From positions 1-43,686 of the IMG/VR virus record IMGVR_UViG_3300045926_000300: a DNA stretch of 43,686 nt. One strand, written 5' to 3'. The notes below the pieces were generated by a model. The model was not told where the DNA came from, made no database searches, and saw only the letters and a program-made list of their open reading frames with translations. Both the position numbers and the translations under genes were made by a program. Position 1 is the stretch's first letter. Every line of letters begins with the position of its first letter. The stretch is from a virus. This document shows, in pieces, positions 1 through 43,686 of the stretch.

Positions 1-734
1 ACCTTGATCCCCGGCTTGATCTCCGGGTTGAGCAGGACCGACACCTTGATCCCGTTGTCGGTTATGGTCGGCACGTTGATCATCCCGGACTGAGGCGTTA
101 TGTGGACGATCCCTCCCACGGTTCCGTCTCCGGGCATGACCTCTGTGTTGCCATTCTGAATCGACCAGTAAAAACCGAAGCCTCGAGAGAGGATGTCGAA
201 CTCGCGCTTGACGGAGCCAACGACCGCGTAGGGCCTCTTCATGGTCGGCAGTTTTTCGGGCAGCTTCCATTCTCCCTTTCCCACTCCTTCCTTCTCGAGC
301 TCTCCCTGCAAGTCGTTCATGACGGTCTCGACCTTAGTCCCAGACTTGTACGACTTGCTGACGGTAGAGTTCCTCACTCCCTTGTCGCCGTCCCCACAGG
401 TCAGGGTCGTAATGATCGTCGGGCCATCCCTCGTGTGCATGACGTCTCGAATGTTTCCCTTGAAGATGACCCCTGTGTTGTCGCTCCCGAGGGGAGGCCA
501 ATAACCGGCCTCGAGCTCCACCTCGTCAAGCTCCTTGCCCAGGGCATTCCTCGAGCTCTCCGAGAGGTTGAACAGCTTGATCTCAGCCTCGTTCTGGGTC
601 GACGAAATGCTCTTGCTGACATCGAACTCTATCTTCAGGTCATGAGGCTGCCACTGATCGTCGTGGTTGATCAGGATGGTGCCTCCGGACCCGGAGCACT
701 TGAGCTTGACCTTACGGAGATATTGTAATGGCAT
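1..734 (-). CDS. Baseplate hub protein, partial (C-terminus off the left edge)
   Basis: The reading frame starts at the ATG at 734 (MPLQYLRKVKLKCSGSGG) and runs off the window, leaving about 244 residues. It overlaps the end of the plug gene by 23 bases. The visible part has the beta-rich pattern of a hub: an early segment around QPHDLKIEFDVSKSISSTQN, then the ELDEVELEAGYW and VIFKGNIRDV strands typical of gpD/gp27-like tail hub proteins, and a later domain starting near KREFDILSRGFGFYW. In contractile tails the hub sits at the end of the tube and carries the spike. Its place directly after the tape measure, Dit-like and plug genes fits. The family name is inferred from fold pattern and gene order. 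Confidence 0.7.
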   Translation of the reverse strand, partial: MPLQYLRKVKLKCSGSGGTILINHDDQWQPHDLKIEFDVSKSISSTQNEAEIKLFNLSESSRNALGKELDEVELEAGYWPPLGSDNTGVIFKGNIRDVMHTRDGPTIITTLTCGDGDKGVRNSTVSKSYKSGTKVETVMNDLQGELEKEGVGKGEWKLPEKLPTMKRPYAVVGSVKREFDILSRGFGFYWSIQNGNTEVMPGDGTVGGIVHITPQSGMINVPTITDNGIKVSVLLNPEIKPGIK

Positions 735-1077
735 AAGTTGCCTCCTCCACCAGAGCGTCTACGTCTGACTGAAGGGCGTGGTACAGCTTTACGTCTCCTC
801 CCACGAGCTGAAGCCTCCCCGGCTCTATGTCCTCTCCACCGATCCTGTCGGTTCCCGCGAAGAGCACCCCGATGCCAAAGTCGAACGGCTCGAGGAGGTC
901 CACGCCGGCGACTATCCTCCTGCCGTGGAGGACCATGTTCTCGTCGATGCCGAGGTTCATGTTCCACCGGTTCATCGTCGGGTTGTACCTGATCCTGATG
1001 GTCACCCTCTTCCCTCCCAGAGTTGCGGAGAACTGCTGGTCAGGGGCGTCTATGATCCTGAACGACACGAGGCTCAT
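712..1077 (-). CDS. Baseplate plug protein (Pam3 gp18-like)
   Basis: I chose the ATG at 1077 because it overlaps the upstream stop as ATGA; a longer in-frame start at 1131 lies inside the neighbouring gene. The 121-residue product (MSLVSFRIIDAPDQQF) has the compact all-beta pattern of the plug family of the Pam3 baseplate: 'QQFSATLGGKRVTIRIRYN', then 'RWNMNLGIDEN', then 'LHGRRIVAGVDLLEPF'. In that phage the plug closes the central channel of the baseplate until infection. Family assignment is by recalled pattern. Order (Dit-like, plug, hub) supports it. Confidence 0.72.
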   Translation of the reverse strand: MSLVSFRIIDAPDQQFSATLGGKRVTIRIRYNPTMNRWNMNLGIDENMVLHGRRIVAGVDLLEPFDFGIGVLFAGTDRIGGEDIEPGRLQLVGGDVKLYHALQSDVDALVEEATYAITISP

Positions 1078-1637
1078 CTTGGACCTCCGAAGCTCGGGCC
1101 AGTTCCCGGGGCTGGCTCTGGGGTCAGCCACCTCTTGAGGATCGAGCGGTTGGGCTCCGGCTTGGTCGGCTGATCCCCTCGAGTCGTTGTCCCATCGGTC
1201 CTGTCCTTCGTCGGCTGGCTGTCGGACTTCCCGTTGCCGGCGGCCTTGCTTCCTCCTCCCTCCGCCTGGGTCTTTGCCGTCGAGACCATGATCACCTCCT
1301 GGAGCAGGGCCGATCCTTTAAGAACGCATGAGGTGATCGAGTCTCGCTCGGCGCGAAGGTCCTTTATGAGCATCGACTTGTAGATGTTCAGCCCGGCTAT
1401 GATGAGGAAAGGAATGCGAGTCTCCTGAAACTTGACCAGGGCGATGTAGGTCAGGGCGGCGAAGCGATCTGCGAACTCCAGCTCCAGCCTCTTCGGCTCG
1501 ACGTACGAGTGGTCGGTGATCTTGGCCCCAGTCTCGATCGGCAGCTCCGTGATCCCGAGGGAGGAGGAGTGCCCCTCCTTGAGGATGACCGAGAGTGGAA
1601 CCGGTCCGATTCGAGAGTTGTAAAATATGATGCTCAC
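1074..1637 (-). CDS. Dit-like tail/baseplate protein
   Basis: This protein of 187 residues overlaps the tape measure stop (ATGA at 1637). Residues 1 to about 115 form the conserved part: 'GHSSSLGITELPIETGAKI' followed by 'TDHSYVEPKRLELEF', the pattern of the N-terminal domain of distal-tail (Dit)-like proteins ('pVe.Ga.itDHv...P..l.leg'). The last 70 residues are low-complexity (rich in K, T, G, P) and probably a flexible linker or tail. A Dit-like protein forms the first ring linking tube to baseplate. The disordered C-terminus is unusual and may thread into the hub or plug. Confidence 0.72.
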   Translation of the reverse strand: MSIIFYNSRIGPVPLSVILKEGHSSSLGITELPIETGAKITDHSYVEPKRLELEFADRFAALTYIALVKFQETRIPFLIIAGLNIYKSMLIKDLRAERDSITSCVLKGSALLQEVIMVSTAKTQAEGGGSKAAGNGKSDSQPTKDRTDGTTTRGDQPTKPEPNRSILKRWLTPEPAPGTGPSFGGPR

Positions 1638-4042
1638 GCCGCCGCACTCCCCTGCATTCTGGCCGGCTTGGAGGCAAGGCCTGCTCCCCTGGTCACGGCA
1701 TTGCCGACGGCCCTTGCGGTGGCGTCTGGCGCCTGGTCTGGGTTGGTCACGTTAACGTTGACCGGGGCGGTGATGGAGACGTTGGAGTTGGTGTTGGATC
1801 GATCGCTGTTGATGGTCGCCCCTGCCGCAGCTCCTCCCGTCTTTCCAGAGTTCCCGGCGTAGTTGTCCATGAGGCTCATCGGAGGTCCGAACTGCTCCCC
1901 CGTGGCCCTGGCCGTGGCGGTGCCAGAGTAGCCGCCAGAGAGAAGCTTCCGGGCCTTGGCTCTGTGGCCTCCCATCTGCTTCTCCCACTTGTCCCTGACC
2001 GTTCCCCAGGTCCCTCCCGCGGCAGCGTCCCTTGCCCCAGTGGCCGTGGCCGACCCAGCATTGACGGCGGCGTAGGCATTGAGGCCCGTGTGCTTACCCG
2101 GGATGAAGCCGTGATCGAGGAGGTACTGCTCGGCCGCGACGACCTGGTCGGTGATGCTGGTGTTAGGCCCGACGCCGTACTTCCTGGCCTGCGGCTCTCC
2201 CCACTGGATGAGCCCTCGGTGCTGGCCCCACTTGGTCCTCGGGCCCTTCTGCCACGGATCGAACGTCCCTCCGGTCTCGAAGCTCATGAAGGTGGCCAGG
2301 TCCTCTGGGCTCATCTGGAGCCTGGCCGCAGAGGCCTTGATCGCCTGGGACAGCTCGGTGGCTCGAGCGCTGCCAAGCTTGATCCTGCCGGCGCTTCCTC
2401 CTCCCCCAGTGCCGCCAGTCCCTCCACCGGTCCCATAGTTGTCGTTTCCTGCCCCGCCAGAGCCTCCCCTGGCGCCGCCACCGGATCCCCCGGTAGAGTA
2501 TGAGGCATTGGTCACCATGCCGCCATAGCCTCCTCCCCCTCCCGTGGAGTAGGAGGCAGGGGAGGCTCCCCCTGCCCAGCCCGGGAGAATGGACTTGAAC
2601 CAGTTGATGAAGTCGTCCTTCATCGCCTTGATCCCCTCGAGGATAGCCGCGCCCATCTTCCTCCCGAAGTCGACTAGGGCCTTGTAGACCGCCTCGCTCA
2701 TGTTGGCGATGCCGGTGAGGAACTCGTTCCACTTGTCGATGATAGCCTGGATGGCCATCTCGCCCCTGGCCCTCAGGCCGGTCCAGAACCTGGAGATTGT
2801 GTCGAATGCCGACCTAAACGCCGCGACCATGTCGTTGATCTTGGCCTGCATCGTGTCGACGAACTCGTTCCGGAGCCTAATGATGTTATTCCACCACTCC
2901 TCGAACGTCCTCCAGGCATTCTTCATCAGGTCGATGAAGCCCTTGATCGCCTTCTCGATCCACGGGAACTGATCCAGGAAGGACCCTATGACCGAGTCGC
3001 CTCCCTCCATGTACGTGAAGAAGTCGTCGAGCGCCAGCCCGGCGGCGATGAACAGGGCGGCGATCGGGTTGGCCGCTATGACCAGGGCTCCAAGAGCGAT
3101 AGCCAGGCCCTTGAGGATCGGCCCGAAAGTCTCCCAGTGCTTGTTGATGAAGGCGACGTGGGTGGCTATCCTCTCGGCCACTACCCCAATGACATCGGCG
3201 GCCTTCATGAAGATGCTGCCGATGAACTCCGCCGCCTTCTGAAGGGTCCCGTCCTTGTCCCACTTGTCGATCGTCTCGAGGAGGGAGCTGAGGCGCTTCT
3301 TGGCCTGCTCGAAGAAGCCAGTCTCGGATATCCGCCGGAGGAAGCCAGTCCAGGCATCGCCGAGGTTCGACATCATGCCCTTGAAGGTCTTCGACTGCTT
3401 CTCCATGGCGCCGCCGAAGCGCCTCTCGAAAGTCTCCCCCAGGAACTTGGTGATTTCAGTTCCGCTCTTCTTGACGGTCTTGCTCAGCTCCTTGCCGTTC
3501 TCGATCCAGGAGAAGGTCACCTCATCGCCGGCAGTCTTGGACTTGATGCCATACTCCTTGAGCCGCTCGAACTCCCCAGTGGCCGCGTCAGCGAATGCCT
3601 CGACGGCGGAGTTGAGGTCCTTGCCCATGGCCGAGGCGGTGTCGCCAAGGGTCTTGAGCGTCCCGTCCATCGGGTCGATGCCGTAGGCCTTGAGCTTGAC
3701 GAAGGCCTGGGTGATCCCCTCCACCTCGTACGGCGTCGTCCGAGCGAACTGGCTGATCCAGTCCATGCTCTTCTTGGCCTTGGCGGAGGAGCCCTCGATC
3801 GTCTCGAGGGTGACTTGGAATTGCTCGAACTTACCGGCTGTATCCAGGATGGCCTTGCCCAGGAAAGCGAAGCCGGCGCTGGCGGCCGCCCCGGTAACCA
3901 TGGCCATCCTGCCGATGGCTCGCCCGACATTGTACGCCGTCTTCTCGAGGCCCTTTAGGTTCTGCTCGTACTTACGAATCTCGGCCTGAGAGTTCGGGTC
4001 GACCTTGTATCCGAGTATGGCGACTAGTTCGTCTATGATCAC
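1634..4042 (-). CDS. Tail tape measure protein with C-terminal lysozyme-like domain
   Basis: An 802-residue protein starting with GTG at 4042 (GTGA overlap with the chaperone frameshift product). Residues 1-250 are the tape measure N-terminal region (QAEIRKYEQNLKGLEKTA; TTPYEVEGITQAFVKLKAYG). A hydrophobic stretch near residues 300-345 (ALGALVIAANPIAALFIAAG) would insert in the host membrane. A Gly/Ser-rich linker follows near 500-560. Around residue 588 lies 'FMSFETGGTFDPW' followed by 'HRGLIQWGEPQARKYG', the E-[ST]-GG and GLIQ pattern of transglycosylase/lysozyme-like folds. The protein sets tail length, fills the tube, and probably locally opens peptidoglycan during DNA entry. The C-terminus again becomes low-complexity. 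Confidence 0.92.
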   Translation of the reverse strand: MIIDELVAILGYKVDPNSQAEIRKYEQNLKGLEKTAYNVGRAIGRMAMVTGAAASAGFAFLGKAILDTAGKFEQFQVTLETIEGSSAKAKKSMDWISQFARTTPYEVEGITQAFVKLKAYGIDPMDGTLKTLGDTASAMGKDLNSAVEAFADAATGEFERLKEYGIKSKTAGDEVTFSWIENGKELSKTVKKSGTEITKFLGETFERRFGGAMEKQSKTFKGMMSNLGDAWTGFLRRISETGFFEQAKKRLSSLLETIDKWDKDGTLQKAAEFIGSIFMKAADVIGVVAERIATHVAFINKHWETFGPILKGLAIALGALVIAANPIAALFIAAGLALDDFFTYMEGGDSVIGSFLDQFPWIEKAIKGFIDLMKNAWRTFEEWWNNIIRLRNEFVDTMQAKINDMVAAFRSAFDTISRFWTGLRARGEMAIQAIIDKWNEFLTGIANMSEAVYKALVDFGRKMGAAILEGIKAMKDDFINWFKSILPGWAGGASPASYSTGGGGGYGGMVTNASYSTGGSGGGARGGSGGAGNDNYGTGGGTGGTGGGGSAGRIKLGSARATELSQAIKASAARLQMSPEDLATFMSFETGGTFDPWQKGPRTKWGQHRGLIQWGEPQARKYGVGPNTSITDQVVAAEQYLLDHGFIPGKHTGLNAYAAVNAGSATATGARDAAAGGTWGTVRDKWEKQMGGHRAKARKLLSGGYSGTATARATGEQFGPPMSLMDNYAGNSGKTGGAAAGATINSDRSNTNSNVSITAPVNVNVTNPDQAPDATARAVGNAVTRGAGLASKPARMQGSAAA

Positions 4043-4697
4043 TTCGTCGACTCCTCGTTGGCCTTCTCATTCCTGGCCGCTATCAGATCGAGGGCCTCGT
4101 GGGCATCAAAGACGTCCTTCAGCGTCACCCACTCATAAAGGTCCCTCTGCGTGTAGATGGGAGGATCCGCCACGACCGGCCTCCACAAAAAGAGGTCCAG
4201 GTTCGGGGCGATCATTCTCATCTCTCTGATCGTCAGGCCCGACCGCTTGTCCTTTGGCTCCCAGCGGCCAGGAGCCCGGAGAAAAAATCGCCGAACTGCT
4301 CCTGGGCTACCCAAACCACGACTGGGATGATGTCTCCGCCATAGCCGGTAAAGTCACCATCGAAGTCAACCCTGTCATAATCCCCGGAAGGCCTCTTGAC
4401 CTCGGCCAGCTCGGCGAGCTCCTTGATCATCCCGGCGAGTTCCTCGGGATCGGTCTTGGAGAAGATGTCAGCGAATGCCTGAACCGCATGGGCATTGGCC
4501 AGCTCCCTCTCCTGATCGCTCCTGTTGGGTCCAACTCCCCTGAGGATTTCGGGAAGCCTCTCGATCGCCGGTCCGGCCAACCTGAAGAGCCTGGCCTGGA
4601 CCATCATCGCTCTGGTCGCCAGCATAGGCTCAACTCTGAAGGTCCTTCCATTGATCTTCTTTTCCGATACTCTGTACGCACTCTTTTCGTCAGCCAT
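4039..4697 (-). CDS. Tail assembly chaperone, frameshifted long form (GT-like)
   Basis: A -1 frameshift at the T TTT TTC heptamer (4287-4281) joins the first 139 codons of the chaperone to the -1 frame, which continues as LRAPGRWEPKDKRSGLTIRE and ends at 4039. The fusion would be about 219 residues. The extension reads 'PNLDLFLWRPVVADPPIYTQ' and 'LKDVFDAHEALDLIA', and has no good independent ribosome site. It overlaps the tape measure start by GTGA. In lambda-like and many other phages the extended form binds the tape measure directly. The arrangement is seen in sequence; the frameshift efficiency is unknown. Confidence 0.8.
4233..4697 (-). CDS. Tail assembly chaperone, short form (G-like)
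   Basis: A protein of 154 residues starting at the ATG at 4697 (MADEKSAYRVSEKKINGR), preceded by a GGAAGGAAGGAG ribosome site. It begins 'YRVSEKKINGRTFRVEPMLATRAMMVQARLFR', typical of phage tail assembly chaperones that sit just upstream of the tape measure. Such chaperones coat the tape measure while the tube is assembled. The ORF carries a slippery site at 4287-4281, so a fraction of ribosomes should make a longer fusion (next entry). The last 15 or so residues after the slippery site are specific to the short form. Confidence 0.85.
   Translation of the reverse strand: MADEKSAYRVSEKKINGRTFRVEPMLATRAMMVQARLFRLAGPAIERLPEILRGVGPNRSDQERELANAHAVQAFADIFSKTDPEELAGMIKELAELAEVKRPSGDYDRVDFDGDFTGYGGDIIPVVVWVAQEQFGDFFSGLLAAGSQRTSGRA
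4241..4287 (-). promoter_or_regulatory. -1 programmed frameshift signal: slippery heptamer plus H-type pseudoknot
   Basis: On the minus strand, codons GAT TTT TTC contain the heptamer T TTT TTC (4287-4281). Four bases later comes stem 1, GGCTCC (4276-4271) pairing with GGAGCC (4261-4256). The stem-1 loop holds GGCCGCT (4269-4263), which pairs with AGCGGTC (4247-4241), one G-U pair included, making a classic H-type pseudoknot with an 8-base connecting loop. The fold was done by hand. The spacer is slightly short compared with the usual 5-9 bases. Confidence 0.78.
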
Positions 4698-4719
4698 GGC
4701 TGCTCCTTCCTTCCGTCAG

Positions 4720-4754
4720 GGCTCGAGGGGAGATGGGCCGTCCCTCCTCGAGCC
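4720..4754 (-). other. Hairpin between tube and chaperone genes
   Basis: GGCTCGAGG and CCTCGAGCC form a 9-bp inverted repeat in the gap between the tube gene and the chaperone gene. No U-tract follows on the minus strand, so this is not a standard terminator. It may reduce read-through or protect the upstream tube mRNA, since tube protein is needed in far larger amounts than chaperone. It shares the CTCGAG core found in other hairpins of this genome. Confidence 0.45.
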
Positions 4755-4765
4755 GTTGGCGACGA

Positions 4766-5212
4766 TCATGGGAACGGGATTTCGGGTATCCACTGTCCGG
4801 TAACGAGGACCCACTCCCTGGCCGCCGCGTTGACGCCCTTCTGATCGCTCGGGGCGGTCTGGATAAACGCCTGATCGGCGGAGCCTCCCTCGTTCGAACA
4901 GACGTCGATGATCTGGACGGGGAAGCCGAGCTGCACGCAGCCGACATTCCTCTGCCGAGAGAGCTTCTGGGAAAGCAGCCGGTGAGCTGGAGAGGTGTGC
5001 TGGAGACGAACGGTGATCGTTGCTCCCTCGTTGGCATGAGCAGAGAAGATGGAGGAGCCATCGGCCCCGACCATCATGGTTCCCACGTCGATGAGGGGAG
5101 CGATCTGCACGGCATCGTCTCCATCCCACAGACCGTTGACCAACTGGCCATCGATCGTGATCGAGACGTTTTTCATGCTGTAGGCAGACGACTTTGCTCC
5201 GGAACTGGGCAT
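4766..5212 (-). CDS. Tail tube protein (DUF3277-like)
   Basis: A protein of 148 residues with a GGAGG ribosome site 8 bases before the ATG at 5212. It has the sequence course of the DUF3277 tube family: 'YSMKNVSITIDGQLVNGLWDGDD' region, 'TMMVGADGSSIFSAHANEGA', 'TITVRLQHTSPAHRLLSQ', then 'TAPSDQKGVNAAAREWVLVT' near the end. The protein stacks as hexamer rings inside the sheath. Length and its place next to the DUF3383 sheath match Pam3-type and related myophages. Confidence 0.88.
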   Translation of the reverse strand: MPSSGAKSSAYSMKNVSITIDGQLVNGLWDGDDAVQIAPLIDVGTMMVGADGSSIFSAHANEGATITVRLQHTSPAHRLLSQKLSRQRNVGCVQLGFPVQIIDVCSNEGGSADQAFIQTAPSDQKGVNAAAREWVLVTGQWIPEIPFP

Positions 5213-5248
5213 GTGATGAACCTCCTTCTATCAGTTAGCCGTCCTTCC

Positions 5249-6397
5249 TCAGAACGTCATGCGGTAGTTGATGGTCGTGTAGTGGATCGCCCCGGCGTAC
5301 CGGAACTCGACCTGGATTTCTGGCGCGATGCGGGCCTTCCTCTGGGAGGCCGGCACGGAGAGCACCGGAGGGATCCGGTAGGTGATGGCGGGGAGATAAT
5401 CGCCTGTCTCCGGATCGAGGTCATCGGCGATGAGCCCGGCCCTGATCGCCATCTGCATGACGGTCCTGGGCCCGCTCGCCAGCTGCTGCATGCCGACGTC
5501 GGTGTAGGGGATCCGGTTGTTGTTGAGCAGGATGCCCAAAGTCTCCTCCTCGGTCCTGGCAATGATCCAGTCCGTGGCATGGATTTCGTCGATGAACACG
5601 TTCGGGATCAGGGTCGATCCCTCGGCAACGAAGAATTGGCCTCCGATGTCGATGAAGGTATTGGCCATGGCCCCAGTCTCGAGGGCCTGACCCAGGGCGG
5701 GCGTGAAGCCGGTGACCGCCTGGACCACGGCGGAGCCCTTATTGACCACGGGGACCCCTCTGAGCTTCTTGAACTTCGCCGTGTAGGCAGAGTTTGCCTG
5801 ATCGAAGTTAAAGGTCCCACACAGGGCGGCGAGGCTCAGGCCTGGGTACTGCTCGTCGTCATCGTGGTAAAAGATGGCAGTCCGATCGAACTGGCCCTTG
5901 TTCCTCCCCGCGATGGAGAGGATGTCGTCCGGATCCTCCATCTGGATGTCATTGCTGTCGAGGATGGCCAGCTTGTTCTTGGCCTGGACCCACTCGACCA
6001 GGCCATCGAGCCACGGCTTGTCCCTGAACGCCGCGGGGATGGTCACCCAGTACCACTCGCCGTCGGCCTCGTAGATGGCGTCCATCTCGTCCTTGATGTT
6101 GGCCTCCGTGGCGGTGAGGGGATCGGCAATGGCGACGTATCCGACCTTGATCTGCATGGGCCTCGGGTTCTGCCCGAAGGCCTCCTCCAGGGCCAGGTAG
6201 ACGTCGTCGGTTCCATCCCAGTCGACGGACACCTCCTCCATCGATCCATAGACCTTGGTTCTGTTGTCGACATCGAGCTCCCCGGGAACCGTGTCGCCTG
6301 TGATGAGCAGCGGCACGCCAAACCCGCGACGGCTCGGATAAGCATCGGCTCGGGTGAGCGTGACATTGACCACTCGCGAATAGGGCAGACGTGCCAT
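5249..6397 (-). CDS. Contractile tail sheath protein (DUF3383-like)
   Basis: A 382-residue protein starting MARLPYSRVVNVTLTRADAY at 6397. The opening 'RVVNVTLTRADAYPSRRGFG' followed by 'VPLLITG' is the hallmark start of DUF3383 sheath proteins. Other matching stretches are 'EAFGQNPRPMQIKVGYVA' and 'NNRIPYTDVGMQQLASG'. The C-terminal 'GAIHYTTINYRMTF' would form the last strand used for subunit linking. This gene shows the phage has a contractile tail. It is separated from the tube gene by only 36 bases. Confidence 0.92.
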   Translation of the reverse strand: MARLPYSRVVNVTLTRADAYPSRRGFGVPLLITGDTVPGELDVDNRTKVYGSMEEVSVDWDGTDDVYLALEEAFGQNPRPMQIKVGYVAIADPLTATEANIKDEMDAIYEADGEWYWVTIPAAFRDKPWLDGLVEWVQAKNKLAILDSNDIQMEDPDDILSIAGRNKGQFDRTAIFYHDDDEQYPGLSLAALCGTFNFDQANSAYTAKFKKLRGVPVVNKGSAVVQAVTGFTPALGQALETGAMANTFIDIGGQFFVAEGSTLIPNVFIDEIHATDWIIARTEEETLGILLNNNRIPYTDVGMQQLASGPRTVMQMAIRAGLIADDLDPETGDYLPAITYRIPPVLSVPASQRKARIAPEIQVEFRYAGAIHYTTINYRMTF

Positions 6398-6417
6398 GAT
6401 TTATTTCCTCTCTTTCG

Positions 6418-6909
6418 TCAAATTCGAACGAAGGTGATCCCCTCACTCGTCTCGATAGTATCGATGAGGTGACCGTCCGCGGTCAGGCCCCGAAGGTCTA
6501 CGTCCATCTGGGCTCTCGGCTCCCAGTCGTGGTCATGCCACTCAGAGAGGTTTCGTATGGCAGAGCACTGATGGATGACGAGGGCCGGAAAGTTGGGCTC
6601 CTCGACCTGGGTCATCTTGCTCGCGGCATAGATTGGTCGAAGCACATTCATCGGCGTCTCTCCGTAGCAGTTGACGGAGAAGTTCCATTCCATCTCGATG
6701 ATCGGGGTGGCCATGATTTGTCCGGAGTCGACATCCTCCTCCCCGAGAAGGTCCTGGTGCCAGTCCCGAACCTGCCTCGAGCCGGTGAGATTGGTGACCA
6801 TGTACGGACGATCCGGCTGGGGGCCTCCCTGCCAGACCCGAATAGACGTCAACCCCGTGATCCTGGCGATCCAGGTGTTGAAGTTCGTCCATACATCGTC
6901 GTCCGTCAT
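6418..6909 (-). CDS. Tail terminator protein (LIC_12616 / neck gp12-like)
   Basis: A protein of 163 residues. The start 'VWTNFNTWIARITGLTSIRVWQGGPQPDRPYM' and the central 'MEWNFSVNCYGETPMNVLRPIY' resemble the phage tail terminator/neck family of LIC_12616 type ('p.Py...n......y.....v.vycyG..a...l......'). Terminators cap the tube and sheath at the head-proximal end. Position between the connector genes and the sheath agrees. It overlaps the upstream gene by 4 bases (ATGA). Confidence 0.75.
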   Translation of the reverse strand: MTDDDVWTNFNTWIARITGLTSIRVWQGGPQPDRPYMVTNLTGSRQVRDWHQDLLGEEDVDSGQIMATPIIEMEWNFSVNCYGETPMNVLRPIYAASKMTQVEEPNFPALVIHQCSAIRNLSEWHDHDWEPRAQMDVDLRGLTADGHLIDTIETSEGITFVRI

Positions 6910-7262
6910 GGTCCTTCCTTGACCTGTCCCAGGGCGGCTCTCATGAAGCCGCCATCCCTGATCCTGTCCCAGACGTGTATCACTCGAAAGACGTCAGTAT
7001 CATAGACCACGTAGTCGTCTATCCGAAGAGTGAAGTGAGCCGCCCAGAGCAAGTACCGAGCCTCGTCCCTGACCCCCTCGGGGAGGTCCTGAAGGCTCCT
7101 GGAGTTGGTCGGCTGAACCGCCGCCCGAAACGGGGTGTCCTGAATTACTCCCAGCACCCACTTGCCTCCCGGCTCGTAGTATCCTCCGGTCCGGGTCCTC
7201 AGGGCGACCTGAGTGTCCTCGAGGGAGATTGCCGCAGAGACGTCCTTGGCGGGGTCGGTCAT
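6906..7262 (-). CDS. Head-tail connector / stopper-like protein
   Basis: A protein of 118 residues overlapping both neighbours by 4 bases. It shows 'GGKWVLGVIQDTPFRAAVQP', then 'LPEGVRDEARYLLWAAHFTL', then 'DDYVVYDTDVFRVIHVWDRI', and ends 'GGFMRAALGQVKEG'. The closing pattern (Y.V..V.dw...Ggf..a.l) is typical of small neck proteins that follow HK97 gp10-like genes. The exact family name is not certain, but the role in joining head and tail is well supported by order. Confidence 0.65.
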   Translation of the reverse strand: MTDPAKDVSAAISLEDTQVALRTRTGGYYEPGGKWVLGVIQDTPFRAAVQPTNSRSLQDLPEGVRDEARYLLWAAHFTLRIDDYVVYDTDVFRVIHVWDRIRDGGFMRAALGQVKEGP

Positions 7263-7693
7263 GGTCTGCCTCCCCTGATCTGATAGGTCACGCTCTGTCT
7301 CATCTCCCCGGTATCGATCAACGGCTTGGAGGAACCCTTGGCCCTGATCGTCGCCGGAGCATTCGGAGGATGCCTCAGGACGGTGATCTCGTGCTGGATG
7401 TCTCCCACGGCCATGGTGCCCAGCTGGCGAAGAGCCCTTTCCGTGGTCTCCTTTTGCTCAACGATCTGCTTGGCCCTGGCGGCCATCAGGGCGGCATACT
7501 TTCTCCGGCCGTTCCTCATCGCCCTCCGAAAGAACGGGCGCTCGGGGATCCGTCTCGTGCCGAACTCGTTCCAGATCGCCTTGCTAATCACGAAGTCGGT
7601 GGTCCTCCCTCGAGGGAAGCCAACGACGACCTGAAGGGGAGCCGCCGGGACCTTTGGCTTCATCCTGGTCTTGCGGATCACCCTGATCGTCAT
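7259..7693 (-). CDS. Neck protein, HK97 gp10 / virion morphogenesis-like
   Basis: A basic protein of 144 residues. It carries 'IPERPFFRRAMRNGRRKY' in the middle and 'KPLIDTGEMRQSVTYQIRG' at the end. The 'PFFR.A' and 'LIDTG.mr.SvtY' pair is the signature of HK97 gp10-like and related neck proteins. A 12-bp CTCGAG-centred palindrome (7606-7617) lies within its 5' part and encodes part of 'GFPRGRT'. It sits between the adaptor and the stopper genes. Confidence 0.78.
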   Translation of the reverse strand: MTIRVIRKTRMKPKVPAAPLQVVVGFPRGRTTDFVISKAIWNEFGTRRIPERPFFRRAMRNGRRKYAALMAARAKQIVEQKETTERALRQLGTMAVGDIQHEITVLRHPPNAPATIRAKGSSKPLIDTGEMRQSVTYQIRGGRP

Positions 7694-8139
7694 CGATAGA
7701 CCACCGCCACGGCAGGGAAGTTGAGCTTCATGATGTAGAGGTAGTGTCGGCCGTAGACGGTCAGATAGAACTCTCCCAGGGGTCCGGCTCCTCCGGAGAC
7801 GCCTCCCCCGGAGGAGCCCTTGATGTAGTCACTCTTGGTCTCGTACTCTACCCTGACGTCGCCGACGGTCCGGCTCTTGACGGCCCCAGACTCGGGGGTG
7901 ATCCCTCCGGATCCTCCCCCGGTCTCTGGATCGAACCCTGGGACTGCCCCGGGGCTCATGACCAGTCGATGAGCAGTGAGGTTGAGCGAGGCAGGGGTCT
8001 TGTCGTGATCGGCCCAGTTGCCCTCGGCGACCCTCGTGTTCGAGTCGTCGAGAAGATACTGGGCAAGGACCTGGTCGTACGCCGAGAGTTCTGGAAATCT
8101 CAGGTTGAACTCTGCCAGAGTCGGGGGCGTCCAGGCCAT
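7690..8139 (-). CDS. Head-tail adaptor (DUF4054-like)
   Basis: A protein of 149 residues starting MAWTPPTLAEFNLRFPELSA. The 'F..rFPEL' opening, 'YLLDDSNTRVAEGNW' and 'LNLTAHRLVMS' match the DUF4054 head-tail adaptor family, which binds below the portal. A Gly/Ser-rich insertion follows, then 'VEYETKSDYIKGSSGG' and 'EFYLTVYGRHYLYIMK' near the C-terminus. It is the first connector gene after the capsid group. Confidence 0.83.
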   Translation of the reverse strand: MAWTPPTLAEFNLRFPELSAYDQVLAQYLLDDSNTRVAEGNWADHDKTPASLNLTAHRLVMSPGAVPGFDPETGGGSGGITPESGAVKSRTVGDVRVEYETKSDYIKGSSGGGVSGGAGPLGEFYLTVYGRHYLYIMKLNFPAVAVVYR

Positions 8140-8145
8140 CGTCGA

Positions 8146-8325
8146 TTAGTCTTTCGGTTCCGGCTCTGGGGCCGGAGGCTCGTCAGTGACCTCGTGCTGC
8201 AGGGCGGTGCTGTTGCCATAGCCGAGGGCAATGTTGGTTCGCCTCACGGCCTCATCGCGGGTGGTGCCGTGACGCTGCATTTCCTCGTGATACTTCTTGT
8301 TGTATTCCTCGGCGCTGGCAGCCAT
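8146..8325 (-). CDS. Small acidic-tailed hypothetical protein (59 aa)
   Basis: A short frame from the ATG at 8325 to the TAA at 8146, with AGGAAGG upstream. The product begins MAASAEEYNKKYHEEMQRHG and ends in a proline/glutamate-rich tail. It fills an otherwise empty gap between the connector and capsid genes and keeps the operon spacing, so it is probably real. An overlapping ATG at 8330 is in another frame. No family was recognised. Confidence 0.6.
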   Translation of the reverse strand: MAASAEEYNKKYHEEMQRHGTTRDEAVRRTNIALGYGNSTALQHEVTDEPPAPEPEPKD

Positions 8326-8353
8326 TTCATTTTCCTTCCTGCTTCGTCGGATC

Positions 8354-8668
8354 TTACCTGTCGGAGGTTTTCGCCTTGGCGGCAGCCGCCTGGGCTCCCT
8401 TTTCCTTGTCGGCCTTTTCCTTCTCCTTCCGCTTTCTCTCCTCTTCCTCAGCGGCGGCGGCGTCCTCTGCCGACGTATCGGCGGCCTCTACTTCAAGGGC
8501 TCCGGACTCGATCCAGGCCTGAACGGTCTCGTTCTCCTCCGCGGCCTCCCAGACCTCATTGGTCACGACGACCGATTCGCCAACCCCGATGTGGGTCCCA
8601 TCGGGGAGGGCATAGGCCTGCTCGCTGGTGTTGGTGATTTGCGTCTTTCCGGACTTCTTGGCAGCCAT
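8354..8668 (-). CDS. Small protein with N-terminal fold shared with its neighbour
   Basis: A protein of 104 residues. Residues 10-60 ('ITNTSEQAYALPDGTHIGVG' to 'VQAWIESGALEV') resemble the equivalent part of the next gene upstream (8700-9143). The remainder is an Ala/Lys/Glu-rich helix (AAAAEEEERKRKEKEKADKE) that is likely an extended helix or disordered tail. Its place between capsid and connector genes suggests a minor head protein or decoration factor, but no function can be assigned. Confidence 0.65.
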   Translation of the reverse strand: MAAKKSGKTQITNTSEQAYALPDGTHIGVGESVVVTNEVWEAAEENETVQAWIESGALEVEAADTSAEDAAAAEEEERKRKEKEKADKEKGAQAAAAKAKTSDR

Positions 8669-8699
8669 GATTTACATTTCCTTCTTCGGTTTGGGCCGG

Positions 8700-9143
8700 T
8701 TAAGGCTTTGGTGTTGCCCCTGGAACGGGTGGAGTGGGCCTCTGGCCCGCAGGGGACGGTCCAGGAGCCGCAGGAGGGGTCCTTGGGCCAGGGGAGGATC
8801 CGGCCTGGGCCTTCTGCGGGTCCTGGGCCTTCTCTGCGGCCCTCTTCCTCGGGGGCTCCACCCTGTCGGTAAAGACGTTCGGGGCAGAGGGGAAGGAGGC
8901 GTGCGAAACCGGGACCGACAGGGGCACGACCGGCTCCTCTCCGGGATCGGTCTCGGTCAGGGCTCCGGTGAGGAGCCAGGCCTTGACGATGTCGTCATTC
9001 TTCCAGATGCCCCAGCCCCTCACCCGGGTCGATGAGTTGCCCATGATAATCTGGTGGTTGGGGATCCGGAGCGGCTTCTTCGTGATGTTCCAGACCTCCG
9101 TCTCGTCTTCTGGAGAATCGTGCCTGACGTTAGCTTCGGCCAT
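8700..9143 (-). CDS. Minor head-region protein, paralogue of the next gene
   Basis: A protein of 147 residues. The first 75 residues hold 'VWNITKKPLRIPNHQIIMGN' and 'DDIVKAWLLTGALTETDPG', which align with 'ITNTSEQAYALPDGTHIGVG' and 'ETVQAWIESGALEVEAAD' of the neighbour at 8354. The second half is rich in Pro, Ala and Gly (PGPRTPPAAPGPSPAGQ) and is probably disordered. Two tandem copies of one small beta fold beside the major capsid gene suggest duplication of a decoration or connector accessory protein. Function unknown. Confidence 0.65.
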   Translation of the reverse strand: MAEANVRHDSPEDETEVWNITKKPLRIPNHQIIMGNSSTRVRGWGIWKNDDIVKAWLLTGALTETDPGEEPVVPLSVPVSHASFPSAPNVFTDRVEPPRKRAAEKAQDPQKAQAGSSPGPRTPPAAPGPSPAGQRPTPPVPGATPKP

Positions 9144-9153
9144 GTCGACCTCC

Positions 9154-10098
9154 TCAGATATTGTCCATGTAGCGCATCTCGGTCGGGCGACGAACGTCGA
9201 GGCCGCCAGTCCGGAACACGCCGGGAACCTTCCAGTTCAGAGGACCGTCCTGGTAGACGGGCAGGAACCGGTGAGGCATGGGCAGGTGGAGCTTTAGGAC
9301 CTCCGGGGCCCGCCTGTAGGAAACGGCCCGGTGAAGGGTACCAGTGGCGCCGGCGCTCTCCAGACCGGCAGCCGCCCGAATCAGGAGGGGCTGACCGGTG
9401 GTCAGGGTATAGACGTTGTTCCGGGTGATGTGGGAGAGCACCGTGTCCGGGGACGTGGCGTTCATCATGGTCGTCCCGATCAGGCCGTAGCGGTCGATGG
9501 GGAGGAGGAGGGTGTTGCCCACGGAGGTGTAGCCGGCGGTCGTCGCCACCCCGAGGAGGAGGGCGTTGATGTCGGCGATGATCTTGTCCGGGGTCTGGGT
9601 CGGCCAGTTGCCGTTCGGGGCCGCCTGGATGGCCACGGTCGGGTAGTTGATCAGGCCCTTGAAATTCTTCTCCGCGTCGCCATTGATGGCGATTCGCTCC
9701 ATCATCTCCTCGTAGGCTCTCCGAGCGGCAGCGGCGTCCTCGGCCTCGAGGGGGTAGCCGAGCGTCATGGCGACGTTGACCTCCTCCCACCCATAGCCGT
9801 ACCCGATGCCGGCCGTGTAGACCAGCGTCTTGGCGGCAGCCCGCTCAGTCCCGGCCAGCGGGATGTCGTCGGAGTTGCCGTTGATCCACTTCGCCTTCCC
9901 GTACTTGTCTGAGCTGTAGTAGGTCACGGACTGGACGAACGGGTTGGCCGATGTGTCGATCGGGACGAGGGTCGGGTACTGGATGTCCGGATACACCGTC
10001 TCATTGACCGATGTCTCGACGTGGGTGAGTTGAGACTGAACGAATGCCATCGCCGCCTGGGCGTCCTCGATGGCCAATCTGCGAATGGGGAGGTTCAT
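9154..10098 (-). CDS. Major capsid protein (DUF2184-like)
   Basis: A 314-residue protein. The N-terminal half shows 'TYYSSDKYGKAKWINGNSDD' and 'GIGYGYGWEEVNVAMTLG', and the middle 'AARRAYEEMMERIAINGD' followed by 'GLINYPTVAI', the recognisable pattern of the DUF2184 major capsid family (HK97 fold). It ends 'VFRTGGLDVRRPTEMRYMDN', also typical. There is no scaffold in this ORF; the scaffold comes from the protease gene upstream. The ribosome site is weak (AAGG), unexpected for such an abundant product. Confidence 0.88.
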   Translation of the reverse strand: MNLPIRRLAIEDAQAAMAFVQSQLTHVETSVNETVYPDIQYPTLVPIDTSANPFVQSVTYYSSDKYGKAKWINGNSDDIPLAGTERAAAKTLVYTAGIGYGYGWEEVNVAMTLGYPLEAEDAAAARRAYEEMMERIAINGDAEKNFKGLINYPTVAIQAAPNGNWPTQTPDKIIADINALLLGVATTAGYTSVGNTLLLPIDRYGLIGTTMMNATSPDTVLSHITRNNVYTLTTGQPLLIRAAAGLESAGATGTLHRAVSYRRAPEVLKLHLPMPHRFLPVYQDGPLNWKVPGVFRTGGLDVRRPTEMRYMDNI

Positions 10099-10131
10099 GG
10101 TCGTGGACCTTGTGCTCGAGGGAGGATGCCG

Positions 10132-10575
10132 TCAGACCGACGGGACGACGGGGTGAGTATCGCCGAGGCTGAGCTTGGCAATCCCGCCGGCAGTGGTCTT
10201 GCTCTCGAACCTTGCCACCCCGAAGTTGACGCCCGCGGTCTTTCCCCACTTCTTCGTGGCAGGATCGTACTTGACGAGGTCCTTCTGGTTGACCGCCTCC
10301 GTTACCTCGACCCAGAGCACGCCCTGGGTCATGATCCTGGCCGTGGTGTACTGGGCGAAGCCATTGGGGAAGTCGGGGGAGATGCCCCGATCCATGACCG
10401 TTACCCCAAGGAAGGGGCCGGCGCTCCCGGTGATGCAGGTGTTCTCCTCCGTGCCTGCCTCGACGGCCAGACCAAAGGCGATGCCAGCGGCATCCTGAAC
10501 GGTTCTGGAGATGAGGCGCTCGCCCTCCATTGAGGCGATTGCGCCGGCGACTCCTGCTCGCATTGTGGTGGCCAT
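10132..10575 (-). CDS. Capsid cement / structural decoration protein
   Basis: A protein of 147 residues starting MATTMRAGVAGAIASMEGER. 'AGIAFGLAVEAGTEENTC' and 'FLGVTVMDRG' followed by 'YTTARIMTQGVLWVEVTEAV' and 'KYDPATKKW' match small structural cement proteins that stabilise HK97-type capsids (the gp24-like cement family). Location immediately before the major capsid gene in the same operon supports the call. A GGAAG ribosome site precedes the ATG. Confidence 0.78.
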   Translation of the reverse strand: MATTMRAGVAGAIASMEGERLISRTVQDAAGIAFGLAVEAGTEENTCITGSAGPFLGVTVMDRGISPDFPNGFAQYTTARIMTQGVLWVEVTEAVNQKDLVKYDPATKKWGKTAGVNFGVARFESKTTAGGIAKLSLGDTHPVVPSV

Positions 10576-10605
10576 AGTGTCACTTCCTTCTTTCTCGAAT
10601 GACCC

Positions 10606-10628
10606 GTCTCCTCCCTCGAGGGAAGAGA
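10606..10628. repeat. CTCGAG-centred palindrome between scaffold and cement genes
   Basis: A perfect 12-bp palindrome TCCCTCGAGGGA (10612-10623), extended imperfectly by TCT/AGA, lies in the 66-base gap after the protease-scaffold gene. It belongs to the CTCGAG palindrome family seen across this genome. As RNA it could form a hairpin that separates high and low expression genes. Confidence 0.5.
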
Positions 10629-10641
10629 AACGAAAGCTGCG

Positions 10642-11202
10642 TTAGGCTGACTTTGCGCCCTTCCAGCCGTCGCGGAGCCTCTTCTCGTAGGCGCTCTGGC
10701 CGTGATCCTGGCCGGCATCCTGGTTTGACGGCATCTGGAAGGCTCCCCTCACCGGATCCTTGGCCACGGTTCCGAGGGCGGCCTTGAACATGCCGGAAAT
10801 CTCCGCGTCGCTCGAGTCCTTGACGAGGTCCTGACCGTACACCGCGGTGACCGCGGCCCGACGAATGTTCTCGTCGGTCAATCCCTCGGTATTGATGTCC
10901 TTGGCCAGCTTCCTGGCGTCGCCGATCAGGGTCGCCCTCTGTTGGGCCAGCACGTCGAGTGCCGCGGCCGTGGGGACCTTCTTCTCGGCGTCTGCGACCT
11001 TCACCTTCAGCTCTCCGATCTCGGTTTCCTTGGAGGCAAGGGCGGCGGCGTGGTTCGCCGCGGCGGTCGCCAGCTGGCTTGCCGACTCCTGAAGAGACGC
11101 CTGGAGCTTGGCAATGGCCTCGGCTCCCTGATCGGTGGTCTGGATGGTAAGGCCATCTACGACGATGCCTCGAATGATTGGCTGGGCGGCGGGATTGGTC
11201 AT
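10642..11202 (-). CDS. Scaffold protein from an internal in-frame start
   Basis: Codon 195 of the protease-scaffold gene is an ATG (11202) preceded by CCAGGAG with 8 bases between GGAG and the start, a near-ideal ribosome site. Translation here would give a 186-residue protein beginning MTNPAAQPIIRGIVVDG that contains the whole coiled, helical scaffold and no protease. This is the same layout as lambda C/Nu3 or similar nested scaffold genes. It would supply free scaffold in excess of the protease fusion. The start signal is seen; use is inferred. Confidence 0.62.
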   Translation of the reverse strand: MTNPAAQPIIRGIVVDGLTIQTTDQGAEAIAKLQASLQESASQLATAAANHAAALASKETEIGELKVKVADAEKKVPTAAALDVLAQQRATLIGDARKLAKDINTEGLTDENIRRAAVTAVYGQDLVKDSSDAEISGMFKAALGTVAKDPVRGAFQMPSNQDAGQDHGQSAYEKRLRDGWKGAKSA

Positions 11203-11784
11203 GTCGTTCTCTCCTGGATCAAAAGGGGGAAGCTCCTGAGGCGGGGCTCCCCAGTTCCCGTCCCCGATGCGAAATTCCGGTCCCGCCCGCGCCTCGTCGA
11301 CGATGGCGATGTGATTGGCGCGTATACCCTTCTGCACGGCCTGATAGGGGGTTCCGTCGGGGGTGAGCCCGGGGGAAAAGTCAAGCTCGGCAGAATAGCC
11401 GACTGAAAGCTGACGCCTTCCGGCCACGACGGCCTCGACCGCCCTGACATCCTTGAGTACGAGCGGGACCTTCAGGCGCTCGCCGTCCCTGAGGACCTCT
11501 GTCGAGACCTCACCGACAGCGAGCTCCTTCCAATTATCCGAGGTCACGGGAACTGATGGATGACCAAGGGTAATCGGAATGTGAGAGAAGGAGAGGAGGG
11601 AATCGTTGGAGAATACCGAGTCGACTGGCCTGTAGACGTCGACGTACATCTGCTCTGGGCAGCCGACCTCGATCCCCAAGTATCTCTGAACCCCGGCCCT
11701 GGCCACGTGGCAGTCAGCGATCAGGAAGCCATCTCGAGTGACTCGAGCACCGGTAATGGTTGCCAGATCAACGAAGTTGTTCAT
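10642..11784 (-). CDS. DUF2213 head maturation protease fused to scaffold
   Basis: A 380-residue protein. Residues 1 to about 185 form the DUF2213 protease-like domain: 'HIPITLGHPSVPVTSDNW' gives a candidate catalytic His and 'RRQLSVGYSAELDF' a candidate Ser in an LS-G-Y motif, as in related phage proteases. After 'PPFDPGEND' begins a helical, charged segment (LQASLQESASQLATAAANHA; KETEIGELKVKVADAEKK), typical of scaffolds. The order protease-scaffold, cement, major capsid is standard. Family role as protease is established for similar genes but the active residues here are inferred. Confidence 0.8.
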   Translation of the reverse strand: MNNFVDLATITGARVTRDGFLIADCHVARAGVQRYLGIEVGCPEQMYVDVYRPVDSVFSNDSLLSFSHIPITLGHPSVPVTSDNWKELAVGEVSTEVLRDGERLKVPLVLKDVRAVEAVVAGRRQLSVGYSAELDFSPGLTPDGTPYQAVQKGIRANHIAIVDEARAGPEFRIGDGNWGAPPQELPPFDPGENDMTNPAAQPIIRGIVVDGLTIQTTDQGAEAIAKLQASLQESASQLATAAANHAAALASKETEIGELKVKVADAEKKVPTAAALDVLAQQRATLIGDARKLAKDINTEGLTDENIRRAAVTAVYGQDLVKDSSDAEISGMFKAALGTVAKDPVRGAFQMPSNQDAGQDHGQSAYEKRLRDGWKGAKSA

Positions 11785-11797
11785 ATCGACCGCGCTT

Positions 11798-11983
11798 TTA
11801 GCCGGAGGGTTGATTTAATACTCCGGGCCTTTTTCTGCTGCCATAGCGGTATTTCTGGTCGGAAGTCAGGTCGCGAATGTCCTGGCGAACGGTTTGGACG
11901 ACTTTTCCGGCCGCAACCCTAAGAGGATACTCGCGTTTTGCTACTTTGACGAGTATTTCCCGTCTCTCCCTGCACCTGCACAT
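11798..11983 (-). CDS. Small basic hypothetical protein (61 aa)
   Basis: A frame from the ATG at 11983 to the TAA at 11798, lying in the gap between the head morphogenesis and protease genes. It starts 5 bases after the upstream stop. The product begins MCRCRERREILVKVAKREYP and is rich in Arg and Lys, with a possible small beta fold (REYPLRVAAGKVVQTVRQDI). Local base composition is more AT-rich than in the neighbours. GGAG lies 11 bases upstream, a long spacing. No family recognised. Confidence 0.5.
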   Translation of the reverse strand: MCRCRERREILVKVAKREYPLRVAAGKVVQTVRQDIRDLTSDQKYRYGSRKRPGVLNQPSG

Positions 11984-11988
11984 TTTAG

Positions 11989-12786
11989 TTAGAACTCCAC
12001 CACCCCTTGAGCGACGCATCGGCACTGCACTGGCTGGCCAGGGGGAAGGCCATCCTCGGCACCCGTGGGCTCTCCCCACTCGTACGTCCTTCCCTCCAGG
12101 GCCTTGTGCCTGGGCCTCACCCTCTCGTCCATCGAGGTTCGCCAAACGTACTTATCAACGCCGGCCTGCTTCTGGCGAAACCTGTTGAGGTCGGAATTGA
12201 GCTTTGCCGTCTGGTCGCGGGCGATCAGCTTGGCCCTCGAGTCGCTGACCGCAAAGACCTCCCTCAGCTCCCTCTTGAGGAACTGATGGCCCTGGCCGGC
12301 AAGCACCGATTGTGTCGTCTTCTGGGCGATCTTCTCCACCGTCTCCTGAGCGATGTCGCGGATCAGAGCGGCATTCCTGATCGACACGGCGGAGAGCAGG
12401 TCCTCGAGGTCCTGCTGGCGGACCACGGCCCTCAGGTCGACGCCGAGCGCCTTCTGGGCGGCCTCCACGAACTTCTTCGAGTGGCGCTCGCTCTCCAGGG
12501 TCATGATCCGATCGACCATCTTGGAGGAGATGCCGGCAAGGGAGAGGGCCAGGGCCCGGATCCTCTCCCACAGGGAGGCCGCCATGGCGTCCTGAACCTG
12601 TCTGGCCACTTCCCTATCGGCCTCCGGCAGAACCTCCTCCATGACCGCCTCTGCGATCCCCTTGAGCATGGTTCTCAAGACCTTGACGTATGCCTGCTCC
12701 GCTCGAAGGCTCTCCTCAATCTTCGGCAGCAGGGTCTTGCTCTTTCCTCGAGGAGGAGTCGCCAATTCCGACATCTCGTAATTCAC
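11989..12786 (-). CDS. Phage head morphogenesis protein (Mu gpF / SPP1 gp7-like)
   Basis: A 265-residue protein starting with GTG at 12786 behind GGAGGTGATC, a very strong match to the 16S rRNA tail. The C-terminal third carries the family signature: 'RAKLIARDQTAKLNSDLNRF', 'YVWRTSMDERVRPRHKALEG' and a final 'GQPVQCRCVAQGVVEF' (P...C.C). Such proteins are minor head components that bind the portal and help DNA ejection or capsid assembly. The N-terminal two thirds are helical. The start lies inside the end of the small gene at 12716. Confidence 0.87.
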   Translation of the reverse strand: MNYEMSELATPPRGKSKTLLPKIEESLRAEQAYVKVLRTMLKGIAEAVMEEVLPEADREVARQVQDAMAASLWERIRALALSLAGISSKMVDRIMTLESERHSKKFVEAAQKALGVDLRAVVRQQDLEDLLSAVSIRNAALIRDIAQETVEKIAQKTTQSVLAGQGHQFLKRELREVFAVSDSRAKLIARDQTAKLNSDLNRFRQKQAGVDKYVWRTSMDERVRPRHKALEGRTYEWGEPTGAEDGLPPGQPVQCRCVAQGVVEF

Positions 12787-12940
12787 TGATCACCTCCAGC
12801 AGCAGTTTCATTTCCTTCAGGACCAGGGCCATCAGCTCCTCGATGCGATCGAGCTGGGCACTTCTCGTTGGATTGATATCGCTCATGAGCATTTCTTCCA
12901 TTCGATCATAGACTTTCCTCGAACCCAGGATGTATTTCAT
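12716..12940 (-). CDS. Small coiled-coil hypothetical protein (74 aa)
   Basis: Begins with the ATG at 12940, two bases after the fibre gene stop, and overlaps the head morphogenesis start by 71 bases. The product (MKYILGSRKVYDRMEEMLMS) contains a heptad-like helix 'LDRIEELMALVLKEMKLLLE'. An internal ATG near 12895 is another possible start. It could be a small trimerisation or chaperone factor for the adjacent fibre, but this rests only on position. Confidence 0.5.
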   Translation of the reverse strand: MKYILGSRKVYDRMEEMLMSDINPTRSAQLDRIEELMALVLKEMKLLLEVISELRDVGIGDSSSRKEQDPAAED

Positions 12941-12942
12941 GT

Positions 12943-14445
12943 TCACCCCACATTGAGCAGATCGCCGAGCAGCGTGTCGAGGTCCACCCACGCCCCGCTC
13001 TTCCTGACGTAGGCCTTGCCGTCATTCGGGGCCTCCGGAATTTTGGTGGCCAGGTCGGCTACGAGGTTGGTCACCTCGGACTGGGGATGGGAGTGGCTCG
13101 AGGGAGGGAAGGTGGAGGGCTTGCCGGTCAGGTTCGCCCAGTCCGTGACCGGGGTAGTCCAATTGGTGTTGAAGTTGGTCGCGTCGATCTTGGTCAGGAC
13201 CTGACCGACGGTGCCTCCCACGGCCACGCCTGGCCCTGCCGGTCCCTGAGCGCCCTGCGACCCGGTGTCCCCCTGAATGCCCTGCGGTCCCTGAATGCCG
13301 GGATCGCCCTGGATGCCCTGTGGTCCCTGAGCCCCCGGGGTTCCGGGAACGCCCTGGACGCCCTGCGATCCCTGCGGACCCTGATCGCCCTGAGGTCCCT
13401 GGATCGATCCTCCCGAGACCCACATCGTCCCGTCCCAGATCCAAAGGCTGTCGTCCTCCTGAACCAGATAGGCGTCGCCCTGAACATTGCCGCTCGGGGG
13501 AAGGTCTCCGACAGTGGGGACGTTGCCCTGCATCGTGATCCCGGTCCCGGTCGCTCCGACCGGTCCCTGAATGCCCTGCGGTCCCTGCGGGCCCTCCTCT
13601 CCCTGCTGACCCTCTGGTCCCTCTGGCCCTATCGGTCCCTGGGATCCGGTATTGCCGGTGGGTCCCTGGATGCCCTGGGCGCCGGTATCGCCCTTTGGTC
13701 CCTGGGCACCAGTATCGCCCTGGATGCCCTGGATGCCCTGAACCCCGGGATCGCCCTTGTCGCCCTTGTCTCCCTTTGGCCCCTGGGCGCCTGGGTTGCC
13801 CTGGATGCCCTGGGACCCCGTGTTGCCGGTTGCCCCGACGTCTCCTCGAGGGATGGTGAACGCCAGGGTCTGGGCGGGAGAGGTTCCAGAGACGACGACG
13901 TTGGCATTGGTGCCAGGCCCGCCAGTAGTGGTCGAGGAGACCGACAGCACGTTCGGAGGCCCGGCTGGTCCTACCGGGCCTGGGGTCCCCGTGCCGACCG
14001 CCTGGCTCCCGGCCAGGTCGATGATGGTTGGCTGGGTCACCTCCCCGGAATAGAAGGCCTCGGGAGTGGCCACCAGGACGTCGACCTGCAGACCCACGTT
14101 GGCGACCGGCTGGTTGACGGTCACGTCCCCGACCAGGATGGTCTGGGCGGCACCGGCCTTGGTCAGGGTCAGGTCCCACGTTCCCTTGTCCGGCAGCCCC
14201 GCGGAGACAATATCGGTGATCGACACGGAAACGACATTGGGCAGGGAGATGGAGGTTGCCATGGCCGTGGCCAGGGAGCCGTCCAGCCTCCTTATCGATG
14301 CCGAGGCAACATAGCCGGTCAGATCCGCGGCATCGGTCTTGTCGGTCGTCTCCCAGAGCCTGAACTGCCAGCCCTGGGCCACGCCCCTGAAGAATTTGAG
14401 CGGCAGCTCGCCAGGGGCCGCGGCAATCCTGGTTGCGTCATCCAT
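12943..14445 (-). CDS. Collagen-like fibre protein, possibly a head fibre
   Basis: A 500-residue protein. Residues 1 to about 155 form an N-terminal beta domain of the type seen in phage fibre bases (FRGVAQGWQFRLWETTDKTD; KGTWDLTLTKAGAAQTILVG). Two blocks of Gly-X-Y collagen repeats follow (for example GIQGNPGAQGPKGDKGDKGD), interrupted by a domain with 'PSGNVQGDAYLVQEDDSLWI'. It ends in a short tip domain with 'NDGKAYVRKSGAWVDLDTLL'. Collagen repeats form long trimeric rods. The gene lies between portal and head morphogenesis genes, not with tail genes, so a capsid or neck fibre is plausible. The target is unknown. Confidence 0.8.
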   Translation of the reverse strand: MDDATRIAAAPGELPLKFFRGVAQGWQFRLWETTDKTDAADLTGYVASASIRRLDGSLATAMATSISLPNVVSVSITDIVSAGLPDKGTWDLTLTKAGAAQTILVGDVTVNQPVANVGLQVDVLVATPEAFYSGEVTQPTIIDLAGSQAVGTGTPGPVGPAGPPNVLSVSSTTTGGPGTNANVVVSGTSPAQTLAFTIPRGDVGATGNTGSQGIQGNPGAQGPKGDKGDKGDPGVQGIQGIQGDTGAQGPKGDTGAQGIQGPTGNTGSQGPIGPEGPEGQQGEEGPQGPQGIQGPVGATGTGITMQGNVPTVGDLPPSGNVQGDAYLVQEDDSLWIWDGTMWVSGGSIQGPQGDQGPQGSQGVQGVPGTPGAQGPQGIQGDPGIQGPQGIQGDTGSQGAQGPAGPGVAVGGTVGQVLTKIDATNFNTNWTTPVTDWANLTGKPSTFPPSSHSHPQSEVTNLVADLATKIPEAPNDGKAYVRKSGAWVDLDTLLGDLLNVG

Positions 14446-14460
14446 GTCGCTTCCCCTTCG

Positions 14461-14607
14461 TCACTTCTTCTTCCGGGCCTTGGCCCTGGCCTTCCTGGCC
14501 ACCGACAGGGCGATGGCCACTGCCTGCTTCTGCGGCTTGCCGTGGTGCATCTCCGTGGAGATGTTCTTCGAGATGCTCTTCTTCGAGTAACCCTTCTTCA
14601 GCGGCAT
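14461..14607 (-). CDS. Small basic phage protein (48 aa, DUF6496-like)
   Basis: From the ATG at 14607 to the TGA at 14461, with GGGAGG seven bases upstream. It starts MPLKKGYSKKSISKNISTEM and continues HHGKPQKQAVAIALSVARKA, a pattern seen in many phages ('PLKKG.S.k.I..Ni..Em..GKPqkQAvAIAls.ark'). The lysine-rich C-terminus suggests nucleic acid or capsid binding. Function is unknown in the family. It sits next to the portal gene, as commonly found. Confidence 0.8.
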   Translation of the reverse strand: MPLKKGYSKKSISKNISTEMHHGKPQKQAVAIALSVARKARAKARKKK

Positions 14608-14610
14608 TTG

Positions 14611-14700
14611 TCAGCCTCCCCAGACATGGTGGGCGATCGCGACCGCGGTCCTTATAGTCTCAAACCCCATGATGACGATGGCCAGTTTCAGGGGGGTCAT
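14611..14700 (-). CDS. Tiny hydrophobic peptide (29 aa)
   Basis: The ATG at 14700 overlaps the portal stop as ATGA. The product starts MTPLKLAIVIMGFETIRTAV and ends AIAHHVWGG; its centre could form a short membrane helix. The TGA at 14611 lies 3 bases from the next ATG. Translational coupling and spacing suggest a real micro-gene, but its size makes the call weak. Confidence 0.4.
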   Translation of the reverse strand: MTPLKLAIVIMGFETIRTAVAIAHHVWGG

Positions 14701-16109
14701 GACGGAAGGCCAGTGGTCCCTGACCCCGGGGTCCTGGCAGGCGCGGCTATTGCCCCATGACCAGTCAGGTTCTTGGGCACCGGGACGGCGGTCAGGTCTA
14801 CGTCGTCGGGCCCAAGGTAGTCGGGCAACCCACCGGCGGCCTCGACCTCCTCCGCCAGGCCCGGCATGATCGCCAGCTCCGTGAGCATGTTGATCCCGCT
14901 CTTGGCCAGGGCCTCCTGGGGATACAGCCCCGTGTCGTTGAGCTCGGTTATGGTCTGGGCGGCGGTCAGGCCAACGTCGGCCTTCTCCTTCTCGGTCATC
15001 TGCCAGAGGGAGGTCCACTCGTAATACAGCTCCGGGGGTCTCGATCCAAGGGCCGACCGAATCAGGCACTCGTCCAGGTTGGCAATGGCCGGGGTGATCT
15101 CGACGTTCTGGAGGGAGGAGATTCGGTCGTAGTAATTCCTCATGTCCGAGTCCCCGGTGGCATTGAGACCACCGGGGCTCTGACCAAGGAACCGCGTTGC
15201 CGGAATGTCGGCGGCCCCCGATACGATCTGGAAGAAGCTCATGAGGATTTCGGGCAGGGTCGAGAAGCTGGCCGTCTTCTGCTGATAGTCCTCCTCCGAG
15301 TCGAGCAGCACCGTGGCAGAGATGCCCTTGGCCCTATTGGCCAGGGCGAACCGATCCATGAGCACGTTCTCGTAATGCGGGTCGGTCAGGGAGGCCATCA
15401 TCTGGGGTATCTTGATCACATCGACCTTCGCCTCGAACACGAGGGAGGCTATGTTGGCCGCGGTGGCGTCGGCATTCTTGATCGCCTCGGCGCAGGAATT
15501 GAGGATCGAGTCGCCCCACCCGTGGACCAGGTCGTCGCTAGGGGAGTGCTCCCCTGAGAAGATCACCAGTCGCGACTTGTGGATGACGATTGGGTCGCCA
15601 ATCGTCCGGTTGATCTGGTAGGTGATGGGGCTCCCGAAGTCCGGGCTCATGGGGTCCTCCTCCACTACTCCTGCCTGGAGCTTGGTTCGAGGCATGAGGG
15701 TCAGGAACTTGAGGCCCCCCTTGCCAATTCGCTTGGGCTCGAGGGGAATTGAGGGATCGGGCTCCCCGGTGGAGATGTAGATGGCGCAGCCCCCGTAGAG
15801 CCTGGCCCTGATCATGCAGGTCAGGAGCTTGGTCTGGAGAGCCAGCCTCTTCTCCTCATTCTCGATCAGCTCGATCTGGTCGTCCTCCGCCTGCCAGGAC
15901 CTCCACTCCCGGAAGCTGTCAAAGGCCGGAATGTTGACGATCTTCTTGGCCACCCAGCTGCTCTTGTACATGGCCAGGAGCTGGGGAGGGGCAAGGTTGA
16001 CCGGGTCGTAGTAGGTCGACGCTGCCTTGTCCGCCGTCCCTCCCATGGCCCCGACGAAGGAGCGGAGCGTGTCCTTGAATGCTGAGAAGTTAACGACCTT
16101 TGGCATCAT
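14697..16109 (-). CDS. Portal protein (DUF1073-type)
   Basis: A 470-residue protein starting MMPKVVNFSAFKDTLRSFVG. It shows the DUF1073 portal pattern: 'YKSSWVAKKIVNIPAFDSFR', 'LYGGCAIYISTGEPDPSIPL', 'HKSRLVIFSGE', 'LGQSPGGLNATGDSDMRNYY' and 'ITPAIANLDECLIRSALG'. Portals form the dodecameric ring through which DNA is packed. It overlaps the large terminase by 4 bases (ATGA). Some proteins with this fold carry an Acb1 anti-CBASS domain; I see no extra domain here that would suggest this. Confidence 0.9.
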   Translation of the reverse strand: MMPKVVNFSAFKDTLRSFVGAMGGTADKAASTYYDPVNLAPPQLLAMYKSSWVAKKIVNIPAFDSFREWRSWQAEDDQIELIENEEKRLALQTKLLTCMIRARLYGGCAIYISTGEPDPSIPLEPKRIGKGGLKFLTLMPRTKLQAGVVEEDPMSPDFGSPITYQINRTIGDPIVIHKSRLVIFSGEHSPSDDLVHGWGDSILNSCAEAIKNADATAANIASLVFEAKVDVIKIPQMMASLTDPHYENVLMDRFALANRAKGISATVLLDSEEDYQQKTASFSTLPEILMSFFQIVSGAADIPATRFLGQSPGGLNATGDSDMRNYYDRISSLQNVEITPAIANLDECLIRSALGSRPPELYYEWTSLWQMTEKEKADVGLTAAQTITELNDTGLYPQEALAKSGINMLTELAIMPGLAEEVEAAGGLPDYLGPDDVDLTAVPVPKNLTGHGAIAAPARTPGSGTTGLPS

Positions 16110-17329
16110 CCTACTCCCTGGAGCGTGTAGGTGCTCCTCCTGGTGCCCTCGAGCGCGTATCTCGCGGCATCGACGACGTGATTGTCCTTCTCCGACAGGA
16201 TGGGAAGGATTTCGTTGGTTCGCTTATCGACCTTCCAGCTGAAGTGCAGGAACTCTCGATGGGTCCACTTGCACCTCGGGTGGATGACGATGTCGAAATT
16301 CTTGAGGAACTCGATGCCCTCCTCCACGGACCCGGCTCCCTTGAGGCTTGGCTTGATCATGGGATAGCCGTTCCGCTTCATGTAGGAGATGGTCTCCGGC
16401 CTGGCCGAGTCGGCGGTCATTGGCCATCTCCTGGCCATTCTTGGTCTGGCTGGGTCGAGGAGGTCGAAGGCGGCCGGGGTGTTATCGATCTCGAGTCCGA
16501 CCTGATAGACCTCCCTGTCGAAGAACAGGCGGTTGCCCATGAGGAAGCAGCGGACCAGTACCGTCGGATCGTTCGCATAACCCCAGTCGGCACCAAGAAA
16601 AAATCGAGCATCGTTCGGAGTATCGAAATCCTCGACGACGAAATTCTTGAAGACCCGCGCCTGCGAGAGTTTCTGATGGTGGCCAAGCCAGACGTGAAGG
16701 TACTTGTCGTGATCGCGGGCCCGGTCGCGGAGCATGTCGCGCTTGAGTTCGTCCGGGAACCACGGATTGTGATAGAAGTTCGCTTTGATCCAGGCAAAGT
16801 CGGGGTCGGGGGACGGCTCATTGGGCTCCACTCCATTCTCTACGAATAGCCTCTCCACGGGGTCGTCCGGCTCGACGTGGTTCCAGGTGAAGGTCATTCT
16901 CGAGCCCTTCCGAAAGGTCGGGGTGACCACGTCCAGCGACCTCTGCGAGATGCTGTGGGCCTCCTCCGCCCAGAACTCGGTGTATCCCTCGAGGCTCTTG
17001 ATCGATACCGCCGTGTAGGACTGGAGGCCACGGAAGATGATCAGCGAGTCGGTCTTTGGGTAGACGATCTCGCGCTCGGTTATCCTGAACCGAGGCCTCA
17101 GACCATACTTGTCGATCTTGTCCTCGATCAGCTGCTTGGAGGAGTCGGCGATCGAGTTCTGGACCTCGCGGGCACAGACGATGCGGGAGTGTCCCCGAAC
17201 CATCTCTCGAATCAGGTTCTCCGCGACGAAGTGAGACTTCCCCGATCCGCGACCCCCGGATATGCCGACGTACCTTCTCCTCTCGAGAGCCGGCCGGAAT
17301 ATCCTGGCCACGTCCGATCCGACCTTCAT
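16106..17329 (-). CDS. terL: Terminase large subunit
   Basis: A 407-residue protein. Walker A is 'SGGRGSGKSHFVAENL' at residues 24-39. 'ARTF'-like motifs are replaced by 'IVCAREVQNSIADSSKQLIE', typical of PBSX-type terminases. A Walker B/glutamate region is 'EGYTEFWAEEAHSIS'. The nuclease domain begins 'FFLGADWGYANDPTVLVRCF' (catalytic Asp) and ends 'EKDNHVVDAARYALEG', where the final Asp of the RNase H fold sits. It packages DNA into the prohead and cuts it. GGAGG precedes the chosen ATG; an overlapping ATG four bases upstream is in another frame. Confidence 0.94.
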   Translation of the reverse strand: MKVGSDVARIFRPALERRRYVGISGGRGSGKSHFVAENLIREMVRGHSRIVCAREVQNSIADSSKQLIEDKIDKYGLRPRFRITEREIVYPKTDSLIIFRGLQSYTAVSIKSLEGYTEFWAEEAHSISQRSLDVVTPTFRKGSRMTFTWNHVEPDDPVERLFVENGVEPNEPSPDPDFAWIKANFYHNPWFPDELKRDMLRDRARDHDKYLHVWLGHHQKLSQARVFKNFVVEDFDTPNDARFFLGADWGYANDPTVLVRCFLMGNRLFFDREVYQVGLEIDNTPAAFDLLDPARPRMARRWPMTADSARPETISYMKRNGYPMIKPSLKGAGSVEEGIEFLKNFDIVIHPRCKWTHREFLHFSWKVDKRTNEILPILSEKDNHVVDAARYALEGTRRSTYTLQGVG

Positions 17330-17343
17330 TCATGCTACCTCCA

Positions 17344-17493
17344 TCACCACCAGACGTACCAGATCAGCCACAGCCAGAACAGGGCGCAGAGAGGGGCGGC
17401 GAACATCACCCCTCTGACGAAACTCTTTCCGCCTTCGTCGCTTGGATCAGGCGACCCGCGTCCCCGATCCAACAAAAAGATCCGGGTCGTCAT
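17344..17493 (-). CDS. Small membrane protein (49 aa)
   Basis: The ATG at 17493 follows AGGAGG with 9 bases between. The product starts MTTRIFLLDRGRGSPDPSDE and ends in a single membrane helix with many aromatic residues (APLCALFWLWLIWYVWW). It overlaps the preceding gene by 47 bases. Position just before the large terminase is odd for a lysis gene. It could be a holin-like or host membrane-acting peptide, but nothing specific supports that. Confidence 0.5.
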   Translation of the reverse strand: MTTRIFLLDRGRGSPDPSDEGGKSFVRGVMFAAPLCALFWLWLIWYVWW

Positions 17494-17731
17494 CTCCGGG
17501 TTCCTCCTTCTCCTCCTCCTTGCGGACCTCATCGCCATCGACCATCATCATCTGCTCGAGGTGAAGTCTCGCATCGACGATCATCCTGGCCACGGCCACT
17601 ATTCTGTCGGTGGTGGCGGTGAACTCCTTCTCGTTCTTGATCTTGAGCGAGTGGAGCTTGGTGTCGACAATGTCGACGGCTGCCTCCAGGGCCTGCTCTA
17701 CGATTCTTCGGGCATCATGGGCTATGGTCAC
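17447..17731 (-). CDS. Helical hypothetical protein (94 aa)
   Basis: I chose the GTG at 17731, which overlaps the stop of the HTH gene (GTGA); the frame is open further upstream but runs inside that gene. The product reads 'VTIAHDARRIVEQALEAAVD' then a helix-rich stretch 'KNEKEFTATTDRIVAVARMI', and an acidic C-terminal segment (EVRKEEEKEEPGDDDPDLFV). Small helical proteins near terminases sometimes assist packaging, but this one was not recognised. Confidence 0.6.
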   Translation of the reverse strand: MTIAHDARRIVEQALEAAVDIVDTKLHSLKIKNEKEFTATTDRIVAVARMIVDARLHLEQMMMVDGDEVRKEEEKEEPGDDDPDLFVGSGTRVA

Positions 17732-17934
17732 TTTATGGTCCTCTTTCTCAGGAGCTTGGCAACCGCCGAACTGGTGCTCGTCGCTCCCAAGTGCTTCTTG
17801 CCGTCCCTGATGTGTTGATTCACGGTGGCCCTCGAAATCTCGAGTTCGTACGCCACCTGCTTGGGGTGCCTTCCATCGGCTATCAGTTGGAATACCTGAC
17901 GCTGACGATCCGTTACGCCACCGTCTCTCGTCAT
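17728..17934 (-). CDS. LuxR-type helix-turn-helix protein (68 aa)
   Basis: Almost the whole protein is one HTH domain: 'LTDRQRQVFQLIADG'-like start (here VTDRQRQVFQLIADGRHPKQ), then 'VAYELEISRATVNQHIRDGK'. This matches the GerE/LuxR C-terminal domain (T.rE.evl.li..G.s.keIA..L.iS..TV..H). No receiver or ligand domain is present. It lies between the two terminase genes and may regulate late genes or bind the packaging site. Stops 4 bases inside the next gene. Confidence 0.78.
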   Translation of the reverse strand: MTRDGGVTDRQRQVFQLIADGRHPKQVAYELEISRATVNQHIRDGKKHLGATSTSSAVAKLLRKRTIK

Positions 17935-17936
17935 CC

Positions 17937-18410
17937 TCAGTCCCTCCTCTTCTCGTCAATGGAATAATCCACGTCGTCGATCTCTTTTGGATCCACGATC
18001 CTGACCTCGATGGTTTCGATCTGATCTATGAGGAGGTTGACATTGGCGCGATCGACAAACATTCCGATCTGCTTTCCAATAAGCTCGAGCGAGCGGTTGA
18101 CGACGGCGAACTCTTCCGCCTCGATTGCCCTGACGCAATTCTCCTTCAGGTGCTTGAGGACCCAGGCCTCGTCGATGACGGCCTGGCGCATCATGTCAAG
18201 TTCCAAATCTCGGATGACTCGAATTATCCTGTCATCTCGTAAGAGCCGATAACCAGCGACATGGGCGCCCTTCTTTGAGTATCCTGCCCTTATCGCGGCC
18301 TGCGTCACATTGCGATCCTTTAAGTATTCGCGGACGAATGTAAGTTGACGTCGATTGAAACTTATATCGTTAATTGCAAGTTCTCTCGATGACGAGACCT
18401 TGGCATCCAT
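17937..18410 (-). CDS. terS: Terminase small subunit
   Basis: Start uncertain: the ATG at 18410 (MDAKVSSSRELAINDISFNR) gives 157 residues; a longer frame begins at 18497 but its extra residues look non-coding. 'FNRRQLTFVREYLKDRNVTQ' followed by 'AAIRAGYSKKGAHVAGYRLL' is the terminase_2 small subunit HTH signature (..F...yl...n.tqAAi.AGYs...A...g..ll). It recognises the packaging start site. The C-terminal half is helical and would form the ring. No strong ribosome site is visible for either start. Confidence 0.82.
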   Translation of the reverse strand: MDAKVSSSRELAINDISFNRRQLTFVREYLKDRNVTQAAIRAGYSKKGAHVAGYRLLRDDRIIRVIRDLELDMMRQAVIDEAWVLKHLKENCVRAIEAEEFAVVNRSLELIGKQIGMFVDRANVNLLIDQIETIEVRIVDPKEIDDVDYSIDEKRRD

Positions 18411-18590
18411 CTGATCTTGCTCGACTTTAACCGGTGTTGGGGAAAGATACTCCAGACCCCCCGATGAGGGAAGGGAGAGAAATGACAGAATGCCCATTGC
18501 CGGGGAGAGGAGGCCTCGCCAGGGCCCGAGGAGGGTTCCCCAGGCCTCTCCCTACCCCTGGACCGGTCCCTGCGGCTGGCGGTCCTCCTT

Positions 18591-18850
18591 TCTAGACCGT
18601 ACTAGACTGACTTGTACCGAGCGTAGACAGCGCTTTTCCCTTTAAAATCAACGAGTTGACCTCACTAGACCGTTAGACCGGGGTGTGCGCACATTCTTAT
18701 ATAGGAGATATAAGAGGGTCCTTTTGATCAATTTTGCGTTCTTATCTCTCTCTCTCTTCTTTTTAATTTTAATCGGTCTAGTCAGTCTAGTTAGTCTAAA
18801 GACAATGATTTCAATCGTTTAATAAGGGACCGTAGCGGTCTACGTCGGTC
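18591..18850. repeat. Inward-facing TAGAC / GTCTA repeat array
   Basis: TAGAC occurs at 18593, 18603, 18624, 18666 and 18674, three of them as TAGACCG. The reverse form GTCTA occurs at 18776, 18785, 18794 and 18838, the first three at exact 9-base spacing. The two groups face each other across an AT-rich core of about 95 bases. This resembles iterons or a multi-site operator. It lies next to the SF3-type helicase gene, whose relatives bind origins. Confidence 0.65.
18696..18714. promoter_or_regulatory. Inverted repeat CTTATAT-AGGAG-ATATAAG
   Basis: A perfect 7-bp inverted repeat with a 5-base spacer in the centre of the TAGAC array. Its arms overlap TATA-like sequence that could serve as a -10 element. 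It has the size of a dimeric repressor operator. It may control the leftward late operon or the origin. Confidence 0.5.
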
Positions 18851-18881
18851 TCCTCCTCGAGAAGGGAAGTCGAGAAACCAT

Positions 18882-20429
18882 TCACTCCGTGCCCCTCGCC
18901 GGGGCCAGAATGTCCGTGGTCCACTTTTCGGTATCATCGAACTTGATCCCCGGATAGCGGACGTTGAACCTTGCCCTCATCTCTGTGAGCGGAGGAAACA
19001 CCCAGCCGCGGTGCTGCTTTCGCCCGGCATACTTCTTGTCCCTCTTGCACCCGATATCGACGAGCATCCTGGCCAGGTCCTGATCCGACTCCCTTCCCAG
19101 CATGGGGACCTCGTGCCTCATGCTGGAGAGGAGACCGCGCCTCGATCTGCTGCCGGTGAACCCCTCCGCGTCGATGATGTGGTCGTGGTCGCCGGAGTAG
19201 GAGTATGTCGGATCGGCCGGATCGTGCCCCGGGATGACGGCGTCGATGAGAACTGACACCAGCCACTTGTCGAACGGCAGCATTGAAATCTCCTGCTGCC
19301 TCTGGAGCGCCGCTGTGCTGATGATCCTCCTCGGGTGCCAATCTCCGATGTCCCTTCTCCTCAGATCGTGGAGCATGGCGGAGTAGCCGCCGGCATCCAT
19401 CTGAGCAAAGAGGGGTTTGAAGTATGACTCGTCCTGCATCCTCGCGTCGGAGACGTCCATGACCACGAACCGGCGTTCGTTCTCCCCTGCCGGGACGACC
19501 CAGTTCTCGTTGCTCGACATGACGATCTTCAGGCAGTTCTTGGTCTGGATGGCGTCCTTGCCCTTCCCCTCCACGACGATGTTGCTCTCGGTGATCAGGG
19601 TCCGGAGCTTGCCCACCTCCGATGCCCTTCCTGGCCAGAAGGCCTCGTCGCCAACCAGCAGGGCGGTGTCCCGAAGATGAATGGTGAACCTGCCCACGAT
19701 GTGCTCGTGCGACGAGGCCTGAAAGGAGTGCTGCCCAAAGATGATCCTCAGTGCCCCGGTGAACGCCCCCTTCCCGATGCCCATCCTTCCCCTTAAGACC
19801 AGGACCACCTCCGCCGGCTCCCCAGGGTGCTGGAAGGCCCAGGCCACCCAGTTCATGACGTACTCTATCTGCTCCCTCTCCCCGGAGCAGATGACCTCCT
19901 CTATGTGGGACCTCATCAGGGACCAGTTGCCCTCTCCCTCCTCCACGCCCCAGCCCTGCCAGAGGTTGAGCTTGCCATCGAATTCCCTCTCTCGAGAGGG
20001 ATCGAAAACCAATGCTTCGTACGTCCTCCGCCCGGGGTGCTCCAGCCACCACTCCCCCTCCCCGACGGAACTTACTCCTCCCCTCGGCCCTACCGAGACC
20101 ACTCTCCTGTTCTGGAGGTAGTCCTTGAAGTCGTGGGCCGTCATGTACATCGGGACGCGCCTGGTCTCCGAGCCATAGTAGGTTTGTCGAAACTCCATGA
20201 CCCTGACCTTGCCGCCGTCCTTGACCACGCAGTACTGGTCGTTGAGCCTGGTCAGCCTCTCCCCGGCCTTCCTGTCGGCCTCGGCATCTTCCCCATTGCC
20301 CTTCTTCTTGAACGGCACCACGTTGTCCGACTCGGGTGCACCGGCCTCGTCGGTTGTCGTTGGCATCTCCAGGCTGTCGTCGCTAGTCGAGCCCTCGTCC
20401 CCGCTGCCGGGCTTCTTCTTTCTTGCCAT
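18882..20429 (-). CDS. SF3-type replicative helicase / primase-helicase (DUF5906-like)
   Basis: A 515-residue protein with an AAGGAG ribosome site. The N-terminal 60 residues are charged and probably disordered. 'VLVLRGRMGIGKGAFTGALR' near residue 210 is the Walker A loop. 'RDTALLVGDEAFWPGR' gives Walker B, and 'KNCLKIVMSSNENWVVPAGE' followed by 'RRFVVMDVSD' gives the SF3 motif C and arginine finger region. These fit DUF5906-type phage helicases. It likely unwinds DNA at the phage origin with the primase encoded just upstream, whose gene overlaps this one by 47 bases. Confidence 0.87.
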   Translation of the reverse strand: MARKKKPGSGDEGSTSDDSLEMPTTTDEAGAPESDNVVPFKKKGNGEDAEADRKAGERLTRLNDQYCVVKDGGKVRVMEFRQTYYGSETRRVPMYMTAHDFKDYLQNRRVVSVGPRGGVSSVGEGEWWLEHPGRRTYEALVFDPSREREFDGKLNLWQGWGVEEGEGNWSLMRSHIEEVICSGEREQIEYVMNWVAWAFQHPGEPAEVVLVLRGRMGIGKGAFTGALRIIFGQHSFQASSHEHIVGRFTIHLRDTALLVGDEAFWPGRASEVGKLRTLITESNIVVEGKGKDAIQTKNCLKIVMSSNENWVVPAGENERRFVVMDVSDARMQDESYFKPLFAQMDAGGYSAMLHDLRRRDIGDWHPRRIISTAALQRQQEISMLPFDKWLVSVLIDAVIPGHDPADPTYSYSGDHDHIIDAEGFTGSRSRRGLLSSMRHEVPMLGRESDQDLARMLVDIGCKRDKKYAGRKQHRGWVFPPLTEMRARFNVRYPGIKFDDTEKWTTDILAPARGTE

Positions 20430-21369
20430 TTCTAAGTCTCCTTACGACGTCGTTCATATCGTTCAAGTCGGAATGATCCGGCATAGTCCTTGGGCCAAGG
20501 ACCCTCACCCTCCGGCCGGCCTTCCTCCACCTGGCAGCCACCTCCGAGGCCGCCACTATCCCTCCACCGTCATTGTCCTCCGCGACGATCAGCTCCTCCA
20601 CTCCGTCCAGGACCGGGAGGGAGGCCAGGCCCAGGTCGGACATCATCGACCATACTGGCAGGTTCTTGTATCCATTGAACTCCCGAAGGCTGAGCGTCGT
20701 CTCTATCCCCTCCCCAACCCCGAGTCGAGGCCCGAGGGGAAGGAGCTTGATTGCCCCGCCCTTCGGGGAGCCGGAGAATGCCCTGCAGTCCATATTGCCG
20801 TACAGGTCGAGGTACGCCTTCCTTCCCTCGAGGTCGAGCGCCGTCCGGTGGACCGCTATCCCATCGTTGGTCTTGATGTCCCTCACCGCCGCCATCATCA
20901 GGGGGGTGACCTGGCTCTGGCCGAACCTGCCGTGTCGCCAGAACCTTATCTCATCGGTCTGGGGGAGCCTCACGCGCCGGCTCTCTAAGTAGGTCTGGAC
21001 CAGGGTCCCAGACGGATCTGTGCCGAACCCCCACATCCACCTGGCCCGGTTCCTTCCCTCCTCTAGCCTATTGGCAGTGGTCATCTTCCACTCGCCGAGG
21101 TTCTCTCCGCTCCAGCCAATGGCGTCGAGCGCCTCCATGGTCTGCCGCTCGATCTCCGGGACCTCCTCCTTGCTCGAGTACGAGTGACTCTTGAAGATGC
21201 CATTCCACGCATCGTTGGTAAAGGTCACCGAGGCCGATCTATCAAGAGAGGAGTGGCCAGGCCCGGGAAAAGTGATCGTATTACCGCTGGTTATTGTTCC
21301 GCCTAAGTATTGAGCGAGCGCGTCCAAGTTGACGCCAAGTTCCCTCGCCCCTGCTCGTCGCTTGAGCAT
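20383..21369 (-). CDS. TOPRIM primase
   Basis: A 328-residue protein with GGAGG six bases before the ATG at 21369. The N-terminal part is of the phage primase type (SASVTFTNDAWNGIFKSHSY). The middle 'YLESRRVRLPQTDEIRFWRH' is the typical linker. The TOPRIM domain shows 'RLGVGEGIETTLSLREF' (catalytic Glu) and 'VEELIVAEDNDGGGIVAASE' (acidic D-x-D-like), followed by 'RRVRVLGPRTMPDHSDLNDM'. No zinc-finger cysteines are visible. It would make primers for the phage-encoded DnaE polymerase. First gene of the leftward block. Confidence 0.87.
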   Translation of the reverse strand: MLKRRAGARELGVNLDALAQYLGGTITSGNTITFPGPGHSSLDRSASVTFTNDAWNGIFKSHSYSSKEEVPEIERQTMEALDAIGWSGENLGEWKMTTANRLEEGRNRARWMWGFGTDPSGTLVQTYLESRRVRLPQTDEIRFWRHGRFGQSQVTPLMMAAVRDIKTNDGIAVHRTALDLEGRKAYLDLYGNMDCRAFSGSPKGGAIKLLPLGPRLGVGEGIETTLSLREFNGYKNLPVWSMMSDLGLASLPVLDGVEELIVAEDNDGGGIVAASEVAARWRKAGRRVRVLGPRTMPDHSDLNDMNDVVRRLRNGKKEEARQRGRGLD

Positions 21370-21522
21370 GGACAGCCTCCGTTGCTGGGAAAAACCCTTA
21401 TTATTCAGTCATGAGCCCCTTAAACTACCCCTAAATTTTCGCCGGATAAACCCCCTATTTACTCTTGGAGGGAAAAAGAGTATTTCTGGAAGGTTCACTC
21501 TAAAGAAAAGGAATAAGACGAA
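21370..21522. promoter_or_regulatory. Divergent control region between the two gene blocks
   Basis: This 153-base AT-rich gap separates the leftward primase from the rightward early genes, so it must hold outward promoters or lie downstream of ones. I see TTATTATT and TAAATTTT stretches but no clear -35/-10 pair. A 7-bp inverted repeat lies at 21460-21482. An AAAAGGAATAAG leader precedes the rightward ATG. Confidence 0.6.
21460..21482. promoter_or_regulatory. Inverted repeat TACTCTT-N9-AAGAGTA
   Basis: A perfect 7-bp inverted repeat separated by GGAGGGAAA, about 40 bases before the first rightward gene. Size and place suit an operator for a dimeric regulator, possibly one of the winged-helix proteins of this phage or a host repressor. 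It could also act as an RNA hairpin in the leader. Confidence 0.5.
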
Positions 21523-22074
21523 ATGAAGACAAGGAATACTTCGAGGACCGACTCGTTAGACTTCGTCAGGCAACGAGTTGCTGAGCTTCGAGATTTGGAA
21601 CTCGAGAAAGAGGAGCTGGAGGGTCGCTTGAAGGAGGTCTCCGAGCGGATCAACTTCATTGCCTTCGAGAGCCTCGTCGACGTCATGAACGAGAAGAGGG
21701 TAGCGAAGTTCCAGCTAGACAGAGAGGGAAACAAGCCCGCCTTCCTGGCCGAGCTCCTCCCCTTCTATCGGGCCAACATCGCCGCCTCGTGGGACGAGGA
21801 AAGAAAGTATCGGGCGTTCCAGGCCCTCGAAGACTTCGGCGCCAGCGACCTGATCAAGACGGTGGTCACGTTCTCCTTCCCTCGAGGGGAGAAGAAGGTC
21901 GCCCAGAAATTGATCACCCGTCACAAGGACCTCTTCCCCAAGATGGCGGAGAGCGTCCACAGCATGACCCTGACCTCGTGGGTCAGAGAACAGGTCGAGG
22001 CCGGGAAGCCCACCCCGGCCCACGATGTCATCGGAGCCCAGGTGGGTCAACACGTCAAGATCAAGAAGGTATAG
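21523..22074 (+). CDS. Early conserved coiled-coil protein
   Basis: A 183-residue protein starting MKTRNTSRTDSLDFVRQRVA. Residues 15-45 form a coiled coil (ELRDLELEKEELEGRLKEVS). The rest contains 'KRVAKFQLDREGNKPAFLAE', 'ALEDFGASDLIKTVVTFSFP' and 'GEKKVAQKLITRHKDLFPKM'. This layout (coiled coil, then a domain with 'l...g..dlIk..v...f') recurs in many phages near recombination or single-strand DNA binding genes; a Gam-like or replication role is possible but not shown. A 10-bp CTCGAG palindrome at 21879-21888 encodes part of 'FPRGEK'. Confidence 0.7.
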   Translation: MKTRNTSRTDSLDFVRQRVAELRDLELEKEELEGRLKEVSERINFIAFESLVDVMNEKRVAKFQLDREGNKPAFLAELLPFYRANIAASWDEERKYRAFQALEDFGASDLIKTVVTFSFPRGEKKVAQKLITRHKDLFPKMAESVHSMTLTSWVREQVEAGKPTPAHDVIGAQVGQHVKIKKV

Positions 22075-22078
22075 CAAA

Positions 22079-22909
22079 ATGGCGAAAGCACCAGCAAAGG
22101 GCAAGCCCGCGCCCGCAAAGAACGTCGTGGCCCTCAAGTCCCAGGACCAGGTTCCGGACTACGTCCGGCGACAGACCACCCAGGGCAGGGGCGTCTCAAC
22201 CGCGGCGGAGGACAACCTCGTACCGATGATCGCGGTCCTCCAGCCCCTCTCCCCTCAGCTCAACAAGCAGAACCAGGGCAAGTACATCGAGGACGCCGAG
22301 CCCGGCTCCATCCTGGTCAGGGGCATGGACCCGGAGGTCGTCGACGAGGTGATCTTCCAGCACTGCCACTTCTCCAAGTCCATCGTGGAGTGGGTGCCCA
22401 GAAGTAAGGGAGGGGGCTTCGTCGGTAGGCACCTGACCTGGCCCAAGGACGTGACCACCGGGAAGTCCGACGATGGGCGGAGGACGATCATGACCACCAA
22501 GGAGGGCAACCACCTGGTCGAGACCCGGTACCACGTCGGCCACGTCATCACCCCGGAGGGGTTGATGCTCCCCTACATCATCCCCTTCTCGAGCACCGGG
22601 CACACCGTCTCCCGGGGCTGGATGAACATGATGAATGCGGTCAGGCTCGAGGGAGGAATAATCCCCGATGCCTGGACCCGGCTCTATAGGCTGACCACCG
22701 TTCAGAGGACCAATGCCGCTGGCGTCTGGTACGTCCTTAACCCCCAGCCGGCCGGATGGGCAACGGCGGACCAGGCCCTGAAGGGCGAGCAGCTCTTCGA
22801 GGATTTTGAGAAGGGCGCCAAGCAGTACGGGGAGGAGGAGGACACCGGCCTCGATCCGGGGCAGCAGGGCCTCGACGAGAGGAAGGACAAGGGCAAGGGC
22901 AAGTTCTAA
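22079..22909 (+). CDS. Conserved early phage protein, possible ssDNA-binding role
   Basis: The start at 22079 (MAKAPAKGKPAPAKNVVALK) is chosen over an in-frame ATG at 22025 that lies inside the previous gene. The 276-residue protein has a basic N-terminus, then 'EDNLVPMIAVLQPLSPQLNK', 'CHFSKSIVEWVPRSKGGGFV', 'GLMLPYIIPFSSTGHTVSRG' and 'TRLYRLTTVQRTNAAGVWYV', and an acidic C-terminus. Acidic tails after an OB-like domain are typical of ssDNA-binding proteins; similar phage genes lie by nucleases and primases. The family could not be named with certainty. Confidence 0.68.
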   Translation: MAKAPAKGKPAPAKNVVALKSQDQVPDYVRRQTTQGRGVSTAAEDNLVPMIAVLQPLSPQLNKQNQGKYIEDAEPGSILVRGMDPEVVDEVIFQHCHFSKSIVEWVPRSKGGGFVGRHLTWPKDVTTGKSDDGRRTIMTTKEGNHLVETRYHVGHVITPEGLMLPYIIPFSSTGHTVSRGWMNMMNAVRLEGGIIPDAWTRLYRLTTVQRTNAAGVWYVLNPQPAGWATADQALKGEQLFEDFEKGAKQYGEEEDTGLDPGQQGLDERKDKGKGKF

Positions 22910-22911
22910 AT

Positions 22912-23030
22912 ACCGCCTGGACGTTCCTTCCCGCAGCCGCCGGCGTCAACGGGCGAGCGTGAGGTCCCCGGAGCATGCTCTCGGGGGCCAAGGCGCTACA
23001 AGGGAGAGTTCTGGTCCGTGTCCAGGCGGT
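22912..23030 (+). ncRNA. Candidate structured RNA (119 nt) closed by an 11-bp stem
   Basis: ACCGCCTGGAC (22912-22922) pairs perfectly with GTCCAGGCGGT (23020-23030). Inside, GGTCCCCGGAG (22963-22973) pairs with CTC-T-CGGGGGCC (22978-22989) around a CATG loop, with one bulge and one G-U. That hairpin is itself enclosed by AGCG (22956) and CGCT (22994). CCCG/CGGG (22930, 22950) may form another arm. No ORF fits. It lies 62 bases before the oxidoreductase start, so it could be a leader element or a free RNA. Fold is by hand only. Confidence 0.5.
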
Positions 23031-23092
23031 CGGGCATTTCGTCCACCAGTGAAACTCTTCAAGGCGCCGATCTAGAAACGAAAGGAAGAGAA

Positions 23093-24025
23093 GTGACGAT
23101 CAAGATCATAGGGGCAGGGATGGCCGGCCTCATCGCGGCCAACCTCCTCCGCCGCCACGACCCAGTGATCCTGGAGGAGCAGCAGAGCCTGCCGAATAAC
23201 CACTCGGCGGTGCTGAGGTTCCGCTCCTCCGTGGTCGGAGACGCGCTCGGCATAGAGTTCAAGAAGGTCCTGCTGCTCAAGGACGTGGAGAGCACCGGAA
23301 ACATAGTTCGAGACGCCCACCTCTACTCCTGGAAAGTGGGAGGAATTTTCAGGAGCGACCGCTCGGTGACCAGAGGCACCGAGATAGCGGAGAGGTGGAT
23401 CGCTCCGCCCGACCTCATAGAGCGGATGGCTCATGGACTGGACATCCGCTTTGGGGAACGGTGGAGCTGGAGGGAGGGGGACGGCAGGGTCATCTCGACC
23501 ATACCGATGCCAGTGATGATGGACCTGACCGGGTATCCGAGCAAGCCTCGGTTCGAGTCGAGGGTCGGGTACAACATCATCGGCCGGGTGGACAGAGCCG
23601 AGTCGTACTCCTCCCTCCTCGTGCCAGATCCGGTTCACGCCTTCTCCCGGATCTCGGTCACCGGAAGAGAGATGATCATCGAGGTTCCCAACTTGGCTGA
23701 GGAGCCTGACGAGGAGGAGGTCATCGACATGGTAGAGGACGCCTGCAACCTCGTTGGCCTCCCCTCCGCGAGCTTCGACCTGAATGCAGTCAAGCGGCAG
23801 GACTACGCCAAGATCATGCCCATCGACGAGAGGGAGCGGCAGACCTTCCTCCACTGGCTCAACGGGATCAAGGGGATTGCCTATTCCCTGGGGAGGTTTG
23901 CCTGCTGGCGCCCGGGGCTGATGAACGACGACCTGATCAAGGACGTCCGGACCATAGAGAAGTGGATGAGGCAGGGAGAGGCCGCGGGCTTCGAGCAGGA
24001 CCTCCAGAGAGCGAGGAAGTCATGA
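23093..24025 (+). CDS. FAD-dependent oxidoreductase
   Basis: I chose the GTG at 23093 since AAAGGAAGAG lies just upstream and the Rossmann fold begins at once: VTIKIIGAGMAGLIAANLLR, with G-x-G-x-x-G at residues 7-12 and an acid near the end of strand two (PVILEEQQ). The protein has 310 residues. 'HAFSRISVTGREMIIEVPN' and a final 'GIAYSLGRFACWRPGLMNDD' resemble the C-terminal FAD-contacting part of flavoprotein reductases. The substrate is unknown. It is the first of a nucleotide-metabolism gene group with a flavin-dependent thymidylate synthase. Confidence 0.75.
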   Translation: MTIKIIGAGMAGLIAANLLRRHDPVILEEQQSLPNNHSAVLRFRSSVVGDALGIEFKKVLLLKDVESTGNIVRDAHLYSWKVGGIFRSDRSVTRGTEIAERWIAPPDLIERMAHGLDIRFGERWSWREGDGRVISTIPMPVMMDLTGYPSKPRFESRVGYNIIGRVDRAESYSSLLVPDPVHAFSRISVTGREMIIEVPNLAEEPDEEEVIDMVEDACNLVGLPSASFDLNAVKRQDYAKIMPIDERERQTFLHWLNGIKGIAYSLGRFACWRPGLMNDDLIKDVRTIEKWMRQGEAAGFEQDLQRARKS

Positions 24026-24192
24026 TCGCGCTGACCGCCTGGTGGCAGACCACGAGGGGAGACTGGCTCCACGTGGAGGAGATGATCAAGACCCCGGAGA
24101 GGAAGAGGCTCCTGCCGCTCCTCGACCAGCTGGCTCTCGAGCTGGAGCTGACCAGGGCAGAGAGGGAGAAGAGCGATGCCAAAGAGGACTAG
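24022..24192 (+). CDS. Small helical hypothetical protein (56 aa)
   Basis: The ATG at 24022 overlaps the oxidoreductase stop as ATGA. The product (MIALTAWWQTTRGDWLHVEE) is helical, with 'LLPLLDQLALELELTRAERE' toward the end. It overlaps the next gene by 17 bases. Not recognised; the coupling to its neighbours supports a real gene. Confidence 0.6.
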   Translation: MIALTAWWQTTRGDWLHVEEMIKTPERKRLLPLLDQLALELELTRAEREKSDAKED

Positions 24193-24397
24193 CAGCAAGG
24201 ACATCCTGACCTTCACCGTCACGATCATCAAGGAAACTGACATGGCCATCGGGTGCTCGGAGCACGAGGCCAGCGAGGACGTCGAGTTCTGGCTCCCAAA
24301 GAGCCAGATAGAGTACGACGAGTCGTGCGGGGAGGGGGAAACCATCGACGTCCAGATGCCGAGGTGGCTGGCAGACGAGAAGGGGCTGGAGGAATGA
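24176..24397 (+). CDS. Small conserved phage protein (73 aa)
   Basis: The protein begins MPKRTSSKDILTFTVTIIKE and holds 'EHEASEDVEFWLPKSQIEYD' followed by 'TIDVQMPRWLADEKGLEE'. The ending 'WlPKSqie......i.iP.WLA.eKGL' is a recurring pattern in small phage proteins of unknown role found near nucleotide-metabolism genes. It overlaps the next start as ATGA. Confidence 0.7.
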   Translation: MPKRTSSKDILTFTVTIIKETDMAIGCSEHEASEDVEFWLPKSQIEYDESCGEGETIDVQMPRWLADEKGLEE

Positions 24398-24993
24398 TCA
24401 AGGTAACCGCGGTCAGGGAGCGCAAGAGGCCGGCCAAGGGGGGTAGGACCCCCGGGAAGGCCAAGGCTGCGGCTGGCGAGGCCTCCTCTCCCCGGCACGT
24501 GCCCGAGCTCTCGGTCAGGGAGGAGAGGGGACAGGACAATCTGAGGCTGGACGACATCCCCGTCGGCGTGGTCACCGCTAGCGGGGCAGACCAGTCCGTC
24601 TTCTGGGTCTGGAAGGGGTACCGCACCGGCAACTCCCCCTCGAGGGAGGAGGCGATCGAGCGAGCCATGGGCGCGGCCTGGTCCCTGGTCGAGTGGTGCA
24701 AGAGGCAGTGGGCCTGGAGCGACGACACGTTCGGCCCTGGCCTAAAGAGAACCAACGGGATCATCGACCACATCAAGAAGGAGCTAGTCGAGGTAGAGAG
24801 GGACCCCAACGACCTCGAGGAGTGGGTCGATGTCATGATCCTGGCCATGGACGGCTTTCGTCGGCACGGGGGAACGCCCCGGATGCTGATCGAGGCCCTC
24901 GACAGAAAGCAGATCAAGAATTTCGCCAGAAAGTGGCCTGACTGGCGGAAGGTTGGCGATGTTGCCATCGAACACGATAGGTCACGGGAGTAA
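24394..24993 (+). CDS. dATP/dGTP pyrophosphohydrolase-like protein (DUF550 / MazG fold)
   Basis: Starts at the ATG at 24394 (MIKVTAVRERKRPAKGGRTP), which overlaps the previous stop. The first 50 residues are basic and low-complexity. Residues 55-95 (GVVTASGADQSVFWVWKGYR) are a separate N-terminal part. The C-terminal half is the DUF550 domain: 'WSDDTFGPGLKRTNGIIDHI', 'KKELVEVERDPNDLEEWVDV', then 'ALDRKQIKNFARKWPDW'. The E-x-x-E and E-x-x-D metal ligands are visible. Such enzymes hydrolyse dATP/dGTP to monophosphates. In Z-genome phages a similar enzyme is MazZ, but the partner PurZ is not seen here. Confidence 0.82.
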   Translation: MIKVTAVRERKRPAKGGRTPGKAKAAAGEASSPRHVPELSVREERGQDNLRLDDIPVGVVTASGADQSVFWVWKGYRTGNSPSREEAIERAMGAAWSLVEWCKRQWAWSDDTFGPGLKRTNGIIDHIKKELVEVERDPNDLEEWVDVMILAMDGFRRHGGTPRMLIEALDRKQIKNFARKWPDWRKVGDVAIEHDRSRE

Positions 24994-24999
24994 CGAAAC

Positions 25000-25470
25000 A
25001 TGAGTAAAACGGCAACAAGGGAAAAGGAAGAGGCAGTCGTCGGGGCTCGCAAGACCTCCAAGCCGGTGATCCGGAAGAATGGTCACTGGTGGCAGGGAGC
25101 CCGCGAGCCGGAGGAGTCGTCATCGCTTCAGCTGGCCAAGACCAGGCCGGACTGGGGCGGCGACTATCTGATCTTCTGGATCGGCAAGAAGGACGGGGAG
25201 GAACTCATTCGGAGGGGGTTCGGCCTCTTCCAGCTCGAGTCGATCAAGAAGAGGACGGTGACCCTGTCCATCCACAAGACTGAGGGAGCAGAAAGACGAT
25301 GGGGCCTCCACAAGATCCGACTGGCGAACAAGGCCCTGAGGCCCCACATCCACTTCCCCGTCGAGGACGGCAAGTACAGGATCGTGGACAGCAAGGAGGA
25401 TCAGAACGAGATCGAGCTCAGGATGGAGGGCGACAGGATCACCTTCGAGCTTCCTCCATCGATCCGATAA
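25000..25470 (+). CDS. Hypothetical protein (156 aa)
   Basis: The protein begins MSKTATREKEEAVVGARKTS and has an N-terminal basic segment, then an alpha/beta part 'WGGDYLIFWIGKKDGEELIR' and 'YRIVDSKEDQNEIELRMEGD'. No known family was recognised. It is the last gene before a strong hairpin at 25480. High Lys and Glu content suggests a soluble protein. Confidence 0.62.
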   Translation: MSKTATREKEEAVVGARKTSKPVIRKNGHWWQGAREPEESSSLQLAKTRPDWGGDYLIFWIGKKDGEELIRRGFGLFQLESIKKRTVTLSIHKTEGAERRWGLHKIRLANKALRPHIHFPVEDGKYRIVDSKEDQNEIELRMEGDRITFELPPSIR

Positions 25471-25479
25471 CCAAGAGAG

Positions 25480-25504
25480 GTCCCGGGCCATGGTGGCCCG
25501 GGAC
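25480..25504 (+). terminator. Strong hairpin, 10-bp GC-rich stem, no U-tract
   Basis: GTCCCGGGCC pairs perfectly with GGCCCGGGAC around the loop ATGGT, just after a stop codon. No run of T follows, so transcription may only be slowed, or the stem may stabilise mRNA ends. The next gene follows an AAAGGAAC leader. Similar hairpins occur in other gaps of the right block. Confidence 0.5.
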
Positions 25505-25527
25505 TGTCAACCCAAAGGAACAAAGCG

Positions 25528-25932
25528 ATGAAAGTTGAACTCGAATGGTCAGACGACTTCGAGACCTGGGAGTGGGGGCAAGAGGAACTTGCCGACAAGA
25601 TACTCAAGCCGATCTTCGTTCGGACGGCAGAGATAATCAAGGAGGAAATGACGAGAGGCGTCGAGAGTGGAAAGCGAGCCCCGTACATCTCCACTATTGG
25701 ACAGAGCGGCGAACTTAATCTCACCATTACTCTGATGGATGAATGTTTCGTCTCCGTTCCCCTGAGCGAGATAGAGATGGACACCGAGTTTATGTGGATA
25801 TTGGACAAGGAAAGGAACCTTGACCGAGAGGCCACCAGAGCAGCAATAGACAAATTCAAGGCAACCCTGCGGGGCTGGATCGACGAGGTCGATGCTTGGG
25901 CCGCGGAAGAACTGGAAGAAGAAAACCAATGA
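25528..25932 (+). CDS. Hypothetical acidic protein (134 aa)
   Basis: The ATG at 25528 follows CAAAGGAACAAAGCG. The product begins MKVELEWSDDFETWEWGQEE and is rich in Glu and Asp, with 'ELNLTITLMDECFVSVPLSE' in the middle and a helical C-terminus. Base composition is lower in GC than flanking genes, which may point to recent acquisition. It overlaps thyX by ATGA. No family recognised. Confidence 0.62.
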   Translation: MKVELEWSDDFETWEWGQEELADKILKPIFVRTAEIIKEEMTRGVESGKRAPYISTIGQSGELNLTITLMDECFVSVPLSEIEMDTEFMWILDKERNLDREATRAAIDKFKATLRGWIDEVDAWAAEELEEENQ

Positions 25933-26672
25933 AAGCGACTCTGATCTACTACACGGGCAAGGGCATGGGCGAGTGGGCCGCCGCCGACTTGATGATCTTC
26001 ACCAAGAACACGAGGGTCAAGATGGGCCCGGACGGGCTGGACGAGATAGCATCCTGGCCGATCGAGAAGAAGGAGGCGGAGCTCGAGTACATGAGCAAGA
26101 CCATCCCGAGCTCGTGGGAGTTCGTCGACTACACCTTCATGCTCGAGGATGTGACCAGAGCCCTGACCCACCAGCTGGTTAGGACCAGGACTGCCAGCTA
26201 CGCCCAGCAGACCATGCAGATACTGGACGTCCGAGGCTTCGGCTACGAGGTTGGACCCTCCCTCGAGAAGAACGCCCAGGCAGCCAAGCTCTACGTCTCC
26301 TGCATGGAGGACATCAACGAGACCTACAAGACGCTCGTGGACATGGGAGTGGACATCGAGGATGCTCGAGGGGTCCTACCCACCCACATCCACACCAACA
26401 TCGTCATGAAGGCCAGCCTCCGGACGTACGTCGATCTCTTCCACTCCCGGATAAGCCCGAGGAACTATGGGGCGATCGCCAACCTGTGTCGGATGATGAG
26501 GGACAAAATTCTCGAGGTCCACCCGTGGGCCAGGGTGTTCCTCGACCGCGACGTCGACCATGCCATGGAGGAGCTCGACCAGCTGGTCAAGGCCCTGCCC
26601 ATGGATAACGATCCCGGGGGAGACAAGTTCAAGATACTGAAGCTCGTAGACCAGATCCGGCGGAAATCGTGA
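25929..26672 (+). CDS. thyX: Flavin-dependent thymidylate synthase, divergent
   Basis: A protein of 247 residues starting MKATLIYYTGKGMGEWAAAD. The key region is 'ALTHQLVRTRTASYAQQTMQ' at residues 78-97. The usual RHR-X7-S motif reads R85-T86-R87 and T95, so the His and Ser are replaced by Thr. The C-terminal 'ARGVLPTHIHTNIVMKASLR' and 'YVDLFHSRISPRNYGAIANL' match ThyX. The enzyme makes dTMP from dUMP with FAD and methylene-THF. Similar RTR variants occur in phage ThyX proteins as I recall them. A related uridine modification cannot be excluded. Confidence 0.85.
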   Translation: MKATLIYYTGKGMGEWAAADLMIFTKNTRVKMGPDGLDEIASWPIEKKEAELEYMSKTIPSSWEFVDYTFMLEDVTRALTHQLVRTRTASYAQQTMQILDVRGFGYEVGPSLEKNAQAAKLYVSCMEDINETYKTLVDMGVDIEDARGVLPTHIHTNIVMKASLRTYVDLFHSRISPRNYGAIANLCRMMRDKILEVHPWARVFLDRDVDHAMEELDQLVKALPMDNDPGGDKFKILKLVDQIRRKS

Positions 26673-27091
26673 CCGACTGGATCGTGGGAATAGACAATCC
26701 CTCCTCGAGGGATCCGTCGAAGGCCCTGGAGCCCCACTCCCCGGTGAGCGCCGGGGGAAGGCTGTTCAAGATGTCCGGGATGTCGATGGACGACTATTTC
26801 GATTCCTTCAGGAGGGTCAACGTCATCGATCGTCCCTTCCCATTCTCGAGAGGGGATCGCGTGGTCGTCCTGGGGCTTCGGCCCTGGAACAGGCTCAGGC
26901 TCCCTCCCGCCCTGGGGTGGTGGACCTCTGTCGAGAGGGGAGGAGTAACGTTCCACATCGTGCCCCATCCCTCCGGGCGTAGCCTGCTCTACAACGACGA
27001 GGGCAACCGGAAGAGGCTGAGGGACCTTCTTCAGATGCTGGCGAGGACCGGACATGTTCAGGGAAGGCGACAAAGTTTTCAAGACGGGTAG
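26669..27091 (+). CDS. Uracil-DNA glycosylase-like fold protein
   Basis: Starts with GTG at 26669, overlapping the thyX stop. The 140-residue product has 'VGIDNPSSRDPSKALEPHSP', 'YFDSFRRVNVIDRPFPFSRG', 'RVVVLGLRPWNRLRLPP' and 'IVPHPSGRSLLYNDEGNRKR'. The 'PHPSGR..YN' and 'G.NP' pair resembles the UDG superfamily, where these loops hold the base and act in catalysis. Beside ThyX it may remove uracil or scan modified bases, or bind nucleotides without cleavage. CTCGAG palindromes near 26707 and 26848 encode parts of 'PSSRD' and 'FSRGD'. Confidence 0.55.
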   Translation: MTDWIVGIDNPSSRDPSKALEPHSPVSAGGRLFKMSGMSMDDYFDSFRRVNVIDRPFPFSRGDRVVVLGLRPWNRLRLPPALGWWTSVERGGVTFHIVPHPSGRSLLYNDEGNRKRLRDLLQMLARTGHVQGRRQSFQDG

Positions 27092-27263
27092 TCAGGGGGG
27101 ATATGATGGACCCGGGATCGTGGTCGTCAAGTTCAAGAACTGGATGGGCCAGCCCCGGTACGTGGTCGGTCACAAGATCGACGGCGGCAAGGGCCTCTTC
27201 TATCACATCTATTCCGAGCGCGAACTGAAGCTCGAGGGAGAGGAGAACAACGGAGTGCACTGA
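27054..27263 (+). CDS. Small conserved phage protein (69 aa)
   Basis: Starts inside the end of the previous gene. The product (MFREGDKVFKTGSQGGYDGP) continues 'GIVVVKFKNWMGQPRYVVGH' and 'GKGLFYHIYSERELKLE'. The pattern 'GPG.vV..F....G..RYVVgH....G.GlfhIys..ql' recurs in small phage proteins; an SH3/KOW-like barrel is likely. Role unknown. Confidence 0.68.
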   Translation: MFREGDKVFKTGSQGGYDGPGIVVVKFKNWMGQPRYVVGHKIDGGKGLFYHIYSERELKLEGEENNGVH

Positions 27264-27264
27264 T

Positions 27265-27537
27265 ATGACGGACGACGAAATCGACATCCTCCTCAGGGCC
27301 GCGGGCATCAAGCCCGGGGACCTCTGGGGAACCAGACCAATGACGAAACTGGAGGCCCTGAAAGGGACTAAATATGTCAATCGAAACGGACAACCTACTG
27401 AACTTGGACGACTTGAAATTAGAAGATATCGAGAGGGCGCCTCCCGCAAGCCCTTCCTCAACTCCATCGAGGACGGCTCCGAGGGTCAACGGGTCGACCC
27501 AGCCAAACGCGGCGGAGAGACTGAGGAACCTTGCTAG
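27265..27537 (+). CDS. Hypothetical protein overlapping the next gene by 164 bases
   Basis: Begins MTDDEIDILLRAAGIKPGDL directly after the preceding stop, in a plausible operon position. The first 55 residues look like real protein (TKLEALKGTKYVNRNGQPTE). The last 30 lie over the start of the next gene, in another frame, and look less constrained. Either a true long overlap or a gene whose end has been extended by a lost stop. Not recognised. Confidence 0.5.
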   Translation: MTDDEIDILLRAAGIKPGDLWGTRPMTKLEALKGTKYVNRNGQPTELGRLEIRRYREGASRKPFLNSIEDGSEGQRVDPAKRGGETEEPC

Positions 27538-27826
27538 GCTCCGCGACGAGAGAAAGGCCCTCTATGGAGACAACTACATCCGGGCCGGCTATGCCATGGC
27601 CTTCATGCTTGGAAAGGTCGAGCTTCGAACCCCGAGGGACTACATCAGGATCGGGCTCCTGGTTCAGGAGTTCTCGAAGCTCTCCCGCTACTCCGTGCAG
27701 TGGGAGAAGGGACACGGAGACTCGCTCGACGATCTATCGGTGTATGCCCAAATCCTCCAGGAGGTCGACGCCATGACCGAGGACGATCTCGGCAAGCACA
27801 TCGCCAAGTCCCTGTGGGAGAAATAA
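27374..27826 (+). CDS. Nmad1 / DUF1599-like protein
   Basis: The ATG at 27374 follows AAAGGGACTAAAT. After a disordered Pro/Ser-rich N-terminus, residues 55-150 contain 'RDERKALYGDNYIRAGYAMA', 'KLSRYSVQWEKGHGDSLDDL' and 'SVYAQILQEVDAMTEDDLGK'. The 'YGD', 'kL.RY' and 'DSl.DL.VYA' elements fit the nucleotide-modification-associated domain 1 (DUF1599) family, an all-helical MazG-like fold found with phage base modification and dNTP genes. Enzymatic activity is unknown. Confidence 0.65.
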   Translation: MSIETDNLLNLDDLKLEDIERAPPASPSSTPSRTAPRVNGSTQPNAAERLRNLARLRDERKALYGDNYIRAGYAMAFMLGKVELRTPRDYIRIGLLVQEFSKLSRYSVQWEKGHGDSLDDLSVYAQILQEVDAMTEDDLGKHIAKSLWEK

Positions 27827-27830
27827 GTCA

Positions 27831-28247
27831 ATGATCGTCTGCGACCTGGATGACACACTGAGCGATGCCAGGTGGCGGATGCCGTTGTGGGGAAGATGGG
27901 ACGAGTTCTACGCCGAGGCCCACCTCGACAGGCCCATCCTCCCCCTCGTGCGAATGGTCCGATCGATGGCCCTATGCGGCCTGACCGTCGTCATCGTCAC
28001 GGCTCGAGAGGAGAGGTTCAGGCCCTGCACTGTCTCCTGGCTGACCCGCAATGGCATCTATGCCGAGGAGGTTCGAATGAGGCCGGACGGCAACTTCATG
28101 GGCAGTGCCGAATTGAAGGTATTTCTGACCCAGGACATCAGGGATAGGATAGAGCTGGTGATCGACGATAGAGAGGACGTGCTGCTGGCGTTCAGAGCCA
28201 TGGGCATACCGACGCTGCAGGCCTCGTACGGGGGAGGAGAGACGTGA
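27831..28247 (+). CDS. HAD-superfamily phosphatase
   Basis: A 138-residue protein. Motif I is 'CDLDDTLSDA' at residues 4-13 (nucleophile Asp5, acid Asp7). Motif II is 'VVIVTAREE'. Motif IV is 'ELVIDDREDVLLAF'. This is a compact HAD without a cap, like phage 5'-nucleotidases or the 3'-phosphatase half of polynucleotide kinase. No kinase domain is attached. In this cluster it could dephosphorylate nucleotides or DNA ends. It overlaps the nuclease gene by GTGA. Confidence 0.82.
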   Translation: MIVCDLDDTLSDARWRMPLWGRWDEFYAEAHLDRPILPLVRMVRSMALCGLTVVIVTAREERFRPCTVSWLTRNGIYAEEVRMRPDGNFMGSAELKVFLTQDIRDRIELVIDDREDVLLAFRAMGIPTLQASYGGGET

Positions 28248-28702
28248 AGGAGAATGACCTGAAGCGCTGCCTGATCAAGAGCATCAGGGCCCAGGGGGGA
28301 GAGGGCAACCGGTTCGAGGACAAGTTCTCGGTTGGCTTCCCAGACCTGCTCCTGATCCCGGAGCCGGGGCCAAACTTCTTCGTCGAGGCGAAGATCATCA
28401 AGAGCGGTTCGAGGCTGGTCTGCACCACGCTTCAGGAGGTCCAGCTCGATCGGCTCCACCGACCGCGGAGGAAGGGCGTGTGGTACTCGCACGGGGTGAT
28501 CGTTGCCTACCACGACAAGAGGGCCTGCCTGTACATCGGCCGGCCCGGGGACCATCTCGACAAGTGCCGATACGTCCCGAGGCCGAGCAGGCTCGACTCG
28601 ATGGACTGGGCGATCACCGAGCTCCTGATCAAGTACGACCTTGGCCGCCCCGATGCCGAACCTCCCTCGAGGGAAGAGATAAATGCTGACGCTATTCTTT
28701 GA
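28244..28702 (+). CDS. VRR-NUC-like nuclease
   Basis: Starts with GTG at 28244 (MKENDLKRCLIKSIRAQGGE), 152 residues. The core 'FSVGFPDLLLIPEPGPNFFV' followed by 'EAKIIKSG' and 'TLQEVQLDRL' gives the G-x-P-D and E-x-K motifs of the PD-(D/E)XK VRR-NUC group. These act on branched or single-stranded DNA and may serve as Holliday junction resolvase. A 12-bp CTCGAG palindrome (28663-28674) encodes 'PPSREE' near its end. It overlaps the DnaQ gene by 20 bases. Confidence 0.75.
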   Translation: MKENDLKRCLIKSIRAQGGEGNRFEDKFSVGFPDLLLIPEPGPNFFVEAKIIKSGSRLVCTTLQEVQLDRLHRPRRKGVWYSHGVIVAYHDKRACLYIGRPGDHLDKCRYVPRPSRLDSMDWAITELLIKYDLGRPDAEPPSREEINADAIL

Positions 28703-29234
28703 CTGTGAAACCACCGGGCTGAACAAGCACCCCTTGACCCACGAGCGTTACCAGCCGGAGGTCATAGAGTTCTATGGCTGCCTGTACGACCTCAAGAAGG
28801 GCAAGCAGAAGGCGGAGCTCGAGCTCCTGATCTGCCCGACCAGGGTGGGAGAGGTCCCGGAGAAGATCACCAAGATCACTGGCATCACCCAGGACATGCT
28901 CAAGGGCCAGCCAACGTTCATGGACGTCGGCCACATGATCGAGGACATCGTCGCAAGGGCCGATGCCCTCTGCGGGCACAACGTGACGTTTGACATCGAC
29001 GTGATCAACACGGAGTTCGATCGACTGGAGTGGACGAGACCCAAGTGGCCGCCCAGGGAGACGTGGACCTGCACGGTGGAGCAGACCATGCACGTCAAGG
29101 GTCACCGGCTGTCGCTGGAGGTCCTTCACGAGATGCTCTTCGAGGAGAAGATCGTCAGCGCCCACAGGGCCAAGGCCGACGTCGAGGCCCACATCAGGGT
29201 CGTCGAGGAAATGATCAGGAGGGACATGCTTTGA
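28683..29234 (+). CDS. dnaQ: DnaQ-like 3'-5' exonuclease
   Basis: A 183-residue protein. Exo I is 'LTLFFDCETTGLNKHPLTHE' (Asp7, Glu9). Exo II lies in 'ALCGHNVTFDIDVINTEFDR' (Asp of FDIDV). Exo III is 'AHRAKADVEAHIRVVEEM' (HxxxxD). This is the DEDDh proofreading family, equivalent to the epsilon subunit of polymerase III. Encoded just before DnaE, it probably proofreads for the phage polymerase, whose own PHP domain looks inactive. Confidence 0.88.
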   Translation: MLTLFFDCETTGLNKHPLTHERYQPEVIEFYGCLYDLKKGKQKAELELLICPTRVGEVPEKITKITGITQDMLKGQPTFMDVGHMIEDIVARADALCGHNVTFDIDVINTEFDRLEWTRPKWPPRETWTCTVEQTMHVKGHRLSLEVLHEMLFEEKIVSAHRAKADVEAHIRVVEEMIRRDML

Positions 29235-29512
29235 AAAAGCCACCCAGCGAAAAGAAGCCCAGCGTCAAGGCCAGGCGATCCGTCGTCGAAGGGGTCGAGG
29301 CCCTCTTCGTCGCGGCCATGGATCGAATCATATCCATCTGTCCTCCTCACATGAGGGTGGCGGTGGTGATCTACCACCCGGAGAGGGGGCCTTTGATCAT
29401 CGGCAACTGCTGCGCCTCCTGCACCGGGGCACTCGTCCACATGGCCTCCGACATCGTCGGTGATCCAAGGGGCGAGGACGAGGAAGAGCGTGGGTCGGCC
29501 AGCATTCATTGA
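29231..29512 (+). CDS. Small conserved protein with Cys-rich loop (93 aa)
   Basis: The TTG at 29231 overlaps the DnaQ stop (TTGA). After a lysine-rich start (KKPPSEKKPSVKARRSVVEG) comes an alpha/beta fold 'MRVAVVIYHPERGPLIIGNC' followed by 'CASCTGALVHMASDIVG'. The C-C-x-x-C cluster may bind metal or simply be a fold element. Not recognised by name. Its place inside the polymerase operon suggests a replication link. Confidence 0.58.
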   Translation: MKKPPSEKKPSVKARRSVVEGVEALFVAAMDRIISICPPHMRVAVVIYHPERGPLIIGNCCASCTGALVHMASDIVGDPRGEDEEERGSASIH

Positions 29513-29524
29513 GGAGGAAGGAAA

Positions 29525-32461
29525 TTGATCAGGAGCGGATACTCGTTTCGAGTCGCGGCGGGAAGAATTGAGGAGGTCCTCGACCGCCTCGTCGAGATAG
29601 GCTGGAAGGAGGCCCCGATCGCGGACCGCTGCTCCACCTACTCCTTCGTGGAGTGGACCAGGGAGGCGGAGAAGAGGGGCCTTCGACCGGTCTACGGGGT
29701 GGAGCTGGCCGTCAGCCCGGAGCCGGCGGCCCCGAAGCCCATCTACGATTACTGGTCGTTCTTCGCCAACGGCGATGGATTGAGAGAGCTGAACGAGCTG
29801 GTCACCCAGGCCACAATGAGCCCTGGCAGAGAGCCGGCGTTGAGGTATGATCAGGCCGTCGACAATTCCCTGCTCAAGATCACAGGAGCGGCGGTCTTGC
29901 CGGACCTCCTCCCCTCTCCTCGAGAGGGGTTGTTCTTCGGCCTCTCCCCGGCTCTGCCCCGAGCCTCCGGGAGGGCTCTGCTAAGAGCCGGTCATTCCCC
30001 CCTGGCTAGGTCGGAGAACTTTTACCCGAGGGAGGGAGACGAGAACCTGTGGCGGACCATAGTCCGGCAGTCAAGCTCCCAGGCATACCCCATGCACATC
30101 ATGGATGACGCTGCCCTGGAGGGATGGCTCGCCAGAGGGCACGGAGAGGAGGCCGCGCATAGGGGCCTCCAGAACCGGGGAACCCTCCTGGCGGCCTCCT
30201 CTGCCTCCCTGGCCAAGGCCTCCATCCTCAAGCCCCCGAGGCCCAAGACCCTCAAGGCCCTCTGCCAGGAGGGAGCCAAGAGGACCGGGACGAATCTGAA
30301 GGACCCTGTCTACAAGGCCAGGCTCGAGAGGGAGCTGGCGCTCATCGCGGAGAAGCAGTTCGAGGACTACTTCCACATCGTTGCCGACATGATGACCTAC
30401 GCTCGGCAGCACATGATCGTCGGCCCTGCCCGCGGCTCGTCGTGCGGATCCCTGGCCTGCTACCTCCTTGGCATCACGTCGGTCGACCCGATCCCCTTTG
30501 GCTTGATCTTCGAGCGCTTCATCGACACGTCGAGAAAGGACCTCCCCGACATTGACCTTGACTTCTCCAAGGACAAGCGGGACATGGTCTTCGACTACAT
30601 GGACGAGAAGTACGGGGAGGAGAGGAGCGCTCGGCTCGGCTCGATCAATACGCTGGAGAGCAAGGGAGCCCTGGCGCTCGTCTCCTCTGCCCTGTCGATC
30701 TACAAGGGGAGGACGAACGAGGTCGCAGCCACGGTGATCAAGAGGAGCACGGGCGACTCCCGGGCCGGGGCCACCATTGCCGATGCCCTTACCGACACGG
30801 AAATAGGAAGGAAGTTCGCCAAGGAGTTCCCGGCAGCCGCGGCCATCCTTCCTCGTCTCGAGTGGCACCCCTACGCTCCTGCCCAGCACGCCGCCGGGGT
30901 GATCCTCACCGACCGCCCGGTGACCGACTACGTTGCCGTCAACGCCAGGACCGGATCGGCGATGTGCGACAAGTACGACGCGGAGGTCCTCAACCTGCTC
31001 AAGATCGATGCCTTGGGGCTGACCCAGCTCTCGGTCTTCGAGCGGTGCCTGGAGCTCGTGGGCAAGCCTCCCCTCACCTCCACCCTGGAGGCCATCCCGC
31101 TGGACGACCAGGCGGCCTTCGACATCCTCAACGATGGGAAGTTCTCCGGCATCTTCCAGTTCGACCGCTCGACCGCGAGCAGCAAGCTGATAGAGGAGCT
31201 GACCGAGCGGTTCGAGAGGGGCAACCATGGCAGGATCGACAGCCTCGATGACATAGCCTCCCTGACGGCAATAGTCCGCCCGGGGCCACTGGGCAGTGGC
31301 TATGCCGACGAGTGGCTAAAGAGGAGGTCCGGCCAGCACGAGGTCTCGTACTCCCATCCCTCCCTCGAGCCGTACCTCGCCGATACTTATGGCTTGGTCA
31401 TCTACCAGGAGCAGGTGCTCAACATCGGCCGGGAGATCGGAGGCCTGACCTGGGACGAGGTCACCGCCTTGAGGAAGGCCATGTCGAAATCCCTCGGCAA
31501 GGAATACTTCGACCAGTTCGGCGACAAGTGGAAGAAGGGAGCCATCGGCACGGCCGGCTTCTCCAAGAAGCTGGCGGACGAGACCTGGGACCAGCTCTGC
31601 ACCTTTGGCATGTGGGCGTTCAACAAGAGCCACTCGGTGGCGTACGGGATCATCTCGTACTGGTGCTGCTGGCTGAAGGCCCACCACCCCCTGGAGTTCT
31701 GCGCCGCCACTCTGGACGCCCTCCAGGACCCAACCAGGCAGATCGACCTGCTCCGGGAGCTCGACCGAGAGGGGATCCGGTACGTGGCCGTGGACCGGGA
31801 CAACTCCGAGGATCGGTGGGTGGTCAAGGGCAAGGTGCTGGTCGGCCCCTTAACCAACATCAATGGGATTGGCCCTGCCATGGTCATGAAGGTCATGGAC
31901 GCCCGCCGGGCCTGGGCCTGGTGGAAGGGCCTGACCGACGGCCAGAGGGACCTGGTCATCCCCCGCCTCCCATCGGCAGCCCGCTACCTGGGGGCGAAGG
32001 GCTGGATGGACCTGCTCACCCCCTCCTCGAGGGAGAAGCTGGAGGGCGCCATCACCCCGATCGACAGCCTGACCCCGATCCAGGATGCCGCGATCCGCAC
32101 CCCCGGCTGGGCAGACATCGTCACCGAGCAGACCAGGGTCGGGGACCTCAAGCCGGGGAGGTTTGCCATGATCATCGGGAGGGTGACGAGGCTCTCGCCA
32201 AAGAACGAGAATGACCCCCAGGCCGTCAGCAAGCGGGGAGGGTACAAGCTCGACGGGCCGGTAGAGTCGTTGAACCTTTTCGTCCGGGACGACACCGGGG
32301 AGATATTCTGCAAGGTGGGGCGGTACGACTTCGGCCGGCTCGGGAACGCGTTCATCGAGAACGGGGTCGATGCCATCTACGCGATCAAGGGCAATGTGCC
32401 ACCGGACTTCCGGATGCTCAAGGTCCAGGACGTCAAGTGCCTGTGGAGGAAGGGCGAGTGA
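29525..32461 (+). CDS. dnaE: DNA polymerase III alpha subunit (DnaE-like)
   Basis: A 978-residue protein with TTG start after GAGGAGGAAGG. The N-terminal PHP domain (SGYSFRVAAGRIEEVLDRLV; APIADRCSTYSFVEWTREAE) has lost the usual H-x-H and D-H metal ligands. The polymerase core includes 'GPARGSSCGSLACYLLGITS' near residue 299 and 'KDLPDIDLDFSKDK' near 338 with two catalytic Asp. A helix-hairpin-helix lies at 'NINGIGPAMVMKVMDARR', and an OB fold at the end (PGRFAMIIGRVTRLSPKNEN). It is shorter than bacterial DnaE (about 1,160). It should be the phage replicase with the adjacent DnaQ. Confidence 0.93.
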   Translation: MIRSGYSFRVAAGRIEEVLDRLVEIGWKEAPIADRCSTYSFVEWTREAEKRGLRPVYGVELAVSPEPAAPKPIYDYWSFFANGDGLRELNELVTQATMSPGREPALRYDQAVDNSLLKITGAAVLPDLLPSPREGLFFGLSPALPRASGRALLRAGHSPLARSENFYPREGDENLWRTIVRQSSSQAYPMHIMDDAALEGWLARGHGEEAAHRGLQNRGTLLAASSASLAKASILKPPRPKTLKALCQEGAKRTGTNLKDPVYKARLERELALIAEKQFEDYFHIVADMMTYARQHMIVGPARGSSCGSLACYLLGITSVDPIPFGLIFERFIDTSRKDLPDIDLDFSKDKRDMVFDYMDEKYGEERSARLGSINTLESKGALALVSSALSIYKGRTNEVAATVIKRSTGDSRAGATIADALTDTEIGRKFAKEFPAAAAILPRLEWHPYAPAQHAAGVILTDRPVTDYVAVNARTGSAMCDKYDAEVLNLLKIDALGLTQLSVFERCLELVGKPPLTSTLEAIPLDDQAAFDILNDGKFSGIFQFDRSTASSKLIEELTERFERGNHGRIDSLDDIASLTAIVRPGPLGSGYADEWLKRRSGQHEVSYSHPSLEPYLADTYGLVIYQEQVLNIGREIGGLTWDEVTALRKAMSKSLGKEYFDQFGDKWKKGAIGTAGFSKKLADETWDQLCTFGMWAFNKSHSVAYGIISYWCCWLKAHHPLEFCAATLDALQDPTRQIDLLRELDREGIRYVAVDRDNSEDRWVVKGKVLVGPLTNINGIGPAMVMKVMDARRAWAWWKGLTDGQRDLVIPRLPSAARYLGAKGWMDLLTPSSREKLEGAITPIDSLTPIQDAAIRTPGWADIVTEQTRVGDLKPGRFAMIIGRVTRLSPKNENDPQAVSKRGGYKLDGPVESLNLFVRDDTGEIFCKVGRYDFGRLGNAFIENGVDAIYAIKGNVPPDFRMLKVQDVKCLWRKGE

Positions 32462-32670
32462 CCGCGGAGAGCATGGTCGCCAAGAGACTGAGGGAGAGGG
32501 TGGCCGGCCTTCGCCTTCTGCTCGAGGAGGAGAGGAGGAAGGAGGCCGAGGCGGTCTTGATTAAGTCGGTCCCCGATGGTCACTGGAAGGAGCGCCACGC
32601 CCTCGAAAGGAGAATCGCCATCATTGAGAATGTGATCGAGGCTCTGGACCACTTTTCCGATTACCCCTGA
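32458..32670 (+). CDS. Small coiled-coil protein (70 aa)
   Basis: GTG start at 32458 overlaps the dnaE stop. The sequence (VTAESMVAKRLRERVAGLRL) is almost entirely helical with heptads, 'LLEEERRKEAEAVLIKSVPD' and 'LERRIAIIENVIEALDHFSD'. Coupling to dnaE suggests an accessory to the polymerase. Not recognised. It ends the polymerase operon. Confidence 0.6.
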   Translation: MTAESMVAKRLRERVAGLRLLLEEERRKEAEAVLIKSVPDGHWKERHALERRIAIIENVIEALDHFSDYP

Positions 32671-33299
32671 ATTCGTGCGGTAATCGCGACGATTGCGACA
32701 TAGGAATATATTGACAAAACGGCACGAACGATCCCGGACGCATATAGGTACGCAAAACTGCTAGTTGCGTTCTATGACCGTTTATTTGGGTTTTAGACGC
32801 AACCCGGTTTTTGGCCCCATTCCGGGCCCCCCTCCCCTCCCCTAGATCCGTGCGTTATCCCCAGCCCTTTAGGGCTGCCTCAAAAAAAGTCGAAATAAAC
32901 GCACTCAGGCTCTTTTCTTTTTGTCTTTCATCGTCTATATAGAGGGGGAAGGAGACAAGAGGGACCAAGAGGCCCTCACACCCTGGGTGCCCGGGATCAG
33001 GCACAACGTCCGGTAGGACCGAAATACCTTCGAACCTGGAGGTAGTACCCCGAGAGGGGGAGTGAGCCAGGGGAAGAAATGAGGGTCGAGGTTCTGGTTT
33101 CCGGCGAGACCGAGCAAGCGGTTTAGGGGCGGGGTCCAAACCTCCCTACGCTAGGCAGCCGGCGACAAGAGAAAAGAAAGCTCCCCTCCCCCAGCTAGGG
33201 GGAGGGGGAAGCTCTAGGCCCTCCCCTAAGAGAGAGAGCCTAGACCTTCCCCCTGGAAGGACCAACCCTCAACCAAATCAAAATCAAAGGAACAAGACA
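32671..33299 (+). other. Long non-coding region with many short hairpins
   Basis: This 629-base gap has no convincing gene on either strand. The first 200 bases are AT-rich with a TTGACA (32711) and ACGCAA/TTGCGT inverted repeat (32750-32770), and a CAGCCC-TTTA-GGGCTG hairpin (32862-32877). A TATATAGA box lies at 32935. From 32941 to 33180 it is GC-rich with several small hairpins, including CCCC-GAGA-GGGG with a GNRA loop (33048-33059) and GGTTT/AAACC (33119-33142). Origin, promoter and leader, or a structured RNA are all possible. Confidence 0.6.
33183..33260 (+). other. Cluster of three hairpins before the winged-helix gene
   Basis: CCCCTCCCCC/GGGGGAGGGG (33183-33207) is a perfect 10-bp stem with loop AGCTA. 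TCTAGGC/GCCTAGA (33213-33244) closes an 18-base loop. CCTTCC-CCCT-GGAAGG (33245-33260) is a third. None is followed by a T-run. The next ATG at 33300 follows AAAGGAACAAGAC. The hairpins may stabilise this mRNA or separate transcripts. Confidence 0.5.
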
Positions 33300-33986
33300 A
33301 TGACGAAGCTCACCACCATGCAGTACGCCCTCATGAACCGCATCGCCCATGACCAGTACAACACCACGAACGGCGCCACCCCGACCAAGCATACGGACGT
33401 CAACTGCTGGCTGTTCGCTGACGAGTTCGCCGCCGACCTCGGCCTGACCGAGAAGCAGGTCGGCGGCCTCCTGACCACTCTCCAGGAAGCCGGTCTGATC
33501 GAGATGCACATCGACAAGAAGAAGACGACCAAGAACCACACCAACGAGAGCAGCGTGTGGTTCACCGAGGAAGGCTTCCAGGCCTGGAAGGAAGCAGCCC
33601 ACGACGCCGGAGACGCGGCCAACAAGGTTGGCCCCAAGAAGAAGGTCGCCAAGAAGGCGGTTGTCGAAACCAAGAAGGAAGAGACAGTGACGAACAACGT
33701 GATCGACCTCCTCGCCGCCCGCGAGGGCAGCCACAAGCGCATCGCCGCCCAGACCCTCCTCAAGAGAGAGGGCAAGGCGATCACCATGGCCGACCTGGCC
33801 AAGGCAGTCTACGGAGAGCCGGAGTTCACCGGTCAGGTCGGGATGGTGCTCAAGGGCATCGCCAAGGCCATCGAGGTCCAGGGCCTGGCCCTGACCCTGA
33901 CCAGAGAGAAGGGCAGCGTCACCCTCTCCTCCCTCGAGCCCAAGCCGGCCCCGGCCAAGAAGAGCCGGGCCAAGAAGGCCGCCTAG
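33300..33986 (+). CDS. Winged-helix protein with two HTH-like domains and basic tail
   Basis: A 228-residue protein starting MTKLTTMQYALMNRIAHDQY. Residues 1-100 form a winged helix similar to replication or MarR-like domains (FAADLGLTEKQVGGLLTTLQ; EAGLIEMHIDKK). A Lys/Ala linker follows. Residues 145-215 form a second domain, 'SHKRIAAQTLLKREGKAITM', 'ADLAKAVYGEPEFTGQVGMV', matching the C-terminal domain of the gene at 39925. The end is AKKSRAKKAA, histone-like. It probably binds DNA, as regulator or nucleoid factor. Confidence 0.72.
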   Translation: MTKLTTMQYALMNRIAHDQYNTTNGATPTKHTDVNCWLFADEFAADLGLTEKQVGGLLTTLQEAGLIEMHIDKKKTTKNHTNESSVWFTEEGFQAWKEAAHDAGDAANKVGPKKKVAKKAVVETKKEETVTNNVIDLLAAREGSHKRIAAQTLLKREGKAITMADLAKAVYGEPEFTGQVGMVLKGIAKAIEVQGLALTLTREKGSVTLSSLEPKPAPAKKSRAKKAA

Positions 33987-33994
33987 TCACCCAG

Positions 33995-34021
33995 CCCCTT
34001 CCCTCTCCTCGAGGGAAGGGG
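33995..34021 (+). other. Strong hairpin with CTCCTCG loop
   Basis: CCCCTTCCCT (33995-34004) pairs with AGGGAAGGGG (34012-34021), right after a stop codon. No T-run follows. The loop carries the CTCGAG-like sequence shared with other intergenic elements. The next gene follows an AAAGGAAC leader. Confidence 0.5.
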
Positions 34022-34063
34022 CATCGTCGTCAGAAACAACAACCAACCAAAGGAACTTTCGAA

Positions 34064-34837
34064 ATGACCGACAGCATGGACAAGATCATCGCCCGGGTGC
34101 AGAAGCTGCTCAACCTGGCCGGCAACAACCCCAACGAGAATGAGGCAGCCGCGGCGGTAGAGAAGGCCCACGCCATCCTCGCCGAGCACAACCTCGACAT
34201 GGCCCACATCAAGGCCTCCTCCCTGGACAAGGAGCCGGAGGACATGCTCCGGACCAACCTGGACATCGAGACGAAGATCAAGATCAAGTCGTTCTCGTGG
34301 CTCTGGAACGCTGTGGCCAAGGCCCACTTCTGCAAGCTCTACCAGCGGACCAACCACAAGGGTCACAAGGTCTACACCTTCGTGGGTCGGAGGATCAACA
34401 CGATCGTCGCCGCCCAGATGGCCCAGTACCTCTCGACCACCGTGTGGCGGCTGATGAGGGAGGAGGCCAAGAGGGTCGAGGCAGAGCGCCCGGGCGCCGG
34501 CTTCAAGCCCACCGGGGCACTCAACTCCAACTTCGTGACCAACTTCGTCGAGGGTGCGGTTCACCGGCTGATGAAGAGGCTCAAGGAGATGGAGACGAGC
34601 GGAGCCCAGGAGAACGCCCTGGTGCTCTACAACGCGGACGAGGCCAAGCTCAACGAGGCATACATCCGGGAGCAGCTTGGCATCCGCCTCCGGGCAGGAA
34701 GGAACTCTGGCAACGCTCGGCACAACTCCGACGCCTACGCCAGGGGAGACAGGGCCGGTGGGAACATCAGCCTCAACCAGCAGGTCTCCGCCTCCTCCCC
34801 CAAGCCGGCGGTCGGCAACACGAGACTGCTCAAGTGA
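34064..34837 (+). CDS. DUF2786-like protein
   Basis: Starts at the ATG at 34064 after AAAGGAACTTTCGAA (an upstream open frame is a shadow). The 257-residue product begins 'DKIIARVQKLLNLAGNNPNE' and continues 'NEAAAAVEKAHAILAEHNLD', the DUF2786 signature. The next part, 'KIKSFSWLWNAVAKAHFCKL' and 'GRRINTIVAAQMAQYLSTTV', is the typical second domain of these phage and bacterial proteins. The C-terminus is Gly/Asn/Ser-rich. Role is unknown, though it is common in phages. Confidence 0.8.
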   Translation: MTDSMDKIIARVQKLLNLAGNNPNENEAAAAVEKAHAILAEHNLDMAHIKASSLDKEPEDMLRTNLDIETKIKIKSFSWLWNAVAKAHFCKLYQRTNHKGHKVYTFVGRRINTIVAAQMAQYLSTTVWRLMREEAKRVEAERPGAGFKPTGALNSNFVTNFVEGAVHRLMKRLKEMETSGAQENALVLYNADEAKLNEAYIREQLGIRLRAGRNSGNARHNSDAYARGDRAGGNISLNQQVSASSPKPAVGNTRLLK

Positions 34838-34923
34838 ACGAGCTCCTCGTTGCTCTCTGGTGCATGGTCCCGGTAGCGACCGGGGTCATGCTCTTCTTAA
34901 TCGCCCTGATGATCGGGGCATAA
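34834..34923 (+). CDS. Tiny membrane peptide (29 aa)
   Basis: A GTG at 34834 overlaps the DUF2786 stop (GTGA). The product (MNELLVALWCMVPVATGVML) continues FLIALMIGA and is nearly all hydrophobic, one membrane helix. It ends at TAA 34923, directly before an AAAGGAAAGGAAC leader. Translational coupling supports it; size limits confidence. Confidence 0.45.
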   Translation: MNELLVALWCMVPVATGVMLFLIALMIGA

Positions 34924-34946
34924 CCCAAAGGAAAGGAACTACGGAA

Positions 34947-35495
34947 ATGGACGATCTAATAGGCCGGCTCGAGAAGCCGGAGGACGCCCAGCGGTTCATC
35001 TTCGCTGGCAACGCCATCGTTACGCTCAGGTCGGTCAAGACCGGGACAAGGTTCACCTACAAGATCGCCAAGAAGGAGGAGGAGGGCAAGAACGACGTGT
35101 TCTTCGTCAACCTCCTCTCCGGCCCGGACAACACCTCCGACTACATCTACCTCGGATGCTTCTGGGGAAGGGACAGGGCCTGGCGACACGACAAGAAGGA
35201 GCGCGTGGCCTACGACGCTCCCTCTGCCGCCGCCTGGCGCTTCTTCATCAAGCAGCTCGATGGACTCTCCTTCCACGAGGCCTTGGAGGTTTGGCACGAG
35301 GGAAGGTGCTGCCGCTGCGGCAGGCTCCTGACCGTGCCCGAGAGCGTCAAGTATGGCATCGGACCCGAGTGCGCGGGGAAGATGGGCCTCAAGTTCAAGG
35401 CCGAGGCCGTCCAGGACGAGTTCGATGCGGCGGCGCCAAGGAAGGCTCCTCCCCCGCACCCGGACCTCCGGCTGATTAAGGGAGACGAGTCATGA
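34947..35495 (+). CDS. DUF6011-type zinc-binding protein
   Basis: Start at 34947 (MDDLIGRLEKPEDAQRFIFA) follows AAAGGAAAGGAACTACGG. The N-terminal part 'NAIVTLRSVKTGTRFTYKIA' is a small domain common in these proteins. The C-terminal 'GRCCRCGRLLTVPESVKYGI' and 'GPECAGKMG' form the treble-clef like C-x-x-C...G-I-G-P-x-C motif of DUF6011. Length 182 residues. It probably binds zinc and nucleic acid; function unknown. Confidence 0.78.
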   Translation: MDDLIGRLEKPEDAQRFIFAGNAIVTLRSVKTGTRFTYKIAKKEEEGKNDVFFVNLLSGPDNTSDYIYLGCFWGRDRAWRHDKKERVAYDAPSAAAWRFFIKQLDGLSFHEALEVWHEGRCCRCGRLLTVPESVKYGIGPECAGKMGLKFKAEAVQDEFDAAAPRKAPPPHPDLRLIKGDES

Positions 35496-35701
35496 GCGAG
35501 ATCCGATACGTGGAGGTGACGCGGAGGCGCCGCCCCAACCACATCCTTCACCTTCTCCTCTCCCTCGTGACCCTGGGCTTCTGGCTCCCAGTCTGGCTCC
35601 TCCTCTCCATCTTCATGGGAGGGAGCGAGACCCTGGGGAGCAAGCCCCGCCTGATCATGGCCGCCGTGGCCATGGTCATCATCTACATCTTCACCCGATA
35701 A
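35492..35701 (+). CDS. Small membrane protein with two helices (69 aa)
   Basis: Overlaps the previous stop (ATGA at 35492). After a basic start (MSEIRYVEVTRRRRPNHILH) come two hydrophobic segments, 'LLLSLVTLGFWLPVWLLLSI' and 'LIMAAVAMVIIYIF', which match a two-pass inner-membrane protein. The 'HllLsl.TlGfWlPVW' motif is widespread in small membrane proteins of bacteria and phages. A holin-like or superinfection role is possible but unproven. Confidence 0.7.
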   Translation: MSEIRYVEVTRRRRPNHILHLLLSLVTLGFWLPVWLLLSIFMGGSETLGSKPRLIMAAVAMVIIYIFTR

Positions 35702-35721
35702 CCAATAAGGAACGAAACGAA

Positions 35722-35994
35722 ATGAGCAGAACCATCCTGGCCCGCGCGGCCCTCCCCTCGAAGAGGGGGAACCAAGAGGCCGACATCATCCTGGTCGCCC
35801 TCGATCACAACGAGGTCACCCCCTACGTGACCTGGCAGCACAACCTCGAGGACGAGTCGACGTACTGGGGCCACTACCACGCCACGTACTCCGAGGCCCT
35901 GACAGAGTTCCACGAACGCTGCCGGAGAAAGGGAGCCTTCGTATACGAGAGCGCCCACGTCTGCGTGGCTCGTCCATCCTTTGAGGAAGCATGA
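35722..35994 (+). CDS. Hypothetical protein (90 aa)
   Basis: ATG at 35722 follows AAGGAACGAAACGA. The product (MSRTILARAALPSKRGNQEA) has 'ADIILVALDHNEVTPYVTWQ', 'YWGHYHATYSEALTEFHERC' and ends VYESAHVCVARPSFEEA. Similar small proteins recur in phages ('fvtW......t.yWG.Yf......A...f..R'). Function unknown. A near-palindrome (CTCCCCTCGAAGAGGGG) lies in its first codons. Confidence 0.62.
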   Translation: MSRTILARAALPSKRGNQEADIILVALDHNEVTPYVTWQHNLEDESTYWGHYHATYSEALTEFHERCRRKGAFVYESAHVCVARPSFEEA

Positions 35995-36000
35995 AGCGAA

Positions 36001-36057
36001 ACCTCCCTCGAGGGAGGTCACCCGTGACCATGGCTGGCCGGGTCTGATGAGCAAGCC
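36001..36057 (+). repeat. Bipartite hairpin element, copy A
   Basis: A perfect 18-bp palindrome ACCTCCCTCGAGGGAGGT (36001-36018) is followed by a second stem, ACCCG/CGGGT (36020-36043), and then CTGATGAGCAAGCC. The same order (CTCGAG palindrome, second hairpin, CTGA-rich tail, AAAGGAAC leader) occurs in copies B and C. It lies between a stop and the exported protease gene. Confidence 0.65.
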
Positions 36058-36078
36058 CAACCCTAAAGGAACTAACAA

Positions 36079-36951
36079 GTGACGAAGATGATAAGAGCGG
36101 CGATGGCGGCCTGCGCGGCCCTCGCCCTCACTTCAACCGCGCAGGCAATCGAAATCTATCCGATGAAGGAGTTCTCGACGAGCATCTACATCACCGGCAA
36201 CATAGAGTACGGCGACGAGGCCTTCCTGCTCAAGGTGCTCCAGGAGCGCCAGGGCAAGGGACAGGCCACGGAGTTCGCGGTGCTCAACTCCCCCGGAGGC
36301 AATATGCACGCCGGCATGGAGATGGCCCTGCTCATGAAGGGCTGGGGGATCAAGACGGTGGTTGGGGCAGATGAGGCGTGTGCCTCCGCCTGCATGCTGA
36401 TGTACGCCGGAGGCGTCCAGCGCTATGCCTGGCGGGGAGCCCTGCTGGGGGTCCATGGAGCATCGACCACCATCAACGGCTACACGGAGGACACCGGAGA
36501 CGGCACCGTGAGGCTGGCCAAGATGATGGCCTTTCTTGGGGCTCCCGACTCGGTCATCGCCCTCCTGGTGGTCACCTCCTCAGACGACATGACCTGGCTC
36601 GACAACCAGGCAGTCCAGGGCTGGGTTCAGCTCCTCGATCCTCGCAACGAGCAGAGAGAAGAGCAGCAGACCACGACGACGACGACGACGACGACCGGCA
36701 ACAAGAACATGACCTGTCGATCGACCGAATCAGGGATCGTCTATCAGGTCACGCTCGGAGACGCGAACATCGTCGTCAACGGCAAGCTCTATCAGGTCAA
36801 CGAACAGCACGCCGCCACCAAGGAGACTGGGGCGTGGGTGGCCACCGGGCCGACCCGGTGGGGCAAGTACGGGGCAGTGTTCTACGGTCCCAATCCGAGA
36901 ATGGCATTCATCAACACCAAGGGCGAGAAGGCAGTGGATCGCTGCTGGTAG
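36079..36951 (+). CDS. Exported ClpP-like serine protease
   Basis: GTG start at 36079 after AAAGGAACTAACAA. Residues 1-23 are a signal peptide (AAMAACAALALTSTAQA, cut after AQA). 'FAVLNSPGGNMHAGMEMALL' and 'ADEACASACMLMYAGGVQRY' with a candidate nucleophile Ser103 match periplasmic ClpP/SppA-like proteins (COG3904 type), as does 'ALLGVHGAST'. A nine-Thr tract near residue 198 links to a C-terminal domain with two Cys (NMTCRSTESG; KAVDRCW). It would act in the periplasm. A phage-borne exported protease of this kind is unusual; lysis or host envelope alteration is possible. Confidence 0.75.
   Translation: MTKMIRAAMAACAALALTSTAQAIEIYPMKEFSTSIYITGNIEYGDEAFLLKVLQERQGKGQATEFAVLNSPGGNMHAGMEMALLMKGWGIKTVVGADEACASACMLMYAGGVQRYAWRGALLGVHGASTTINGYTEDTGDGTVRLAKMMAFLGAPDSVIALLVVTSSDDMTWLDNQAVQGWVQLLDPRNEQREEQQTTTTTTTTTGNKNMTCRSTESGIVYQVTLGDANIVVNGKLYQVNEQHAATKETGAWVATGPTRWGKYGAVFYGPNPRMAFINTKGEKAVDRCW
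36670..36696 (+). repeat. Trinucleotide (ACG) repeat encoding a Thr tract
   Basis: ACC, seven ACG units, and ACC encode nine threonines within the exported protease. The run could vary in length by slippage, changing the linker between the protease and the C-terminal domain. Confidence 0.7.
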
Positions 36952-36975
36952 CCCACAACCCTCAAAGGAAAGAAA

Positions 36976-37425
36976 GTGACGAAAATGAGAAACTCAATCG
37001 TAGCGGCGTTCGGCGCCGTGTTCGCAGTCGCCATCCCCCAGAAGCTCATCGTGTTCCTGGAGACCCCCTCCGCTCACGCGGGCTTCGTCAAACCAAACGA
37101 GCCCGCGGCTCAAAAGGGAGACAGGCTGGTCAGGGCCGGGGTCATCGGCCCCGTCCCCTCCTACGCCCTGACCCTGACCCACGCCAACGGCCTGACGACC
37201 AAGGTAGTGGAGGGCCAGCCATACGCCGACTGCCGGATCCTGGCCTCGGCCTACGTCAGCGAGAACAACGTGCTCATCGTCCAGCAGCCGCTGGGCAATG
37301 TCCGCGTAGTCCCGATGGACATCAAGGTGTCCTGCGTAATCGACGGGGTCCTGCCCTTCCCTCCAGTCCTTCCGGAGACGGCTCCCCTGCCGACGCCCAG
37401 GGACGAGAATGCCCCATCGTTCTAA
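36976..37425 (+). CDS. Exported hypothetical protein (149 aa)
   Basis: GTG start at 36976 following CAAAGGAAAGAAA. The first residues (VTKMRNSIVAAFGAVFAVAI) look like a signal anchor or signal peptide; 'PSAHAGF' gives a possible cut after AHA. The mature part includes 'SYALTLTHANGLTTKVVEGQ' and two cysteines (YADCRIL; VSCVIDG). It ends in a proline-rich tail. The gene follows the exported protease and shares its start context, so the two may act together in the periplasm. Not recognised. Confidence 0.62.
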   Translation: MTKMRNSIVAAFGAVFAVAIPQKLIVFLETPSAHAGFVKPNEPAAQKGDRLVRAGVIGPVPSYALTLTHANGLTTKVVEGQPYADCRILASAYVSENNVLIVQQPLGNVRVVPMDIKVSCVIDGVLPFPPVLPETAPLPTPRDENAPSF

Positions 37426-37434
37426 AAAAGTGAA

Positions 37435-37490
37435 ACCTCCCCTCGAGGGGAGGTAGTCGCGGGGTGGTGCCCGCGGCCTGAAGATCAGCC
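37435..37490 (+). repeat. Bipartite hairpin element, copy B
   Basis: A perfect 20-bp palindrome with CTCGAG core (37435-37454) is followed by CGCGGG-GTGGTG-CCCGCG (37458-37475) and CCTGAAGATCAGCC. The loop GTGGTG is identical to copy C. It lies between the stop of the exported protein and the AAAGGAAAGGAAC leader of the next gene. Confidence 0.68.
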
Positions 37491-37509
37491 AAAAGGAAAG
37501 GAACCCAAA

Positions 37510-37725
37510 ATGGCGATGACTACACGAGACCATTACATTCTCGCTCAGGCCCTCTACGTGGCCTCGAGGGAGATGGCCAAGGAGAAGTGGCCCGAGCTCT
37601 CCAACATCGAGGACATGAAGCGCCTGCTCGACGAATACTTCCCGAGCTTCAAGGCAGTGTTCGAGAGCCAGGAGAGGAACCGGGCAGAGGCGATCGCGGC
37701 CTCCGACAAGGAGACTGCGGAATGA
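37510..37725 (+). CDS. Hypothetical protein (71 aa)
   Basis: ATG at 37510 after AAAAGGAAAGGAACCC. The product (MAMTTRDHYILAQALYVASR) is helical: 'EDMKRLLDEYFPSFKAVFES'. It overlaps the next gene by ATGA. Similar small proteins ('y..iA.al...r......e...') occur in phages; no function is known. Confidence 0.62.
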   Translation: MAMTTRDHYILAQALYVASREMAKEKWPELSNIEDMKRLLDEYFPSFKAVFESQERNRAEAIAASDKETAE

Positions 37726-38084
37726 CCTGGACCCTGGAGACGAAGGAGGGGCGCGCCTACGCGGGGCGCCTCATCAAGGAAGTGCTCAAGGTCATCACCG
37801 GCGACGAGCCGAACATCGAGACCGGGGAGGGAGAGGGACAGGGGGAGGTATCCTTCGAGAACCTCTTCGTCCTCGGCCAGGAGGACGGCTATGCCATAAG
37901 CTACGCCGTAGAGGTCCCGGCCACCAGGTGGGAGCCCTCTGGCGTGGACATCGTCGAGGTGGCCGTCGTCGCCTCCCTGGACGAGGCCATCGAGCTGGCC
38001 CTCAAGACCCACCTCTGCCAACTGGTCGACGTGGCCCTGGAGGGAGAGCGCATGGTGAGCCTAGTAGAGGAGGAGCAGTCGTGA
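37722..38084 (+). CDS. Hypothetical protein (120 aa)
   Basis: ATG at 37722 overlaps the preceding stop. The product begins MTWTLETKEGRAYAGRLIKE and shows an alpha/beta pattern: 'ENLFVLGQEDGYAISYAVEV', 'GVDIVEVAVVASLDEAIELA'. The C-terminus is acidic. Coupled by GTGA to the next small gene. Not recognised. Confidence 0.58.
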   Translation: MTWTLETKEGRAYAGRLIKEVLKVITGDEPNIETGEGEGQGEVSFENLFVLGQEDGYAISYAVEVPATRWEPSGVDIVEVAVVASLDEAIELALKTHLCQLVDVALEGERMVSLVEEEQS

Positions 38085-38269
38085 TCACCCCGGAGATGTA
38101 CCAGAACGCCAAGGACAGGATCGAGCATCTCGAGCGGGAGCTTCGACAGTGCCAGGAGATCGGCAACAACCTGATCGTAGAGAACGTCCAGATCAAGGCC
38201 GAGCTCGACCGGGTCAATTCGGAGCTGGAGGGATGGAGGAGGGCCAAGACGTGGGCAGACACTCCCTGA
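38081..38269 (+). CDS. Small coiled-coil protein (62 aa)
   Basis: GTG at 38081 overlaps the previous stop. The protein (VITPEMYQNAKDRIEHLERE) is one long helix with heptads, 'NLIVENVQIKAELDRVNSEL'. No membrane segment, so it is not a typical inner-membrane spanin. Its end overlaps the start of the exported gene by 19 bases. Confidence 0.58.
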   Translation: MITPEMYQNAKDRIEHLERELRQCQEIGNNLIVENVQIKAELDRVNSELEGWRRAKTWADTP

Positions 38270-38538
38270 TCCTCCTCCTGGCCCTGGCAGGAGCCTCGCC
38301 AGCCGCAGGGAAGGACCTTCCCCGCAGTCAGGAGCCCCCACCCCCTCCGCGGCCCTTGGTGACCGTCCCTGCGGAGGCCTTTGCCCATCCCGGATCGCCT
38401 CGGACCAGGTGGAGGAGCACCAACCAGATCATCGAGGAGTATCGAACCCCCGGAACCGGGCGGTCGGACTTCGTCGACCAGAGAGGGAGAAGGATCGATT
38501 GCTATCGGTCATTCACCGGAAGGGTAGACTGCCGATGA
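38251..38538 (+). CDS. Small exported proline-rich protein (95 aa)
   Basis: I prefer the GTG at 38251 (AGGAGG 9 bases upstream), as it gives a clean signal peptide, MGRHSLILLLALAGASPAAG; an ATG at 38233 is the alternative. The mature part has 'PRSQEPPPPPRPLVTVPAEA' and ends with 'RIDCYRSFTGRVDCR', two Cys that may form a disulfide. Overlap with a coiled-coil gene recalls Rz/Rz1 spanins, but there is no lipobox cysteine. It is probably periplasmic. Confidence 0.55.
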   Translation: MGRHSLILLLALAGASPAAGKDLPRSQEPPPPPRPLVTVPAEAFAHPGSPRTRWRSTNQIIEEYRTPGTGRSDFVDQRGRRIDCYRSFTGRVDCR

Positions 38539-38711
38539 TGATCCCGATCTGGAGGACCAAGGACGGTAGGCTCATCCCGGTCAACCAGATGAGCGAGTCG
38601 CACCTCCGCAACTCCATCAACCTCATCCTCCGATCTGGTGGCCGGTGGAGGGGGGATCAACTGAATGGCCTCCTGATCGAACTCGAGATCAGGAGGATCA
38701 CCGGACGATGA
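38535..38711 (+). CDS. Small conserved phage protein (58 aa)
   Basis: ATG at 38535 overlaps the previous stop. The sequence MMIPIWRTKDGRLIPVNQMS continues ESHLRNSINLILRSGGRW and LNGLLIELEIRRI. 'W.tkdGr.ipv.qM...HL.n.i..l' recurs in small phage proteins of unknown role. It is followed by hairpin element copy C. Confidence 0.68.
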   Translation: MMIPIWRTKDGRLIPVNQMSESHLRNSINLILRSGGRWRGDQLNGLLIELEIRRITGR

Positions 38712-38716
38712 GCGAA

Positions 38717-38773
38717 ACCTCCCCTCGAGGGGAGGTCGTCACGACGTGGTGGTCGTGACCTGAATGAGCAGCC
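38717..38773 (+). repeat. Bipartite hairpin element, copy C
   Basis: A perfect 20-bp palindrome (38717-38736) identical to that of copy B is followed by GTCACGAC-GTGGTG-GTCGTGAC (38738-38759) and CTGAATGAGCAGCC. Stem 2 differs in sequence from copy B but keeps pairing and the same loop, as expected for a structure under selection. Confidence 0.68.
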
Positions 38774-38794
38774 AACACCGAAGGAGCATACGGA

Positions 38795-39175
38795 ATGAAG
38801 AAAATTTCAAAGGGCGACGTTTCCAAGCTTGAGGAGATCGTGGCCGATCTTACCAGCAAGAAGACGGATGTCGAGACGGCAATCGAAAAGGCCAACGAGG
38901 CCATCGTGGAGGCCAACGCCGCCATCGAGGAGTACAACGGCCATCTGGAGGAGGCCGAGGCTCTCCGCGACTCGGTGGTCGGAGCCATCGAGGAGTACGT
39001 CGGAGACAAGTCGGAGAAGTGGCAGGAGGGCGACGCCGCCGCCTCCTACGAGGACTGGAAGGGAGAGTGGGAGGGCATCGACTTCTCCGAGGTCGATCCG
39101 ATCGAGGAGCTGACCGCTCCGGACATGGACCACTCCTCCGAGCTCGAGGGCCTGCCCCAGGAGGTATCGCTGTGA
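38795..39175 (+). CDS. Acidic coiled-coil hypothetical protein (126 aa)
   Basis: ATG at 38795 follows CGAAGGAGCATACGG. Residues 5-75 form a long coiled coil (LEEIVADLTSKKTDVETAIE; KANEAIVEANAAIEEYNGHL). The C-terminal half is acidic and rich in Trp (YEDWKGEWEGIDFSEVDPIE). Overlaps the next gene by GTGA. Not recognised, though similar proteins are common in phages. Confidence 0.62.
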   Translation: MKKISKGDVSKLEEIVADLTSKKTDVETAIEKANEAIVEANAAIEEYNGHLEEAEALRDSVVGAIEEYVGDKSEKWQEGDAAASYEDWKGEWEGIDFSEVDPIEELTAPDMDHSSELEGLPQEVSL

Positions 39176-39450
39176 GACTGGTCAATCTGGAAATCAATCC
39201 CCTCGACGCGGGAGGGATAAGGGTCAAGGCAATCTCCCGGTTCTCCGGGGAGGAGCACGAGATGGTCCTGCCAATGTCCCTGGACGAGTTCGGCAAGGCC
39301 CTCGAGGACTGGGAAGCCAGGAGGGTCCCCATCCAGGAGGCCTTCCCGACGCTCACCGATCAGCAGCGGGAGTTCCTCATGACGGGGAGCACCCAGGAGG
39401 AATGGGACAAGGCATTCCCGGAAGACGATGAGGACGAGAAGGGAGACTGA
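39172..39450 (+). CDS. Conserved small phage protein (92 aa)
   Basis: GTG at 39172 overlaps the previous stop. The end 'RRVPIQEAFPTLTDQQREFL' and 'MTGSTQEEWDKAFPEDDEDE' matches a common phage protein pattern ('l.iQ.aFp.L...eREfL.tG.tp.EWd..f'). The N-terminal part is a small beta domain. Function unknown despite frequent occurrence. Confidence 0.7.
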   Translation: MRLVNLEINPLDAGGIRVKAISRFSGEEHEMVLPMSLDEFGKALEDWEARRVPIQEAFPTLTDQQREFLMTGSTQEEWDKAFPEDDEDEKGD

Positions 39451-39451
39451 T

Positions 39452-39781
39452 GTGAAGGTAACGATCGAGTTCGACGCCGACGAGGAGACGGTCCAGAAGG
39501 TTCTGGCCCTCCTCTCCGGGAAGCCGGCGACGATCCCTCCCCTCGAGGGGAGGCCAAAGCGAAGGAAGGCCGGTCACCCCTACCGGGGAGACAAGGGACT
39601 GGTCGATGTCATATTCGGCATCGTCAACGACAGGGGAGGAGAGGCCCGCCTGTCCGAGATCAAGCGAGACGTGAGAAAGCTCAAGGCCTGGAAGACGACC
39701 AGCATCTCCGCGGCCATCCACATCCTCAAGCGATCCGGGAAGCTGGCCAAAGCCAACGGGGTCTACACGATCCAGCACTAG
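39452..39781 (+). CDS. Winged-helix protein (109 aa)
   Basis: GTG at 39452 (MKVTIEFDADEETVQKVLAL) starts one base after the preceding stop. The C-terminal 60 residues form a winged helix: 'VDVIFGIVNDRGGEARLSEI', 'SISAAIHILKRSGKLAKANG'. An 18-bp CTCGAG palindrome (39536-39553), the same as the intergenic one, lies within the gene and encodes 'PPLEGRP', in the linker between the two parts. It looks like an element inserted in frame. Confidence 0.68.
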   Translation: MKVTIEFDADEETVQKVLALLSGKPATIPPLEGRPKRRKAGHPYRGDKGLVDVIFGIVNDRGGEARLSEIKRDVRKLKAWKTTSISAAIHILKRSGKLAKANGVYTIQH

Positions 39782-39790
39782 AGTTGGAAG

Positions 39791-39816
39791 GGGGGAGGGC
39801 TCTTAACCCCTCCCCC
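39791..39816 (+). other. GC-rich hairpin after the winged-helix gene
   Basis: GGGGGAGGG pairs with CCCTCCCCC around CTCTTAAC, ten bases after the stop codon. No T-run follows directly; the true terminator is just downstream. Confidence 0.5.
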
Positions 39817-39838
39817 TCATCGAGCTCTAATTGCTCGG

Positions 39839-39868
39839 GAGAAGGGACAATAGTCCGCTTCTCTTTTT
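39839..39868 (+). terminator. Rho-independent terminator
   Basis: GAGAAGGGAC (39839-39848), loop AATA, then GTCC-G-CTTCTC (39853-39863) makes a 10-bp stem with one bulged G, followed by TTTTT. It ends the transcript of the small-gene operon. The next gene (39925) must have its own promoter within the following 55 bases or be reached by read-through. Confidence 0.82.
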
Positions 39869-39924
39869 CTCTGATCTGGCCTAGTCTGGTCAGGTCACCC
39901 AACGTCATCAGAAGGAGTTAAAAC

Positions 39925-40494
39925 GTGACGAAACTGCAAGACGAAATCAATGCCATGACCTCTACGGCCCAGCTGGTCGGGTTCTACAACCAGATCGCCA
40001 ACGATCACGACAAGCCTCAGGTCAAGAGGTTCAAGACCATAGAGGAGGGGCGCGACAAGGCGTACCATCTGGCCTGGACCCTGGGCCTAGACGAAGAGGC
40101 TCCAGGCGCCGGCAACACCGAGGAGGAGGCCACCGAAGCCAAGCCCAATGGCGGGAAGGCCAAGGCCCCTGCCAAGGCCAAGGGGAAGGCAGCCAAGCCG
40201 GCCAAGGAGAAGGAGCCCAAGGAGAAGGCCGCCAAGCCGGCCAGGGAGGACCAGGAGAAGGGACCTCTCGACACCCGGGTGGGAACCCACAAGCACAAGG
40301 TCGTCGAGCTCCTGCTAGCCTCCAATGGCAAGGGGGTTGGCCTGAAGGACCTGGCCAAGAAGGTCTACGGATCGGAGGAGAGCCTCGGCAACGTCAAGAT
40401 GGTGCTCAAGGGCGTCAAGAAGAGTTGCGACGAGAACCCCAGGTTCAAGTTCTCGATCGACAAGGAGACTGCCTCCCTGACCAAGGTTCGCTAG
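39925..40494 (+). CDS. Winged-helix protein with Lys/Ala-rich linker
   Basis: GTG at 39925 after AGAAGGAGTTAAAAC. The protein (MTKLQDEINAMTSTAQLVGF, 189 residues) has an N-terminal helical part, 'FYNQIANDHDKPQVKRFKTI'. A basic Lys/Ala/Pro linker follows (KAKAPAKAKGKAAKPAKEKE). The C-terminal domain 'GTHKHKVVELLLASNGKGVG' and 'LKDLAKKVYGSEESLGNVKM' is a winged helix shared with the gene at 33300. The design is like histone H1 or phage nucleoid-binding proteins. Likely DNA-binding. Confidence 0.7.
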   Translation: MTKLQDEINAMTSTAQLVGFYNQIANDHDKPQVKRFKTIEEGRDKAYHLAWTLGLDEEAPGAGNTEEEATEAKPNGGKAKAPAKAKGKAAKPAKEKEPKEKAAKPAREDQEKGPLDTRVGTHKHKVVELLLASNGKGVGLKDLAKKVYGSEESLGNVKMVLKGVKKSCDENPRFKFSIDKETASLTKVR

Positions 40495-40526
40495 GGACGA
40501 ATGACGTCTGGAAAGGAAGGTCGAGA

Positions 40527-40790
40527 ATGAAGGACGAAGTCCGCTTCTCTCCAAGCGAGAAGAGAATGCTCGCCATCCTCGAGAAGGAGAGCGAGCCGAT
40601 CGCGACGACTGACCTAGCGCCGAAATTCTACAAGGGTCGAAAGGGTGGCACGCCGGAACACGCCGTGTCCACCGTCGTCTCGGTATCGAGAGCCCTGGAG
40701 AAGAAGACGGCGAGAGGGTTCCCATTCAAGGTGCGGAGATCGGAGAGGGCGGGACCCTATCCGATCAAGGTCTGGATCGATCGAAAGTAA
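40527..40790 (+). CDS. Winged-helix protein (87 aa)
   Basis: ATG at 40527 (MKDEVRFSPSEKRMLAILEK). The product is one small winged helix: 'ESEPIATTDLAPKFYKGRKG', 'HAVSTVVSVSRALEKKTARG', ending in a beta wing (PYPIKVWIDRK). It follows a gene with the same kind of domain. Three to four such proteins in one phage suggest a regulatory set. Confidence 0.65.
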   Translation: MKDEVRFSPSEKRMLAILEKESEPIATTDLAPKFYKGRKGGTPEHAVSTVVSVSRALEKKTARGFPFKVRRSERAGPYPIKVWIDRK

Positions 40791-40796
40791 ACCAAA

Positions 40797-40820
40797 GGGG
40801 CGGGGAATGACCCCCGCCCC
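40797..40820 (+). other. Perfect 9-bp GC hairpin before the helicase gene
   Basis: GGGGCGGGG pairs with CCCCGCCCC around AATGAC. It is followed by AAAACC and not by T, so it is not a classic terminator. It overlaps an AAACCAAAGG leader remnant and lies just before the next gene. Confidence 0.5.
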
Positions 40821-40847
40821 AAAACCATGGAAAAAGGAACGAGAGAC

Positions 40848-42311
40848 GTGAAGAAGTACAAGCCGAAGAGGAAGCCCAGAGCCCACCAGGCAGAGGCCCT
40901 CGACAACATGAAGGGAAGGGAGGCGTACGGCCTGTTCATGGCCATGCGCACCGGCAAGACCAAGACGACCACCGACGACTTCGGCAGGCTGTGGGCCGCC
41001 GGCGAGGTGGACGACTTCCTCCTGATTGCTCCCGCCGGGGTCTACAAGACCTGGCCAGAGGAGATGGACAAGGACCTGGACCCCCTCCTCGAGGGAGAGC
41101 TGGACAAGCTCCTGTGGGGCTCCGGCTCCTCCAAGACTGCCAAGGGGGAGGAGGCCATCGACGAGTTCATCGCCAGGAGGAAGAAGGGCGACCGTCCTCG
41201 GGCCATGTTCATCAACGTCGAGGCCCTCTCCACGGTGGAGAGAGCCCAGCGGCTGGTCTCGGAGTTCGTCCGGCAGCGCCGCTGCTACGTGGCCATCGAC
41301 GAGAGCACCAGCATCAAGGAGGGAAGGAGCAAGCGAAGCAAGTTCCTGATCACCAAGGTTGCCCCCTTTGCCACGTACCGCCGGATCCTGTCCGGCCTGC
41401 CCACTCCCCAGAGCCCGCTGGACATCTACGCCCAGTTTGCCTTCCTCCAGCCCCAGAAGCCGCTGGGCTTCTCTTCCTTCGTCAACTTCCGGGCCCGGTA
41501 CGCCGTGGTCCGGAGACAGCAGATGGGTGCCCGGTGGTTCGACCTGATCGTCGGCTATCGGTTCCAGGAAGAGCTGGCGGAGAAGATCAGGGACCATAGT
41601 TTCCGGGTCACGCTCGAGGACTGCTACGACCTCCCCGAGAGCGACTATCAGATCAGGCACGTTGCCCTGACCAGGGAGCAGAAGGACGTCTATGGTCAGC
41701 TTCGAGACAGGGCCGTGGCCGTGCTCTCCGAGACGGAGAAGGTCACTGCTGATCTGGTCATCACCCAGCTGCTTAGGATGCACCAGGTGCTCTCCGGGGT
41801 GGCGGTCGACTCGACTGGGAAGATGCACGCCATCCCGGAAAACCGCACGGGCGAGCTGTTGGACCTCCTCGAGGAGTACGACGGCAAGGCCGTGATCTGG
41901 TGCGCCTACGACGTCTCCGTCCGGCAGGTCGTCGAGCAGCTCGAGAGGAAGTACGGCGAGGGCTCCGTCGCCCGGTTCTGGGGAGGCAATGCCAACACCC
42001 GGGAGGAGGAGGAGAGGGCCTTCAAGAACGATCCCGAGTGCCGGTTCATGGTCGCCACCGCGGCGGCCGGGGGAAGGGGAAGGACCTGGAGCGTCGCCGA
42101 CCTGACCGTCTACCACTCCAACACCCACAACCTCGAGCACCGATCCCAGAGCGAGGAGCGGGTCAAGGGCATAGGCAAGGAGAGCCGGGCCCTCTACGTC
42201 GATCTCGTCTCCCCTGGCACGGTGGACGAGAAGATACTCATGAGCCTGAAGAACAAGATCAACCTGGCGTCGATCCTCACGGGCGACGAGTGGCGAAAAT
42301 GGGTGGTGTGA
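40848..42311 (+). CDS. SNF2-type DNA helicase / translocase
   Basis: I prefer the GTG at 40848, preceded by AAAAAGGAACGAGAGAC as in other genes; an in-frame ATG lies at 40827. The 487-residue protein has 'KPRAHQAEALDNMKGREAYG' (Q-like), motif I 'FMAMRTGKTKTTTD', motif II 'CYVAIDESTSIKEG' (DEST instead of DEAH), motif III 'RILSGLPTPQSPLD', motif V 'MVATAAAGGRGRTWSVADLT' and motif VI 'HRSQSEERVKGIGKESRA'. It is an SF2/SNF2 phage helicase, likely moving on dsDNA in replication, recombination or transcription. Confidence 0.9.
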   Translation: MKKYKPKRKPRAHQAEALDNMKGREAYGLFMAMRTGKTKTTTDDFGRLWAAGEVDDFLLIAPAGVYKTWPEEMDKDLDPLLEGELDKLLWGSGSSKTAKGEEAIDEFIARRKKGDRPRAMFINVEALSTVERAQRLVSEFVRQRRCYVAIDESTSIKEGRSKRSKFLITKVAPFATYRRILSGLPTPQSPLDIYAQFAFLQPQKPLGFSSFVNFRARYAVVRRQQMGARWFDLIVGYRFQEELAEKIRDHSFRVTLEDCYDLPESDYQIRHVALTREQKDVYGQLRDRAVAVLSETEKVTADLVITQLLRMHQVLSGVAVDSTGKMHAIPENRTGELLDLLEEYDGKAVIWCAYDVSVRQVVEQLERKYGEGSVARFWGGNANTREEEERAFKNDPECRFMVATAAAGGRGRTWSVADLTVYHSNTHNLEHRSQSEERVKGIGKESRALYVDLVSPGTVDEKILMSLKNKINLASILTGDEWRKWVV

Positions 42312-42493
42312 TGACGAGCGAGCACAAGAGAATGAGAGACGGGTTCGCCGCCGCGGTGGAGGAGGTGCTCAGGGCCTCCCTCGTGGCGGGGGAGAAGATC
42401 GAGAGGCGAGAGAACCTGATCGAGATCAGGTTGCCGACCGTCGCCTTCAATGTCATTGTAACGATCAAGAGGGGGAGCCTGGTCGATGGCTAA
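42311..42493 (+). CDS. Hypothetical protein (60 aa)
   Basis: The ATG at 42311 shares one base with the helicase stop (TGATG). The product (MTSEHKRMRDGFAAAVEEVL) is small, with 'ENLIEIRLPTVAFNVIVTIK' suggesting a beta segment. Not recognised. Overlaps the next gene by 8 bases. Confidence 0.55.
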   Translation: MTSEHKRMRDGFAAAVEEVLRASLVAGEKIERRENLIEIRLPTVAFNVIVTIKRGSLVDG

Positions 42494-42815
42494 CAGGAAG
42501 AAGATCGTCGGGACCCTGGTCGTCATCGGAGTCGATGGCAAGATAGAGGAGAGGCCGATCGAGGTCGGGGACGTGGCCAAGGAGGTTCGCGCCGTCCTCG
42601 ACGATCACCTGGAGGCGGTTCCGTACTTCTCCCAGTACAAGGGGAAGAGGTGCGTCGCCTTCTGCGGGGAGAACGGCAAGAGGAAGGGCCTGGCCCCGAA
42701 CCTGCTGGCGACTACCATATGGCAGCTGGAGTTCCCCCCTCCCCACAACCAGGACTACATCGCCGGACCGGTGGCCATCGTCCACGGGCCGGCCAACTTC
42801 ATGAGGGCACTATGA
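42486..42815 (+). CDS. DUF3846-like protein
   Basis: A 109-residue protein starting MANRKKIVGTLVVIGVDGKI. It contains 'VLDDHLEAVPYFSQYKGKRC', 'AFCGENGKRKGLAPNLLATT' and ends 'YIAGPVAIVHGPANFMRAL'. The 'g.lv.id.dg......l...i.....v......g.......ded...k.l..N..A......d...GpvvIv.g' pattern is the DUF3846 family, common in phages and plasmids. Function unknown. Confidence 0.75.
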   Translation: MANRKKIVGTLVVIGVDGKIEERPIEVGDVAKEVRAVLDDHLEAVPYFSQYKGKRCVAFCGENGKRKGLAPNLLATTIWQLEFPPPHNQDYIAGPVAIVHGPANFMRAL

Positions 42816-43264
42816 CATACTACCCGAAGACCTACGAGGAGGTCGAGGCCCTCTGCAGGGAGGTCCACTCCCTGCTCGACCAGGCCCTCGCCGAGGGCTG
42901 GCGGGCACAGGCCAGGGAGAGCCATACCGTCGCCGATATCCTCTCCCGGAAGGGGGAGGAGGACAGCATCGAGGGCGGGCTGATGTGGGACGACTTCGTG
43001 ATCCTCCGCCTGCTCCAGAGCATGGCCAGGGCGGACGGGGCCTCGTACCCCCTGTTCTGCATCACCCGACACACCGCCGCAGCGGGCGAGCTGATGAGGC
43101 TCTCCCCCCACTACCCCTTGGAGAGGGCCAAGAACGTTCGAATCGAGGAACGGATCTGGGCCATGGACCGCCTCGCCCACGGGGAGAGACTGGAGCACCC
43201 CAACGACGTCACCCCCGGCCATGCCAGGATGTTCTTTCGAGACTTCAAGGCGAGGCGAGGGTGA
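42812..43264 (+). CDS. Hypothetical protein (150 aa)
   Basis: ATG at 42812 overlaps the previous stop. The product (MTYYPKTYEEVEALCREVHS) is largely helical, with 'GLMWDDFVILRLLQSMARAD', 'YPLFCITRHTAAAGELMRLS' and 'EERIWAMDRLAHGERLEHPN'. No family recognised. Coupled to the next gene by GTGA. Confidence 0.58.
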   Translation: MTYYPKTYEEVEALCREVHSLLDQALAEGWRAQARESHTVADILSRKGEEDSIEGGLMWDDFVILRLLQSMARADGASYPLFCITRHTAAAGELMRLSPHYPLERAKNVRIEERIWAMDRLAHGERLEHPNDVTPGHARMFFRDFKARRG

Positions 43265-43464
43265 AGGACTACGACGACCCAGCAATTCGAACTCTTGTCG
43301 TCCGGGCCATGGCCTCGGTCTTAATCTCCTCCCAGGTCGACCTCTCCGACGAGGTGGCCTGCTGGAGGAGGCTGGTTAGGGCGGGGTTCTCCAGGGAGAG
43401 CATCGGGGACGTCCTCCCCGAGATCCGATCCACCTGGAGGAGAAAAGGGGGGAGGTCTCGATGA
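43261..43464 (+). CDS. Small helical hypothetical protein (67 aa)
   Basis: GTG at 43261 overlaps the previous stop. The sequence (VKDYDDPAIRTLVVRAMASV) ends in 'LVRAGFSRESIGDVLPEIRS', which looks like a small HTH or helical bundle. Its last codons lie in the terminator stem at 43443. It is the last gene of the rightward block in this window. Confidence 0.62.
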   Translation: MKDYDDPAIRTLVVRAMASVLISSQVDLSDEVACWRRLVRAGFSRESIGDVLPEIRSTWRRKGGRSR

Positions 43465-43480
43465 GGCTTCCCCCCTTTTT
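43443..43480 (+). terminator. Rho-independent terminator at the end of the rightward block
   Basis: AAAAGGGGGGAGG (43443-43455) pairs with CTTCCCCCCTTTT (43467-43479) around a short loop, with a T-run on the 3' side and A-run on the 5' side, so it may act in both directions. The stem includes the last codons of the preceding gene. Confidence 0.8.
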
Positions 43481-43686
43481 CGTTTCTAGAAAGCCCGCAG
43501 GGGAGGCTCGCCAGAAGCCGCCGCGGGGTCCCGGGCCTCCTACCACGTCCCTGCCCCTTGGTGCGGCCTGGCGAGCGGTCCCTACAGGCTGGCGAGGCAT
43601 TTTCCCCATTTCCCCTCCATCTGGTGCGCATCCTGGCGGTCCGAATGCCCGGCCGGGGTACTATCCCCAGGGCCCGTGCGCCAGAA
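43481..43686. other. Non-coding end of window with TGGCGAG repeats
   Basis: No convincing gene. CTGGCGAG-type sequence occurs at 43568 and 43589, 21 bases apart, and in reverse (CTCGCCAG) at 43507. The palindrome TTTCTAGAAA (43483-43492) follows the terminator. This could be a regulatory or terminus-related region between blocks; one frame opens from 43461 to the end but its proline-rich product is not convincing. Confidence 0.45.

Follow-up and report, generated by a model that had tools for sequence, protein, structure and literature searches.

A candidate pseudoknotted RNA family in an IMG/VR phage record and phages of Caulobacter

Described RNA classes and the locus

A pseudoknot with invariant unpaired bases is characteristic of RNAs with a catalytic or binding role, and in HDV-like ribozymes the elements follow the order P1, P2, P3 hairpin, P1′, P4 hairpin, P2′. 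The element that we describe here lies in a gap of a 43,686-base IMG/VR phage record, the whole of which is called the window below. It shares with HDV-like ribozymes a two-helix pseudoknot with extra hairpins, but its P2 and P3 hairpins precede the second helix, the 5′ arm of that helix (P4/P5) lies immediately upstream of the 3′ arm of P1 or within a few nucleotides of it, and there is no Rfam match. With type II hammerheads (RF02276) it has in common an intergenic position ahead of start codons and the build of a junction RNA with a conserved unpaired core, whereas the CUGANGA/GAAA core is missing and the topology is that of an A-B-A′-B′ pseudoknot. Visual comparison led us to reject both HDV-like and hammerhead-like readings. 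As in riboswitch aptamers, unpaired bases are strongly conserved within a covarying scaffold and the downstream platform is variable, but the element has neither a common downstream gene class nor a match to an Rfam riboswitch.

A search of Rfam 15, proposed in the sequence-only reading that singled out this gap, returned no family matching the element: with E-values up to 10, the window gap gave only a chance match to mir-761, outside the element, RF02276 had no match in 22910-23092, and the L037 locus, which includes another copy of the element, matched nothing. ARAGORN found no tRNA or tmRNA in the element. A term search of the text of the phiCbK genome paper (PMC3556154) showed that it does not speak of small RNA, ncRNA or riboswitch. 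As none of the 4227 Rfam families match, the RNA family appears to be new; the literature check covered open-licence papers, so an uncurated description is possible.

In the window, the structural half lies leftward and the replication half rightward. The gap separates a Pam3-gp34-like gene from a Rossmann-type (FAD-type) oxidoreductase gene (Table 1), downstream of which come a dATP/dGTP pyrophosphohydrolase gene and a ThyX gene, and relatives preserve part of the order gp33-gp34-oxidoreductase-ThyX. Two further features of the window were recorded. The segments 18498-18522 and 24473-24497 form a perfect 25-bp inverted repeat, with one arm in the region before a small-terminase-like gene and the other where the dATP pyrophosphohydrolase gene begins. 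An AT-rich stretch between the divergent halves (18640-18870) holds repeated CTAGAC/GTCTAG-like motifs and is possibly an origin or regulator region.

Table 1. Coordinates of the element and of neighbouring or related features in the window
Feature	Position	Strand	Sequence, partner or basis
Pam3-gp34-like gene	22082-22909		Pfam PF23977; upstream of gap 22910-23092
P1 5′ arm, closing stem	22912-22922	+	ACCGCCTGGAC; both partners change in 7/7 aligned pairs (7 sequences)
Core box 1	22930-22934	+	CCCGC; CCYGC in 6/7 sequences (alignments A14/A16)
P2 region, variable hairpin insert	22935-22955	+	minimum-energy helix 22938-22941/22952-22955; 3′ end conserved GGGC (22951-22954), invariant in A16
P3 5′ arm	22956-22959	+	AGCG; partner 22994-22997; one compensatory change, in L037 (AGUG/CACU)
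P3 distal part	22960-22993	+	extended bulged hairpin (22963-22989) in the window
P3 3′ arm and single strand (core box 2)	22994-23003	+	CGCU, then ACAAGG
P4 5′ arm (pseudoknot)	23004-23010	+	GAGAGUU; partner 23053-23059, 7/7
P5 5′ arm (pseudoknot, on top of P4)	23011-23014	+	CUGG; partner 23046-23049
P1 3′ arm	23020-23030	+	GTCCAGGCGGT; sequence, covariation
P6 small hairpin	23032-23044	+	GGGC-AUUUC-GUCC; minimum-energy fold; between P1 3′ and P5 3′ arms
P5 3′ arm	23046-23049	+	CCAG; 4/4 P5 pairs covary
YGA bulge	23050-23052	+	UGA in the window; UGA or CGA in all members
P4 3′ arm	23053-23059	+	AACUCUU; pairs with 23004-23010
3′ box, end of conserved RNA	23060-23063	+	CAAG; CAAG, CAAA or UAAG in all members
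Shine-Dalgarno-like site of next gene (GTG at 23093)	23081-23088	+	AAAGGAAG; sequence; outside the conserved RNA
Rossmann-type (FAD-type) oxidoreductase gene	23093-24025		phrog_4828, NAD_binding_8 weak; downstream of gap
Type II hammerhead ribozymes	35994-36061, 37428-37494, 38710-38777	+	44.6-60.8 bits

Structure and conservation of the element

The features first noticed are present: the 11-bp closing stem is perfect over 97 enclosed nucleotides, and G22923-U23019 can extend it to 12 pairs, while the AGCG/CGCT closure encloses the bulged hairpin. The claim that stem and hairpin together lie far beyond chance was too strong, as their strength in the single sequence is moderate and the decisive support is comparative. 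The minimum free energy is −62.3 kcal/mol (z about −3; 0 of 200 shuffles fold as well), and an inverted repeat of at least 11 bp is present in 0.5% of shuffled gaps. By z, the fold ranks 26 among 1091 plus-strand windows, about 15 of 2906 windows on either strand have a stronger absolute fold energy, and 11-bp repeats within 150 nucleotides occur elsewhere in the window in 14 overlapping instances. In a 500-nucleotide context other pairings compete and minimum-energy folding does not favour P1, with programs that cannot represent pseudoknots. The gap had also been described as free of open reading frames; it can in fact be read without a stop in the frame of each neighbouring gene, but none of its frames is coding-like (best frame −0.35 bits per codon, against 0.51 for coding sequence and 0.15 for its 5th percentile). 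The absence of a T-run was borne out, in that no intrinsic terminator (a GC hairpin followed by a T-run) and no sigma-70-like site were found in the window gap.

Relatives of the element were not found by BLAST of the gap against phages, which gave no useful homology, nor by single-protein scans, none of which was useful, and a scan of genome contigs gave only one distant protein relative. An alignment-based scan with the oxidoreductase produced 80 related phage contigs. R3, a covariance model with the window element as its sole input sequence, matched L249:889-1027 (27.2 bits, E 2.3e-5 for that record) and L236:1501-1591 (E 0.046) in 77 related whole records, and L037:1338-1422 (18.8 bits, E 0.18) in a set of loci amounting to 627 kb. 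The latter two matches are weak by E-value; both loci were recognised by the unpaired core that they share, CAACGGGCRAGYG followed by CRCUACAAGG. As an exact pattern, this core turned up in just two contigs, those of L037 and L026/L236, among 99 related records. The L236 element and core, used as BLAST queries, led to Caulobacter phages, of which 26 records were matched by a 34-nucleotide core query and several were read in detail; members include phiCbK, Magneto, Karma, BL57, CcrBL10 and CcrRogue. The site is an unannotated gap in BL57, CcrBL10, CcrRogue and phiCbK (JX163858), and is covered by an annotated short hypothetical ORF in Magneto and Karma. Among plasmids, the L236 element had no match. 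BLAST matches in XacN1 (L241), LR745208 (L246), a bajarodmic virus (L248) and HMSP1-Susan (L247) were not counted, because the full set of pairs was absent in the descriptor scan, and two more contig copies of the window element add no evidence because they are identical to it. The members represent only about five independent lineages, of which three besides the window are metagenomic.

Inside P1, all members, the window included, share the unpaired core CCYGC ... GGGCRAGYG ... CRCUACAAGR, the last part of which comprises the 3′ arm of P3 and core box 2. The arms of P1 are unrelated in sequence between lineages, yet they pair in all of them (ACCGCCUGGAC/GUCCAGGCGGU, AAGGGUGGGA/UCCCACCCUU, ACCUAAGCAAGC/GCUUGCUUAGGU, ACCUGCCACGGG/CCUGUGGCGGGU, GACCGCC/GGCGGUC and CGACCACC/GGUGGUCG); taken singly, the P1 stems of the Caulobacter phages are not significant (P 0.03-0.07). 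The distal part of P3 is a 7-nucleotide loop, for example UUCAAGG, in most homologs, and a hairpin at the position of P6 can be read directly in the sequences of other members. In L037 and BL57 this UUCAAGG loop, closed by an AGYG/CRCU stem, is similar to the T-loop of tRNAs and could dock within the RNA.

We also observed a second long-range helix that the sequence-only reading had missed, in which 23004-23014 pairs with 23046-23059, 3′ of P1. The 7 nucleotides immediately after ACAAGR are complementary to the 7 between YGA and CAAG (P4), and the 4 nucleotides after the P4 5′ arm pair with the 4 before YGA (P5), so that P1 and P4/P5 make up an A-B-A′-B′ pseudoknot with a YGA bulge. The P4 arms read GAGAGUU/AACUCUU, UGAGAUU/AAUCUCA, UUUGGUU/AACCAAA, CCAGGUU/AACCUAG (6 of 7 pairs), UCGAACU/AGUUCGA, UCAGACU/AGUCUGA and CCAGACU/AGUCUGG, and P5 varies likewise. 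A partner for P4 somewhere downstream is often available by chance in a single sequence; the evidential strength of P4/P5 as read from these sequences lies in its fixed register across them, which was not picked to maximise pairing because conserved bases fix it. Nested folding of the Magneto element gives P4/P5 with a three-base bulge and a 14-bp terminator hairpin.

In a trimmed alignment of seven sequences (A16, which like A14 is a construct with variable interiors cut out), 99.4% of 154 pair cells hold standard pairs, and 18 of 22 pairs show changes in both partners (P1 7/7, P3 1/4, P4 6/7, P5 4/4). The covariation score is 0.952, compared with 0.282 ± 0.043 for shuffled alignments and at most 0.158 for slid partners, for which 29-38% of cells are paired. 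A descriptor of the core and P4/P5, applied to both strands of 3.2 Mb, recovered the known members and one weaker site with 6+3 pairs (L063/L082), and its reversed-anchor control returned 0 matches over the same sequence. Homologs without compensatory changes had been named beforehand as the outcome that would speak against a structured RNA; the covariation check came out in the structure's favour, with compensatory changes in P1, P4 and P5, and the proposal of a structured RNA is strongly supported by comparison. We are highly confident, on this comparative sequence evidence, that the conserved-RNA part of our explanation is right. The hairpin first seen is, as the alignment indicates, one half of a knotted RNA of about 150 bases. 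With the second helix and the conserved flanks included, the conserved RNA of the window spans about 22912-23063, and the 3′ end originally placed at 23030 was about 33 nucleotides short.

Gene context and other RNAs of these phages

The genes upstream of the members differ, and a gene class shared downstream was looked for among the members and not found. In both the window and L249 the element begins 2 nucleotides past a stop codon, and in L236 it overlaps one. It is followed by a Shine-Dalgarno site and the oxidoreductase gene in the window, by a Shine-Dalgarno site and an ORF without identification in L236, and by an intrinsic terminator in L249, where the next ORF is likewise without identification. 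In the Caulobacter members an intrinsic terminator follows the element, and a DUF1643 gene lies downstream in Magneto, phiCbK, Rogue and BL64. The L037 element lies between gp33 and gp34 and does not adjoin an oxidoreductase gene. A cis-leader linked to flavin or nucleotide metabolism, as first suggested, is thus unsupported, since the window is the only member with a FAD-type oxidoreductase next downstream; a riboswitch of a flavin gene is unlikely, given the differing neighbours and the intrinsic terminator that closes some members. The other early suggestion, an independent phage RNA, fits this variety of neighbours better.

Another uncatalogued RNA, a three-way junction that we term R1/R2, immediately follows the stop codon of gp34 in at least 12 related phages (L028:91-155, L035:2831-2906, L045:2895-2957, L047:1037-1102, L048:2867-2936 and L070:2918-2982; also in L030, L032, L033, L061, L063, L073 and L147), apparently as a single copy per genome. 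It has a P1 of GUGGU/AGCCAC, a CGYAAGU (or GGUAACC) linker and a short P3, and does not match Rfam. Its pairs covary (93.8% paired; covariation 0.723 vs 0.244 shuffled) in an alignment, A9, that was trimmed of the P2 interior and includes some members selected by eye. A structural descriptor of this RNA was found in 10 of 71 post-gp34 regions vs 10 of 3000 control regions, and a scan of IMG/VR with the R1 pattern gave mostly chance matches in coding sequence. The R1/R2 RNA occupies the same gap as the window element, directly after gp34, but has another core and no pseudoknot was seen in it. Membership of the window element was rejected: the gap scores no better than background and lacks the required combination of a GGU/GCC P1, an NGYAA[GC] linker and a short P3. 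A forced alternative fold of the R1/R2 type is only 2.6 kcal/mol worse. In relatives without the three-way junction, long perfect hairpins without a T-run stand directly after gp34 (L079:2190-2230 and L039:2696-2768).

Each of the three type II hammerheads of the window ends about 15-18 nucleotides before a likely start codon, and their activity may differ, since the second reads CUGAAGA and the third CUGAAUGAG, which includes an additional A. Such hammerheads occur in 6 of 29 related phage records (G014, G030-G034); G014, the contig of L030, holds eight copies within about 5 kb, an array reminiscent of the triple hammerhead array in a phage-like region of A. tumefaciens (PMC3088659). At 7604, 10610, 33996 and 39537 of the window, on gene boundaries or close to them, stand palindromic hairpins centred on CTCGAG, which resemble the stem III hairpin of hammerheads and are without the hammerhead core.

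Possible roles of the RNA

From these observations, we propose that the gap between the two genes encodes a member of an uncatalogued phage RNA family. Comparison of the members shows that P1 encloses two arms, a variable P2 and a short P3, before the single strand ACAAGR; the 11 nucleotides after it reach across the 3′ arm of P1 and pair downstream as P4 and P5, with the YGA bulge between them, and the fold ends in CAAG. The RNA would be transcribed with the phage operon and would act as a self-contained folded module with a protein or small molecule as its ligand, or as a processed trans-acting RNA. A leader role specific to the oxidoreductase gene is improbable, since members retain fold and core despite changes in their neighbours and in the element downstream (terminator or ribosome site). 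For the explanation as a whole, a conserved pseudoknotted RNA that works through its own fold as a module independent of location, we judge the prospects, as far as comparison of sequences can tell, to be evenly balanced.

The same pseudoknot could instead be the aptamer of a cis-regulatory, riboswitch-like RNA, joined to a platform that is a terminator in the Caulobacter phages and a ribosome site in the window, which we regard as possible though rather unlikely. The high conservation of the single-stranded core and bulge, as in aptamers, and the intrinsic terminator or Shine-Dalgarno site just downstream would suit such an RNA, as would the fact that the window gap has two nested folds of nearly equal energy (−76.4 and −76.2 kcal/mol), which use either P1 or P4/P5. 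The simplest view of these folds, however, is that each represents one half of a single pseudoknot, and a genetic switch between them was dropped on the ground that the second helix is the conserved pseudoknot; the Shine-Dalgarno region of the window is largely paired in the ensemble anyway, the downstream genes vary (FAD oxidoreductase, DUF1643, ORFs without identification) and the L037 copy sits between gp33 and gp34. A self-cleaving ribozyme of an unfamiliar class, processing polycistronic phage mRNA as the hammerheads may do elsewhere in the genome, is less probable still. It would be in keeping with a compact pseudoknot with invariant unpaired bases, with the start of three members near an upstream stop codon (2 nucleotides after it, or overlapping it) and with the type II hammerheads upstream of start codons, three in the window and up to eight in related phages, but no Rfam ribozyme matches, no conserved candidate cleavage site was identified, and members with a terminator directly downstream are unlike intercistronic cutters.

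Simpler accounts fare worse. Strong intergenic hairpins are common in these genomes, so that the gap might hold an RNase III-type processing site, an mRNA stabiliser or a generic hairpin without a specific fold; we consider this very improbable, as it predicts neither the conserved single-stranded core, nor the YGA bulge, nor the covarying pseudoknot. A chance inverted repeat in a GC-rich gap, in line with the other 11-bp repeats of the window and the fold rank given above, is hardly credible, being refuted by the homologs with compensatory changes in P1, P4 and P5.

Large, well-covarying RNA classes absent from Rfam are uncommon. We lean towards the view that the element represents a functionally new class of pseudoknotted RNA in phages, whether a ribozyme or an RNA that binds a protein or metabolite during infection, which occurs in unrelated small and jumbo phages and would have been present but unnoticed in the classical phage phiCbK. 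Because phiCbK and relatives that carry the element infect Caulobacter crescentus, its transcript, its structure and its effect on infection could be measured at once.
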